From a virus, in IMG/VR virus record IMGVR_UViG_3300042355_000563, positions 1 to 44,038 of that record: a DNA stretch of 44,038 nt. One strand, 5' to 3'. The notes beneath the pieces were generated by a model. The model worked only from the letters and a program-made list of their open reading frames with translations. It made no database searches and had not been told where the DNA came from. This document shows, piece by piece, positions 1 through 44,038 of this stretch. Both the position numbers and the translations under genes were made by a program. Position 1 is the first letter of the stretch, and the number at the start of each line of letters is the position of its first letter.

Positions 1-38
1 ATACCAAGAAATTTGAGCAAGTCAACGAATGTTTCTTG

Positions 39-377
39 TTATTTTTTCTTTTTAATTCGTTCCCAATCCTCACAAGTCAGATAATTTCCTTTTGAATCTT
101 TTTTATAATCCCAATTATCTGGATTCCCATCGTTCTCATCTCCATTTATGGGATATAAACGGCAACCACAACATCTGGGAACACAATCATCACATGCACA
201 ATCAAATATTATTTTATTAATCCATGTTGCTTTTTTTGTTTCACAGTAATCACACAGATTTGAATCTTTTTTATTGTTTGAATTGCCGAAAAAAACATTT
301 TTAATTCCAGAAAAAATAAAATCCAGAATATATCCGGGTTGGATAGATCCTTTTGAATTTTGTTTTTTATTTCCCAT
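39..377 (-). CDS. Small Cys-rich protein, possible zinc-binding
   Basis: Not a protein I can name. From the ATG at 377 it encodes 112 residues. An upstream TTG at 404 would add nine residues, but ATG is preferred. The middle holds a dense cysteine cluster: a CxxC followed about 20 residues later by CxCxxC and then CCxC. This is what a small zinc-binding domain looks like, so metal binding is inferred from spacing alone. The N-terminus is basic with a short hydrophobic stretch, and the C-terminus ends in a lysine run. A TAAATA hexamer lies on the coding strand at 395-400, 17 nt before the ATG, further than the usual 5-7 nt, so its role here is unclear. A bidirectional terminator (449-477) separates it from the next gene upstream. 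Confidence 0.6.
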   Translation of the reverse strand: MGNKKQNSKGSIQPGYILDFIFSGIKNVFFGNSNNKKDSNLCDYCETKKATWINKIIFDCACDDCVPRCCGCRLYPINGDENDGNPDNWDYKKDSKGNYLTCEDWERIKKKK

Positions 378-440
378 AAAACGTTTCTTATTAATATTTA
401 ACAATATTCATAGAGTAATCAAAAATTCAGTAAACAACAA

Positions 441-477
441 AAAAAAAACACCCAACCTAGATGGTTGGGTGTTTTTT
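441..477 (-). terminator. Bidirectional intrinsic terminator
   Basis: A perfect 9-bp stem (449-457 with 463-471) has a 5-nt loop and is flanked by a T run on the plus strand (472-477) and an A run at 441-448, which is a T run on the minus strand. It lies 19 nt beyond the stop of the minus-strand gene ending at 496, so it most likely ends the 1673-496 transcript. Confidence 0.8.
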
Positions 478-495
478 AATACGTTAAACGTGAAA

Positions 496-837
496 TTAAC
501 GTGACCGCAAACCGCGACGATTAATGTCCCTAGCCAATTCACGGACATCTGCTGGGATATCCTCGCAGGAATGCTGGTTCTTCATCGAAAGAACCACTGC
601 TTCTTCGATGGTATATCCAGAATTGGTGCGATGTAGTGTCACTACAAGTGTCTTGGGACGGGTATGCTTTGCTCGAAACCACTTTTCGGTGGAACACTGT
701 CCTAGAATTGGACGTGTCGAACGACTCTTGGTGGTCTTACTGGTTTGGGTTGTATTTTCCGTTTGGTTTTTGCTGCTTTCTTGGTTCATAATTGTGATAT
801 TACTAGGTTTTTTTGTTTTCTGCAAGTAAAAATTCAT
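496..837 (-). CDS. Hypothetical basic protein
   Basis: Unrecognised, 113 residues. The first half is rich in Ser, Thr, Asn and Lys and is probably disordered; the second half (about 45-113) is basic and compact, ending in an Arg-rich tail. Its ATG overlaps the TGA of the RadA-like gene upstream (ATGA), so the two are probably translationally coupled and share a transcript. A second ATG 16 codons in is a possible alternative start. The basic C-terminus would suit nucleic-acid binding, but no motif proves it. Confidence 0.6.
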   Translation of the reverse strand: MNFYLQKTKKPSNITIMNQESSKNQTENTTQTSKTTKSRSTRPILGQCSTEKWFRAKHTRPKTLVVTLHRTNSGYTIEEAVVLSMKNQHSCEDIPADVRELARDINRRGLRSR

Positions 838-1673
838 TTTGAGAGAAAATCGTCAATGATTTTCATTCCATATTTGATATTATCGAAAATCTTAATCAAT
901 GTAGGTTTGGTTTTACGTTTATTAACTGAATTGCGTTTCGAATTGGGAACTAAAAATAAATTGTTTGTGATTTGTTCTTCGTTTTCAATTTCTTGAGTAT
1001 CGGAAAAATCTTCTTCTACATCGAAATTATAACCTTTTTTGGTCATCTCCAGACAAATTTCCTTAGATGAACCGAAACGGTTTTTCGTTGTATAAATCTT
1101 CCTCATACCTTTCTTTTCTTCTTCTGGAAAGAGTTCAATATGTAGATTTGCATCAACTTTGTGCGCCAAATACGACGAACCTTTCATTGTTCCGTTTTTG
1201 GTCATGTGAATAACAATGAAAATTGCACAATTTGTAAGTTTGGCTTTTTCGTAAATTAGATCAACTGCCTTTTCTTCGTATGTCAATCTTCTCTTATTTC
1301 CAATATTGATCATGGACAAACTATCCATAACCAATACATCCAAATCATCCATTGCAGAGAGAACTTCATCAATAGTATTGAATGTGGAAATAGGTACATC
1401 CACGCCAATCCGGTTTGCAGTATATGCAATTTGCTCGATAGTTTCTTCACAGGAAAGATAACCAACCGATTTATTTTTACTACCACATGCATCAAGAAGT
1501 TGAAGCATGAATTGTGTTTTGCCAGCACCCCTATGCCCACAGACAGTCAATACCTGCCCTCCAACCAAACCACCGCCAAACAAATCATCAACAATTTTCA
1601 ACCCAGTTTTGATTCTTTTAAAGAAAGAATTCGGTACTGTAATTGCTGTATTTTTCGTGAATTTGATAGCCAT
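834..1673 (-). CDS. RadA/Sms-like RecA-fold ATPase
   Basis: 279 residues with a RecA-type ATPase core. Walker A (GHRGAGKT) is at about 46-53 and Walker B (VLVMDS) at 113-118. An HMTKNGTMKGSS segment at about 156-167 matches the RadA HxTKxG..G signature, and the RadA-specific KNRFG motif is at 197-201, followed by the usual E(I)xxxEM strand. Bacterial RadA is a branch-migration helicase in recombination. This version lacks both the N-terminal C4 zinc finger and the C-terminal Lon-like domain and has instead a charged tail of about 65 residues. It heads a two-gene unit with the basic protein 496-837. No TAAATA motif precedes it, which suits early or middle expression. A UvsX- or DnaB-like role is less likely because of the KNRFG motif. 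Confidence 0.8.
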   Translation of the reverse strand: MAIKFTKNTAITVPNSFFKRIKTGLKIVDDLFGGGLVGGQVLTVCGHRGAGKTQFMLQLLDACGSKNKSVGYLSCEETIEQIAYTANRIGVDVPISTFNTIDEVLSAMDDLDVLVMDSLSMINIGNKRRLTYEEKAVDLIYEKAKLTNCAIFIVIHMTKNGTMKGSSYLAHKVDANLHIELFPEEEKKGMRKIYTTKNRFGSSKEICLEMTKKGYNFDVEEDFSDTQEIENEEQITNNLFLVPNSKRNSVNKRKTKPTLIKIFDNIKYGMKIIDDFLSK

Positions 1674-1714
1674 ATGTGTGTGATGTTTTCTGTCTACATG
1701 GATAGACTCTCACA

Positions 1715-1733
1715 CAAAATTATCCCGGTCAAC
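1715..1733 (-). promoter_or_regulatory. Possible non-late promoter for the RadA-like gene
   Basis: On the minus strand upstream of 1673 are GATAAT (1719-1724) and, overlapping it, TAATTTTG (1715-1722), which resembles the Bacteroidetes TAnnTTTG -7 element; TTGACC lies at 1728-1733. No partner element at correct spacing is convincing, so this is a weak call. Confidence 0.25.
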
Positions 1734-1763
1734 CCTTTTTATAAAAAAAAAATTGATCTGGAG

Positions 1764-1769
1764 TAAATA
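1764..1769 (+). promoter_or_regulatory. TAAATA late-type motif
   Basis: TAAATA ends 5 nt before the ATG at 1775. GGAG at 1760-1763 is one of the few Shine-Dalgarno-like strings in the window, but at 11 nt from the ATG it is far. Confidence 0.5.
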
Positions 1770-1774
1770 ATAAT

Positions 1775-2257
1775 ATGCAACGCTCCGAATTGAACTCCTT
1801 ATCTGAAGCTTATACAGAAGTTGTTTTAAACAACAAAATTATTACACTTATCGAACAAGGAAAAACTTCGGAAGAAATTCAGCAACAACTTTTAGAAGAA
1901 GGTTTTCTTGATAAACTTAAAAAAGGTGTAGGTGATTTTGCCAGTGCTGCTGGATTTACTCCCAAAAATTTGGGAGCTAAAGTTGGTGGATTTCTCGGAA
2001 CCGCACCAGCAAAAGCACCAACAAAAATACCAAGAACAGCAGCTTCTACAGCTACTAAAAAGGCACCTACTGCTTCACCTATACCTTCACCAACAAAAGC
2101 CCCAGCAAAAGCACCAACAAAAATACTATCAGATTACAATATAGTGTTGGACGATATTGCCCATTTTCTATCAACTTCTTCGCTTATCAAAGGTAAAAAG
2201 AAAAGCGATTACCTCAATATGCTTTCTAAAGGTTTGAAAGCAATGGGTTACAAGTAA
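1775..2257 (+). CDS. Hypothetical protein with Ala/Pro/Lys/Thr-rich linker
   Basis: 160 residues, not recognised. An N-terminal helical segment (about 1-60) and a C-terminal helical segment (about 118-160) are joined by a low-complexity linker (about 75-117) rich in Ala, Pro, Lys and Thr, containing two copies of an APAKAPTKI unit. The linker is duplicated at DNA level (28 bp, one mismatch). This architecture is common in virion proteins that tether two folded ends, and the TAAATA motif before the start supports late expression, so a structural role is inferred. It faces the next gene tail to tail, with no gap (2257/2258). Confidence 0.65.
   Translation: MQRSELNSLSEAYTEVVLNNKIITLIEQGKTSEEIQQQLLEEGFLDKLKKGVGDFASAAGFTPKNLGAKVGGFLGTAPAKAPTKIPRTAASTATKKAPTASPIPSPTKAPAKAPTKILSDYNIVLDDIAHFLSTSSLIKGKKKSDYLNMLSKGLKAMGYK
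2003..2126 (+). repeat. 28-bp direct repeat within the linker coding region
   Basis: Positions 2003-2030 and 2099-2126 are identical over 28 bp except for one base. Both encode the APAKAPTKI unit. This suggests linker growth by duplication. Confidence 0.85.
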
Positions 2258-2572
2258 TTACTTGAATGTTGGTGCGAGAGCTTGAGCCAACGCTTTCATA
2301 GTACCAATCTTCTTGTTGAAGATGTCTTTTGTTGAGCATTCAGCCATTCCATTCAGCTGTCCGAATTCTGGATGATCAACTAAAACAATCGTTGAACCAC
2401 CTCGTGCATCTAGGTAATGGTTTGGATATAAAATTTCCGCCAATTCAAATGTAGTTCTAACAACATGTTTCTTTCCTGTTCTGGAATCGAATAGATAGAA
2501 ATCTCTCATATGAGAAACTTTAACTTTGATTCCTTTTCTCCGAATTTCAGATACATGTGGGATTACTTTCAT
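2258..2572 (-). CDS. Hypothetical protein
   Basis: From the ATG at 2572 it encodes 104 residues. The longer open frame to 2701 overlaps the 3' end of the upstream gene and has no support. Not recognised. It is mixed alpha/beta with a basic first half and a hydrophobic central segment, and no membrane segment or catalytic motif is visible. It follows the DUF1737-like gene with a 41-nt gap and probably shares its transcript. Confidence 0.6.
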   Translation of the reverse strand: MKVIPHVSEIRRKGIKVKVSHMRDFYLFDSRTGKKHVVRTTFELAEILYPNHYLDARGGSTIVLVDHPEFGQLNGMAECSTKDIFNKKIGTMKALAQALAPTFK

Positions 2573-2613
2573 AGATGTGCTTATAATATAAATTTTTTGG
2601 ATAAAATCAAGAA

Positions 2614-2856
2614 TTATTTCACCAAAGATTGTGCAAATACGATTCTGCTGTGGTATGGACTCGTTTCGATACATGTAGAAACACCACCAGAAACTTCCCA
2701 TCCTTCTTGAAGATGTTGGTTTACGAAACTGGACAATTCTTCTGCCGAATTAGCTGTTACAATTTTATATTCCAATACTTTTTGTGGTTCTTCGGAAGTC
2801 AAAAGAGTTTGTTTTTCTGTAATGATATTTGTGTGTTTATTTTTTTTAGATGACAT
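2614..2856 (-). CDS. DUF1737-like small protein
   Basis: 80 residues. The C-terminal half matches the DUF1737 pattern: EYKIV near residue 29, then a helix with VN..L, then a GWEVSGGVS turn near 52-60. DUF1737 proteins are small single domains of unknown function, often in phages and bacteria. The first 25 residues are charged and probably flexible. It lies back to back with the ferritin-like gene at 2883, sharing a 26-bp intergenic region. Function unknown; the family call rests on the GW..GG pattern only. Confidence 0.65.
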   Translation of the reverse strand: MSSKKNKHTNIITEKQTLLTSEEPQKVLEYKIVTANSAEELSSFVNQHLQEGWEVSGGVSTCIETSPYHSRIVFAQSLVK

Positions 2857-2871
2857 AACTTGAATTTTTAA

Positions 2872-2877
2872 TAAATA
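2872..2877 (+). promoter_or_regulatory. TAAATA late-type motif
   Basis: TAAATA ends 5 nt before the ATG at 2883; there is no Shine-Dalgarno sequence. Confidence 0.5.
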
Positions 2878-2882
2878 AAATC

Positions 2883-3242
2883 ATGAATGTTATTGGACCT
2901 CTTATACAATTTCAACAACAACTTCGAATTTTTCATTGGCAAACCGATTCATTCGCTGAACACGAAGCTTTTGGTAAAGCATATGAAAATTTAGATGGAT
3001 TAATTGACGAATTTGTGGAAACTTATATGGGTCGTTTCGGTAAGATCAAACCAACAATTACATTTAATTTAATTCTCAAAAGTTTGGAAAGCGATAACGC
3101 AGTAAAAGAATCTTTATCTAAATTTGAGGGATATTTAATCGAAATGTCAAACGAAATTCCACAAGAAAGTTATTTGCTTAATATTCGTGATGAAATGTTG
3201 GCAGTTATCAATAAACTTCGTTATCTGTTGACACTCAGATAA
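2883..3242 (+). CDS. Ferritin/Dps-like helical protein (DUF5856-like)
   Basis: 119 residues, all-helical. The pattern QLRIFHWQT at about 13-21, then AEH near 25-27 and IDEFVE near 41-46, resembles the first helices of Dps/ferritin four-helix bundles, where His, Glu and Asp bind iron. It matches the phage family I know as DUF5856. At about 120 residues it is shorter than Dps (about 160-180), so a full ferroxidase shell is not assured. It could be a DNA- or metal-associated virion or early protein. The TAAATA motif suggests late expression. Confidence 0.65.
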   Translation: MNVIGPLIQFQQQLRIFHWQTDSFAEHEAFGKAYENLDGLIDEFVETYMGRFGKIKPTITFNLILKSLESDNAVKESLSKFEGYLIEMSNEIPQESYLLNIRDEMLAVINKLRYLLTLR

Positions 3243-3410
3243 TTAATCTACTAAATCATCATTTTCAATATTGGTGATTTTTGATTGCAAAACAAAATCC
3301 AATTCATCTTCATCCAAATTTAGTTGCTCACACAAAAATTCAAAACAATCAGTTTCTGGTATAATTTCCAGAACTTCATTGAGTAAATTTATACACTTCT
3401 TCTTATTCAT
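3243..3410 (-). CDS. Small acidic protein
   Basis: A 55-residue frame from the ATG at 3410 to the TAA at 3243-3245. It opens with Met-Asn and three lysines and then becomes strongly acidic (LDEDELDF near 33-40). It is supported by a TAAATA motif 7 nt upstream whose flanks resemble those of the tail sheath gene, and by exact filling of the gap between the stop of the plus-strand gene (3242) and the next minus-strand gene. No family recognised. Confidence 0.55.
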   Translation of the reverse strand: MNKKKCINLLNEVLEIIPETDCFEFLCEQLNLDEDELDFVLQSKITNIENDDLVD

Positions 3411-3417
3411 TGAAATC

Positions 3418-3423
3418 TATTTA
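3418..3423 (-). promoter_or_regulatory. TAAATA late-type motif
   Basis: On the minus strand ACTAAATAGATT precedes the ATG at 3410 with 7 nt between hexamer and start. It shares its first twelve bases with the motif before the tail sheath gene. Confidence 0.5.
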
Positions 3424-3434
3424 GTTAAGAAATG

Positions 3435-3719
3435 TTACTTTTTATTCCATTTTTTGCTGAATTTCTTTATGGTGCAATTACAATATTCCGATAACGGACA
3501 CGCATCACAAAATCTATCGTAATCTAGATAAATGTCTGGGCGTAAACATGTTGTCTCCTTAGAGACAATTTGTATAAAATTGTTTTTAGCATTCCTCTTT
3601 TTAGATTCGTAATCAATTACAGCAGGTTTATAATTCTCAACAAAATTAAACAACGAATCCAACTTTTCTTTTTTTAAGACTCGCTTTGATTTAGGTTTTT
3701 CCTTCTTCGTTTTTTTCAT
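3435..3719 (-). CDS. Hypothetical Lys-rich protein with C-terminal Cys cluster
   Basis: 94 residues, not recognised. The first 20 residues are almost all Lys, Arg, Ser and Pro. The C-terminal third has five cysteines: one near 58, then CxxCxxxxxCxC at about 71-82, a spacing compatible with one zinc or iron-sulfur site. The ATG at 3719 follows the TAA of the upstream gene with a single base between them, so the two are coupled. Confidence 0.6.
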   Translation of the reverse strand: MKKTKKEKPKSKRVLKKEKLDSLFNFVENYKPAVIDYESKKRNAKNNFIQIVSKETTCLRPDIYLDYDRFCDACPLSEYCNCTIKKFSKKWNKK

Positions 3720-3720
3720 T

Positions 3721-4110
3721 TTATAGAAAATCGGGACTGAAGTAATCGTCTTCTATAGGAAAGCAACCGCTGAAATTGTTGGATATATTAACATTAGAAA
3801 TTATAGATTCGATATTATCAGAATCTTTGAAACATGATTCGTAGAAATCTTCACCTTTTGCTACCGCATCAAACGATGCATACAAATATTGATTACCCAT
3901 ATCCGAATACGCATCGTTATAAAGTGCATAACTTAAATCGGATGCAATCGATCTATAAAGTTCAGCTGTTTTCGGTGGTAATTTTCGAATTATTTGCTTT
4001 TTAACCGACAAATTATCCTTTTTGACTGGGTTGAAATCTAAAACAGATACGAAATCCCAAAAATTTCGTATATTATCTTTGCCATATTTATTACGTATAT
4101 CTGGATCCAT
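3721..4110 (-). CDS. Hypothetical protein
   Basis: 129 residues, not recognised. Largely helical, acidic at the C-terminus, no transmembrane segment. It is read from the ATG at 4110, 41 nt after the end of the nuclease gene, and is coupled to the downstream Lys-rich gene. No TAAATA motif precedes it, so it may be transcribed with the nuclease gene. Confidence 0.6.
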   Translation of the reverse strand: MDPDIRNKYGKDNIRNFWDFVSVLDFNPVKKDNLSVKKQIIRKLPPKTAELYRSIASDLSYALYNDAYSDMGNQYLYASFDAVAKGEDFYESCFKDSDNIESIISNVNISNNFSGCFPIEDDYFSPDFL

Positions 4111-4151
4111 GTTAAAATCGAGTTTTTATTATTAATGATTTTTTACTATAA

Positions 4152-4862
4152 CTAAGTTTTTATTGTATCTTTATTTAATTTATCCTCGAATAAATTTTTT
4201 ACAGTATCTCTCATATAAACACATGGTATTTCTTGCCAATAACGTGTGTCTGATTCACGCATATAGAATATCTTTAAACCTCCACATTTCTTCTGTGTGA
4301 GGACTTCATACATATATGCATAGATAGATAGCTGAATTGTATATGTGGTCAATTCACATTGAGGGAGATAATCTATGGGGGGACAAAAATATTCATTGTA
4401 CTTACTGACATAATTAAACATTTTATTTGTTTTGAAATCCAAAATGTAAAATGTATTGTCGTTTTCAATGATCAAATCAGCAGTTCCTGCAATTTTATAC
4501 TCATGGTTAAAACAAATCTGTTCACTTTTTATTTTGCTGTTGTTTTTAACCAAAAACGATATCTTCTTTGCGAATTTTTCAGCTAATTCTTCATATCCTT
4601 CCTCAATATATTTCTCTTTGAGAAACCTTTCCATGACCAAGTGAATCTTGGTTCCTCTATTTTGAGCCTTTACAGTAATTTCCTTCCAAGAATTCAATAC
4701 AGTTTCTTGTGAAACACCTTCACGTTCAGCGACCTTCTTGCTCCAAAAATCAGAATCAAATTTCTTTTTGTAAAGTGATATGAAATTCGTAACCGAAATA
4801 TACTGCTCTCCGGTTTTTGTATTTGTATAAATGTGCTTTTCGTGATCTAATACAACTTCCAT
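4152..4862 (-). CDS. PD-(D/E)XK nuclease, RecB/Cas4-like
   Basis: 236 residues with the ordered motifs of the RecB-type nuclease fold: GTKIHLVME at about 70-78 (the conserved GxxxH helix), GTADL with the metal-binding Asp at 126-130, LDFKT with the Asp and catalytic Lys at 141-145, and a QxxxY helix at 177-181. Such enzymes cut DNA ends in recombination or process DNA during replication or packaging. No helicase domain or cysteine cluster is fused, so it differs from RecB and from iron-sulfur Cas4. It has no TAAATA upstream and is followed by two small genes that it may lead as an operon. Exonuclease rather than endonuclease activity is inferred from the family. Confidence 0.8.
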   Translation of the reverse strand: MEVVLDHEKHIYTNTKTGEQYISVTNFISLYKKKFDSDFWSKKVAEREGVSQETVLNSWKEITVKAQNRGTKIHLVMERFLKEKYIEEGYEELAEKFAKKISFLVKNNSKIKSEQICFNHEYKIAGTADLIIENDNTFYILDFKTNKMFNYVSKYNEYFCPPIDYLPQCELTTYTIQLSIYAYMYEVLTQKKCGGLKIFYMRESDTRYWQEIPCVYMRDTVKNLFEDKLNKDTIKT

Positions 4863-4901
4863 CCCCGGATAATATCAAATTTTTGATTGGATGTCAATTA
4901 A

Positions 4902-7607
4902 TTAGAAATCAATTGACATATAAGTTGGTATATGCCTAAAGTATGGAGGACTATCTTTAATCTGTTTGAAAATATTAGATCCCCATCCATATAAGTCACC
5001 ATCTTCCGTTGACATATATAAAGTGGTTTGCATCGAATATTGTTGAGTGAAATCTTGATATGGTGAATATATCCAATTCGGAGCTATATATGCACCATAA
5101 TAACGTTGATTCGCTCCATACGTTCTGAAATCACTCCATTTTTTATTTGTGGGACTGGGTATTTTTTGAAAAGTATTTGTATTAACACCTACTGTAGAAT
5201 AATACAGTGTTTCGAATTGATCTTGTAAAAGGACTTTATTAGATCCGTCCAATTTATTAATACGCCCACATGTATATAATTCCCCATCAGTTGTGAGGAA
5301 TGTGAATGTTATTACGCTTTGCCCATCGTAATAAAGTCCATATGCTTCCATTTTCTCAATATTATCAATAGAAGCACCACTCAATGTTATTTCTTTTGCA
5401 AATTTTTGTTGAACATTTGTAGTTCCTAATCCCAATTCACCATGAACATTACGACCCCATCCATATAATTTCGAATTTGTTCTTGCGTAAACACTAGCAC
5501 CACCATTTGAAGCATCGGTCATTGTCATTTCGACAACATCACTTAATTTAGTTGCTCTATCTTCCAAATAAATGGGTAGGAATGGGTAATATTTGGTTTC
5601 TGCTTCTGATGGTGCTCGATTGTTACCTAATTGATAACCAGCATTAGTTCCACATGAATACATTTGACCAGCAGTTAATGCAAAGACTGCTGTATAATAT
5701 TTCCCACCATCAGAACTATCATGTCCCGATCCCATTATACTTTCCGCTTTTAATGGAATCACATCATTTGTTGGTATGGTAACAATACCATTACTACTAA
5801 ATGTGGCATTTGGAGATACATGACATTTTCTGAAAATATTTGAAGTATTTGAAGCTGATAATGATGATACCCCCAAATTTCGTGCATAATTAGCTCCTGT
5901 TGCCCACACCTGATCGTCAGAATCAATCAAATATGTCGATCCGTTATTTCTTGTGCTGACGGGAAATATATCTTTAACACTGAAAGGTACAATCGGATTT
6001 ACTGTTCTATCATATAAAATAGATGGAATGTGATTTCCCGCTAAATCCCCAGTAGTAAATTGCCCATTACCCAATTGACCCGCTAAATTACATCCCCATG
6101 CAAGTCCGATATATTCATTAGTTTTCGAACCATGCGAAAAAGCACTTAAAGCCGAATTAGTTTGAAATAAACTATTACCAGATATACTGGCAACAGCTAC
6201 TACATGTACTCTCGGTGTGTATGAATTACTTGTAGGACCACCAGTTGCTACACGGAAATCTTTAACAACGGCACCAGACAATGGTATTTCAGTATATTCA
6301 CGAATAAAAAAGTTTTTATTATTTTGTGAATAATTTTCACCCACACCAATACCATCGGCACTATTGTTTGATTCGTTTACTGTACTGTCGGACAAAATTC
6401 CAGAACTACCCGATGTGTTTCTACCAGTAAAAAACATTCTGCCTTTATCTGTCAATAACCAAACCGAATTATAACCAATTCTAAATTTATCAATTTGTTC
6501 ATCTTCATTTAAAGGTAGATTACGCACAGATACAGACACCGAATCCAAATCCACACCAACACCAGCACCTATATAATTATCTCGGACTATGTCATAGTCA
6601 CTAATTCTACCCCTCATTCGCAAAATTCCATCATCACCCAAAAATAATACAGCACCTAAAGTATTTGCGCTTTCCGCATATGTACATTCGGAAAATTTAT
6701 TGTGTTTAATTCTACCACCAAACAATTTCTTCAATTTATCTATATCCAAATACAATCCAGATAATGAATTGAATGAAATTGGATCTGTGCCACCTAAAAC
6801 AATATTATCTTTACATTCAATTCTTCCGACTGAACTTGGTGGAACGGATGTAACTGCAATTGATCCAGTATTATCTAATGCTAATGTAGTATTATCTAAT
6901 TTTGCTTTGAATGTTCTGGATGTTAATGATCCATTTAAAACATCTGTGTAATATATACCATCTGTTGATGTAACGTCATAACCACTCAATGCCAAAGAAT
7001 TTAGATCAACAATTAATTCTCCATTTGCATTAAAATCTACTGTAGTACCATCAACTTTAACAAAAATACCACTATTATCATAACCAATACCGAATCCCGA
7101 TTGTGTTTGAACCGCCAATGAACTTACCGAATCAATATATAAAGTTTGATTATCTATATTAACTCTCAACCCACTAACGGAATCTAATGTCAATCCTGTA
7201 CTAGCTACAGAAGGATGGATATATCTACTGCTGATACCACTGAATGCTACAGAATAAACATTAAAACTATTTGACGTTAACGTCAAATTATCAGTGGATG
7301 TATTTTCAGCTATTTGTGTGTAATCTAAATTACCAGAACCAGTAGCTATATATGTTACTTGTGTGAGTTGATTGAATATTAAATCACCGGGAACTATTTC
7401 TGGATATGCACTAAGATAAAATGGCTCGATTGTACTTATTGCATGTGTTTTATTTGAAATTAAAATACCACCAAGATTACCATCACCGACATATACCCTC
7501 TTTTTATCTGTAGTATATATCAATTCACCAGTTAAAGGAGTAATAAGCATTCGTTCGCTTTCTAATCCTCTTCTTAAACTGTAACGTGCTATTCTTCTGT
7601 CGATCAT
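4902..7607 (-). CDS. Tail fibre with C-terminal RCC1-type beta-propeller
   Basis: 901 residues. The N-terminus (about 14-50) carries a motif typical of phage fibres, in which an ER..ITPL.GELIYTTD segment leads to VYVGDG; in other phages this sits at the virion-attachment end. Residues 100-300 are Ser/Thr/Asn/Asp-rich beta repeats, as in fibre shafts. From about 320 to 890 there are seven or eight RCC1-like units marked by WG/CG/TG-N-G-LG signatures at about 390-400, 504-514, 568-580, 651-662, 715-728, 778-790 and 873-884. RCC1 repeats form a seven-bladed propeller, so the fibre tip is probably a propeller that could bind the host surface. The gene is last of the distal tail block, with TAAATA overlapping the stop of the gene before it. 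Confidence 0.75.
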   Translation of the reverse strand: MIDRRIARYSLRRGLESERMLITPLTGELIYTTDKKRVYVGDGNLGGILISNKTHAISTIEPFYLSAYPEIVPGDLIFNQLTQVTYIATGSGNLDYTQIAENTSTDNLTLTSNSFNVYSVAFSGISSRYIHPSVASTGLTLDSVSGLRVNIDNQTLYIDSVSSLAVQTQSGFGIGYDNSGIFVKVDGTTVDFNANGELIVDLNSLALSGYDVTSTDGIYYTDVLNGSLTSRTFKAKLDNTTLALDNTGSIAVTSVPPSSVGRIECKDNIVLGGTDPISFNSLSGLYLDIDKLKKLFGGRIKHNKFSECTYAESANTLGAVLFLGDDGILRMRGRISDYDIVRDNYIGAGVGVDLDSVSVSVRNLPLNEDEQIDKFRIGYNSVWLLTDKGRMFFTGRNTSGSSGILSDSTVNESNNSADGIGVGENYSQNNKNFFIREYTEIPLSGAVVKDFRVATGGPTSNSYTPRVHVVAVASISGNSLFQTNSALSAFSHGSKTNEYIGLAWGCNLAGQLGNGQFTTGDLAGNHIPSILYDRTVNPIVPFSVKDIFPVSTRNNGSTYLIDSDDQVWATGANYARNLGVSSLSASNTSNIFRKCHVSPNATFSSNGIVTIPTNDVIPLKAESIMGSGHDSSDGGKYYTAVFALTAGQMYSCGTNAGYQLGNNRAPSEAETKYYPFLPIYLEDRATKLSDVVEMTMTDASNGGASVYARTNSKLYGWGRNVHGELGLGTTNVQQKFAKEITLSGASIDNIEKMEAYGLYYDGQSVITFTFLTTDGELYTCGRINKLDGSNKVLLQDQFETLYYSTVGVNTNTFQKIPSPTNKKWSDFRTYGANQRYYGAYIAPNWIYSPYQDFTQQYSMQTTLYMSTEDGDLYGWGSNIFKQIKDSPPYFRHIPTYMSIDF

Positions 7608-7614
7608 TTGATTA

Positions 7615-7620
7615 TATTTA
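7615..7620 (-). promoter_or_regulatory. TAAATA late-type motif
   Basis: CTAAATA ends 7 nt before the ATG at 7607. Its TAA is also the stop codon of the upstream gene, so part of the match is forced by coding. Confidence 0.4.
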
Positions 7621-9417
7621 GTCGATAATTAATGCGTTGTCTTCATTCGGAACCGATTTAATATTTAGAATCGATGCCTTTGTCTGTTCCAATAAATCCT
7701 TCTGTATTTTATATACAAATCTAAATGCTCTGTTCAAAACATTCGCTTGTGTTAGTTCGTTGTCATGTATAAATGCATTAAATTGAACTTCGGGATCTAT
7801 TTTCTTAAAATATTCTTGTGGTATATATCCATATTTTCGAGAAACCAAATCACCAAATTCATTGAATTTAAATATGAATCTACCAATTAAGTAATTCCTA
7901 AATTGCAAAACATTTATTAATAATTTATATATCTCTTTATTGAATGTAAATGCTTGTGCATATTCATTTGGAGTTAAACGAACGGATTCAAAATTGAAAT
8001 ATTCTATATCAGGATTACTGAAAACTGTCTCATAATCAGTTTTTTCTATAAGTTTTACTAAAAATCCATTAGCCAAAACAAATAATTTATCAGAATCAAA
8101 ATTATCACCGACACAAAAAATATCCCTCAGATTATATCCCAATTTCGGCATGAATTTGGTCCTATCAAATGTGGCGAATGTTGTATTTGGTTTACTAAAA
8201 AATTTTTTAAATATGTTTTGTTCTGTTATGACATAAAAGACATTTGAATCTTGTTCTGATATACACATTTTATTGAATTGCTTATCTGTATCCGTGTATA
8301 ACACATCTTCAAATACTACTGTGTCTATCAGTGCGAATTTTTTGTCATATTCCCACAATCCAAATTTGCCGCTATCTTCATTTTTGTATAACACATAGAA
8401 ATGATCATTCATTTTTCTATATGAAATATCCAAAACAATACTTCTTTTCTTATCAGGTAATTTTAAATTTTGTTTCCAAACAAAATTATTATCGTAAATT
8501 TTGATGATTCTATTTCCCGAGTCATAAACCCATACTTGACCAGCATTACTTTCTATTACAGTACAACCCGAAAATTTATCAGTCTTTATTTCGGAACCAA
8601 ATCCACCGATTTGTTCAATTAGGAATCTATCAAATTTAAATATTTCATCATTTGTAATATATGATTTTATATTGTATTTGAAAACTTGACCACCACCATT
8701 TATTTTAGAATCTGTTATAAAAAGATGTGTGCCATCAAATGAAATGTCCTCCAAATTAGCGCAGGTCTGTTCCGTATTATTATCGATCAAATTAGAAGAC
8801 AGAACTAATGTCATTGATGACGGTGCCTCATTGATATTCGAATTTGTGGATAGTCCAATCAAAGACGTATCTGTAATACCTAATATACAAAACCCGTCAG
8901 TATTTTCACCAAATGTAGTGATTACAAATCTTTTAATTCCGTAGGAAGCATTTGCACTAAGTTCTGTTATGGATACGGATGACGTTGATTCGTAAAATGT
9001 ATTGTATGGTGTCCATGCAAATACACCAGCATTATCACCAGACAATGTATATACCGGATTGTCTGGATTGTTGGTGGCACCTATAAACATTTTACTATAC
9101 AAGTATTGTAGATTCTCTTCAAAATAACCTAAACGTTTATTAATAACTTGTTGTGTTAAAAACTCTGTGGATTTTACCAGAACATAATCTATATCATATG
9201 GCAAAACTTCAGAATCAAATGGTCTTCTATCTTTGAAAGAATTTGACAAATAATAATCAGACGAATATTTTGATTCGGGTTGTAATTTTAAACTATCTGT
9301 CGTATAATATTTTCCCGTATATGCATTATACTCCGAATCGACATTAAAATAGCCAACATATGTTTGGTCATTTAATGTAAATTCACCACCATTAGTATAA
9401 TTAAATTTTATCTGCAT
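7618..9417 (-). CDS. Virion protein with NHL-like propeller strands
   Basis: 599 residues. The N-terminal stretch (about 10-45) has a YVGYFNVDS...YTGKYY pattern seen in other phage tail proteins. The middle (about 150-450) has recurring strands such as GQVWVYDSGNRIIKIYD, which resemble NHL/YVTN beta-propeller blades. The C-terminal 100 residues are helical and charged. The start follows the upstream stop by 2 nt (TAA-AT-ATG), so translation is coupled. The position between the fibre and the LamG proteins makes it a distal tail or fibre-connector component. No enzyme motif seen. Confidence 0.6.
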   Translation of the reverse strand: MQIKFNYTNGGEFTLNDQTYVGYFNVDSEYNAYTGKYYTTDSLKLQPESKYSSDYYLSNSFKDRRPFDSEVLPYDIDYVLVKSTEFLTQQVINKRLGYFEENLQYLYSKMFIGATNNPDNPVYTLSGDNAGVFAWTPYNTFYESTSSVSITELSANASYGIKRFVITTFGENTDGFCILGITDTSLIGLSTNSNINEAPSSMTLVLSSNLIDNNTEQTCANLEDISFDGTHLFITDSKINGGGQVFKYNIKSYITNDEIFKFDRFLIEQIGGFGSEIKTDKFSGCTVIESNAGQVWVYDSGNRIIKIYDNNFVWKQNLKLPDKKRSIVLDISYRKMNDHFYVLYKNEDSGKFGLWEYDKKFALIDTVVFEDVLYTDTDKQFNKMCISEQDSNVFYVITEQNIFKKFFSKPNTTFATFDRTKFMPKLGYNLRDIFCVGDNFDSDKLFVLANGFLVKLIEKTDYETVFSNPDIEYFNFESVRLTPNEYAQAFTFNKEIYKLLINVLQFRNYLIGRFIFKFNEFGDLVSRKYGYIPQEYFKKIDPEVQFNAFIHDNELTQANVLNRAFRFVYKIQKDLLEQTKASILNIKSVPNEDNALIID

Positions 9418-9419
9418 AT

Positions 9420-10823
9420 TTAAACAAATTCTATATTTCTGATTTTTGTTGTTTTGGGAATTACTTTATCCAATCTTTCAAAGATTAATGTTTTTAATTT
9501 TTCTTTGGTGTCCGTATCTAAATTGCTAGTATTTTTTACAATTAGATTTATATTATTGCTTTTGAATCCGGGTATTCCCAATCTAAATTGAGTTTCAATT
9601 GTCTCAATCTGATTTCTTTGGTCTGATGGTAAAGACACAACCAAATCTTCAATTTCATTTCCGTAATATAAATTGAATTTTATTTCAGTATCTGACAATG
9701 CTTTGTCGTAGATTCTGAAATTTTTAATAGTCGCATCTCTGGCTAAGTATGCGTCTTCTATTTTTAGATATTCGTTGAGATTTACATTATTGAAATAATA
9801 TGTAGATCCTATAGAAAACCCATCATCAAATATTTGCTGGAAAATATATTTACTGGAATCAATTTCAACTTTTTTGTAAACGTTACCATCCAAATAAACC
9901 GATATTCTCCCTTCTATACCATCCATTTTTATTGCGAAGTGGTGATTTTCGTTTGTGAAAAGCGTTGTGTCGATAGGAATCTCAACAACAGTTCTGTCGT
10001 TTGAATTGTAAATGTTCCTTAAAGCTACAGAAAATATAATTTGATTTTTTGATTTATATTTTGTTCTCAAATAATCATAATTTGTTAGATTATAATTAAC
10101 TCTATCAGTAAAATTCGAATAAGGTATGTATACACCAGTCAATCCTATAAATTTCGCTCCCAATAATTGATCTAATAATTCATTTGTTTTTACCAAAAAC
10201 ATTTCCTTATTGCTATCAACACTACCTAATATAATTGGATATTTTCTGTATTCAGTTCCAATATATTCAGCAACGAAATCCATTTTAATTAACGATATGT
10301 CATTACTTGGTTGTACTGATAATGATTCTATTAGTGATGATGCTGCTAATGTAGTTGTATATTGTGGTATACGGAATTTATTGAATTTTGTTATTTTGTT
10401 TTTGGCATGAATCACATAATAATTACTGTCGTCATCTATAACAAAATCTATTATTTGAGATGACGATGACAAATGTTTTACATTTATTAATCTATCAAAA
10501 GATTCTTCAACTAAAACATTATCGTAATATACATACATTACACTCTCATCAGAAAACAGTTTTGCATCATATCCAGCAAACCCATATACAATTCCGTCCT
10601 TTTCTATAATTGAATTTATGATCTGACCTTCTATGATTTGTGCATTAATCGAAGATGTTTGTTCCGTCAATGTGTCGAATACCAAACATTCACCAGTAAC
10701 CTGATTCTTTAAAAAATACACAAATCTACCCGCATTATATGACGCGAAATATTTGTTGCTATCACTACCTATAGCATCATATAAAGTAGAATTGGCGTTG
10801 AATTTTTTAATTAAAGGAATCAT
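9420..10823 (-). CDS. LamG-containing virion protein, probable C-terminal half of a split gene
   Basis: 467 residues. Residues 1-180 look like propeller strands. Residues about 215-385 form a LamG/concanavalin-like jelly roll: an HHFAIKMDG strand, then SVYLDG, then the family's closing IKNFRIYDKALSD strand. The C-terminal 60 residues are charged and helical. The ATG at 10823 follows the TAA of the preceding gene with one base between, in another frame. The upstream gene ends in the middle of a domain that this one seems to continue, so the pair may be a single 1,100-residue protein interrupted by a frameshift. Role: tail or fibre component, possibly glycan-binding. Confidence 0.6.
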   Translation of the reverse strand: MIPLIKKFNANSTLYDAIGSDSNKYFASYNAGRFVYFLKNQVTGECLVFDTLTEQTSSINAQIIEGQIINSIIEKDGIVYGFAGYDAKLFSDESVMYVYYDNVLVEESFDRLINVKHLSSSSQIIDFVIDDDSNYYVIHAKNKITKFNKFRIPQYTTTLAASSLIESLSVQPSNDISLIKMDFVAEYIGTEYRKYPIILGSVDSNKEMFLVKTNELLDQLLGAKFIGLTGVYIPYSNFTDRVNYNLTNYDYLRTKYKSKNQIIFSVALRNIYNSNDRTVVEIPIDTTLFTNENHHFAIKMDGIEGRISVYLDGNVYKKVEIDSSKYIFQQIFDDGFSIGSTYYFNNVNLNEYLKIEDAYLARDATIKNFRIYDKALSDTEIKFNLYYGNEIEDLVVSLPSDQRNQIETIETQFRLGIPGFKSNNINLIVKNTSNLDTDTKEKLKTLIFERLDKVIPKTTKIRNIEFV

Positions 10824-10824
10824 A

Positions 10825-12762
10825 TTATTGTATTACTGTATAGAATGGTGCCAAGTGGTCAGTTCTATATATTTCATATACACGTTTTTCCAATCCCGTA
10901 GACACTGTATCCAATACATCAAAGTTGGTATTATAAACATTCACTCCTTTATTGTGTTGTACCATAATAAAAGGAGTTACTTTAGCATCAGATATCAGAG
11001 CAATGCCATTCGTATTTAAATTTCCAAATATCTGATGTCCAAATCCAGTCTGCCAATTATTAGCCTTCAACCAAAAATTGATTGTATATTGATGTGATTT
11101 GTTGATTAATTCATACCTATCAAATTTTGTGTAATTTCCTCCATCGAATGTGAATTCTTCGTATTCGACATTATTAAACAACCCACCGTTTTTGTCTCTT
11201 ACAACATATGAACTCAATATCAAATTTTCATTTATTGTATTTAAATATTTGTTAACATATGACTGACCAATTCTAAAATAAACATATTCTGAATTTGGTT
11301 CGAATGTAATATCACTCGGTTTATCGAAAAATCTGTGACCAGTTAAAACTAAAGATAACGTCTGTGGAGTATTTTGTAATTCTTCTTCTATTGAGTTGAA
11401 TATATCAAATGAATCGTAATATCCCGATACTGGTAATTTACTATTCAGGAAAATATCAATTGGCATTAAATTGCCGCTATTATTTGGTTTGAAGTATCTA
11501 TCAACCCAAAGTGCATCCCCATTATTACCAGCAGATAACCAAGTGCATGTATAAATGTCTTCTCCGTAATTTCTGGCAATTTTTTTGAAAACTTTATCTG
11601 AATTGTATGGTGAATCTCCTGCTATGGCACCACATTTGAAAAAATTTGTGTCGTTTATACTCAAATACTGAAACGGAAATAAACTGGATAATGTTTTAAA
11701 ACTAGTATATCTATCAGCTTTGAATTTATAATCGAGTGAATTTATTTCGTAAGAAAAAGATATGTTATATGATGCACCTTCTTGTTTATTTCCGGTCATC
11801 ATCCCAATATAATTTCTGCTATCTACATTCGGATACAGATTATCCGTAAATTCATTATATGCTGATCTGTAATTTAAATCATTTACTGTGTGTTGATTCT
11901 TAAGGAACAAAATATTGGCATCGATATAATCAGCTGATAGATTTGTATATTGTGTGTGGATTAGATAATTGTTTTTTAATGAATATCTACTTTTATCGAT
12001 GTCTATTTTCTGCAAATTTATTGCATTTTTATCATATGAAACCCACGACGAATCTATTTTAGGAGTTGGGAAATCGAAATAGTAATTTATTGTGAAAAAA
12101 TTAGAATCGTATGCTGGATTTGAAGAAAGTGGAACTGGTTGTAAACTATTGTCAGCGTATTTTATCAAATACTGATTGTTATCTAAATCAGTAGTAAACA
12201 ATAACAATCTACCTAATTCCGTATCTATATTGTAATCGTATTTGTAATAAAGGAAATTATTATTTCCATACAGTGAAATTTCATCGGAATTTAGAAATTT
12301 CAAATTACCCCCAGTCAAACTAGTCAAAGATAGATATTTTTTAACCCCATCATCCATATGAGATATTGTTATTCTATCTCCATCAACAAAATCAATTTCA
12401 AATACAGTTTTTAATAAATCTTTCTCTTTTATTAATTTTCTATATTCAAAAGCACAATCACTACCAGATAATACCAACAACAAACCAGATGATAAAATTT
12501 CCAAGTTTGTACATAAAGTCGTAGCATCTGTTTTATTTGTTGTATCTATCGATAAAATATCATCACCAACAGTTTTTTTGGACAAATATAAACAAGAATA
12601 CCCATTTATCGTGGTTTGTACTGGATTATCCAAATATGCTTCTAACCAAGAAATGAATCCGTCCTCAGATACATCTTTTCTACCATTAAATGAAATATCA
12701 GCATCCCCACTATATGTGGTATGTAGCGGGGTTATAAAATTTTTGGTAGAAACTAATTGCAC
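10825..12762 (-). CDS. Virion protein ending in a LamG-like domain, probable N-terminal half of a split gene
   Basis: 645 residues from a GTG start at 12762, the only start that fits the TAAATA motif 5 nt upstream and the open frame. Residues 1-530 are beta-rich with no family I can name. From about 555 a LamG-like jelly roll begins (YTINFWLKANNW, then FGHQIFGN, then TPFIMVQHNKG), and the frame stops soon after a DHLAPFYTVI strand that would normally continue into a propeller. The next gene supplies such strands one base later. A distal tail or adhesin-like role is inferred from neighbours and domains. Confidence 0.6.
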   Translation of the reverse strand: MQLVSTKNFITPLHTTYSGDADISFNGRKDVSEDGFISWLEAYLDNPVQTTINGYSCLYLSKKTVGDDILSIDTTNKTDATTLCTNLEILSSGLLLVLSGSDCAFEYRKLIKEKDLLKTVFEIDFVDGDRITISHMDDGVKKYLSLTSLTGGNLKFLNSDEISLYGNNNFLYYKYDYNIDTELGRLLLFTTDLDNNQYLIKYADNSLQPVPLSSNPAYDSNFFTINYYFDFPTPKIDSSWVSYDKNAINLQKIDIDKSRYSLKNNYLIHTQYTNLSADYIDANILFLKNQHTVNDLNYRSAYNEFTDNLYPNVDSRNYIGMMTGNKQEGASYNISFSYEINSLDYKFKADRYTSFKTLSSLFPFQYLSINDTNFFKCGAIAGDSPYNSDKVFKKIARNYGEDIYTCTWLSAGNNGDALWVDRYFKPNNSGNLMPIDIFLNSKLPVSGYYDSFDIFNSIEEELQNTPQTLSLVLTGHRFFDKPSDITFEPNSEYVYFRIGQSYVNKYLNTINENLILSSYVVRDKNGGLFNNVEYEEFTFDGGNYTKFDRYELINKSHQYTINFWLKANNWQTGFGHQIFGNLNTNGIALISDAKVTPFIMVQHNKGVNVYNTNFDVLDTVSTGLEKRVYEIYRTDHLAPFYTVIQ

Positions 12763-12767
12763 ATTAA

Positions 12768-12773
12768 TATTTA
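12768..12773 (-). promoter_or_regulatory. TAAATA late-type motif
   Basis: CTAAATA ends 5 nt before the GTG at 12762, which decides this unusual start. Confidence 0.5.
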
Positions 12774-12779
12774 GAAATA

Positions 12780-13265
12780 TTACTGGATTTTGAAGTTCAA
12801 AATTCTACCATTTCCGTTTTGTAATATAGCTATTGTTTCCGTTGACTTATCATTACAAAATTGAGAATCCACAATTTCAAATCTGCTATGTTCTGAGAAA
12901 AATGAAGTTTTCATACACTCCACGGGTATTATATAAACCCAATGATATATTTCACTCGTATTCTTTTTGTTTAAAAGTACACTAACAACTGGATATTTTA
13001 CTATGCTGTGCGCTTCGGATTCGGGAGGTGAATACAAATATTTTTCAGTATAATCTTTATCGGATGTAACATATTCCTTCAGTATTGGATCTATATTATT
13101 ATCCAAAATAAATAAAGCTTTTAGAATTCTATATTCTGAATTATCCAAGGGTGAAATGTCGAATGTTATTTCCAAATCACCTTTATTGAAAATTTCATCA
13201 AGAAAAATTTCATCATATGTCGATGCGGATGAAACATTTATGGAAAGTGTTTTTTGATTATACAT
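12780..13265 (-). CDS. Hypothetical virion protein
   Basis: 161 residues, not recognised. Beta-rich, acidic, no signal peptide or membrane segment. Its ATG overlaps the last 8 bases of the 931-residue gene upstream, so the two are translated together and probably act in the same tail substructure. It may be a small partner or chaperone of that protein; this is inference from the overlap only. Confidence 0.55.
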   Translation of the reverse strand: MYNQKTLSINVSSASTYDEIFLDEIFNKGDLEITFDISPLDNSEYRILKALFILDNNIDPILKEYVTSDKDYTEKYLYSPPESEAHSIVKYPVVSVLLNKKNTSEIYHWVYIIPVECMKTSFFSEHSRFEIVDSQFCNDKSTETIAILQNGNGRILNFKIQ

Positions 13266-16053
13266 ACAATTTTATTTCTCCTTCCGATATAAGTTCACCA
13301 GAGATTGTATTTGTCAGATTATTTAAATCCGTAAAATCGTTTTCCAAAATAAATCTACCGTCTAATATAGAATTATAATTATCAAATTGCGAAAATTCAC
13401 TATAATTTCCCAGAAAATTCAGCGTTTTGATTATGGTAGGAAATTCCATGAATGTTAATGTGGGCGATTCACTAGTAAACAAACGACCATCAAAAGTAAA
13501 TGTAGTTTTGAAAAAATAACACATTTCATTTTGATCTTCGATTATTGCAATAATCGAATATTTGTTATTTCTGGAATTATATGTCAGTGAAACTGAATTA
13601 ACTTTTTTTGGTTTTATTGGAAGATAATACTCATTGTCCCTATTAACCTTTTTAATATTTGTGAATTTGGTGAGATCTTCAGTTTCGAATGGATATTTCT
13701 GTAAAATTTCACAATTTGTTTTATTAACGAAATATATTTGAGGTATTATAGAAAATTCATAGGAATCCGAATTTAATATCTCTATACCAGCAAAAGCTAT
13801 GTATGGGCGTGTTTCAAATATGAATGGATCTGATAAAGCAAAGGAAGATAGACTCTTATTACAAAATATCTTATTTCCCACTGTATTCGAATAATTGAAT
13901 ACACCATTTTCGTATTTTATATTTTCGAATATCAAATAATTTGAAGTTCTGATCCAAATATTATTACCATAAATGTTGAAATCTAAAACTTCTGTATTGA
14001 TTTCATCAATAATAGTTTGACTGTATTTTTCTAAAAGTAACGAAAATGCTGCCGACAATGGCATTATTTCACCTAATGTATTTCTCACATAAATACTACC
14101 GTGAGCTTTCTTTAAGAAATAACCACCTTGGTGTGTTTCATCATTATCGGTTTGTGATGCTGTCAATGTTCTGGTTTTTATTTCACCATTAATAAATTTA
14201 ACCAAATCTTCTTTTAATCTTATATCAACATTATACGTTTTATAATCATCAAACAGACCACCATCAATTTGTCTGTATTGTATTGACGATAATACATAAT
14301 TGTCACTAAAAGAATCAGCCCCGCTAATTGTAAATTTAGCAGTGTATTGATCTGTTCCTCTCTCGGGTATTTTACCTTCGTAAATACGCCCAACACCGCT
14401 ATCTATTGCGACATTGTAATAATAATCAGAAGACCAAACATCCGGATAAACCCAATTTGATGAAGTTGGGGGAACCAATTCTGGTAAAAATCCGCCATTT
14501 CTATATTTTATAGGACCACCGTAAAAAATTTGTTCCTCTTCAAGAGAAGAAACCGGGGGTGTTCTCAGATCTATATTGTTTTGTTTATTTGTTATTTTAA
14601 ATAAACCAAATAAATTTCCGTATATATCTCTGGAAAATTTATACAAAGCACCTTTGTCGTGTAATTTCAATAAATCATATTCAACTAACTTTTCTCCGAA
14701 TATATTAGTTTGTAAAATGTCCTTTTTTGATTTATATCCATGAAAATCTTGAATTGATAAATCGTTTTTAATATCACCATGAGTGATACCATAAATCGCA
14801 TTTCTTGTACTCTTTTCAAATTTTTCTACATATATAAATGGAGCCGTTGGATCATATGTAGTATTTCCTTCCGCATTTGTGTAAATGGATGGATCTGGAT
14901 ATATGTATATTTTATTAGGTTCGAGTTTTGATTGATCTAATTTAAATGTTTTTTCCGGTACAGATAATTGTAATATACTGTTCTTTTCCGGAGTAAACAA
15001 CAATCCGATTTTTCTCAATGTTCTTAAATCGGAATCATCTTCAATTGTTGCTGTGGAAGGGAATCTACGATTCAGTAAATTACCTGTTGGGTTTTCAGCT
15101 TCGAATAAAACACCGGAAACAATATCTGTAGTTGTTTCACCAACTGTAATATAATGATAATCAGCACCTATATATTTTTTCAATAAATCGGATGTTAATT
15201 GAACCTGTCTAGTTGCTTTGTCTTTTCTTTCCGTTACAAATTCATATAATTTGTCACCGACTTTACAATTTAAATCTATTTGATTTACATTATAGTTTAC
15301 TGTAAAATTCTTTTTAAATGATATTAAAAATGTTCTGAGATTTTCCAACAATTGAGTCTTTACGGAAAGTTCAAAATTGACGAAAAAATTGACTTTAACA
15401 TCATTGACATTTGATGAGAAATAATTTTTACGCAATTCATTACTGCCAGTATAAGAATACTGTGGATCTATATTCAAATATTCTTGATAGAAATCGTATA
15501 ATTCTTCTATTTCTATATCAAAATTATCTCTTATATTTGCTAAAAATTTTTCGTCATCTGTAACTAAATGATCTGTTATTGTTTCGAAAATACATCTAGA
15601 TAAACTAGATTCAGTTCCTTTAAAAGAATTTTTTATTGAAGCGAACTTCAAATCTTCTCTTTTTTTACAAAAAAAGTCACAAATTTCCACTATTTTCCTA
15701 GAATAAAATGGAATTACAATATCAAGATCGAATTCGTCGTTGAAATCTATTTTTGATACGAATCTTTTTTCCTCTATAGTAAAATAGTTTAGAGTTATTT
15801 CTTTTAATAGATTTAAATAATAATCTTTAATTATTTCATCTGATTTTTCTTTCGAATTTTCCTTTATCTCAGACCATTTTTTTAAATACGACAAATACAA
15901 ATCGTTGTATTCCGATGATTGTCTATTGGTTTGTAAATGTTTTAAAAATGTGAAGAAATCAAATGGGGAATTAAAATCCAAAATTGCTGTTGATTCTGGA
16001 TTTGTAATTGAATTAATAGGAAGCACATTCCCGTATATTGCATTGATTTCCAT
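13258..16053 (-). CDS. Large tail/baseplate-associated virion protein
   Basis: 931 residues. The first 300 residues are mostly helical and charged (Lys, Glu, Asp, Phe); the rest is beta-rich with many Asn, Thr and Tyr, the usual make-up of fibre or wedge-associated phage proteins. I see no named domain, enzyme motif or membrane segment. It lies directly after the PKD-domain protein with its own TAAATA motif and is coupled to the small gene 12780-13265. Likely a peripheral baseplate or long-fibre component. Confidence 0.6.
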   Translation of the reverse strand: MEINAIYGNVLPINSITNPESTAILDFNSPFDFFTFLKHLQTNRQSSEYNDLYLSYLKKWSEIKENSKEKSDEIIKDYYLNLLKEITLNYFTIEEKRFVSKIDFNDEFDLDIVIPFYSRKIVEICDFFCKKREDLKFASIKNSFKGTESSLSRCIFETITDHLVTDDEKFLANIRDNFDIEIEELYDFYQEYLNIDPQYSYTGSNELRKNYFSSNVNDVKVNFFVNFELSVKTQLLENLRTFLISFKKNFTVNYNVNQIDLNCKVGDKLYEFVTERKDKATRQVQLTSDLLKKYIGADYHYITVGETTTDIVSGVLFEAENPTGNLLNRRFPSTATIEDDSDLRTLRKIGLLFTPEKNSILQLSVPEKTFKLDQSKLEPNKIYIYPDPSIYTNAEGNTTYDPTAPFIYVEKFEKSTRNAIYGITHGDIKNDLSIQDFHGYKSKKDILQTNIFGEKLVEYDLLKLHDKGALYKFSRDIYGNLFGLFKITNKQNNIDLRTPPVSSLEEEQIFYGGPIKYRNGGFLPELVPPTSSNWVYPDVWSSDYYYNVAIDSGVGRIYEGKIPERGTDQYTAKFTISGADSFSDNYVLSSIQYRQIDGGLFDDYKTYNVDIRLKEDLVKFINGEIKTRTLTASQTDNDETHQGGYFLKKAHGSIYVRNTLGEIMPLSAAFSLLLEKYSQTIIDEINTEVLDFNIYGNNIWIRTSNYLIFENIKYENGVFNYSNTVGNKIFCNKSLSSFALSDPFIFETRPYIAFAGIEILNSDSYEFSIIPQIYFVNKTNCEILQKYPFETEDLTKFTNIKKVNRDNEYYLPIKPKKVNSVSLTYNSRNNKYSIIAIIEDQNEMCYFFKTTFTFDGRLFTSESPTLTFMEFPTIIKTLNFLGNYSEFSQFDNYNSILDGRFILENDFTDLNNLTNTISGELISEGEIKLYV

Positions 16054-16060
16054 TACCGAT

Positions 16061-16066
16061 TATTTA
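16061..16066 (-). promoter_or_regulatory. TAAATA late-type motif
   Basis: CTAAATA ends 7 nt before the ATG at 16053. Its TAA is also the stop of the upstream gene, which weakens the signal. Confidence 0.4.
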
Positions 16067-19000
16067 GATTAAATTAAGACCTTTAGCTAGGTATCTAGAT
16101 ATCATATCTTGTCTAGCGAGATTCCAGTCGTTTTTGCTTATATTTTCACTTATTTTAGTAAATGAATCCGACCAATTTATAACACCTTCGTTTTGAGTAT
16201 TATCAAAACCTTCAATATACTCATAAAAATCATAATATTTGGGAATATCTTTCGTCGCCCAATTTTTTGGCAACACCAATCCCCATCCCCAATTCGGATG
16301 ATAAGAACTCAGTGCATAAACTCTGTCATATTTTTCCAAATCTATTGTGTTTTCATCTACTATTTGCTCCAGAGCAATCGGAACACCATTTTCCTGCAAT
16401 ATAAAATCAGACATTTGCTGTGTAGCAAATTCATGTTGAGCTAAACTTATAACATAAGGTTCAAATACAACATAATCGGATTCATTTAAATTTGTATTAA
16501 CAATATTATAATTGCCGCTGAATCTTTCGTAGATTATAATAGGTTTCGACAATCTACCAGAGATTAATAGAGTTTTGAAGAAATCTAATTTTTTGCCTTT
16601 GTTAATACCATATTCTGGTATTCCGCCATTTTCTCTAATTGAAACGTTATCGTAACCTTTATCATCTAAATTTTCGGCAAATTTATTTCTACTACCTTTC
16701 AATTTGGATAATTTTATGGAAAATAAATCTATCAAACGATACAAATCAGCAGGAGAATCAAAATCAGTTTTATTAAAATACCAGAATTCTTCTCCTAACA
16801 TTTGATACATTGATTTCAATGCATTTATATTGCATGTGTCTATATACGAAACATTATCAACATAATTTGATATTTTTTCATATATTTTTTTACCTAAAAT
16901 TACGGGATCTGAACTCAATGTTCCTATAATATTAGACATGAAATCATCATTGAAATTTTCATTATCTTTCAGATAATCTTGAAACAAATACGCTTTGAAT
17001 TGCAATGCTGGATCATAGTTTTCATTCTTTTTTCTTACATCCAATGCAGTTGTTTCATCATCGACAGAAAAAACTGTGCTATATCCCTGAATTATGTTCA
17101 GATTTTTTGTGCTCCTTGGTAAAAATGTATTAAAATTTTTAAATCCAGTCCAATCACCAAATGCAAATAAATTTCCACTTCCACTTAATGATATGTCATA
17201 AGTGTAAATCAAATCGGGATTTATTCGTGTATTAAAATAATATATTCGATTGTTATAATTATCCAATATCAGAATAACCGATTTTAATGTACATGCAATT
17301 GCTGCTAACGGCGTATCATATCCATTCTCAATATGAGGATTATTCAAATATATAATATTGAAAAAATTATTAGATCTTAATACTTTAACAACTTTATCAT
17401 AGTCTTTTGTGACATATACATTTTCCTCAACATCTAGAGTTAAATTCCACAAACTACCACCATCCAATGAAATGTATTCAACATCATAAGCAGAACCAGA
17501 ACCTGTATATGTCATTCTTATAAGAACATCATTTTTAATCAAAAGATCAGGTACGTCTGTTTTATCTTTTGCTATTATCCAAATGTTTCTTTCCGAATCT
17601 ACAACAAAATCTGCTAATTGATATTTTGAATCAAATGTATATTGACCGGATAAAACTGGTGTATTTGTTTGTGCATCATAACACTCTATGAAAGGCACAC
17701 CATCGGTATCATCATATGTGACCCAAACACAACTCAACGGATCCAATGCAACAGAAATAGGTGTTATCAACCCAGTTGAGGTTATACTAGGTGTTATAGT
17801 ACAAATTAAATTTAAATCATTATCAACTTTAATTGTTCGGTTAGCAGCAGCTAAAGTTATCCACATGTTTTTATCCAAATCACATGCCGTGTGATATGGA
17901 ACTGCATCATCTATTCCAAATGTTGAAATGTATTTATAATTTGTGGCAGATTGGCTTATATTAAATGAACCAATTAAATTCAATTCGGAATCTACAAATT
18001 TAAAATCTGTAGTTCCTTTAAAATCACCCAAAACACAAACCGATTGTATCGAATTGACATTAAAAGTTAATAATTTTTGATCTAATGTTTGTGCTGTTTT
18101 ATTAAAAGAAATGTCATATAATAACGAATCATTTAAATGATAAATTAAAAAATCATTTATTTTACTAGGTCTTTGTGAAATACTGGGCAATTCTATTCTA
18201 CTGTAAATGCGAACATCACTGACAGGTTGATTGAATTTTAAATAACCTTTGTAAAATCCACCAAATTCAACTGAAGATAATTCACCAAAATTATTGACAA
18301 TTTCAACACCGCTAACTTCTTTTGAATTTGAATCCAAAACAGATATATACATCTCACCTTCATCCAGATCTGAATTATTTTTTATATATTCAAATTGTGT
18401 ATAAAATTTACAAGAAGATCCAAATGCATCTTTTGCTCTAATTACAAAAGGTATTTTGGTATTTGTGTATTTTCTTCTGTATATATCAAACGTATTATTT
18501 CTAATTACAAATCCATTTTCATCGAAATTACCTTCATCCAAACCATTTGATGTTATCGATAATGATCTAGGACTTATATTTTCAAAAAATTTAATAACTT
18601 TGGCACTAGATTTTATTGTATTTAAAACAGCTATTTCCTGATCTATTTTTTTATTATTTGGATCAGGAAAATTATCTGTATCAAAACCGCATATAACAAC
18701 AGAACTTATAGTTTGTGTATAGGTTTCATTATTTGGATCCTTTTCTTTAAATAAATCATCCAAAAAATAAACAGTAGAAGTACCTGACGTACCAACAAAA
18801 AAACTATTTGGTGTATCTTTTGTTATTTTATTTGTTATGAATTGATTGTTGTGCCAGACCGCATATATTTCAACAGAATCTGTGAAAACTCTATAAACTG
18901 GTATAAACTCAATGTTATCCGTCTGCTCATTATAGACCGGACCAACAATTCTAGCATATGGTTTTAAATGACCATACTTATCCAATTCATATTCATCGGG

Positions 19001-19498
19001 ATTTAAGATGGGTGCCGTGCTTCCACTGATTTGAAAATTTATAGAATATCCAGTAGCTGACAATTTTTCATAAGATTGCCAACTATTTGTTCTTTTTATA
19101 TTCAGCGGTATTTCCAATTTATCAGAATCCGCAGTTAATGAAATTGTATTTGAAGAATCCACATTCTCAAAAATCAAAGAATCTTCAATTATATTACGAA
19201 CGTATATTGATTGTGTGAATGAATCTGTATAACCCTCGCCGCTTTCACCCAAAAAGAAACATCTAACCGTATACCATCCCGGTAATGTGTAATAGTGAGT
19301 AGCTGTTATTGAAGATGATGTAGTTCCATCACCAAAATCCCACATTATGTTTTGTTTTGAAACCTTTGTATCATCGCCAGTATCAAAAACTGGTATGAAA
19401 GTGAATGGTGTATAAGAAGAAGAATATCCACTGGTGGTGTGACTACCAGTGAAATCTAATGTTTGGAAATACAAATATCTAAAATTAGAATCTTTCAT
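16064..19498 (-). CDS. Giant virion protein with N-terminal PKD domain and NHL-like propeller
   Basis: 1,144 residues. A PKD fold is clear at about 30-103: WDFGDGTTSSS at 53-63, then an HYY turn and PGWYTV near 74-79. Residues about 490-780 show repeated NHL-like strands (NMWITLAAANRTIKVD, CVWVTYDD, NIWIIAKD, NVYVTKDYDKVVKV), suggesting a propeller. The C-terminal 280 residues are helical and may be the baseplate-facing end. PKD and NHL modules mediate surface and sugar contacts in other proteins. The ATG overlaps the stop of the gp6-like gene (TAATG), so it belongs to the gp25-gp6 operon, which argues for a wedge- or fibre-attachment role. Confidence 0.7.
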   Translation of the reverse strand: MKDSNFRYLYFQTLDFTGSHTTSGYSSSYTPFTFIPVFDTGDDTKVSKQNIMWDFGDGTTSSSITATHYYTLPGWYTVRCFFLGESGEGYTDSFTQSIYVRNIIEDSLIFENVDSSNTISLTADSDKLEIPLNIKRTNSWQSYEKLSATGYSINFQISGSTAPILNPDEYELDKYGHLKPYARIVGPVYNEQTDNIEFIPVYRVFTDSVEIYAVWHNNQFITNKITKDTPNSFFVGTSGTSTVYFLDDLFKEKDPNNETYTQTISSVVICGFDTDNFPDPNNKKIDQEIAVLNTIKSSAKVIKFFENISPRSLSITSNGLDEGNFDENGFVIRNNTFDIYRRKYTNTKIPFVIRAKDAFGSSCKFYTQFEYIKNNSDLDEGEMYISVLDSNSKEVSGVEIVNNFGELSSVEFGGFYKGYLKFNQPVSDVRIYSRIELPSISQRPSKINDFLIYHLNDSLLYDISFNKTAQTLDQKLLTFNVNSIQSVCVLGDFKGTTDFKFVDSELNLIGSFNISQSATNYKYISTFGIDDAVPYHTACDLDKNMWITLAAANRTIKVDNDLNLICTITPSITSTGLITPISVALDPLSCVWVTYDDTDGVPFIECYDAQTNTPVLSGQYTFDSKYQLADFVVDSERNIWIIAKDKTDVPDLLIKNDVLIRMTYTGSGSAYDVEYISLDGGSLWNLTLDVEENVYVTKDYDKVVKVLRSNNFFNIIYLNNPHIENGYDTPLAAIACTLKSVILILDNYNNRIYYFNTRINPDLIYTYDISLSGSGNLFAFGDWTGFKNFNTFLPRSTKNLNIIQGYSTVFSVDDETTALDVRKKNENYDPALQFKAYLFQDYLKDNENFNDDFMSNIIGTLSSDPVILGKKIYEKISNYVDNVSYIDTCNINALKSMYQMLGEEFWYFNKTDFDSPADLYRLIDLFSIKLSKLKGSRNKFAENLDDKGYDNVSIRENGGIPEYGINKGKKLDFFKTLLISGRLSKPIIIYERFSGNYNIVNTNLNESDYVVFEPYVISLAQHEFATQQMSDFILQENGVPIALEQIVDENTIDLEKYDRVYALSSYHPNWGWGLVLPKNWATKDIPKYYDFYEYIEGFDNTQNEGVINWSDSFTKISENISKNDWNLARQDMISRYLAKGLNLI

Positions 19499-21309
19499 TA
19501 TACTACAGTAATTTTATTAATTAAATCGGACTTATTATAAAGATATGGAAATTGGAAGTTTTCTAATTTGATATTTTGAATGGTTTGATTGATATCGATA
19601 GTTGGATAAAATGGATTCCAATATATAAAACTCAATTTATTTGTTTTACCAATAACTCCATTAACTTCACTTTGAATTTCAATACTATCAATCGAATCTA
19701 TAGATAAAAGTTTTAAACTCAAATCCCCCAAATCAACAAATTGTCCTATTTTGTTATTTTTAACATCAAAAAATTCATAAAATACATTTAAGACTTTTTC
19801 TTTTATACTGTCTTTAGATGATAAAGCATTTGCTTTTTTATAAATTATTAATTTTGAGTTTTCCGATAATTCAACTGACGCAGTTTCGCCCAAAGGAACC
19901 ACACCCAATCCGAATGCAACATAAACAGGATCTTCGAGAACAATATTTTGATTTATTACTTTAGATTCCAACAGAGAATCGTATATGAATTGTTTTTGTG
20001 AATCGAATAATGATATCGGGTCATTCAAATTATCTGGCATTTTGGGAACACAAAACAAATACACGTTATTGAAATCACACGCATTTCTGAATTTGATTTG
20101 ATTCAATAGATAAATTGGATCGGAATTTGGACGATCCAATCCAACATTGTAAAAATATTTTATGTATTTGTTAGTATATTCGTCGTTTGATAATACCGAT
20201 ATATCGTGAACAATATTGGCGAAATTTCTCTTTATAAATGTATTGTAATCACTTGCTGTTACTAATCTATTCTGCAAAGCAAAAATAGCTGGTACATTTT
20301 GTTTAATTTCAGACAAAGACTCGCCATCTACTGGTGGAATAGAAGCATACACGTTCCTTATTGAAATACCCGCCGAATTATTTGCATTCATGTAATTCGA
20401 ATCGGAAATATCATTTATAATTTCATCGAATTGTGTTGTCTTGAATGGTATGAGTGGAATATCGGATCTAAAATTACTACCTATGATTCCCAAATTTCCA
20501 TCACTCTCCAAATAATAAATTGCTACCGAATCACCAGTTTCCAATGCCTTCGCATTAATATCATTTCCAAATTTTAATTGAAAATGTCCGTATTCGTTTA
20601 ACTTTTTTTCATAATAATATGAAACATCTTTTGATAAGAAGATATTCGGTACTTCTTTAGCTTCCACCCATTTGTTTAAGTTAACTGGTTTTACAAAAAC
20701 AAATATATTATTAGTATCTATAAATTTGTTTGTGTTAGTTTCGTCTTCTGGATAATCGATATTGATTACGATTTCTTCAAAATCTTCACCGAGTGCAGTG
20801 TAAATCGGATATTCTTTGATTGTTCCCTGAAACATCAAATTTTCATTTCCTATTGATTGGATTATTTCAGATCCCGTTGTGATTTTTTCGAAAGTAATAT
20901 CTTTAACAAAAGTATATTTTATATTTTGAAATAATGTATAACTGAATCGCTTAATATTATATGAATTTGGTGTAATCGAATCACCAGCAGTAACTTCAAC
21001 TTTTAATTGTGCTGTATTTGCACCACGAACATTATAGTTTAACAACGAAACTATTTTATTCATGTTTTCTATTAAATCGGATTGAGAAAATAATGATTCC
21101 GATGCAGTCTGGTTCAAATAGAACAATAATACATGATATGTATACGCAACAACATCAACCAAACCCGATATATTACTACCCTCAAAATCGATATCAGTGA
21201 ATAATCCACTTTCTCTGAGTCGATTTGTGATTAGTTGCTTCATACTTACCGCATCAAATGCAGTATATGCATTTCTGGGTAAGTTAAATTCTGTAAAATT
21301 ATTCGCCAT
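19498..21309 (-). CDS. 6: Baseplate wedge protein, T4 gp6-like
   Basis: 603 residues, close to T4 gp6 (660). The N-terminal 100 residues carry the gp6/baseplate-J pattern: an early helix with LITNRLRESGLFTDIDFEGSN, then a helical stretch up to a NYNVRGANTA turn. The middle has the beta-domain typical of J-like wedge proteins, and a conserved INxxxRIVTASDYN-like stretch appears as QNRLVTASDYNTF near 345. gp6 dimers form the ring of the baseplate wedge. It directly follows the gp25-like gene, as wedge genes often do, and is coupled to the PKD protein downstream. Confidence 0.8.
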   Translation of the reverse strand: MANNFTEFNLPRNAYTAFDAVSMKQLITNRLRESGLFTDIDFEGSNISGLVDVVAYTYHVLLFYLNQTASESLFSQSDLIENMNKIVSLLNYNVRGANTAQLKVEVTAGDSITPNSYNIKRFSYTLFQNIKYTFVKDITFEKITTGSEIIQSIGNENLMFQGTIKEYPIYTALGEDFEEIVINIDYPEDETNTNKFIDTNNIFVFVKPVNLNKWVEAKEVPNIFLSKDVSYYYEKKLNEYGHFQLKFGNDINAKALETGDSVAIYYLESDGNLGIIGSNFRSDIPLIPFKTTQFDEIINDISDSNYMNANNSAGISIRNVYASIPPVDGESLSEIKQNVPAIFALQNRLVTASDYNTFIKRNFANIVHDISVLSNDEYTNKYIKYFYNVGLDRPNSDPIYLLNQIKFRNACDFNNVYLFCVPKMPDNLNDPISLFDSQKQFIYDSLLESKVINQNIVLEDPVYVAFGLGVVPLGETASVELSENSKLIIYKKANALSSKDSIKEKVLNVFYEFFDVKNNKIGQFVDLGDLSLKLLSIDSIDSIEIQSEVNGVIGKTNKLSFIYWNPFYPTIDINQTIQNIKLENFQFPYLYNKSDLINKITVV

Positions 21310-21316
21310 ATCAATT

Positions 21317-21799
21317 TTAATTTTTGTAAATATACCCTTTTTGATTTAATGAACCAAAAAGTTTCTGATTTCTAATATTTAATGCCGGGACATCGAACTC
21401 CACTGTTATATCATATTCATTCTGATCTTCATTCGGTACAACCGAAACATTGATCAAAACCATTCTAGGTTCAAATCTACCAATTCCGATTTTAATATCT
21501 CTTTTTATTTCATCGGCATTTCTTTCTGTTATTGGAGAAAATAAATATTTTAATAAATTTAATCCAAATTCAGGTGTTAGTATTTTCTCTCCCGGTGAGG
21601 TTGTAAATATATTATATATCGAATTACGTAATGCATCTAAATCAAAATCAGATTTAAAATCATTTTTTTCTGGATTTTGTGCTAATTCCGATCTGTTTGA
21701 TGTTCTCTCATCAGTATCCAAATGCAAATCATTGAAAATAAATCGTTTTCCCTCTATTCGAGGTGTTGTACGCAATGAATTTAAACGAATATTTGCCAT
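21317..21799 (-). CDS. 25: Baseplate wedge protein, T4 gp25-like
   Basis: 160 residues from the ATG at 21799. The longer frame to 21820 would have a poor start and would run through the TAAATA motif. The central part (about 55-150) is the GPW/gp25 fold: an ALRNSIYNIFTTSPGEK helix-turn with the family's hallmark RPG/SPGE loop, then FGLNLLKYLFSP, and FEPRMVLINVSV. gp25 is the lysozyme-like wedge component that contacts the sheath in contractile tails and is conserved across T4, P2 and type VI secretion systems. It heads the operon with gp6 and the PKD protein. Confidence 0.88.
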   Translation of the reverse strand: MANIRLNSLRTTPRIEGKRFIFNDLHLDTDERTSNRSELAQNPEKNDFKSDFDLDALRNSIYNIFTTSPGEKILTPEFGLNLLKYLFSPITERNADEIKRDIKIGIGRFEPRMVLINVSVVPNEDQNEYDITVEFDVPALNIRNQKLFGSLNQKGYIYKN

Positions 21800-21804
21800 A
21801 AAAT

Positions 21805-21810
21805 TATTTA
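21805..21810 (-). promoter_or_regulatory. TAAATA late-type motif for the gp25 operon
   Basis: CTAAATA ends 5 nt before the ATG at 21799. Together with the plus-strand copy at 21821-21826 it forms a compact divergent pair. Confidence 0.55.
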
Positions 21811-21820
21811 GAAGAACCAC

Positions 21821-21826
21821 TAAATA
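21821..21826 (+). promoter_or_regulatory. TAAATA late-type motif
   Basis: CTAAATA ends 5 nt before the ATG at 21832; no Shine-Dalgarno sequence. Confidence 0.55.
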
Positions 21827-21831
21827 TTGGT

Positions 21832-22371
21832 ATGGAAAAGAAATTTATTGATCTTTTGGAGAATACAATGCACCGCTATACTAGGGGTGGTTATTTGGTT
21901 GGGGATTATGTTAAATTTAAAAAGGGATTCGAAAAGGAAGATTTTTATAAAAATTTAGGTTCTAATGTAACAGATTTGATTCAACAAATGATCCAAAGTG
22001 GGTTGCATATTAGAGTAGTTGGAATTAAAAATCTTTATCCAGCTATATATCCCGGTAATGAAGAAACCGCAAATGGTCTTGTTTCATTAGATTTGGCATT
22101 GGATAATATGGGTGGACGTTATACACACCATGTAACTGTAGATCCATGCTGCTTACAGAGAATCGAATACTATCCAAACTTAGCACCCATTCCTGATGCT
22201 GTTAAAGCAGAAGATAAAACCATCATAAAACCAGAAGAGCATAAGAGAGATAGTAAAAAAACAGAAACCACCCATATAAAGGGTGGTAACTATGAACTAC
22301 CTACTGCTGATGTAAAAAACAAATACGCTAAAGAACCATATACAGCTAATTATCTAACTGGTCTTAGGTAG
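21832..22371 (+). CDS. Conserved T4-type phage protein of unknown function
   Basis: 179 residues. The start region (RYTRGGYLVGDYVKF at about 15-29) resembles uncharacterised proteins of marine T4-like phages, by memory rather than by search. Residues 1-120 are folded, with a beta-barrel-like GD.V.F entry and a DPCCLQRIEYY segment near 102-112. The last 55 residues are charged and probably disordered. It is one of few plus-strand genes, has a late-type motif, and its end overlaps the 3' end of the convergent clamp-loader gene by 18 nt. Virion location is possible but unproven. Confidence 0.6.
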   Translation: MEKKFIDLLENTMHRYTRGGYLVGDYVKFKKGFEKEDFYKNLGSNVTDLIQQMIQSGLHIRVVGIKNLYPAIYPGNEETANGLVSLDLALDNMGGRYTHHVTVDPCCLQRIEYYPNLAPIPDAVKAEDKTIIKPEEHKRDSKKTETTHIKGGNYELPTADVKNKYAKEPYTANYLTGLR

Positions 22372-23292
22372 GACATCGCACAATTTTATAAAACAAGCGA
22401 ATGCATTGATTTCCGTATCAATTACAAATGAATGCTTGCACATATGTTCGGCAATACTGAACATACACTCCTTTTTCTTCATTGAATCCAATTCAATTGT
22501 GTATATATGATTTAAAAGTGATTTTAAAAGGTCGTGATAATCGTTTTGAAACGTCATTTCGTTTGAAATGACGAATTTTCTAACCTCTATGGGATCACCC
22601 TTTCGTATAAGATCAAGCAATTTAATACAAAATTCAGTTGTACATGCGGTTTTTACAATTTTTAGTGTCCCACCTATAGAATACTTCTGCAATTCGTTAA
22701 TGGTTTTTCTGAAATCAGGGAAATTACCCTTAACCAATTCAACGAATTTTGATTTTTGATCTTCAGGAACGACGATATTCTCTTTTTTTAGAATAGCAAA
22801 ACAGTGCTTTACTGTATCTTGGATGTTATGATCAAAATTTAATGATTGACATCTACTTTGTATGGGTTGGATTATCTTATGACGATAATTTGCCGTCAAT
22901 ATAAACCGAGTATTGTTAGAATACTCCTCCATTACATTCCTTAATGCTCTCATTCCCTCACTGGAAATGCCATCACACTCATCTAATATGATGACTTTGA
23001 TTTGACCATCTAATGATTTGGTTTGTGCGAATGTGATTACCTTGTTTCTTATTGTATCAATACCATTTTCATCGGAAGCATTTATATAAAGGTAGTCACA
23101 TTTCAGAATATCCTTTACAAGAACCTTGGCTACTGTGGTTTTTCCAGTTCCCGGTCCAGAAACAAACAATAAATGTGGTATTTCCTTCTTTTCCTTGAAC
23201 GAATTTAGAATATCTCTAGTCTCTTTTGAGAGAATTGTCGATTCCAGATTAGAAGGTCTATACTTTTCGACCCATAAGTTATTAATATCCAT
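22354..23292 (-). CDS. 44: Sliding clamp loader ATPase, T4 gp44-like
   Basis: 312 residues from the ATG at 23292. AAA+ clamp-loader signatures are complete: WVEKYRP near 7-13, Walker A GPGTGKTT at 46-53, Walker B ILDECDG near 102-108, sensor 1 ILTANY near 131-136, and the SRC arginine finger at 146-148. T4 gp44 (319 residues) forms a tetramer that with gp62 opens the gp45 clamp for DNA replication; in T4 the loaded clamp also activates late transcription. The start sits one base after the stop of the dUTPase gene. No gp62 gene is visible in the window. Confidence 0.9.
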   Translation of the reverse strand: MDINNLWVEKYRPSNLESTILSKETRDILNSFKEKKEIPHLLFVSGPGTGKTTVAKVLVKDILKCDYLYINASDENGIDTIRNKVITFAQTKSLDGQIKVIILDECDGISSEGMRALRNVMEEYSNNTRFILTANYRHKIIQPIQSRCQSLNFDHNIQDTVKHCFAILKKENIVVPEDQKSKFVELVKGNFPDFRKTINELQKYSIGGTLKIVKTACTTEFCIKLLDLIRKGDPIEVRKFVISNEMTFQNDYHDLLKSLLNHIYTIELDSMKKKECMFSIAEHMCKHSFVIDTEINAFACFIKLCDVLPKTS

Positions 23293-23293
23293 G

Positions 23294-23761
23294 TTAAGCT
23301 CCAGAAGAACCAAATCCGTTTTCTCCTCTAGACGTTTCTTCGATATGAGAAGTCCAACTGATAACTGGTTCTATGGTATTATACACCACTAATTGTGCAA
23401 TTCTATCCCCTCTTTTAACTTCGTAGGGAGTATCTTCACTGTTATTGATCAAACTAATACCCAAATTGCCCCTATAACCATTATCAATTACACCGGGAAA
23501 TGCTGTAATTGAATGTTTGAAGTATAAACCAGACCTAGACTCAACCCGAATCCAATATCCGGGTGAAATAAAACCAATTTTCAACCCAACATCAACTTTA
23601 CATGTTGAATTAGCAGGAACAACAATGTCTTCAACTGAATAAATGTCATAACCAGTATCACCAACTAGATGTAAATTGTTATTTCTAGATGGTAACTTTG
23701 CATAATCATTTACTTTTTGAAAGCTAATGATCGGTCCTTGAGTAATGTTTATATTTTCCAT
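23294..23761 (-). CDS. dut: dUTP pyrophosphatase (trimeric dUTPase)
   Basis: 155 residues, normal for trimeric dUTPases. All five motifs are present: GDTGYDIYS at 34-42, RSGLYFK at 76-82, GVIDNGYRGN at 90-99 with the catalytic Asp and base-contacting Tyr, GDRIAQLV at 118-125, and the P-loop-like RGENGFGSSG at 145-154. It hydrolyses dUTP to dUMP and pyrophosphate, which keeps uracil out of DNA and supplies dUMP for thymidylate synthesis. Its ATG is separated by one base from the TGA of the glycosyltransferase gene, so transcription order is glycosyltransferase, dUTPase, clamp loader. Confidence 0.93.
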   Translation of the reverse strand: MENINITQGPIISFQKVNDYAKLPSRNNNLHLVGDTGYDIYSVEDIVVPANSTCKVDVGLKIGFISPGYWIRVESRSGLYFKHSITAFPGVIDNGYRGNLGISLINNSEDTPYEVKRGDRIAQLVVYNTIEPVISWTSHIEETSRGENGFGSSGA

Positions 23762-23762
23762 A

Positions 23763-24674
23763 TCAATTAAAATTATTTTGTGTTATTATTCTTTTGGCTT
23801 TTTGTAATCTATCTTTGTCTGACATTCCCATCATATGATGGACAAACTGTTTGCTCTTAAAGGTTTTAATTTTTAAATTAATATCATCAGTTTTCCTGAA
23901 ATGTGTATTATAAAGTTCATTAAAGAGAACGGAATTTATATTTTCGGCATAAATTTCGTTTATATTCTTCATTATAAAATCTAAAATATACAAATGCGAT
24001 AACACTATTGCATTGGAGCTTTGTACTTTTTTAATTTCTTCCAAAGAAGAATCAAAATTATCAATATCAATTGATATATTGCCATCCGTTTTCTTGCTTA
24101 AGAAAGAACAAACATTACGAATTAACTCTTCAAGAGCTTCCCTTTTACTAAAACACGACTGAAAATAACTATTAATTTCATCCATGTGTCTTTTGGAAAA
24201 TAAATTTGGTTCTTTCTCATACCAATCATTAAACATTTCCTGTTCCCACATTTTTTGTTTAAGAAATCTCGATCCTGTTTGTTCAAAATCTTTATATTTT
24301 TCCAATAATGTGGGTATTATGGTCTTTTTAAGAATAAAAGATCCAGCATTCAACGGTCTCCCACCATTTAATCCGTTTTCGGACATTATAATTTCTCTTG
24401 GTTCTTTTGAAATTACATCCTCCAATTTAATAGACCAATCATTTATAAGACAATCCGCATCCAAAACCCAAATGTAATCATATTCCTGCCATTTAATATG
24501 TTTGAAACATTCTATCTTCAACCACGAAGGATGGTTTCTAAATTCTTCAGACTTCTCGTTATAAACGAAATAATGATATCCATTTCGGATAGCATATCTT
24601 GAATTATGCGGAACAAAAATATCTACATAACTTTCAATTTCTTTTGTTATTGCTTGAATTAAAAATATTTTCAT
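23763..24674 (-). CDS. GT34-type glycosyltransferase (GMA12/MNN10-like)
   Basis: 303 residues. The first 150 residues fit the galactosyltransferase GMA12/MNN10 pattern: YHYFVYN near 33-39, HPSWLKI near 48-54, YDYIWVLDADCLI at about 65-77 with the DxD metal site at 72-74, the acceptor-loop LNAGSF near 108-113, and a WEQEMF helix near 143-148. A QFVHHMMG stretch near the C-terminus matches the family's final histidine motif. Between them is a helical insertion of about 130 residues that is not typical. The enzyme would transfer a hexose from a nucleotide sugar to a cytoplasmic acceptor, perhaps phage DNA, virion protein or a host glycan. Which one is unknown. Confidence 0.7.
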   Translation of the reverse strand: MKIFLIQAITKEIESYVDIFVPHNSRYAIRNGYHYFVYNEKSEEFRNHPSWLKIECFKHIKWQEYDYIWVLDADCLINDWSIKLEDVISKEPREIIMSENGLNGGRPLNAGSFILKKTIIPTLLEKYKDFEQTGSRFLKQKMWEQEMFNDWYEKEPNLFSKRHMDEINSYFQSCFSKREALEELIRNVCSFLSKKTDGNISIDIDNFDSSLEEIKKVQSSNAIVLSHLYILDFIMKNINEIYAENINSVLFNELYNTHFRKTDDINLKIKTFKSKQFVHHMMGMSDKDRLQKAKRIITQNNFN

Positions 24675-24702
24675 TTTATAGCGTTTGGAACAGTATCAAA
24701 TA

Positions 24703-25227
24703 ATGGATAGAAATCAAGACAAAACTCTTATAAATAGTTTTATGGATACAAATGATGTTGATGATCAAAATGTAGAGTCTACAGTAGATTCAATTTTAGA
24801 TCAATTGAAAAATTCAAATGCTTTAATGAAAAAAACCCAATCCGATTTATCGGAAGTGGTTTCAAAAGAAGATTTGGAACAATTTATAATAAATCATTCC
24901 AGTAAAATTATAAAAATGTCAACACAATCTTTAGATTATGTAAAAGATATTGTTGAATCCGCACCAACACCAGATGATATATCTGCTATGGCAGAATTGG
25001 TGAAATCCACATCAATTGCTTTAGATCTTTTAAATAAAATTGTTATAAATGATAAAAAACTCGACAATGCAGTTAAGATAAAGGAAATGGATATTCAAAG
25101 TAAGAAAGAAGAATTGGATGCTAAAGTTGGTGCTACTCTTCTTTTAAACAGAGAAGAGATAATGAAGCAACTTCTAGAGACTTCTAAAGTTATTCCAGTA
25201 GATTCTGAAGTTATAGATAAAAACTAA
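24703..25227 (+). CDS. Candidate terminase small subunit (gp16-like)
   Basis: 174 residues from the ATG at 24703. A shorter start at 24742 (residue 14) is suggested by TATAAATA 5 nt before it. The protein is almost all helical and acidic. The middle (about 70-120) has the layout of T4 gp16: a helix with SLDYVKDIVESAPTPDDISAMAEL, a proline-marked turn, then a long helix ending in lysine-rich coiled coil. gp16 recognises or regulates DNA ends with gp17. Size (T4 gp16 is 164) and helix pattern support the call, but the sequence similarity is weak and another coiled-coil role is possible. It overlaps the end of the convergent gene at 25224 by 4 nt. Confidence 0.5.
   Translation: MDRNQDKTLINSFMDTNDVDDQNVESTVDSILDQLKNSNALMKKTQSDLSEVVSKEDLEQFIINHSSKIIKMSTQSLDYVKDIVESAPTPDDISAMAELVKSTSIALDLLNKIVINDKKLDNAVKIKEMDIQSKKEELDAKVGATLLLNREEIMKQLLETSKVIPVDSEVIDKN
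24729..24736 (+). promoter_or_regulatory. Perfect TATAAATA inside the annotated frame
   Basis: The T4 late-promoter octamer lies 5 nt before the in-frame ATG at 24742. The 16-base string TATAAATAGTTTTATG is identical to that at 43111-43126. Confidence 0.5.
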
Positions 25228-27152
25228 ACAGCATTACCAGTCCATTTCGCAAATTTTATATACTCTACTGGCATTTTATCCAAATGTATAGCAAAATCTC
25301 TTCTGTTATTTTTCTTTAATACATAATCCCAGCAATTTTTATCCAAATACATTGCTGCAAAGTTACTCGCTTCTGCTGGATTGTATCTCGGTAATGGTTC
25401 TTTTGTATCTGCTATTGTTATTTTTGCACTGAAGCTGTTCGCTTTTAATGAAACTAATCTGCTAGTGAGACCATGTGGTAAGAATTCATCAATATTAAAC
25501 ACACTTTTATTTTCAGATACATCACCAAACTGTCTTCTTTCCGTGAAAACTTCTCCAGATTTTGTGGTGATCTCTATAATCATAACATCACCAGCTTTTA
25601 AATTGTATTGTTTAACAAAATTTGGTGGTAATGCAACAGTTCGTAATGGTATAATCATGTTTCCTCTGTTGCCAAGACCTATAAAACTACCAGAATCTGG
25701 GTTACCGCCACGCAACTCACCCGTATAACCATACTTGGTAAATGTAATTTGACCGGGACTAAAACTCAAAACCCTGCCATTCGCTGGAATATTGTTAAGT
25801 CCATCACCAATTTGTTGCTGTCCTGCCGTTATTGTTCCATTATTAGCTGTACTAGCTGTGGAATCTTGTAACGGTGGTAAGTTTGTATTGGAATTGGCAT
25901 TACTAGCACCGTCAGATCTTATCCCAGTGTTTGTGTTGCTTGTGTTTTGATTAATTTCAACTGCGGAATCTCTACCCCCCGATCCATTTTCATATGAATC
26001 ATATCGTTTTCTAACAGGTGCATCGTCATACATCCGAGCTTCTTTTGTATTTGGAACGTCAAGACCTCTTTTATATGTATTCTCAGTCACATATTGCCCC
26101 GGTGCATTGGTTCCTGTTATATCAACCAATGATTTCACATCGTAATTTCTTATTCCAATATATTTTCTTTTGGAAAAAGCCAAATTCATTGTAGGATCGT
26201 ATGGATTATATCTCAAACCATCGTCATACATTCTATAACAGTCACCTAACTTTGCTTTTATTTGTAATTGGACTTCGGAATATATCTGAGACTTAGCTCT
26301 TGCTGTATGGGTATCCCCAGTTAGTAACTCCCTAACACCAGAAATATCCGCTGGACCCGTTCCACCAAGTGGAGAAGATGATCCACCGATGGATGGCACA
26401 CCACCAACTCCAAGAGACCCCCCAGAAGTTGTCGATGATGATTGCTTGCCAGTAGCTGAATAAAAACACTGAACTCCCTTTTTATAGGCATATTCCGACA
26501 AAACTTTAATTTTTACAAATTCGGATCTGATTTGTGGTGGAATCTTGTTGAAAACATTCATCCCTATCCCCAAAGGAGGTGGTGTTGTTTCGCGATTCGT
26601 ATTACCAACCGATGTACTACCCACAAGAGACCTTCCTATGTCTGCTAAAGTTCCAATAATATCAGAAGACGGATAGAAATAATTACAAGGCGAGTTACAT
26701 AATCTCAAAAGTGTCCCTAATTTATTCAGAAAGTTTCGGTCATTGTTTATAGCTACACCATAACGGAATGAACTAATTCCATATTTGTTAGATGGTGTTG
26801 GATTATATGGACGATCTATTTTTCTAGCTATACTAAATGCCAAATTAACTTCCTCCAAAATTTGATCACTATAATACGGAGGATAGTTTTTAACTTTCCT
26901 AACGAAAAATTTTATTGTCTGTACATCCAAATCTGGTCCATACACAATAAACTTTTTTGCAAATGACCTCAAAGCGTTTAATGGATCTGAAGAACGCCTG
27001 ACATTTTTCCAATCATACATCAATTCCACTTCCAACGGAAATGCACTCAACAATTCACAATTGGTTGTATTTTTCTCCATGAAAGATGGATCAGGTCCAA
27101 TTGTAACTGCTTGCAAATATTGTGGAAATGTATTTCTATACAAAACACTCAT
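25224..27152 (-). CDS. Hub/spike-region virion protein with possible double-psi barrel domain
   Basis: 642 residues. Residues 1-225 are folded with no family I can name. Two Gly/Ser/Asn/Thr-rich linkers (about 236-266 and 400-445) flank a middle domain. Residues about 463-560 have a YGYTGELRGGNPDS, then GLGNRGN, then VALPP and LKAGDVMIIEI pattern that resembles double-psi beta-barrel domains, in which a small-residue turn precedes a G-D-x-I/V strand. The last 50 residues contain a compact Cys/Trp-containing tail. It follows the gp27-like hub gene, the slot of the gp5 spike-lysozyme in T4, but I see no lysozyme motif. A variant late motif TAAATT lies at 27159-27164, 6 nt upstream of the ATG. 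Confidence 0.5.
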   Translation of the reverse strand: MSVLYRNTFPQYLQAVTIGPDPSFMEKNTTNCELLSAFPLEVELMYDWKNVRRSSDPLNALRSFAKKFIVYGPDLDVQTIKFFVRKVKNYPPYYSDQILEEVNLAFSIARKIDRPYNPTPSNKYGISSFRYGVAINNDRNFLNKLGTLLRLCNSPCNYFYPSSDIIGTLADIGRSLVGSTSVGNTNRETTPPPLGIGMNVFNKIPPQIRSEFVKIKVLSEYAYKKGVQCFYSATGKQSSSTTSGGSLGVGGVPSIGGSSSPLGGTGPADISGVRELLTGDTHTARAKSQIYSEVQLQIKAKLGDCYRMYDDGLRYNPYDPTMNLAFSKRKYIGIRNYDVKSLVDITGTNAPGQYVTENTYKRGLDVPNTKEARMYDDAPVRKRYDSYENGSGGRDSAVEINQNTSNTNTGIRSDGASNANSNTNLPPLQDSTASTANNGTITAGQQQIGDGLNNIPANGRVLSFSPGQITFTKYGYTGELRGGNPDSGSFIGLGNRGNMIIPLRTVALPPNFVKQYNLKAGDVMIIEITTKSGEVFTERRQFGDVSENKSVFNIDEFLPHGLTSRLVSLKANSFSAKITIADTKEPLPRYNPAEASNFAAMYLDKNCWDYVLKKNNRRDFAIHLDKMPVEYIKFAKWTGNAV

Positions 27153-27167
27153 ACTAATAATTTATCA

Positions 27168-28712
27168 TTAATCGAAGTAATTGGTGTTCAAATATTCAGT
27201 TTCCGATTTACCATTTGCTTTATTTTGATCTAATAATCTATAAGGTTTTATTGTTTCTATTTCGTTTATGTATGAATCTTGAGTGAATATATGTTTTACA
27301 TTTACAATTAAGTGCCTACCCAAATTATTGAGTTCCCATGTTGTTGGTTCTGTCACACTTTTGGGATTCTCTGCATTTTTAATTACATCAACAAACATTA
27401 ATGTTTGTCTGGATATCTTTCCTCTTACTTTGAATTTGTAAATGTTATTCAAATATAATAAAGATTGTAATTTACTGTTGAGAAATTTTTTTTCGTCCAA
27501 AAGTGGTGGTAGATTACCTTTGTTGCTATTATAATTGTTCTTTTTATTCGGACTGAGATAATAATTCGGGACTATTTTTTTGTCGGGGAATACATTCTTA
27601 AATGGATCCAAGAATAAACTAATGAAATCCTTTGTGAAGGAGTCACCATTTAATGTAGTTAAATCAAAAATCATCGATTTGAATCCACGGGAATTTGATA
27701 ATATTCCGGAATTGGATGAATGCATTACATTATACTTGCATGTCGGTGAATCGACATAAAATGCATCTATTTTTGATTCATCGAAAATCAAACCAGAATA
27801 ATCCCATTTAATAGATGGTATATCTCCTTTAGAATTGGATGGAAAAACCAGTGTTTCTATCAAACGTCTTGGGTCTGCGTTTTCTTTAAAAATTCTAGAT
27901 AACGAAATCAATTCAAATTTTTTATAATAACGATCAAAACTTAATATACATGGAGACTTATTAAATGAATGGAACGACAAAACATAATTTAAAATTTCCG
28001 CATATGACATCAATCCATACGGGTTTATGTTTAAAACCGAATCGCTATCACCTTCAAAAATTTCTTCATTTGTGTCGGGATCTTTATAAATAAAATCATT
28101 TGGGTCTGTATACAGATAATCATTGGTATCCAAAACAGATTTCAATATCCTTTTGATGGCATCACCTGTCGGAACTGCATTTCCGGAATTGGTATCCAAA
28201 TAACTGGACACACCTTTATTTGGTGGTTGTATGCCAAATATATTACAAATATTTTCCGACAAAAGATATTGTTCATACTCAACCAATTCTATTTTTTTAC
28301 ATACAGTATTGTTGAAAATTATATCTTGGCATTCAATCGCTATAAATCTGAATCGCATTCCCATGAATCGTCTATTCAATTCATCGTTCAGATCATCATT
28401 AAAATTTCCAGTCGATATAGATACGATTTCTATATCAACAACATCTCTTCCATTACCTAAAAAAGTGTAAGATAGTTCACCACCTTCAATATAATTAAAT
28501 GTATTTGATATTAATAGTGTCCCTGAATGAAAAGGATTGAAAATCGAATCTACAATCTCCAATGAAACCAATGCGTTTTTTTGCAGAATAATACAATCAC
28601 TCGGTCTTTTTACAGGAGTTTCTGCCATATTATGCAATAATATGGAAAATGCATATTCCATATCACCGAATTTTGCATAAAATAAATTTTCATTATTAAT
28701 GGTTTCTCGCAT
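27168..28712 (-). CDS. Baseplate hub protein, gp27-like
   Basis: 514 residues. The N-terminal part carries a strand pattern common to gp27/VgrG-type hub rings (VSLEIVDSIFNPFHSGTLLI near 50-69). The C-terminal part (about 415-490) has the closing tube-like domain, with YKFKVRGKISRQTLMFVDV followed by GRHLIVNVKHIFT and INEIETI. T4 gp27 is 391 residues and forms the trimeric cup joining spike to tube; this one is longer, with a Lys/Asn-rich loop near 395-410. The start is one base after the stop of the gp53-like gene (TAAAATG), so the two are coupled. Similarity is by pattern, not by search. Confidence 0.6.
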   Translation of the reverse strand: MRETINNENLFYAKFGDMEYAFSILLHNMAETPVKRPSDCIILQKNALVSLEIVDSIFNPFHSGTLLISNTFNYIEGGELSYTFLGNGRDVVDIEIVSISTGNFNDDLNDELNRRFMGMRFRFIAIECQDIIFNNTVCKKIELVEYEQYLLSENICNIFGIQPPNKGVSSYLDTNSGNAVPTGDAIKRILKSVLDTNDYLYTDPNDFIYKDPDTNEEIFEGDSDSVLNINPYGLMSYAEILNYVLSFHSFNKSPCILSFDRYYKKFELISLSRIFKENADPRRLIETLVFPSNSKGDIPSIKWDYSGLIFDESKIDAFYVDSPTCKYNVMHSSNSGILSNSRGFKSMIFDLTTLNGDSFTKDFISLFLDPFKNVFPDKKIVPNYYLSPNKKNNYNSNKGNLPPLLDEKKFLNSKLQSLLYLNNIYKFKVRGKISRQTLMFVDVIKNAENPKSVTEPTTWELNNLGRHLIVNVKHIFTQDSYINEIETIKPYRLLDQNKANGKSETEYLNTNYFD

Positions 28713-28713
28713 T

Positions 28714-29058
28714 TTATAGTTTGAATTTTAAATTACTATATACGTCATTCAAAAATTGAGGTTTGACTGCATATATTTTTGAACCAGCTTCTAATAATTT
28801 AACTGGATTGTTTATATTATTCAATAAACAAAGCAACCACCATAAATGTTGTGTTTCGTATATTCTATAACTAATTGTAGTCCAAGGCATGAGTGCTTCA
28901 ATTTTATATAAATCCAATATATTTTTATCAATATCTTTTGGTAACGAAACTTTGTTTAGTATATTGTAAAATGTATACGGCACTTCACCATCATATTCAT
29001 ACAAATTGAATATGTTTTCATATCTCTCTGGTGTGTGATATATAGGAATTATATTCAT
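28714..29058 (-). CDS. 53: Baseplate wedge protein, gp53-like
   Basis: 114 residues. It matches the core of the gp53 family: a WTTISYRIYET strand near 59-69 followed by LWWLLCLLNNINNP and a pG.xIyavkP strand near 92-99. gp53 in T4 (196 residues) clamps neighbouring wedges together; short versions like this are usual in other contractile phages. Its ATG overlaps the TGA of the preceding gene (ATGA), so it is translationally coupled and belongs to the operon that starts at 30251. Confidence 0.75.
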   Translation of the reverse strand: MNIIPIYHTPERYENIFNLYEYDGEVPYTFYNILNKVSLPKDIDKNILDLYKIEALMPWTTISYRIYETQHLWWLLCLLNNINNPVKLLEAGSKIYAVKPQFLNDVYSNLKFKL

Positions 29059-30251
29059 TTTTTAAATATATCTATTAAAGAGTTTTCTTCAAAAACATCA
29101 ATACCATCGGATCCCATTTCATCAGAAATGAAATTGAATGCTTCTGTTGTCAATGAAGTTAACTCAATCGTAACTTTAAATGCATCGGGAATGATCATTT
29201 CAAAATTTCTTTTTGTTATGTCATTTCCTATTCTACTTTGAGTTGGTACATTTAAAATTCTTCTGGTTCCGACATGTTCAATGTTCAAAGAAGACATTGA
29301 AACATATGGGTAAAACCCTCTACCGGGGATTCTAACTTCATATATAGCCGAAGGTTCCACAACCAATCTATTTCTACGTCTGGGTGTGTTTCTCGCAACC
29401 AATCTAGATAAAAGTTTCACATTTGATACATAACTATTCGGATTCAATGTATTGAATAAATAAAATTCCACTTTAAATGTTGGGTCTCCCGCTTGACCGA
29501 AATCGTAAAATTTTGGTCTTTGTATAAACATTCCCGGTTCAGTTAAACTTGATACGTCAAATGTTTTGACCAAATCTTGTAAAATAGAAGATGCTTCACC
29601 AAATAAATTTTCTATTGTAGTCCCTTTATCCCCAGAATATGAATCCTCAAATGCATTTTTGAAATTAAAATAACTAGTTTCGAAATATGGAAATATATAA
29701 TATGAATTTGTAGGTTTTCTCAAATACAAATATTTGTAACTTTCTTTTATTTCTTGAGGCCAATCTTCATGAAATGGAATCAAAAAATCTAATGATTTTT
29801 TTTGATCCAATGATCTTTTCATGTATTGTTCTAGCGTTTTTGTGTAATCGACTAAATTTTTTTTTGATTCGCTCGCCAAATTTCCTAAACCCAATTCATT
29901 TGTAAATCTGTTTTTAATTTCTGAGGCTTTTTTAAAAGATTTCGCATAAGTAGATCCCAAATCTTTTACTAACATCATTGATGTAATTAATGATGATACC
30001 TGAGAATTTGCTACTAATGTATATTCACGCAACCCGATGTATGGGACATTTGGTTTGTTTGTCGAATACGTCCAATCATAATCTCGAACAACATCATAAA
30101 ATGTCGTAGAAGAATTTACATTTGATACCGATTTTTCTTCCTGAAGATCTTTTTGGTTATTAGGTTCCTTCTGCACATTAATAGACTTATCAGGCACAGT
30201 AGATGGACCACCTTGAATTGGTTGTGCTTTTGAAAATTCGAAAAATGGCAT
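29055..30251 (-). CDS. Baseplate tube cap or initiator candidate (gp48/gp54-like)
   Basis: 398 residues, close to T4 gp48 (364) and gp54 (320). The first 50 residues are Pro/Asn/Gln-rich. Residues about 245-380 have the strands expected of a tube-fold domain, ending in an IPDAFKVTIELTSLT strand similar in tone to the tube proteins nearby. The position after the tape measure and before gp53 suits a protein that joins baseplate hub to the first tube ring. The identification is by size, position and C-terminal pattern only. A plain baseplate protein is the alternative. Confidence 0.45.
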   Translation of the reverse strand: MPFFEFSKAQPIQGGPSTVPDKSINVQKEPNNQKDLQEEKSVSNVNSSTTFYDVVRDYDWTYSTNKPNVPYIGLREYTLVANSQVSSLITSMMLVKDLGSTYAKSFKKASEIKNRFTNELGLGNLASESKKNLVDYTKTLEQYMKRSLDQKKSLDFLIPFHEDWPQEIKESYKYLYLRKPTNSYYIFPYFETSYFNFKNAFEDSYSGDKGTTIENLFGEASSILQDLVKTFDVSSLTEPGMFIQRPKFYDFGQAGDPTFKVEFYLFNTLNPNSYVSNVKLLSRLVARNTPRRRNRLVVEPSAIYEVRIPGRGFYPYVSMSSLNIEHVGTRRILNVPTQSRIGNDITKRNFEMIIPDAFKVTIELTSLTTEAFNFISDEMGSDGIDVFEENSLIDIFKK

Positions 30252-30260
30252 AATATATAA

Positions 30261-30266
30261 TATTTA
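30261..30266 (-). promoter_or_regulatory. TAAATA late-type motif
   Basis: TTAAATA ends 9 nt before the ATG at 30251, slightly more distant than elsewhere. It would drive the operon 30251-27168. Confidence 0.4.
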
Positions 30267-30271
30267 ATATT

Positions 30272-33124
30272 TTAGGCTTGTAACATACCTGTCATCAACT
30301 TCATATTATTCATATAATCATCTTTAGTAGAAAAGTTTTGGGATTTCATTGTTACTGTAGCTTGATTATTAGCAGCGACAATTCCCATTCTATTATTTGA
30401 TGAACCCATTAATAGTATTTTTTCAGCTATATTATCCAATTTAGATCCGTTCACTTGTAGTTGATTCAACTGTGCTTCTTGTAAAGAAACTTGTCGTTTT
30501 TGTAATTCTATTATTGAAATTTGATATTCATTTTCAGATTTCAAATTCAAATCTATTTTAGCTGCAAAATCCGTGGATTTTAGAATTTTATCCAACACAG
30601 AATAAGCAGATGAAAACTTTGTTAATGCGGTTGAAAATTCTAATATCGGTTTTATTAATTTGGTGATATCGGAAGCAATAACATCAGAAGATAATTTTAC
30701 GGATGACAAATTCTTTAATCCATTCGCCAGATAATTAAATCCCATACCAACCAATTGCAATCGTTCTCCATCCAATCCTATAAATTTTTCAATTTTTGAA
30801 AAAATATCAACACCAAAGAACGAAGATACTTTATCTAAAACTAAATTTGAAAATCCTGCCGTCATTGATTGAGCGAATTTGGATAAACCATCTCCCAGAA
30901 AAACCAAAGAATCTCCAATTTTCGTTATGTTCGATGGTTCTATTTTCAATTTATTGAGCTTCTCAAAAATATTCACTATACTATCCACTGTCGATAATGC
31001 CACTTTTAATGGTATAAAACCAAGTAGAATAGCTACCGATGATTTTAATGCGACATACGAAATTTTCGTAATCATTTCCATCAATCCCATTATTGCAGCG
31101 GCACCATTTTTGATTCCTAGTGAAATTGATTTCCAATCCTTGTCGGAAAAATTTGTAATCGTGTCAATGAGTTTATCCAACACGAATGACAATCCAATAA
31201 TAGCTACAGCACCAACTGCTATAAACAATCCAAGAGGACCAGTCAACAATGCTCCGATACCAGTCAGCAATACACCAAACAATATTATTGTCAATGAACT
31301 TAATGCAATATTTTTTGCTATATTAGTCCAATCCATACCAACAGCAAATTTATTTAAAACATTAAAAACATAACCAAGAACAAATGACATTATAGCAAAA
31401 GTAGCTAATCCTATTATTAGATCTTTTTTAGCTGTGTTTGCTACTTTACCTAGAATTTTTATAAAAAGTGATAAACCAATCATCACTAATCCCATTTTAA
31501 ATAATCCATTCAGAAGAATATCAAAAGGTATTTTGGCTATTAGTTTTAATGTTGGTAATATGATTAACCCAATCACCAAACCAAATAATCCATACGCAAT
31601 AGATATTTCTTTTAATTTTTTAGGATCGGCAGATTTATGTATGGTTAGGATCAATAAAGACAAAGCACCAAATAATAAACCAAATTTTACAATTGATTTG
31701 AATAATTGTTCAATTGGAATCTTATGAATTAAATTCAATGTTGGTAGTATAACCAATCCAATCGACAATCCAAACAATCCATACGCAATCGATATTTGTT
31801 TTAATTGTTTGGCATTTACTGATTTTTCTATAGTTAAAATGAGTCTATTTAACGCATAAAAAACCAAACCAAATTTTATTAATGACGAAATTAATTGAAT
31901 AATTGGAATTTTATTAATTAAAATAAGTGTAGGTAATACAACCAATCCAATCGACAATCCAAACAATCCATACGCAATCGATATTTGTCTTAATTGTTTA
32001 ACATTTACTGATTTTTCTATATACGAAATGAGTTTATTTAATGTGAAAAATATTAATCCAAATTTTATTAATGACGAAATTAATTGAAATGTATTAATTT
32101 TATTTAAAATATTCAGAGTTGGTAATATAATTAATCCAACTGTAAGTGCAAATATACCAAAAGATACCGATATTTGTCTTAATTGTTTCGTATTTACTGA
32201 TTTTTCTATATACGAAATGAGTTTATTTAATGCGAAAAATATTAATCCAAATTTAAGTAGAGATGCCATTATTTGTTCCAATGGCATTGCTGCTAACTTA
32301 TTGAATAATGGTATTATAATAAAATTAAAAGTAGATGCAAATATAGCAAAAGCGGCGGAACTTTTTATTAAACTTTCTTTTTTATCCGAAAGCATCAAAA
32401 ATATTTTAGCAAATGCACCTATTGCCAATACCGCTTTTGCAGCACCCGCTAAATCTATACTGCTTGCTTTTATTAAAGAATTTATAATAAAATACAAACC
32501 AACACCAAATGATAAAATACCAGTCAATCCTTTATTTTCAGATAATAATTTACTTATTCCTGATGATTTAGAATCTGATTTTTCTTTTTTTGATTTATCA
32601 TCGGTATCCTTTTTGGAAAGAACATCTGCTATAGATTTTAATTCTTTAGAAAAGGTACTTTTAAATATTTCAGTTTGTTTTTTATACCTTCGATCTTCAT
32701 CTGCATTTGAATCATCTACTATTTTCTTAAATTCCTCAGAAAATACATTTCTAAATATTTCCGCTTGTTTTGTATATCTCCGATCTTCGTCCGAATTTGA
32801 ATCGTCTATTATTTTCTTGAACTCTTCGGAAAATACACTTTTGAAAATATTTGCGATTTTTGTATATTTCGCATCTTCACCTTTAGTTTCTGTTTTGGAT
32901 CCTTTGGAGTCTGATGTTTTAACTCCCAAATCTTTCCCAAATACATTTTTAAAAATATCGGCTATTTTTTTAGCTCTTTTTTCTTCACCGGGATATAATG
33001 TTCCCGGTGTTTTTTCTAAATTAAAAAAAGGAAGACCTACCGCTTCACCCAATTCTTTTGTAAGTTTGGATAATGCGGCGATTAATTTCGCCAAATCAGT
33101 ATTTTCGTCTTTCTTTGCCACCAA
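30272..33124 (-). CDS. Tail tape measure protein with tandem membrane-like repeats
   Basis: About 950 residues. The start is TTG at 33124 or GTG at 33121; no ATG is available near the TAAATA motif at 33129-33134. The N-terminal 200 residues are charged and helical, with 30-residue repeats carrying an EIFxxxFSEEFKK core (about 87-170). Residues about 246-560 are five hydrophobic units of 63 residues, and further hydrophobic helices follow to about 730. The C-terminus is a coiled coil with an LQEAQLNQLQ segment. Tape measure proteins span the tail tube, set its length and leave with the DNA. Size, helical content, hydrophobic centre and location between hub chaperones and baseplate genes support this call. 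Confidence 0.75.
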   Translation of the reverse strand: MVAKKDENTDLAKLIAALSKLTKELGEAVGLPFFNLEKTPGTLYPGEEKRAKKIADIFKNVFGKDLGVKTSDSKGSKTETKGEDAKYTKIANIFKSVFSEEFKKIIDDSNSDEDRRYTKQAEIFRNVFSEEFKKIVDDSNADEDRRYKKQTEIFKSTFSKELKSIADVLSKKDTDDKSKKEKSDSKSSGISKLLSENKGLTGILSFGVGLYFIINSLIKASSIDLAGAAKAVLAIGAFAKIFLMLSDKKESLIKSSAAFAIFASTFNFIIIPLFNKLAAMPLEQIMASLLKFGLIFFALNKLISYIEKSVNTKQLRQISVSFGIFALTVGLIILPTLNILNKINTFQLISSLIKFGLIFFTLNKLISYIEKSVNVKQLRQISIAYGLFGLSIGLVVLPTLILINKIPIIQLISSLIKFGLVFYALNRLILTIEKSVNAKQLKQISIAYGLFGLSIGLVILPTLNLIHKIPIEQLFKSIVKFGLLFGALSLLILTIHKSADPKKLKEISIAYGLFGLVIGLIILPTLKLIAKIPFDILLNGLFKMGLVMIGLSLFIKILGKVANTAKKDLIIGLATFAIMSFVLGYVFNVLNKFAVGMDWTNIAKNIALSSLTIILFGVLLTGIGALLTGPLGLFIAVGAVAIIGLSFVLDKLIDTITNFSDKDWKSISLGIKNGAAAIMGLMEMITKISYVALKSSVAILLGFIPLKVALSTVDSIVNIFEKLNKLKIEPSNITKIGDSLVFLGDGLSKFAQSMTAGFSNLVLDKVSSFFGVDIFSKIEKFIGLDGERLQLVGMGFNYLANGLKNLSSVKLSSDVIASDITKLIKPILEFSTALTKFSSAYSVLDKILKSTDFAAKIDLNLKSENEYQISIIELQKRQVSLQEAQLNQLQVNGSKLDNIAEKILLMGSSNNRMGIVAANNQATVTMKSQNFSTKDDYMNNMKLMTGMLQA
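31445..32389 (-). repeat. Five tandem 63-codon (189-bp) repeats in the tape measure gene
   Basis: Units correspond to residues 246-308, 309-371, 372-434, 435-497 and 498-560. Each has a S(V/A)-x-x-K-x-L-x-x-I cap, a YGLFGL-type hydrophobic helix, an LPTL turn, and an LIKFGL helix. The second to fourth units are also strongly alike at DNA level. The first and last are more diverged, and a degenerate sixth may follow. Confidence 0.85.
32615..32974 (-). repeat. Charged 30-codon repeats at the tape measure N-terminus
   Basis: Residues 87-116, 117-146 and 147 onward repeat a Y(T/K)K-x-x-x-IF-x-x-x-FS-(E/K)E block, two of them ending in the DEDRR acidic-basic tail. A more diverged copy lies near residues 51-64. 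Confidence 0.8.
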
Positions 33125-33128
33125 TTAA

Positions 33129-33134
33129 TATTTA
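33129..33134 (-). promoter_or_regulatory. TAAATA late-type motif for tape measure
   Basis: TTAAATA ends 4 nt before the TTG at 33124 and 7 nt before the GTG at 33121; no ATG is near. Confidence 0.5.
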
Positions 33135-33153
33135 ATCGATGGATATCCTTTCA

Positions 33154-33909
33154 TCAATCCTTAGAAAATAACCTAGCGTCAATAGGTAGTTGATCGCCAT
33201 CAATTTTGAGATATTCCGTTTCTTCTTCCCTGAAAGTTTGGAGATATGACAGTATTTGGCTGTTAATTGACGCTGGTAAGTTCTCTACTACTGTAGATCT
33301 GTCCTTTACCGAAAACCCATTTAAATCAGTTTCTTCGCCATTTAATGTTATTTTAGAAATGAATTTACACACCTCAAATACAAACATAGATCCGACTGTA
33401 TCGCTAATTTCCAACTCATCCTTCTTCTTTTTGAGAAGAGACAATTGGAAATCGTTTATTTTAATGTCGTCATCTAAAGTAGGTACGCTCAATTCTACTT
33501 TTATAGAGGAAGTTTTTTCGGAAACTACCTTGGTATAAGGTAGTGTATAGTTCAATTTATTGATAATAATCTTGTCTAAGTCGTATGTTTTGGTCTGTTC
33601 GTTCTCGTCTTTTATAGAAACCACATCTCCAAGAGAATGTTTTCTCAAAGCTAGAATAATTGGGATTCTATCCGAAACCAAAAAATCACATTTCTCCACA
33701 GAATTTTCGAGAATAATCCCTGCAATTACATTGCTTATCGTCAAGCCCGACAAAGCACCATCCAATCCAGTCTTCATTAAATCTTTTTGTTGTTTTACCG
33801 AAATCTGTCGGAATGACATTTCTTTTTGCTGAGAAGGAACAAAAACAGAAACTAAATTTGAGTTATTTAATTCCTTTAGTTTTGTTAAAATGTTTAATGT
33901 AGAAGACAT
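33154..33909 (-). CDS. Baseplate hub assembly protein, T4 gp26-like (first of two)
   Basis: 251 residues. The N-terminal half has the gp26/T4_baseplate pattern: FVPSQQKEMSFRQISVKQQKDLM near 23-45, where a beta strand with F/Y-R-x-(I/F)-x-V-K-x-(Q/E)-K leads into a helix, followed by RKHSLGDVV near 88-96. The C-terminal part ends in VENLPASINSQILSYLQTF. In T4, gp26 (208 residues) is an assembly protein of the hub. A TAAATT variant of the late motif (33915-33920) lies 5 nt before the ATG. It is paralogous to the next gene upstream. Confidence 0.7.
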   Translation of the reverse strand: MSSTLNILTKLKELNNSNLVSVFVPSQQKEMSFRQISVKQQKDLMKTGLDGALSGLTISNVIAGIILENSVEKCDFLVSDRIPIILALRKHSLGDVVSIKDENEQTKTYDLDKIIINKLNYTLPYTKVVSEKTSSIKVELSVPTLDDDIKINDFQLSLLKKKKDELEISDTVGSMFVFEVCKFISKITLNGEETDLNGFSVKDRSTVVENLPASINSQILSYLQTFREEETEYLKIDGDQLPIDARLFSKD

Positions 33910-33942
33910 ATTTTAATTTATGTGTAAAGTTTTATTATTCAA

Positions 33943-34824
33943 CTAAAATTTAGGGAACCCTGATGTAGATTTCTTTGTACTCTCTTCTTGTTTTTTCATT
34001 TCTTCATTATGAAAATCTATAAAAATTCTACATTCATTTGGATTTAATTCCATTATATCATTTCTATTTAAATTAAGTTTGGTTAATAGATTATACTCTA
34101 ACTCATAGAAATTAGTCAAGTCTTCATTTAAGATAGATTTGATAAAAAATAACATAGTTCTATCAAAAAATGAAAATTTGATACCTTTTAAACCTATATG
34201 ATTATTCTCATTCACCAAATAAAGTTCTTGATTTTGTAAATTTTCTACAAAATTTATGATTTCATTTGAAATATTTGCCGGGAGATTCTCTAATATTTGC
34301 AATCTCTCTTCTTTTGACAAAGAATAGAAATCAACTTCTTCTTTTCCGGAAATAATAGAATGAATACACTTCTCGTATATGTCATCTATGTCATTTATTA
34401 TAAAAGTTTTTGGTAATCCTATGTTTATAGTAAAATTGGAGCATGTTATTGATTTGTATAATACCAAATCCTTAATTTTTTCCTTTAAACTTTGTAAAAG
34501 TGAATTCAAATATAGTTTAATTTGAGTGTTATTTTCACCCACTAAACTGATAATGTCGCCAATTGCATACGAACGCATGTCGATTAAAATTAAAAATTTT
34601 TCTAAATTTGTTAATTTTTTAAAAAATAAATTATTATTAATGTTATTTTCTAGTAACAGTTCTAGATAATAATTTAAACCTGTTTCATCGTCTTGTTTAT
34701 TAAACCTTATTATATCAAAAAAATTTTTATTTTTAATAGGCAAATAAAAAATATCTTCGCCTAATATTGGCATATATTGTTTTAAACAAAAATCAAATAT
34801 ACCATCAGATTCCGAAGATTTCAT
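33943..34824 (-). CDS. Baseplate hub assembly protein, gp26-like paralogue (second of two)
   Basis: 293 residues. It aligns in outline with the neighbouring gp26-like protein: a strand-rich N-terminus, RSYAIGDIISLV near 107-118 against RKHSLGDVV there, and a LENLPANISNEIINFV helix near 182-197 against VENLPASINSQIL. It is more diverged and Asn/Leu/Phe-rich. Likely the second hub-assembly paralogue. T4 also has two such proteins, gp26 and gp51, but I cannot say which is which. The upstream region has only a distant TAAATT. Confidence 0.6.
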   Translation of the reverse strand: MKSSESDGIFDFCLKQYMPILGEDIFYLPIKNKNFFDIIRFNKQDDETGLNYYLELLLENNINNNLFFKKLTNLEKFLILIDMRSYAIGDIISLVGENNTQIKLYLNSLLQSLKEKIKDLVLYKSITCSNFTINIGLPKTFIINDIDDIYEKCIHSIISGKEEVDFYSLSKEERLQILENLPANISNEIINFVENLQNQELYLVNENNHIGLKGIKFSFFDRTMLFFIKSILNEDLTNFYELEYNLLTKLNLNRNDIMELNPNECRIFIDFHNEEMKKQEESTKKSTSGFPKF

Positions 34825-34857
34825 ATATACATATACAATTTAATACTGTAACTTAAT

Positions 34858-35544
34858 TTAAAAAGGTCCAGCAAAAATTCTATATGTGTGTTTTATAAAT
34901 GTCCACGAAACAGGTATTATTGATACATCTTGTCCAGATTGTTTAAGTTCCATTTCATTTATATCACATGGAACACATCCAGTAAAAAGATGTTCTCTTC
35001 TTATTGGTTTGAGTTCTGTTGATGATGAATTTGTATATTCTACCAATGTTATGTTTGCTTTTATTGAATTTGCAGTACCCAGATTTATTAACCCTATATA
35101 AGATGCCGCAATAATCCATGGTCTTATCAAACCAGATACGAAATCCAAATTTGTTTCCAAAAAACTAATTTTTAATTGTTTTTGGTCAAATGCAAATCTA
35201 TCACTGCCTACATTTCCTTTTAGATATCCATTCATACCATCAATTCCCACATTATTAACTGCAAATCCCTCTTTTGGTATTGTTATATCTTGAGCAAAAA
35301 AAAGTCCAAGACCATCGATATTCGGTTGTGTTTTATTTCCTAATAATTGTTCTTGTATTGTTTTGAGATTTTCCGAAATAATGAATTGATTATCATCCAA
35401 TCCATTATATAAATTAGAACCTATCGTTTCGAAAAAATTGGATTCGTTTTCTGGTTTAATTTGAACAACCCACTGCGTTTTCTGTGGAATATTGTAATTC
35501 CATTTAGAAATATTACTTAAAAAATGTTCAGTGGGATTAGCCAT
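34858..35544 (-). CDS. Tube-fold tail protein (tube initiator or tube-like)
   Basis: 228 residues from the ATG at 35544; a TTG two codons upstream is less likely. The C-terminal half has the strand order of gp19/gp54-type tube folds: IRPWIIAASYIGLI, then IKANITLVEYT, then a REHLFTGCVPCDINEMELKQSG turn and VSIIPVSWTFIKHTY. The N-terminal 100 residues are polar. A gp54-like tube initiator or a second tube ring protein are both possible. It follows the tube gene after a terminator and has its own TAAATA motif. Confidence 0.55.
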   Translation of the reverse strand: MANPTEHFLSNISKWNYNIPQKTQWVVQIKPENESNFFETIGSNLYNGLDDNQFIISENLKTIQEQLLGNKTQPNIDGLGLFFAQDITIPKEGFAVNNVGIDGMNGYLKGNVGSDRFAFDQKQLKISFLETNLDFVSGLIRPWIIAASYIGLINLGTANSIKANITLVEYTNSSSTELKPIRREHLFTGCVPCDINEMELKQSGQDVSIIPVSWTFIKHTYRIFAGPF

Positions 35545-35550
35545 TATCAA

Positions 35551-35556
35551 TATTTA
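35551..35556 (-). promoter_or_regulatory. TAAATA late-type motif
   Basis: TTAAATA ends 6 nt before the ATG at 35544 and lies just downstream of the tube terminator, so it would restart transcription. Confidence 0.55.
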
Positions 35557-35570
35557 ATAGTAAAAAACAA

Positions 35571-35598
35571 AAATCACCCATACTAATATGGGTGATTT
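35571..35598 (-). terminator. Intrinsic terminator after the tail tube gene
   Basis: A 12-bp perfect stem (35571-35582 with 35587-35598) and a CTAA loop are followed on the minus strand by a T-rich tail. It lies 43 nt beyond the tube stop codon and probably insulates sheath and tube expression from the genes downstream. Confidence 0.8.
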
Positions 35599-35640
35599 TA
35601 TGTTAAACTTTATTATAAATTAAATTTTATATTATATAAT

Positions 35641-36216
35641 TTATCTTCTAATACCGATTAAATTGAAGTAATGATAAGCAAGACTTACTTTAAAACTCAT
35701 TATAGCTCCAGTACCTTCGGCTATTTGGAAATCCATCGCACCAACATCTCTAATAGAACATCCAACTAAATCAAAAGTATTAATCTCATTGAGTTCTTTA
35801 TCATATTGGGCTAATGTTATAATTGAACTTCCGTTGGCTATAGTACCATTAGGCACACCAGACCCATCAGAATCTCCTCCACTACCAGCTATACCAGTAA
35901 TATGATCAAATGTTCTTTCAGATTCAGCTAAAAATAAAGTACGTAAATCGGAATATTGATCACAATAAAAATCAATTTCATACGCATCACTACCGGGAAA
36001 TGATACTGTTCCGGGTAAATTGAATGTCAAACCAGCATATTTTGCTTCCACATTCCCGATTTTTCTAGCTGGAAGTGATGCTGCTTTTGCATAAATCAAT
36101 TCACCTTCACCCAAAAGCGGACCATTTGATAGATTTATTTGTACTATTCTAAAGAATATATCTCTAGCAAAGTCTCTTTTAACTGCATTTTGGAAAAATG
36201 TTTGTATGTCTTGCAT
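35641..36216 (-). CDS. 19: Major tail tube protein, gp19-like
   Basis: 191 residues. T4 gp19 is 163. It begins with the typical short helix and basic segment (FFQNAVKRDFARDIFFRI near 7-24), then strands with KAASLPARKIGNVEAKYAGL near 44-63, the region that contacts neighbouring rings. The C-terminal strands (FDLVGCSIRDVGAMDFQ, then MSFKVSLAYHYF) match the tube fold. A Gly/Ser-rich loop near 110-128 is an insertion. It directly follows the sheath gene, has a TAAATA motif 5 nt upstream of the ATG and is closed by a strong terminator, consistent with a highly expressed structural gene. Confidence 0.85.
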   Translation of the reverse strand: MQDIQTFFQNAVKRDFARDIFFRIVQINLSNGPLLGEGELIYAKAASLPARKIGNVEAKYAGLTFNLPGTVSFPGSDAYEIDFYCDQYSDLRTLFLAESERTFDHITGIAGSGGDSDGSGVPNGTIANGSSIITLAQYDKELNEINTFDLVGCSIRDVGAMDFQIAEGTGAIMSFKVSLAYHYFNLIGIRR

Positions 36217-36221
36217 ATTTT

Positions 36222-36227
36222 TATTTA
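36222..36227 (-). promoter_or_regulatory. TAAATA late-type motif for tube
   Basis: ATAAATA ends 5 nt before the ATG at 36216; no Shine-Dalgarno sequence. Confidence 0.55.
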
Positions 36228-36243
36228 TTCTTTAACTTTAATC

Positions 36244-38883
36244 TTAGCCAACAAGTTCATTAAAATCAGTTGATGTTCTAGTTGCATAGAAGTTTACCAA
36301 GATAAATTCTGCTGCTCTTACTGGTTTAATATAGATATCAACAACCAATTCATTCTGATCAATTACGTCAGGTGTATTGTTTCTTTCATCACAAACAATT
36401 AGATATTCATACAAACCTTCAGTGTTCTTAGCTCTATCAAAGATAGGACTGAGCGTACTTGCAATACGTTTTCTTGTAAAAAATGTATTTGGTTCGAAGA
36501 TGAAGAATTTAGCTGTTTTCTTAGTAGCTTTTTCGAGATACAAGAACAAACGACGAACATTAATACGATCAAATGCACTTGGTTGTCTTAGCAATGTCTT
36601 TTGACCGAAAATATTAATTCCTTCATTTGGGAAGAAAGCAACAGGATTGATGTTAATCTTATACAACATGTCGCGTTCCTTTTGTTTTGGTGTGATTGCA
36701 ACTGCAAGAGCATTGCCAACTCTACCTCTAGTGAAACCAGCAGGAGCATACCAAGGTTGGAAATTGCTATCAACATTTGCCATATCAGCAACAGCAAATC
36801 CAGAGAAAGGAACCCAGACATTGATACCGCTATATTGATCATTTACTTTAACCCAGTTACCATATGTTGTTGCATAACTGCTGTTTGCTAATGAATATAG
36901 ATTTCTTAGTGAGTTGTAAATGTATTGAGAGAAAGCTTTGTTATTATCAGATAATACCAAAGTATTTTTACCTCTTACAAATATCTGCCTCAAAGGATCA
37001 GCAACTAACATACAATCCTTACGAATGTTTGAGCAGAAATTCTCAAATAGAGAGAATACTGCATGATAGTTTGCACGTAGATCTTGTGTATCATCTGTTG
37101 GTGGGACATACTCCGCTTTTAGTAAAGCTTGGAGACCCAAATCAAGACCATGATTAATTTGAGTATCATCGAAAGTTTGTGTTCCATTTGCACAAACTGT
37201 TGCATAGATTGTACCCAATCCTGCTTCAGCTACTAGATCAAGATCAAACAATTCATCATTTTCGATTTTTCTTAATGATCTATCGATCTTATCTGTCATT
37301 TTTCCGATTATTTTGTTATCTGATGCGTTGCCGACATAAGGTCCGACAGGGAACAACGAATCGCCATAATTAAATAAATTGGATGGACCAATAATTTCTT
37401 CGAAATCTGCAATATCAAAACCGACTTTATCGTAACTAAATTCGTTTGTTAATAAAGTTTCGGTTGTATGAGAAATTAGACGGATCTTTTTAGAAGGAAC
37501 TCCATTATTATCAGCCCATCCATCAGAATTTACATCGCTGATGTTGTCATTAATCATCACGATTGCATTCGGTGAATTTTGATTGAGATTTCCGAGATAG
37601 AATGTCTTTGCTAAACCACCATTCTTATCATTAATTTGACGATGTGAATCCACAGAACCATAAAGCAATTCTTCTGGGAAGTAGTCCAATTTAACAGTAT
37701 CTGCTGCATATGGACTTTGGCGAAGTTTGATGAATGAGATTGAAAGAGTATCATCAAATTTACGGGTTGGTGCATCAGCAAATTGATATGTAGCACGTTC
37801 TACCAATTGTGAAATATTTCGATCATTTCTACCAAATCCACTATCTTTTGTAGCGGATAAAGCAAATGCGAGACGTGTTTCAGGAATAACAACAAGTTCA
37901 TCTGATGCTAAACCAGCAGAAGCATTTTCCGTTACAGTTGATACTCCGCGAATCGTATCGTGATCACTATTTGGTTCGATATTTACGTTATCACAAATAC
38001 CAACATAATGACCTTCACCTCTAGCATTAATTGTGGATTGGATTTTATTTAAAATGATGAGACCAGCTTTACCGAAATCAGCTACAGTATCAATACCAGC
38101 GGAATTATCTCCAGTATTGCTCCAATTACCATTCGAATTCGCAAATGCGGATTTATCCAATACTGCTAGATATTGTTCTTTATTAAGAGTGAAGAATTTT
38201 GGTGCTCCCAATACATAAGTAGAACCATCTTTTGTTAAATCATATGTTACTTCCGTATTGCTATATTGTGAATATCCAGTTAGTGAATTATATGTGGACA
38301 ACCCAACGGCAGATGCCGATGAATTTCCACTATCCATTAATCCAGTAGCAGCGGATAGCAATGTGTTATATGCAGAAATTGAAATTTTTCTATAAGAATC
38401 AATACCATCTTGATCTAAAGTAAAAGATATTAATTCACTTTCCAGTGTCGTATAAAGTGCCGATGTACTTGGTGTTGTAAGAACTTTGTTAAAAAACTCA
38501 GCAGAAATTAATTCGTCATTTCTGTATATATTCGCTCCAGTCACGGGAGCTACAGCAATTACAGGATAAACCAATGCACCATACAGTGAACCATCATAAC
38601 CATCACCAAGATCATTACCATAAGGTAATCTACTCAAAAATAAATTTCCTTGTGAAGAATTCAAAACTTGTCTTGCACTAAAATAAAAGTATCTTTCTGC
38701 TGGGCATGTTGGTTTACCGTAAATATTTTCAAATTCTTCGACTGAAGTGATCTGAAGTATTTCATCGGTTGGTCCTTTACTTGCAAACCCTGTCATGAAA
38801 ATATTTGTTCCAGCGGGAAGAACTGGTGACAACGAAAGATCTTTTTCGATAATTTCTACTCCCGGTGATTGAATTGTACGCAT
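36244..38883 (-). CDS. 18: Tail sheath protein, gp18-like
   Basis: 879 residues, longer than T4 gp18 (659). It opens with the sheath signature SPGVEIIEKDLS near 6-17 and GFASKGPTDE near 32-41, then VEEFENIYGKP near 47-57. The C-terminal 250 residues carry the conserved core: WYAPAGFTRGRV near 683, then NPVAFFPNEGINIFGQKT, then INVRRLFLYLEK, and the final IKPVRAAEFILVNFYATRT strand that forms the inter-ring mesh. The middle (about 90-560) holds variable outer domains. The sheath contracts to drive the tube into the host. Base composition here is less AT-rich than in neighbours, as expected for a highly expressed gene. Confidence 0.92.
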   Translation of the reverse strand: MRTIQSPGVEIIEKDLSLSPVLPAGTNIFMTGFASKGPTDEILQITSVEEFENIYGKPTCPAERYFYFSARQVLNSSQGNLFLSRLPYGNDLGDGYDGSLYGALVYPVIAVAPVTGANIYRNDELISAEFFNKVLTTPSTSALYTTLESELISFTLDQDGIDSYRKISISAYNTLLSAATGLMDSGNSSASAVGLSTYNSLTGYSQYSNTEVTYDLTKDGSTYVLGAPKFFTLNKEQYLAVLDKSAFANSNGNWSNTGDNSAGIDTVADFGKAGLIILNKIQSTINARGEGHYVGICDNVNIEPNSDHDTIRGVSTVTENASAGLASDELVVIPETRLAFALSATKDSGFGRNDRNISQLVERATYQFADAPTRKFDDTLSISFIKLRQSPYAADTVKLDYFPEELLYGSVDSHRQINDKNGGLAKTFYLGNLNQNSPNAIVMINDNISDVNSDGWADNNGVPSKKIRLISHTTETLLTNEFSYDKVGFDIADFEEIIGPSNLFNYGDSLFPVGPYVGNASDNKIIGKMTDKIDRSLRKIENDELFDLDLVAEAGLGTIYATVCANGTQTFDDTQINHGLDLGLQALLKAEYVPPTDDTQDLRANYHAVFSLFENFCSNIRKDCMLVADPLRQIFVRGKNTLVLSDNNKAFSQYIYNSLRNLYSLANSSYATTYGNWVKVNDQYSGINVWVPFSGFAVADMANVDSNFQPWYAPAGFTRGRVGNALAVAITPKQKERDMLYKININPVAFFPNEGINIFGQKTLLRQPSAFDRINVRRLFLYLEKATKKTAKFFIFEPNTFFTRKRIASTLSPIFDRAKNTEGLYEYLIVCDERNNTPDVIDQNELVVDIYIKPVRAAEFILVNFYATRTSTDFNELVG

Positions 38884-38889
38884 ATAATC

Positions 38890-38895
38890 TATTTA
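38890..38895 (-). promoter_or_regulatory. TAAATA late-type motif for sheath
   Basis: CTAAATAG ends near the ATG at 38883 with 6 nt between the hexamer and the start codon. Confidence 0.55.
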
Positions 38896-38914
38896 GTTTC
38901 TATTTGTTAAAAAA

Positions 38915-39496
38915 TTAAATTGGCAATAATATTGTTTCTATTGACCTAAAAACAAATTCAAAAGATGTTTCTATTTCTTTAGAATCTCTATCTGAAAATG
39001 TTATTTCACCCAAACTAACTGGAAACGCTGATTTATAAATCCACTGAATTACATCTTTATTAAATTCGTCTTTTGCTGTTAAGATAAAATCAGATGAATA
39101 TAAACCAACACCAACATCTTTGGGTTCAGCTTTGGGAACGAAAATACCTGTAGTTTCGTCCCTCATCATATTTATCCATTTATTTATAACCCAATAATTA
39201 TTAAATCTGTTATCTATTGTAAAATTTACAGTAACTGGATCGTATGATGGTTTGCTATGTCCTGACACATATACGTTACCACCAGCATAACGCACATCTT
39301 GCTGTGGTATAATATTCTTGGGTACAACAGATCCATACACAGAAAACTGCAAAGAATCCAATTTTATGAAATCTTCAGATCTCACATTCCCGAGAGATTT
39401 TTCTTTATCTCTAAGACATTTGGGTAAAACTAAAGTCAAAACGAATTTGTCCGACCTTGCTTTATTAAAGATAGATTGTTGTAATATTTCGCTCAT
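38915..39496 (-). CDS. Tube-like tail protein upstream of the sheath
   Basis: 193 residues. Its strand pattern is that of tube proteins: DPVTVNFTIDNRFNNYWVINKW near 85-106, a KDVIQWIYKSAFPVSLGEI segment near 148-166, and a closing EIETSFEFVFRSIE strand near 174-187. Compared with gp19 the central strand-helix-strand order is kept. It could be a tail terminator or completion protein (gp3/gp15 role) or a minor tube protein; I cannot decide. The ATG follows the TAA of the terminase C-terminal gene by 2 nt, so it is coupled to it. Confidence 0.6.
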   Translation of the reverse strand: MSEILQQSIFNKARSDKFVLTLVLPKCLRDKEKSLGNVRSEDFIKLDSLQFSVYGSVVPKNIIPQQDVRYAGGNVYVSGHSKPSYDPVTVNFTIDNRFNNYWVINKWINMMRDETTGIFVPKAEPKDVGVGLYSSDFILTAKDEFNKDVIQWIYKSAFPVSLGEITFSDRDSKEIETSFEFVFRSIETILLPI

Positions 39497-39500
39497 TTAG

Positions 39501-40991
39501 TTACCAATTGCTATTATTTATATCATTCAAGGGTTTCCATCCCATTCCATATAATTCGTCGTAATCTGGATTTTTATTTCCGTTTTTATTACCTTCAAAT
39601 AAAATTGGTAATACGGAAGAATTTCCACCTTCTTTTTCATTTGCATATAAAGAAATGGGGTTTACGAAATTTCTGATACCATAATCCATAGGTCTAATTA
39701 ATAATGGTTTATTATTTTCATCTCTCTGAATTATTTCAAAATAATTCTCAATAAGATCATCCGATAATATCAACAATGCCCATATAAAAGCCATTACACG
39801 ATCATCATTAGATCCACTTTTTGCACCCCATGTTCCATTTTTTAAACGAATGAAATCTTTGAATTCGTTGACTGTATTAATATCATTAATACGAACAGCT
39901 TTCATTGTATTAACCCAATATCTCTGATTTATAATTGCTCTGTATTTGGTATTTGTATGACTCATTATACCCAAAAGTCTATTTTTTTGAGCAGCATCTT
40001 TATATCCATATGAAACTATATTTTCGTAATTAAAATTCTTTTTTAAATTATCGACAACTTGACCACCACACCCATTTCTTTCAATTAAAGCTAATGGAGA
40101 CCCCCAATGTTGTAATATTTCATGTGATTTTGTAGTGAATTCACTAGGACTTATTTTATTATTATGGTAAAGTGCAACTTGTTTTATATTTCTCAAATCT
40201 GTTATATCTAGTATTTGTATAACAGACGCATCTCTACCCAAACCTTCCGCTGGATCTACACCAGCTACATATATTCGTTCTTCATTTGGTGTTTCCCAGA
40301 GAAAATAATGATTGTCCTCAAATACATACAAAGGTTTTGTTGTATTGCTTTTCATTTGTTCGAACAATTCATTATCAAATGTCGATTCCCCAATTTCATC
40401 AAATTCGATTTCAAATTCTCTTCTCCATATTGAAATATCACCCAAAGATGCAATTGTATCTTTTTTCCATTGTTCATCTCTACCGGGAACCTCATTCCAT
40501 GGAATTCTTAATGCGACCCAATTGTTTGTTTTCTTAACAGAACCATCATATAATTTGAAAAACAATCCCGATGTATCTCTAGGTGTTGACGCTAATATGA
40601 TTTTAGATTTCTTCGAAGATGAAATAATCGGATATACAGATGCCCAAAACTCTTCAAGGAGATTGCAATTGTGTGATACAACATCATTTGTAATATATCT
40701 GGAACCATCTACACCAGTTACATCATATGCATCTATTTTTCCATTTCTTTTTATACTTTTGACAATTTTAAATCCATCGATAGATTTTATTTTTTTGTAT
40801 CTGGATTTTTTTGCTGTGGTAAATTGACCATTGATACATTGTAATTCATGATCTTCACTACAAATTAACTCTGTACCATCATCAAATTTAAGTTTTAGCG
40901 ATAGAACATTTTCGTTTTTTATTATACCTCTAAAAGATTTCCATCCGGTATCTGTTAAAATTTCCCAATCTTCTGGATTGTTATCTTGCAT
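39501..40991 (-). CDS. 17: Terminase large subunit, C-terminal fragment with C-intein
   Basis: 496 residues. Residues 1-108 are the C-terminal part of a split intein: a block-B-like DHEL near 47-50, then YDVTGVDGSRYITNDVVSHN ending in His-Asn, followed by Cys+1. The extein (109-496) continues the ATPase with LLEEFWASVYPIISS and ILASTPR, the coupling motif, and then the RNase H-like nuclease: GVDPAEGLGRD near 240 with its first Asp, LIERNGCGG near 305 with the Glu, and NDDRVMAF near 415 with the last Asp. It makes a working packaging motor only after joining to the product of 41192-42871. The start overlaps the stop of the small endonuclease-like gene. Confidence 0.88.
   Translation of the reverse strand: MQDNNPEDWEILTDTGWKSFRGIIKNENVLSLKLKFDDGTELICSEDHELQCINGQFTTAKKSRYKKIKSIDGFKIVKSIKRNGKIDAYDVTGVDGSRYITNDVVSHNCNLLEEFWASVYPIISSSKKSKIILASTPRDTSGLFFKLYDGSVKKTNNWVALRIPWNEVPGRDEQWKKDTIASLGDISIWRREFEIEFDEIGESTFDNELFEQMKSNTTKPLYVFEDNHYFLWETPNEERIYVAGVDPAEGLGRDASVIQILDITDLRNIKQVALYHNNKISPSEFTTKSHEILQHWGSPLALIERNGCGGQVVDNLKKNFNYENIVSYGYKDAAQKNRLLGIMSHTNTKYRAIINQRYWVNTMKAVRINDINTVNEFKDFIRLKNGTWGAKSGSNDDRVMAFIWALLILSDDLIENYFEIIQRDENNKPLLIRPMDYGIRNFVNPISLYANEKEGGNSSVLPILFEGNKNGNKNPDYDELYGMGWKPLNDINNSNW
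40668..40991 (-). other. C-terminal half of the split TerL intein
   Basis: 108 codons from the ATG to the terminal Asn (codon 40668-40670). It contains blocks B, F and G; block A is missing and lies on the other gene. The next codon (Cys) is the splice-acceptor nucleophile. Confidence 0.88.
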
Positions 40992-41190
40992 AAAAATTAT
41001 AATCTTTTTCTGTTATTACTTTATATGTGTAATTATTTTCAATACACCACTTTTCTGCGAATTTCTTTTTTATTATGAAATTAGAATCTGATAATTCGGA
41101 TGATGGTTTAATTTCGTATATAATTCGATTTTTATGATCCACAAAATCTGTTATATAAATACGTTCTATATCATTTTCAATATATCTCAT
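40981..41190 (-). CDS. Small endonuclease-like protein inside the split intein locus
   Basis: 69 residues, placed exactly between the two intein halves: its ATG is one base after the stop of the N-terminal gene, and its end overlaps the next start by 11 nt. The core reads YITDF, 8 residues, IIYEIKP, then a KKKFAEKWCIENNYTYKVITE helix-strand pair. This is the minimal Asp-(x)n-Glu-x-Lys layout of PD-(D/E)XK nucleases, similar in outline to TnsA or very-short-patch-repair type folds. Homing endonucleases of the latter kind are known between halves of fractured phage genes. It is much shorter than those, so it may be a reduced or decayed homing endonuclease. Activity is unproven. Confidence 0.55.
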   Translation of the reverse strand: MRYIENDIERIYITDFVDHKNRIIYEIKPSSELSDSNFIIKKKFAEKWCIENNYTYKVITEKDYNFYAR

Positions 41191-41191
41191 T

Positions 41192-42871
41192 CTAATTATC
41201 CAAATTAAAATAATTATAAGCCTCTCTTATCGTAATTTTATTAATTTCCTGTGTTTTTTTGTTTTTTATTTCAATTAGTGCGGACCCCTCGATACACTCT
41301 ATCCAGTCTGCTTCGTCAACAAACAATAGATTTGCGGAAGATCCACGACCAGCAGTGCCTGTTGTTGTAGTAATACCAATACGACTACCATTAGCTAATT
41401 CTAATGATTCCTTTTGGTATTCTTTGACCGCAGGTTTCAACCAATTAGGCAATTCCTCATAAGCCATACGAATACGTTTGAAAATTTCTTTTGCTGTACT
41501 TTCCTTGTTTGCAACAATCAAAATATTTTGATCATTATTAAAACAAGCAGTCCACAAACAGAATATTGTGGAAATTGTTGAATTGTGTGTTGGTATGTTA
41601 TTTTCCCCAAATAAAAACATACCACTTGGATTATCAACAGTTATACATCTAACTGGAACCGATTCTACCTTTTCAATATTTGTTATGTAATGCCATTGAT
41701 TTCTACATTCGGATTTTTTGTGTTCGTTTATTTTAAGTCTTTCTTTCTTAAAAGATAATTTACAAACTTCTTCTCTTGGTTTGAAATTTACAGAACCGCA
41801 AATACCATAAGATTTTCCATATAGTTTAGCTTCTTTTTCTGTGTAAGTTGTTTTGTAACCTAAACTTTTTATTAAAAGATCTACTTGTTTTACTAAATTT
41901 AAATTTTTATTATAGAAAATAGCAGTCCCACTTCTTTTTTCAATGTAGCCATCACTATCAATTAATCCCTTTAATAATTCCAATCGTTGGGTTCTTGACC
42001 CATAAAGGTATTCTTCTGGAATGTGTTTATTCCCAATAAGATTGAGTTTTCTCAATTTTATATGTAATGACTCACCGGAATTTTCCAAATTTTTTAGAGT
42101 TATATTAACATTCCCATCATGTTTAGTATGCAAACCAAAATCGCATTTTTCACTTAAAATTTGCAATAGATCATCAATATCTCTTTTTCCGGAAATTATC
42201 CTACCCCCAGCAGTATGTCCGTCACCTAACCATAATCCAAGAATATAAGGATCTAATATAAAATTCTTCTCGGTATACTCTACACCATTTAATGAATATG
42301 GTATCCTATGATAAGGAGAATTTTCCGAATTTTTAAATTTAATTAATAGTTCTTTTGTACTTTTAACAGAACCAATTCTATTTGATTTTCTATCTGATAA
42401 TGTTTGAGTGAACCACAAATGTTGCTCATCTGCTATTACAGTATCCCCCGTATCAAATGTAATTTTATAACATGGTCTATTATATTCTATTGGATGAGCG
42501 TATGTTACATTACATGGCATTCCAAATTCATTAAAAACTTGATCTCCATTTTTTAAATCCCCCATACGTTTAATTCCATTTGGTGTTGGAATTTCAGTAT
42601 TGACATCTAATGCTTTACCGGATTGGCGCGAGAATAATAAAAGACTGAAGCGATTATCTCTCATCATTCGCAATGCTTTCTTTTGATATGGATGTAACGA
42701 AATTTTTTGTCTTCCTTCATCAACATTAATAATCTGGAAAAAGTTTTCGGCAAAATATAAAACATTGCCGCTACATTTTCTGATTTCAGACACCATTTTC
42801 GGTGTATATTCAAATTGTGCATCAATAGATGGTAAATTTGGATTGTTGAGATAAATTCCTTTTTTAGACAT
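41192..42871 (-). CDS. 17: Terminase large subunit, N-terminal fragment with an internal intein and an N-intein
   Basis: 559 residues from the ATG at 42871; upstream in-frame starts up to 42925 would overlap the divergent gene. The extein parts are 1-86 and 431-525: ISLHPYQ near 57-63 (adenine-binding Q-type motif), Walker A SRQSGK-ST interrupted after Lys86, then NLLFVDEADWIE with Walker B near 514-521. Residues 87-430 are a complete intein and 526-559 the N-terminal piece of a second one. After splicing, the two extein pieces plus the 388-residue C-extein give about 569 residues, close to T4 gp17 (610). The enzyme translocates and cuts phage DNA at the prohead portal. No TAAATA motif precedes it. 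Confidence 0.9.
   Translation of the reverse strand: MSKKGIYLNNPNLPSIDAQFEYTPKMVSEIRKCSGNVLYFAENFFQIINVDEGRQKISLHPYQKKALRMMRDNRFSLLLFSRQSGKALDVNTEIPTPNGIKRMGDLKNGDQVFNEFGMPCNVTYAHPIEYNRPCYKITFDTGDTVIADEQHLWFTQTLSDRKSNRIGSVKSTKELLIKFKNSENSPYHRIPYSLNGVEYTEKNFILDPYILGLWLGDGHTAGGRIISGKRDIDDLLQILSEKCDFGLHTKHDGNVNITLKNLENSGESLHIKLRKLNLIGNKHIPEEYLYGSRTQRLELLKGLIDSDGYIEKRSGTAIFYNKNLNLVKQVDLLIKSLGYKTTYTEKEAKLYGKSYGICGSVNFKPREEVCKLSFKKERLKINEHKKSECRNQWHYITNIEKVESVPVRCITVDNPSGMFLFGENNIPTHNSTISTIFCLWTACFNNDQNILIVANKESTAKEIFKRIRMAYEELPNWLKPAVKEYQKESLELANGSRIGITTTTGTAGRGSSANLLFVDEADWIECIEGSALIEIKNKKTQEINKITIREAYNYFNLDN
41195..41296 (-). other. N-terminal half of the split TerL intein
   Basis: 34 codons, beginning with Cys1 directly after DEADWIE. 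It holds block A (CIEGSALIEI) and the following TQEINKITIREAYNYF strand and helix, and then the frame stops. Block B is on the downstream gene. The short N-part is typical of atypically split TerL inteins. Confidence 0.85.
41582..42613 (-). other. Complete Ala1 LAGLIDADG intein in Walker A
   Basis: 344 codons, residues 87-430 of the host gene. It begins ALDVNTEIPTPNG, an Ala1 intein start known from other TerL inteins. Block B is near ADEQH (147-151). Two LAGLIDADG-type motifs are LGLWLGDGH at 211-219 and LLKGLIDSDG at 299-308. It ends NNIPTHN followed by Ser+1. The insertion lies between the Lys and the Ser/Thr of the Walker A loop. All splicing residues appear intact. Confidence 0.9.
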
Positions 42872-42880
42872 AAACAATTG

Positions 42881-42886
42881 TAAATA
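42881..42886 (+). promoter_or_regulatory. TAAATA late-type motif
   Basis: TGTAAATA ends 6 nt before the ATG at 42893 within the 21-bp gap to the divergent terminase start. Confidence 0.45.
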
Positions 42887-42892
42887 GTTATT

Positions 42893-43651
42893 ATGCATAA
42901 ACCAGAAAGCAAAAAATTCGCACAAGGTTCGTTCCCCAAAACTTCAGATAAACCAAACTTAACTAATTGGGAAAAATCAGGACCACCAAAACAAAAAGAT
43001 TGTAATTGCAAACCAAAACAGGAAGAACCATGTGTCGTTTGCCAATGGAAACATGTAAATGAACCACCTCAAAAAAATTCAGAAAAAAACAAAAAAAATT
43101 TAAAAGAAGATATAAATAGTTTTATGAGCAACAAATCTCTTTTTGATCGTTTATGTGAAGAAGTCTTTAATGAAGAAGAAATGCCAGCACCTGAAGGTGC
43201 TCCCGAAATGGGCGCGGAATTGGGTGGTGAAGTAGGTGACGAAATGGGTGGAGAAGAATCTGATGATTCAGTAACTCTAACTCTAGATAAAGAAACCGCC
43301 CAGAAACTTCATGATCTATTAGCTGCCGTTCTTGGTTCTGAAGAAGAAGGTGAAGAAGAAGGTGGAGAAGAAAGCATCGAAGATTTAGATGCTGAAGGTG
43401 GCGAAGAAGGTGGTTCAACTTTCCCAGAAAGTGCAGAAATCGAAGAATTGGGAACCACCGCTGACATGACAAAGCATGGTGCAATGAAGACTAATGCGAA
43501 TCTTCAAATGGGTGGATCAACTGCTCACAATGCAAAAGTTGAAGTTCAACCAACACCAACTCCAGCTAAGAAGTTTTCACAACCTTCCATGAAGCATGAA
43601 CTACCATCCGATGTAGCTTTCAAGAAAACAGGTAAAGCAGTAACGAAATAA
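42893..43651 (+). CDS. Acidic protein with N-terminal Cys motif, possible scaffold or prohead protein
   Basis: 252 residues. Residues 1-77 are basic and polar, with CxC and CVVC pairs near 43-50 that could bind one metal. From residue 78 (MSNKSLFDRL, ATG at 43124) the protein turns strongly acidic, with Glu/Gly-rich runs (about 90-185) and a DSVTLTLDKETAQKLHDLLAAVLG helix near 123-146. Acidic Glu-rich proteins next to terminase genes often serve in phage head assembly, so a scaffold-like role is inferred, not shown. A perfect TATAAATA lies 5 nt before the internal ATG, so a 175-residue product may also, or instead, be made. A terminator follows. Confidence 0.6.
   Translation: MHKPESKKFAQGSFPKTSDKPNLTNWEKSGPPKQKDCNCKPKQEEPCVVCQWKHVNEPPQKNSEKNKKNLKEDINSFMSNKSLFDRLCEEVFNEEEMPAPEGAPEMGAELGGEVGDEMGGEESDDSVTLTLDKETAQKLHDLLAAVLGSEEEGEEEGGEESIEDLDAEGGEEGGSTFPESAEIEELGTTADMTKHGAMKTNANLQMGGSTAHNAKVEVQPTPTPAKKFSQPSMKHELPSDVAFKKTGKAVTK
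43111..43118 (+). promoter_or_regulatory. Perfect TATAAATA inside the reading frame
   Basis: It lies 5 nt before the in-frame ATG at 43124 and suggests an internal late start for the acidic domain. Confidence 0.5.
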
Positions 43652-43673
43652 CATTTAGCCAATATCAAAAAAT

Positions 43674-43706
43674 AAAAAGGGAGAGATGCAAATCTCTCCC
43701 TTTTTT
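43674..43706 (+). terminator. Intrinsic terminator
   Basis: GGGAGAGAT (43679-43687), a GCAA loop, ATCTCTCCC (43692-43700) and a T run at 43701-43706. An A run precedes it, so it may work in both directions. It ends the gene 42893-43651. Confidence 0.85.
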
Positions 43707-43708
43707 AT

Positions 43709-43716
43709 TATAAATA
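43709..43716 (+). promoter_or_regulatory. Perfect T4-type late promoter TATAAATA
   Basis: The octamer begins just after the terminator T run and ends 5 nt before the ATG at 43722. The position between a terminator and a start codon makes a promoter role more likely here than anywhere else in the window. Confidence 0.65.
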
Positions 43717-43721
43717 ATAAT

Positions 43722-44033
43722 ATGATGACCTTTGAGCAATATTTCTATGAGGGTGTCGGACCTCATCATAGAACAATTACCAGACTTACCAAAAGAGGGA
43801 CTAATCCAGAAAGTGGTGTGAATATAATCGCAAATATATATAAAAAGGGAGATCCAAATTATAAAGAAAAAATTCAATTGGGTCCAATTAGTAAAATAAA
43901 ATTAAAGGAATTGGTATCTAAATATAATCTTAATATAGCAGAATTAAACAATAATAAAGAAGGTGTAAGATTAAGAAAACGTCCATTTAAAATTAAAAGG
44001 ACAGAAACTGGATATACAATAGAAAAAATTTAA
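43722..44033 (+). CDS. Small basic hypothetical protein
   Basis: 103 residues from the ATG at 43722, with a second ATG directly after it. The longer frame from 43686 would start inside the terminator stem and is rejected. The N-terminus MTFEQYFYEGV resembles the short amphipathic starts of many T4-like virion or prohead proteins. The rest is rich in Lys, Arg, Asn and Ile and ends with an RLRKRPFKIKRTETGYTIEKI tail, so nucleic-acid binding is possible. No family recognised. The stop is at 44031-44033, five bases before the end of the window. Confidence 0.6.
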   Translation: MMTFEQYFYEGVGPHHRTITRLTKRGTNPESGVNIIANIYKKGDPNYKEKIQLGPISKIKLKELVSKYNLNIAELNNNKEGVRLRKRPFKIKRTETGYTIEKI

Positions 44034-44038
44034 CTATG

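Follow-up and report, generated by a model that had tools for sequence, protein, structure and literature searches.

The question raised by this locus is how a virus can obtain a working terminase large subunit (TerL) when terL is broken over two minus-strand genes, and how such a break came about. The window analysed here is the whole of a 44,038-nucleotide stretch of viral DNA (IMG/VR record IMGVR_UViG_3300042355_000563). The best explanation, to which we give a probability of roughly 0.92, is a fractured terminase whose halves would be rejoined by a trans-spliced class 1 split intein and whose TnsA-like endonuclease has been reduced to a relic. The features concerned are as follows.

41192..42871, minus strand: terL-N gene, the ATPase half of a T4-gp17-like TerL, carrying a cis intein and intein-N (559 aa plus stop).
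42614..42871, minus strand: N-extein part 1, residues 1-86, ending in Walker A (..RQSGK); uninterrupted in L013, L016, L017 and L019.
41582..42613, minus strand: cis intein, residues 87-430 (344 aa), class 3 with a LAGLIDADG endonuclease.
41297..41581, minus strand: N-extein part 2, residues 431-525 (95 aa), ending in Walker B and the insertion site (LLFVDEADWIE^); gapless against intein-free TerL.
41250..41305, minus strand: 56-nt tract identical to L019/L020, spanning the N-terminal splice junction.
41195..41296, minus strand: intein-N, C526-N559 (34 aa), with Cys1 and block A (CIEGSALIEI...); the stop codon is at 41192-41194.
40981..41190, minus strand: ORF69 (69 codons), apparent relic of the C-terminal part of a TnsA-like homing endonuclease.
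39501..40991, minus strand: terL-C gene, intein-C and the nuclease half of TerL (496 aa plus stop).
40668..40991, minus strand: intein-C, terL-C residues 1-108, with blocks B, F and G, ending ..VVSHN^.
39504..40667, minus strand: C-extein, terL-C residues 109-496 (388 aa), starting ^CNLLEEFW.

Both genes are recognizable as parts of a terminase. The terL-N extein matches the terminase large subunit profile phrog_36964 (E=3.4e-83), the RNase H domain of terminase is recognized in terL-C (Terminase_6C, E=4e-8), and the C-extein is 55-66% identical to same-site relatives. At the Walker B site the intein-free relatives L002, L003, L005 and L006 read ..LILDELAFIPNNLVEQFW.. and the intein-free relative L001 reads ..LILDELAFIEPHLVDEFW.., and the window after excision would read ..LLFVDEADWIE-CNLLEEFW.., equal in length to intein-free TerL with zero residues gained or lost. 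No other single observation indicates as strongly as this gapless junction that the 34 + 108 residues are what is removed. An earlier interpretation, made from the letters of the window and referred to here as the sequence-only reading, had the upstream gene stopping 34 codons past a Cys1 behind Walker B, the downstream gene opening with 108 intein codons ending in His-Asn-Cys, and a spliced product of about 569 residues without the cis intein. All of this holds, since intein-N occupies C526-N559 directly after FVDEADWIE^C, intein-C ends at SHN^C with C109 following, and TerL minus both inteins is computed at 569 aa (181 + 388). The reading had also named one continuous frame as the finding that would speak against it. 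The gene starts lie 1880 nt apart, so the frames of terL-N and terL-C differ, and the break recurs in independent contigs; its observation of a two-gene TerL with a split intein is confirmed. A sequencing frameshift or error is ruled out because several independent contigs are broken identically at the identical site.

The intein motifs are divided between the two genes. Block A is confined to terL-N and blocks B (SEDH), F (AYDVTGVDGSRYITNDVV) and G (SHN^C) to terL-C, so that the halves are complementary, just as had been claimed. In a 10-row alignment H48, Y89, D90 and N108 of intein-C are invariant and H107 and C109 are nearly so; the full class 1 residue set (C1; H48, D90, H107, N108 and C109) is present. 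The best PDB sequence match of intein-C is the "Consensus engineered intein CatC" (6dsl, E=2e-8), followed by gp41-1. Intein-C is 65-72% identical to its counterparts in same-site relatives and intein-N is 82% identical to that of L019; intein-N alone has no intein match in the PDB, as a query of only 34 aa is too short. Taken together, the Cat match, the identity to same-site relatives and a contiguous homologue exclude chance. This homologue is the 138-aa intein of L014, for which AlphaFold2, given the contiguous L014 intein and the intein-C rows as alignment, returned a model with a mean pLDDT of 85.8 and a pTM of 0.80. All PDB neighbours listed for the model are inteins or intein-like (HINT) proteins, among them VidaL (E=1.1e-9), gp41-1, NrdJ-1 and Cat. 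Modelled alone, intein-C of the window gives a partial HINT fold (pLDDT 84.2) with structural matches to gp41-1, Cat and VidaL. By proxy of the contiguous homologue, the models support the 34-aa and 108-aa pieces as parts of one intein with a HINT fold. The sequence-only reading had named pieces that give no single HINT fold as a finding that would refute it, and this proxy speaks against such an outcome. The break position falls after the first helix (alpha-1) in the L014 model, which corresponds to the S2 split position reported for AceL-TerL and GOS-TerL (PMC13014065). An atypical split with a very short N-part had been proposed, and the 34 + 108 aa arrangement with its break after helix alpha-1 bears this out, the 34 aa of intein-N lying within the range of about 15-37 aa taken for such short N-parts; split position and the Cat consensus support assignment to the AceL-TerL type.

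The gap of about 200 nt between the terL genes is nearly filled by ORF69, whose ATG lies 1 nt past the terL-N stop and whose own stop overlaps the terL-C start by 11 nt. ORF69 is absent from the sequence-only reading. It matches the TnsA-like endonuclease family PF08722 (E=4.7e-7) and positions 194-255 of the 270 positions of the endonuclease profile phrog_15427 (E=6.5e-16). Same-site relatives (L013, L016, L017/L018, L019/L020 and L046) have in this gap an ORF of 300-400 aa, the last ~69 residues of which are 62-69% identical to ORF69, and an overlap of like kind between endonuclease and intein-C is conserved. In these longer ORFs, segments containing Cys and NUMOD3-like segments precede RSNWE, ITDF and EIKP, with a Pfam TnsA match C-terminally. 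Judged from the fold family, RSNWE, ITDF and EIKP are probably the catalytic motifs of a PD-(D/E)xK nuclease, with the Glu of SNWE presumed catalytic. ORF69 retains ITDF and EIKP, and everything ahead of them is lost, including the SNWE segment and the DNA-binding part. Homology to the L019 endonuclease resumes at about the terL-N stop, which points to a deletion that removed ~245 codons from the endonuclease start on. As the window is one metagenomic virus contig, this deletion could conceivably be a misassembly.

A fractured gene late in its homing cycle is how we read this arrangement, with the endonuclease mostly deleted and the split intein retained. A TnsA-like homing endonuclease gene would formerly have occupied the break, as it does in the relatives, and the element would have spread earlier by endonuclease-driven homing. 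A deletion would then have taken most of the gene and left the 69-codon C-terminal piece, which lacks a presumed catalytic segment as well as the DNA-binding part. With the endonuclease largely deleted, the element's own mobility has probably been lost, while splicing and the split intein would be kept because packaging by the terminase needs them. Later loss of the endonuclease is predicted by the homing-cycle model (PMC1654191). The presence of a 69-codon endonuclease relic marks the arrangement as a probable degenerated fractured gene.

ORF69 might instead be a retained functional element, either providing stop-start coupling and the ribosome-binding region of terL-C or acting as a trimmed nuclease with a new role. 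We consider this possible, with the odds clearly against it; it does not conflict with what the best explanation says about splicing. Its open frame, starting so close to the terL-N stop and running into the terL-C start, fits such a role, as does a 24-nt identity to L019 at 41026-41003, immediately ahead of the terL-C start. The differences from L019 fall 15/13/31 by codon position, concentrated in the third, and pairwise dN/dS against the intact endonucleases is 0.14-0.22 where measurable, with dS near saturation. dN from the window is 0.25 to both L019 and L013, and 0.31 between the intact L019 and L013, so that of the window is not larger. Since ORF69 has not evolved faster than the intact endonucleases, a "dead relic" is unproven; the deletion may be recent, or the ORF may still be under constraint or of use. 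Against a functional element, the SNWE segment with its presumed catalytic Glu and the DNA-binding part are missing, and a recent deletion would give an identical pattern of constraint.

The relatives show several states of the same insertion site. The identical split with a full 300-400-aa endonuclease is found in L013 (the same contig as L022, and matched by the contig of L015/L021), L016, L017, L019, L046 and the second split of L024. The first five of these share with the window the insertion site, an intein-N of 33-34 aa, an intein-C of 108-110 aa and the endonuclease/intein-C overlap, but their endonuclease is complete and their Walker A has no class 3 intein. L014 (236 kb) has an insertion at the identical site, where the first part corresponds to intein-N and the remainder is 61-63% identical to intein-C. 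Unlike the window, it has one contiguous 138-aa cis intein without an endonuclease, as well as two further inteins in TerL, which in total carries one split and two contiguous inteins. Two split inteins occur in L024, with terL in three genes, and likewise two in L046. In the extein tree the window falls into a clade, supported at 97/99, that also holds L013, L016, L017, L019, L046 and L014; support in the intein-C tree is too weak for ordering events. A derivation of L014 from L046 by clean loss of the endonuclease was rejected, since their exteins are nearly identical but their inteins are far more different, so that the intein was replaced and not merely trimmed. A scan of host genomes (genome_contigs) found zero relatives.

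The 56-nt identical tract stands out from its surroundings. At the DNA level the exteins of the window are 68-73% identical to those of L019, and apart from the tract itself no shared run exceeds 27 nt. When 8 kb were simulated at 70-73% identity, 0 of 2000 trials contained a 56-nt run, and codon-position-specific rates likewise gave none; at 76% identity a 56-nt run was reached in 2 of 2000. In a search of viral_contigs the core 29-mer of the tract was present only in the window and L019 contigs. We read it as a probable short recombination tract, which an endonuclease may or may not have driven.

From the residues and the junction, the TerL halves are probably joined by protein trans-splicing, as the sequence-only reading had concluded. 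They would be translated separately from an operon with stop-start coupling, after which the 34-aa intein-N would dock on the 108-aa intein-C and complete the HINT fold. Class 1 trans-splicing using Cys1, the block B His, the penultimate His-Asn and Cys+1 would then give ..DEADWIE-CNLLEEFW.., and with the class 3 intein excising itself in cis an active TerL of 569 aa would result. It is very improbable that the halves remain unspliced as a non-covalent two-piece TerL with the intein pieces as inert tails. Some split phage genes do function unspliced, as with the endonuclease-split NrdA of phage Aeh1 (PMC2988022), but the catalytic intein residues are kept in the window and the same-site relatives, and the break lies directly behind Walker B with the exact extein junction preserved. 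That TerL is really one gene and the gap an RNA intron, as occurs in phage terminases such as ICP1 terL (PMC10448857), or an assembly or sequencing artefact of a metagenomic contig, is scarcely credible, because intein motifs lie exactly at both gap edges, comparable breaks occur in independent contigs and cultured phages, and an RNA intron is rejected by zero Rfam matches in the window.

The second intein of terL-N sits at Walker A (SGK^..^STIST) and was left unclassified in the earlier interpretation. Class 3 inteins are defined by the lack of Cys1 and a WCT signature of Trp in block B, Cys in block F and Thr in block G (PMC7891396). The cis intein starts with Ala (A87) and has no Cys1; the W is found in HLW, the C in VRCITVD and the T in IPTHN^S. 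It matches LAGLIDADG_3 (E=2e-9) and the class 3 DnaB inteins 6rix/6bs8 (E down to 3e-19), and by its sequence it is a class 3 intein. A class 3 cis intein and half of a class 1 split intein are thus combined in a single polypeptide. At the Walker A position of L014, in contrast, the intein is a split one with Cys as its first residue, and the endonuclease there is a different one.

Together, the window and its relatives show intein-free, full-endonuclease split, contiguous and endonuclease-relic states of one insertion site, and this series makes the fractured-gene homing cycle testable: does the split persist after endonuclease loss? Atypical split inteins with a short N part are used for protein labelling, and the locus contributes another natural example. 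A further idea, which is speculative and unlikely, is that the split outlives the endonuclease because a two-piece TerL is useful or locked in, with ORF69 selected as a coupler of terL-N and terL-C and the two inteins delaying motor maturation or making it conditional on splicing. Splitting of TerL by inteins recurs among T4-like phages, some of them cultured phages whose annotation just lists two "terminase large subunit" genes, and this affects TerL-based phylogeny and annotation. A Walker-B-site series with an endonuclease relic was not found described in a literature search limited to open papers.

Related systems are widespread among named phages. A related intein-C occurs in 33 named-phage records, many of them T4-like, and a related nuclease C-end in 39. 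The proposal that the pair is a new member of a small family thus stands as to membership and fails as to size, since the 33 records and further viral contigs with a related intein show that the family is not small. The order terL, 200-aa endonuclease, terL is found in the cultured phages Tequatrovirus PD112, Jiangsuvirus PspYZU05, Yersinia TG1 and Gelderlandvirus SEA1. As in the window, a TnsA-like endonuclease separates terL-N and terL-C and intein-C is homologous (37-39%), and the PD112 endonuclease is homologous to that of the window (51 aa at 53%). Unlike in the window, the endonuclease is full-length in all four, and in PD112 and PspYZU05 the insertion lies five residues further upstream, immediately behind DE (IDE^C). 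Thanatos-2 and TB34 have two genes left, since terL-N-intein-N and the endonuclease form an in-frame fusion, and the gene layout of JK32 is the same.

Fractured genes, in which split intein halves flank a free-standing endonuclease gene, were reportedly described by Dassa et al. in 2009, whose endonuclease is said to be of a new, Vsr-like family. The endonuclease of the window is instead TnsA-like and truncated; such a free-standing gene is full-length in the relatives and a 69-codon remnant in the window. In AceL-TerL, GOS-TerL and Cat-TerL intein-N measures 25, 37 and 30 aa and intein-C 104, 115 and 104 aa, respectively (PMC11766414; PMC13014065). These resemble the window as class 1 splits in a phage terminase with a short intein-N and a break after the first helix. 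CatC is distant, with 28% identity to intein-C of the window in structural alignment, and AceL and GOS are likened to the window by split position and not by sequence. The truncated endonuclease in the gap and the class 3 intein in the N polypeptide distinguish the window from all three. Atypically split TerL inteins (AceL-TerL, GOS-TerL, Cat) and fractured genes with endonucleases are thus known already, and the window adds a member.

Between the window (41305-41250, minus strand) and L019 (2148-2203), a viral contig with the same TerL insertion site, 56 nt are identical against a background of about 70%, and this tract spans the N splice junction. The tract suggests recent recombination between the window phage and a relative. 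Other features of the window are:

41582-42613, minus strand: class 3 (WCT) cis intein that sits at Walker A (SGK^S) of TerL and carries a LAGLIDADG endonuclease
36244-38883, minus strand: large tail sheath protein, 879 aa (phrog_23, E=7e-70)
4902-7607, minus strand: 901-aa protein with a match (E=1e-17) to phrog_4219, 'regulator of chromosome condensation'

The class 3 intein lies in the same TerL as the split intein. The tail sheath gene adjoins the terminase and the tail tube protein, and this order is T4-like.

Multiple TerL inteins, or fusion of terL-N to an endonuclease, are found at the following loci:

L014 1623-5875: viral contig, three inteins in one TerL
L024 808-4753: viral contig, TerL in three genes owing to two successive split inteins
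L025 467-2212, L026 1757-3508 and L035 1757-3508: terL-N/endonuclease fusions

In L014, the Walker A site holds a split intein with a zinc-finger/REase-like endonuclease gene, the Walker B site holds a contiguous intein, and the third intein, also contiguous, sits at REFE^C..HN^CTFDE. The second split intein of L024 shares the insertion site of the window, with Thr as the +1 residue. In Thanatos-2 and TB34, which are cultured phages, terL-N and intein-N run on in frame into the TnsA-like endonuclease, and JK32 has the same fusion as judged by layout; the records annotate both pieces as terminase large subunit.

Campylobacter phages provide two further loci:

L011 1050-5336: CP21 TerL
L030 2227-5065: IBB_35 terL region

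CP21 TerL contains two inteins that are contiguous and a third that is split, whose halves are separated by another gene, CP21_126; the start of its intein-C carries no annotation in the record. PMC3322345 describes the IBB_35 terL gap as an intron that contains a homing endonuclease. Intein-C-like sequence follows this gap (L030 4892-5065) and a second such stretch occurs at L030 3501-3800; in both cases a split intein, and not an intron, may be present.
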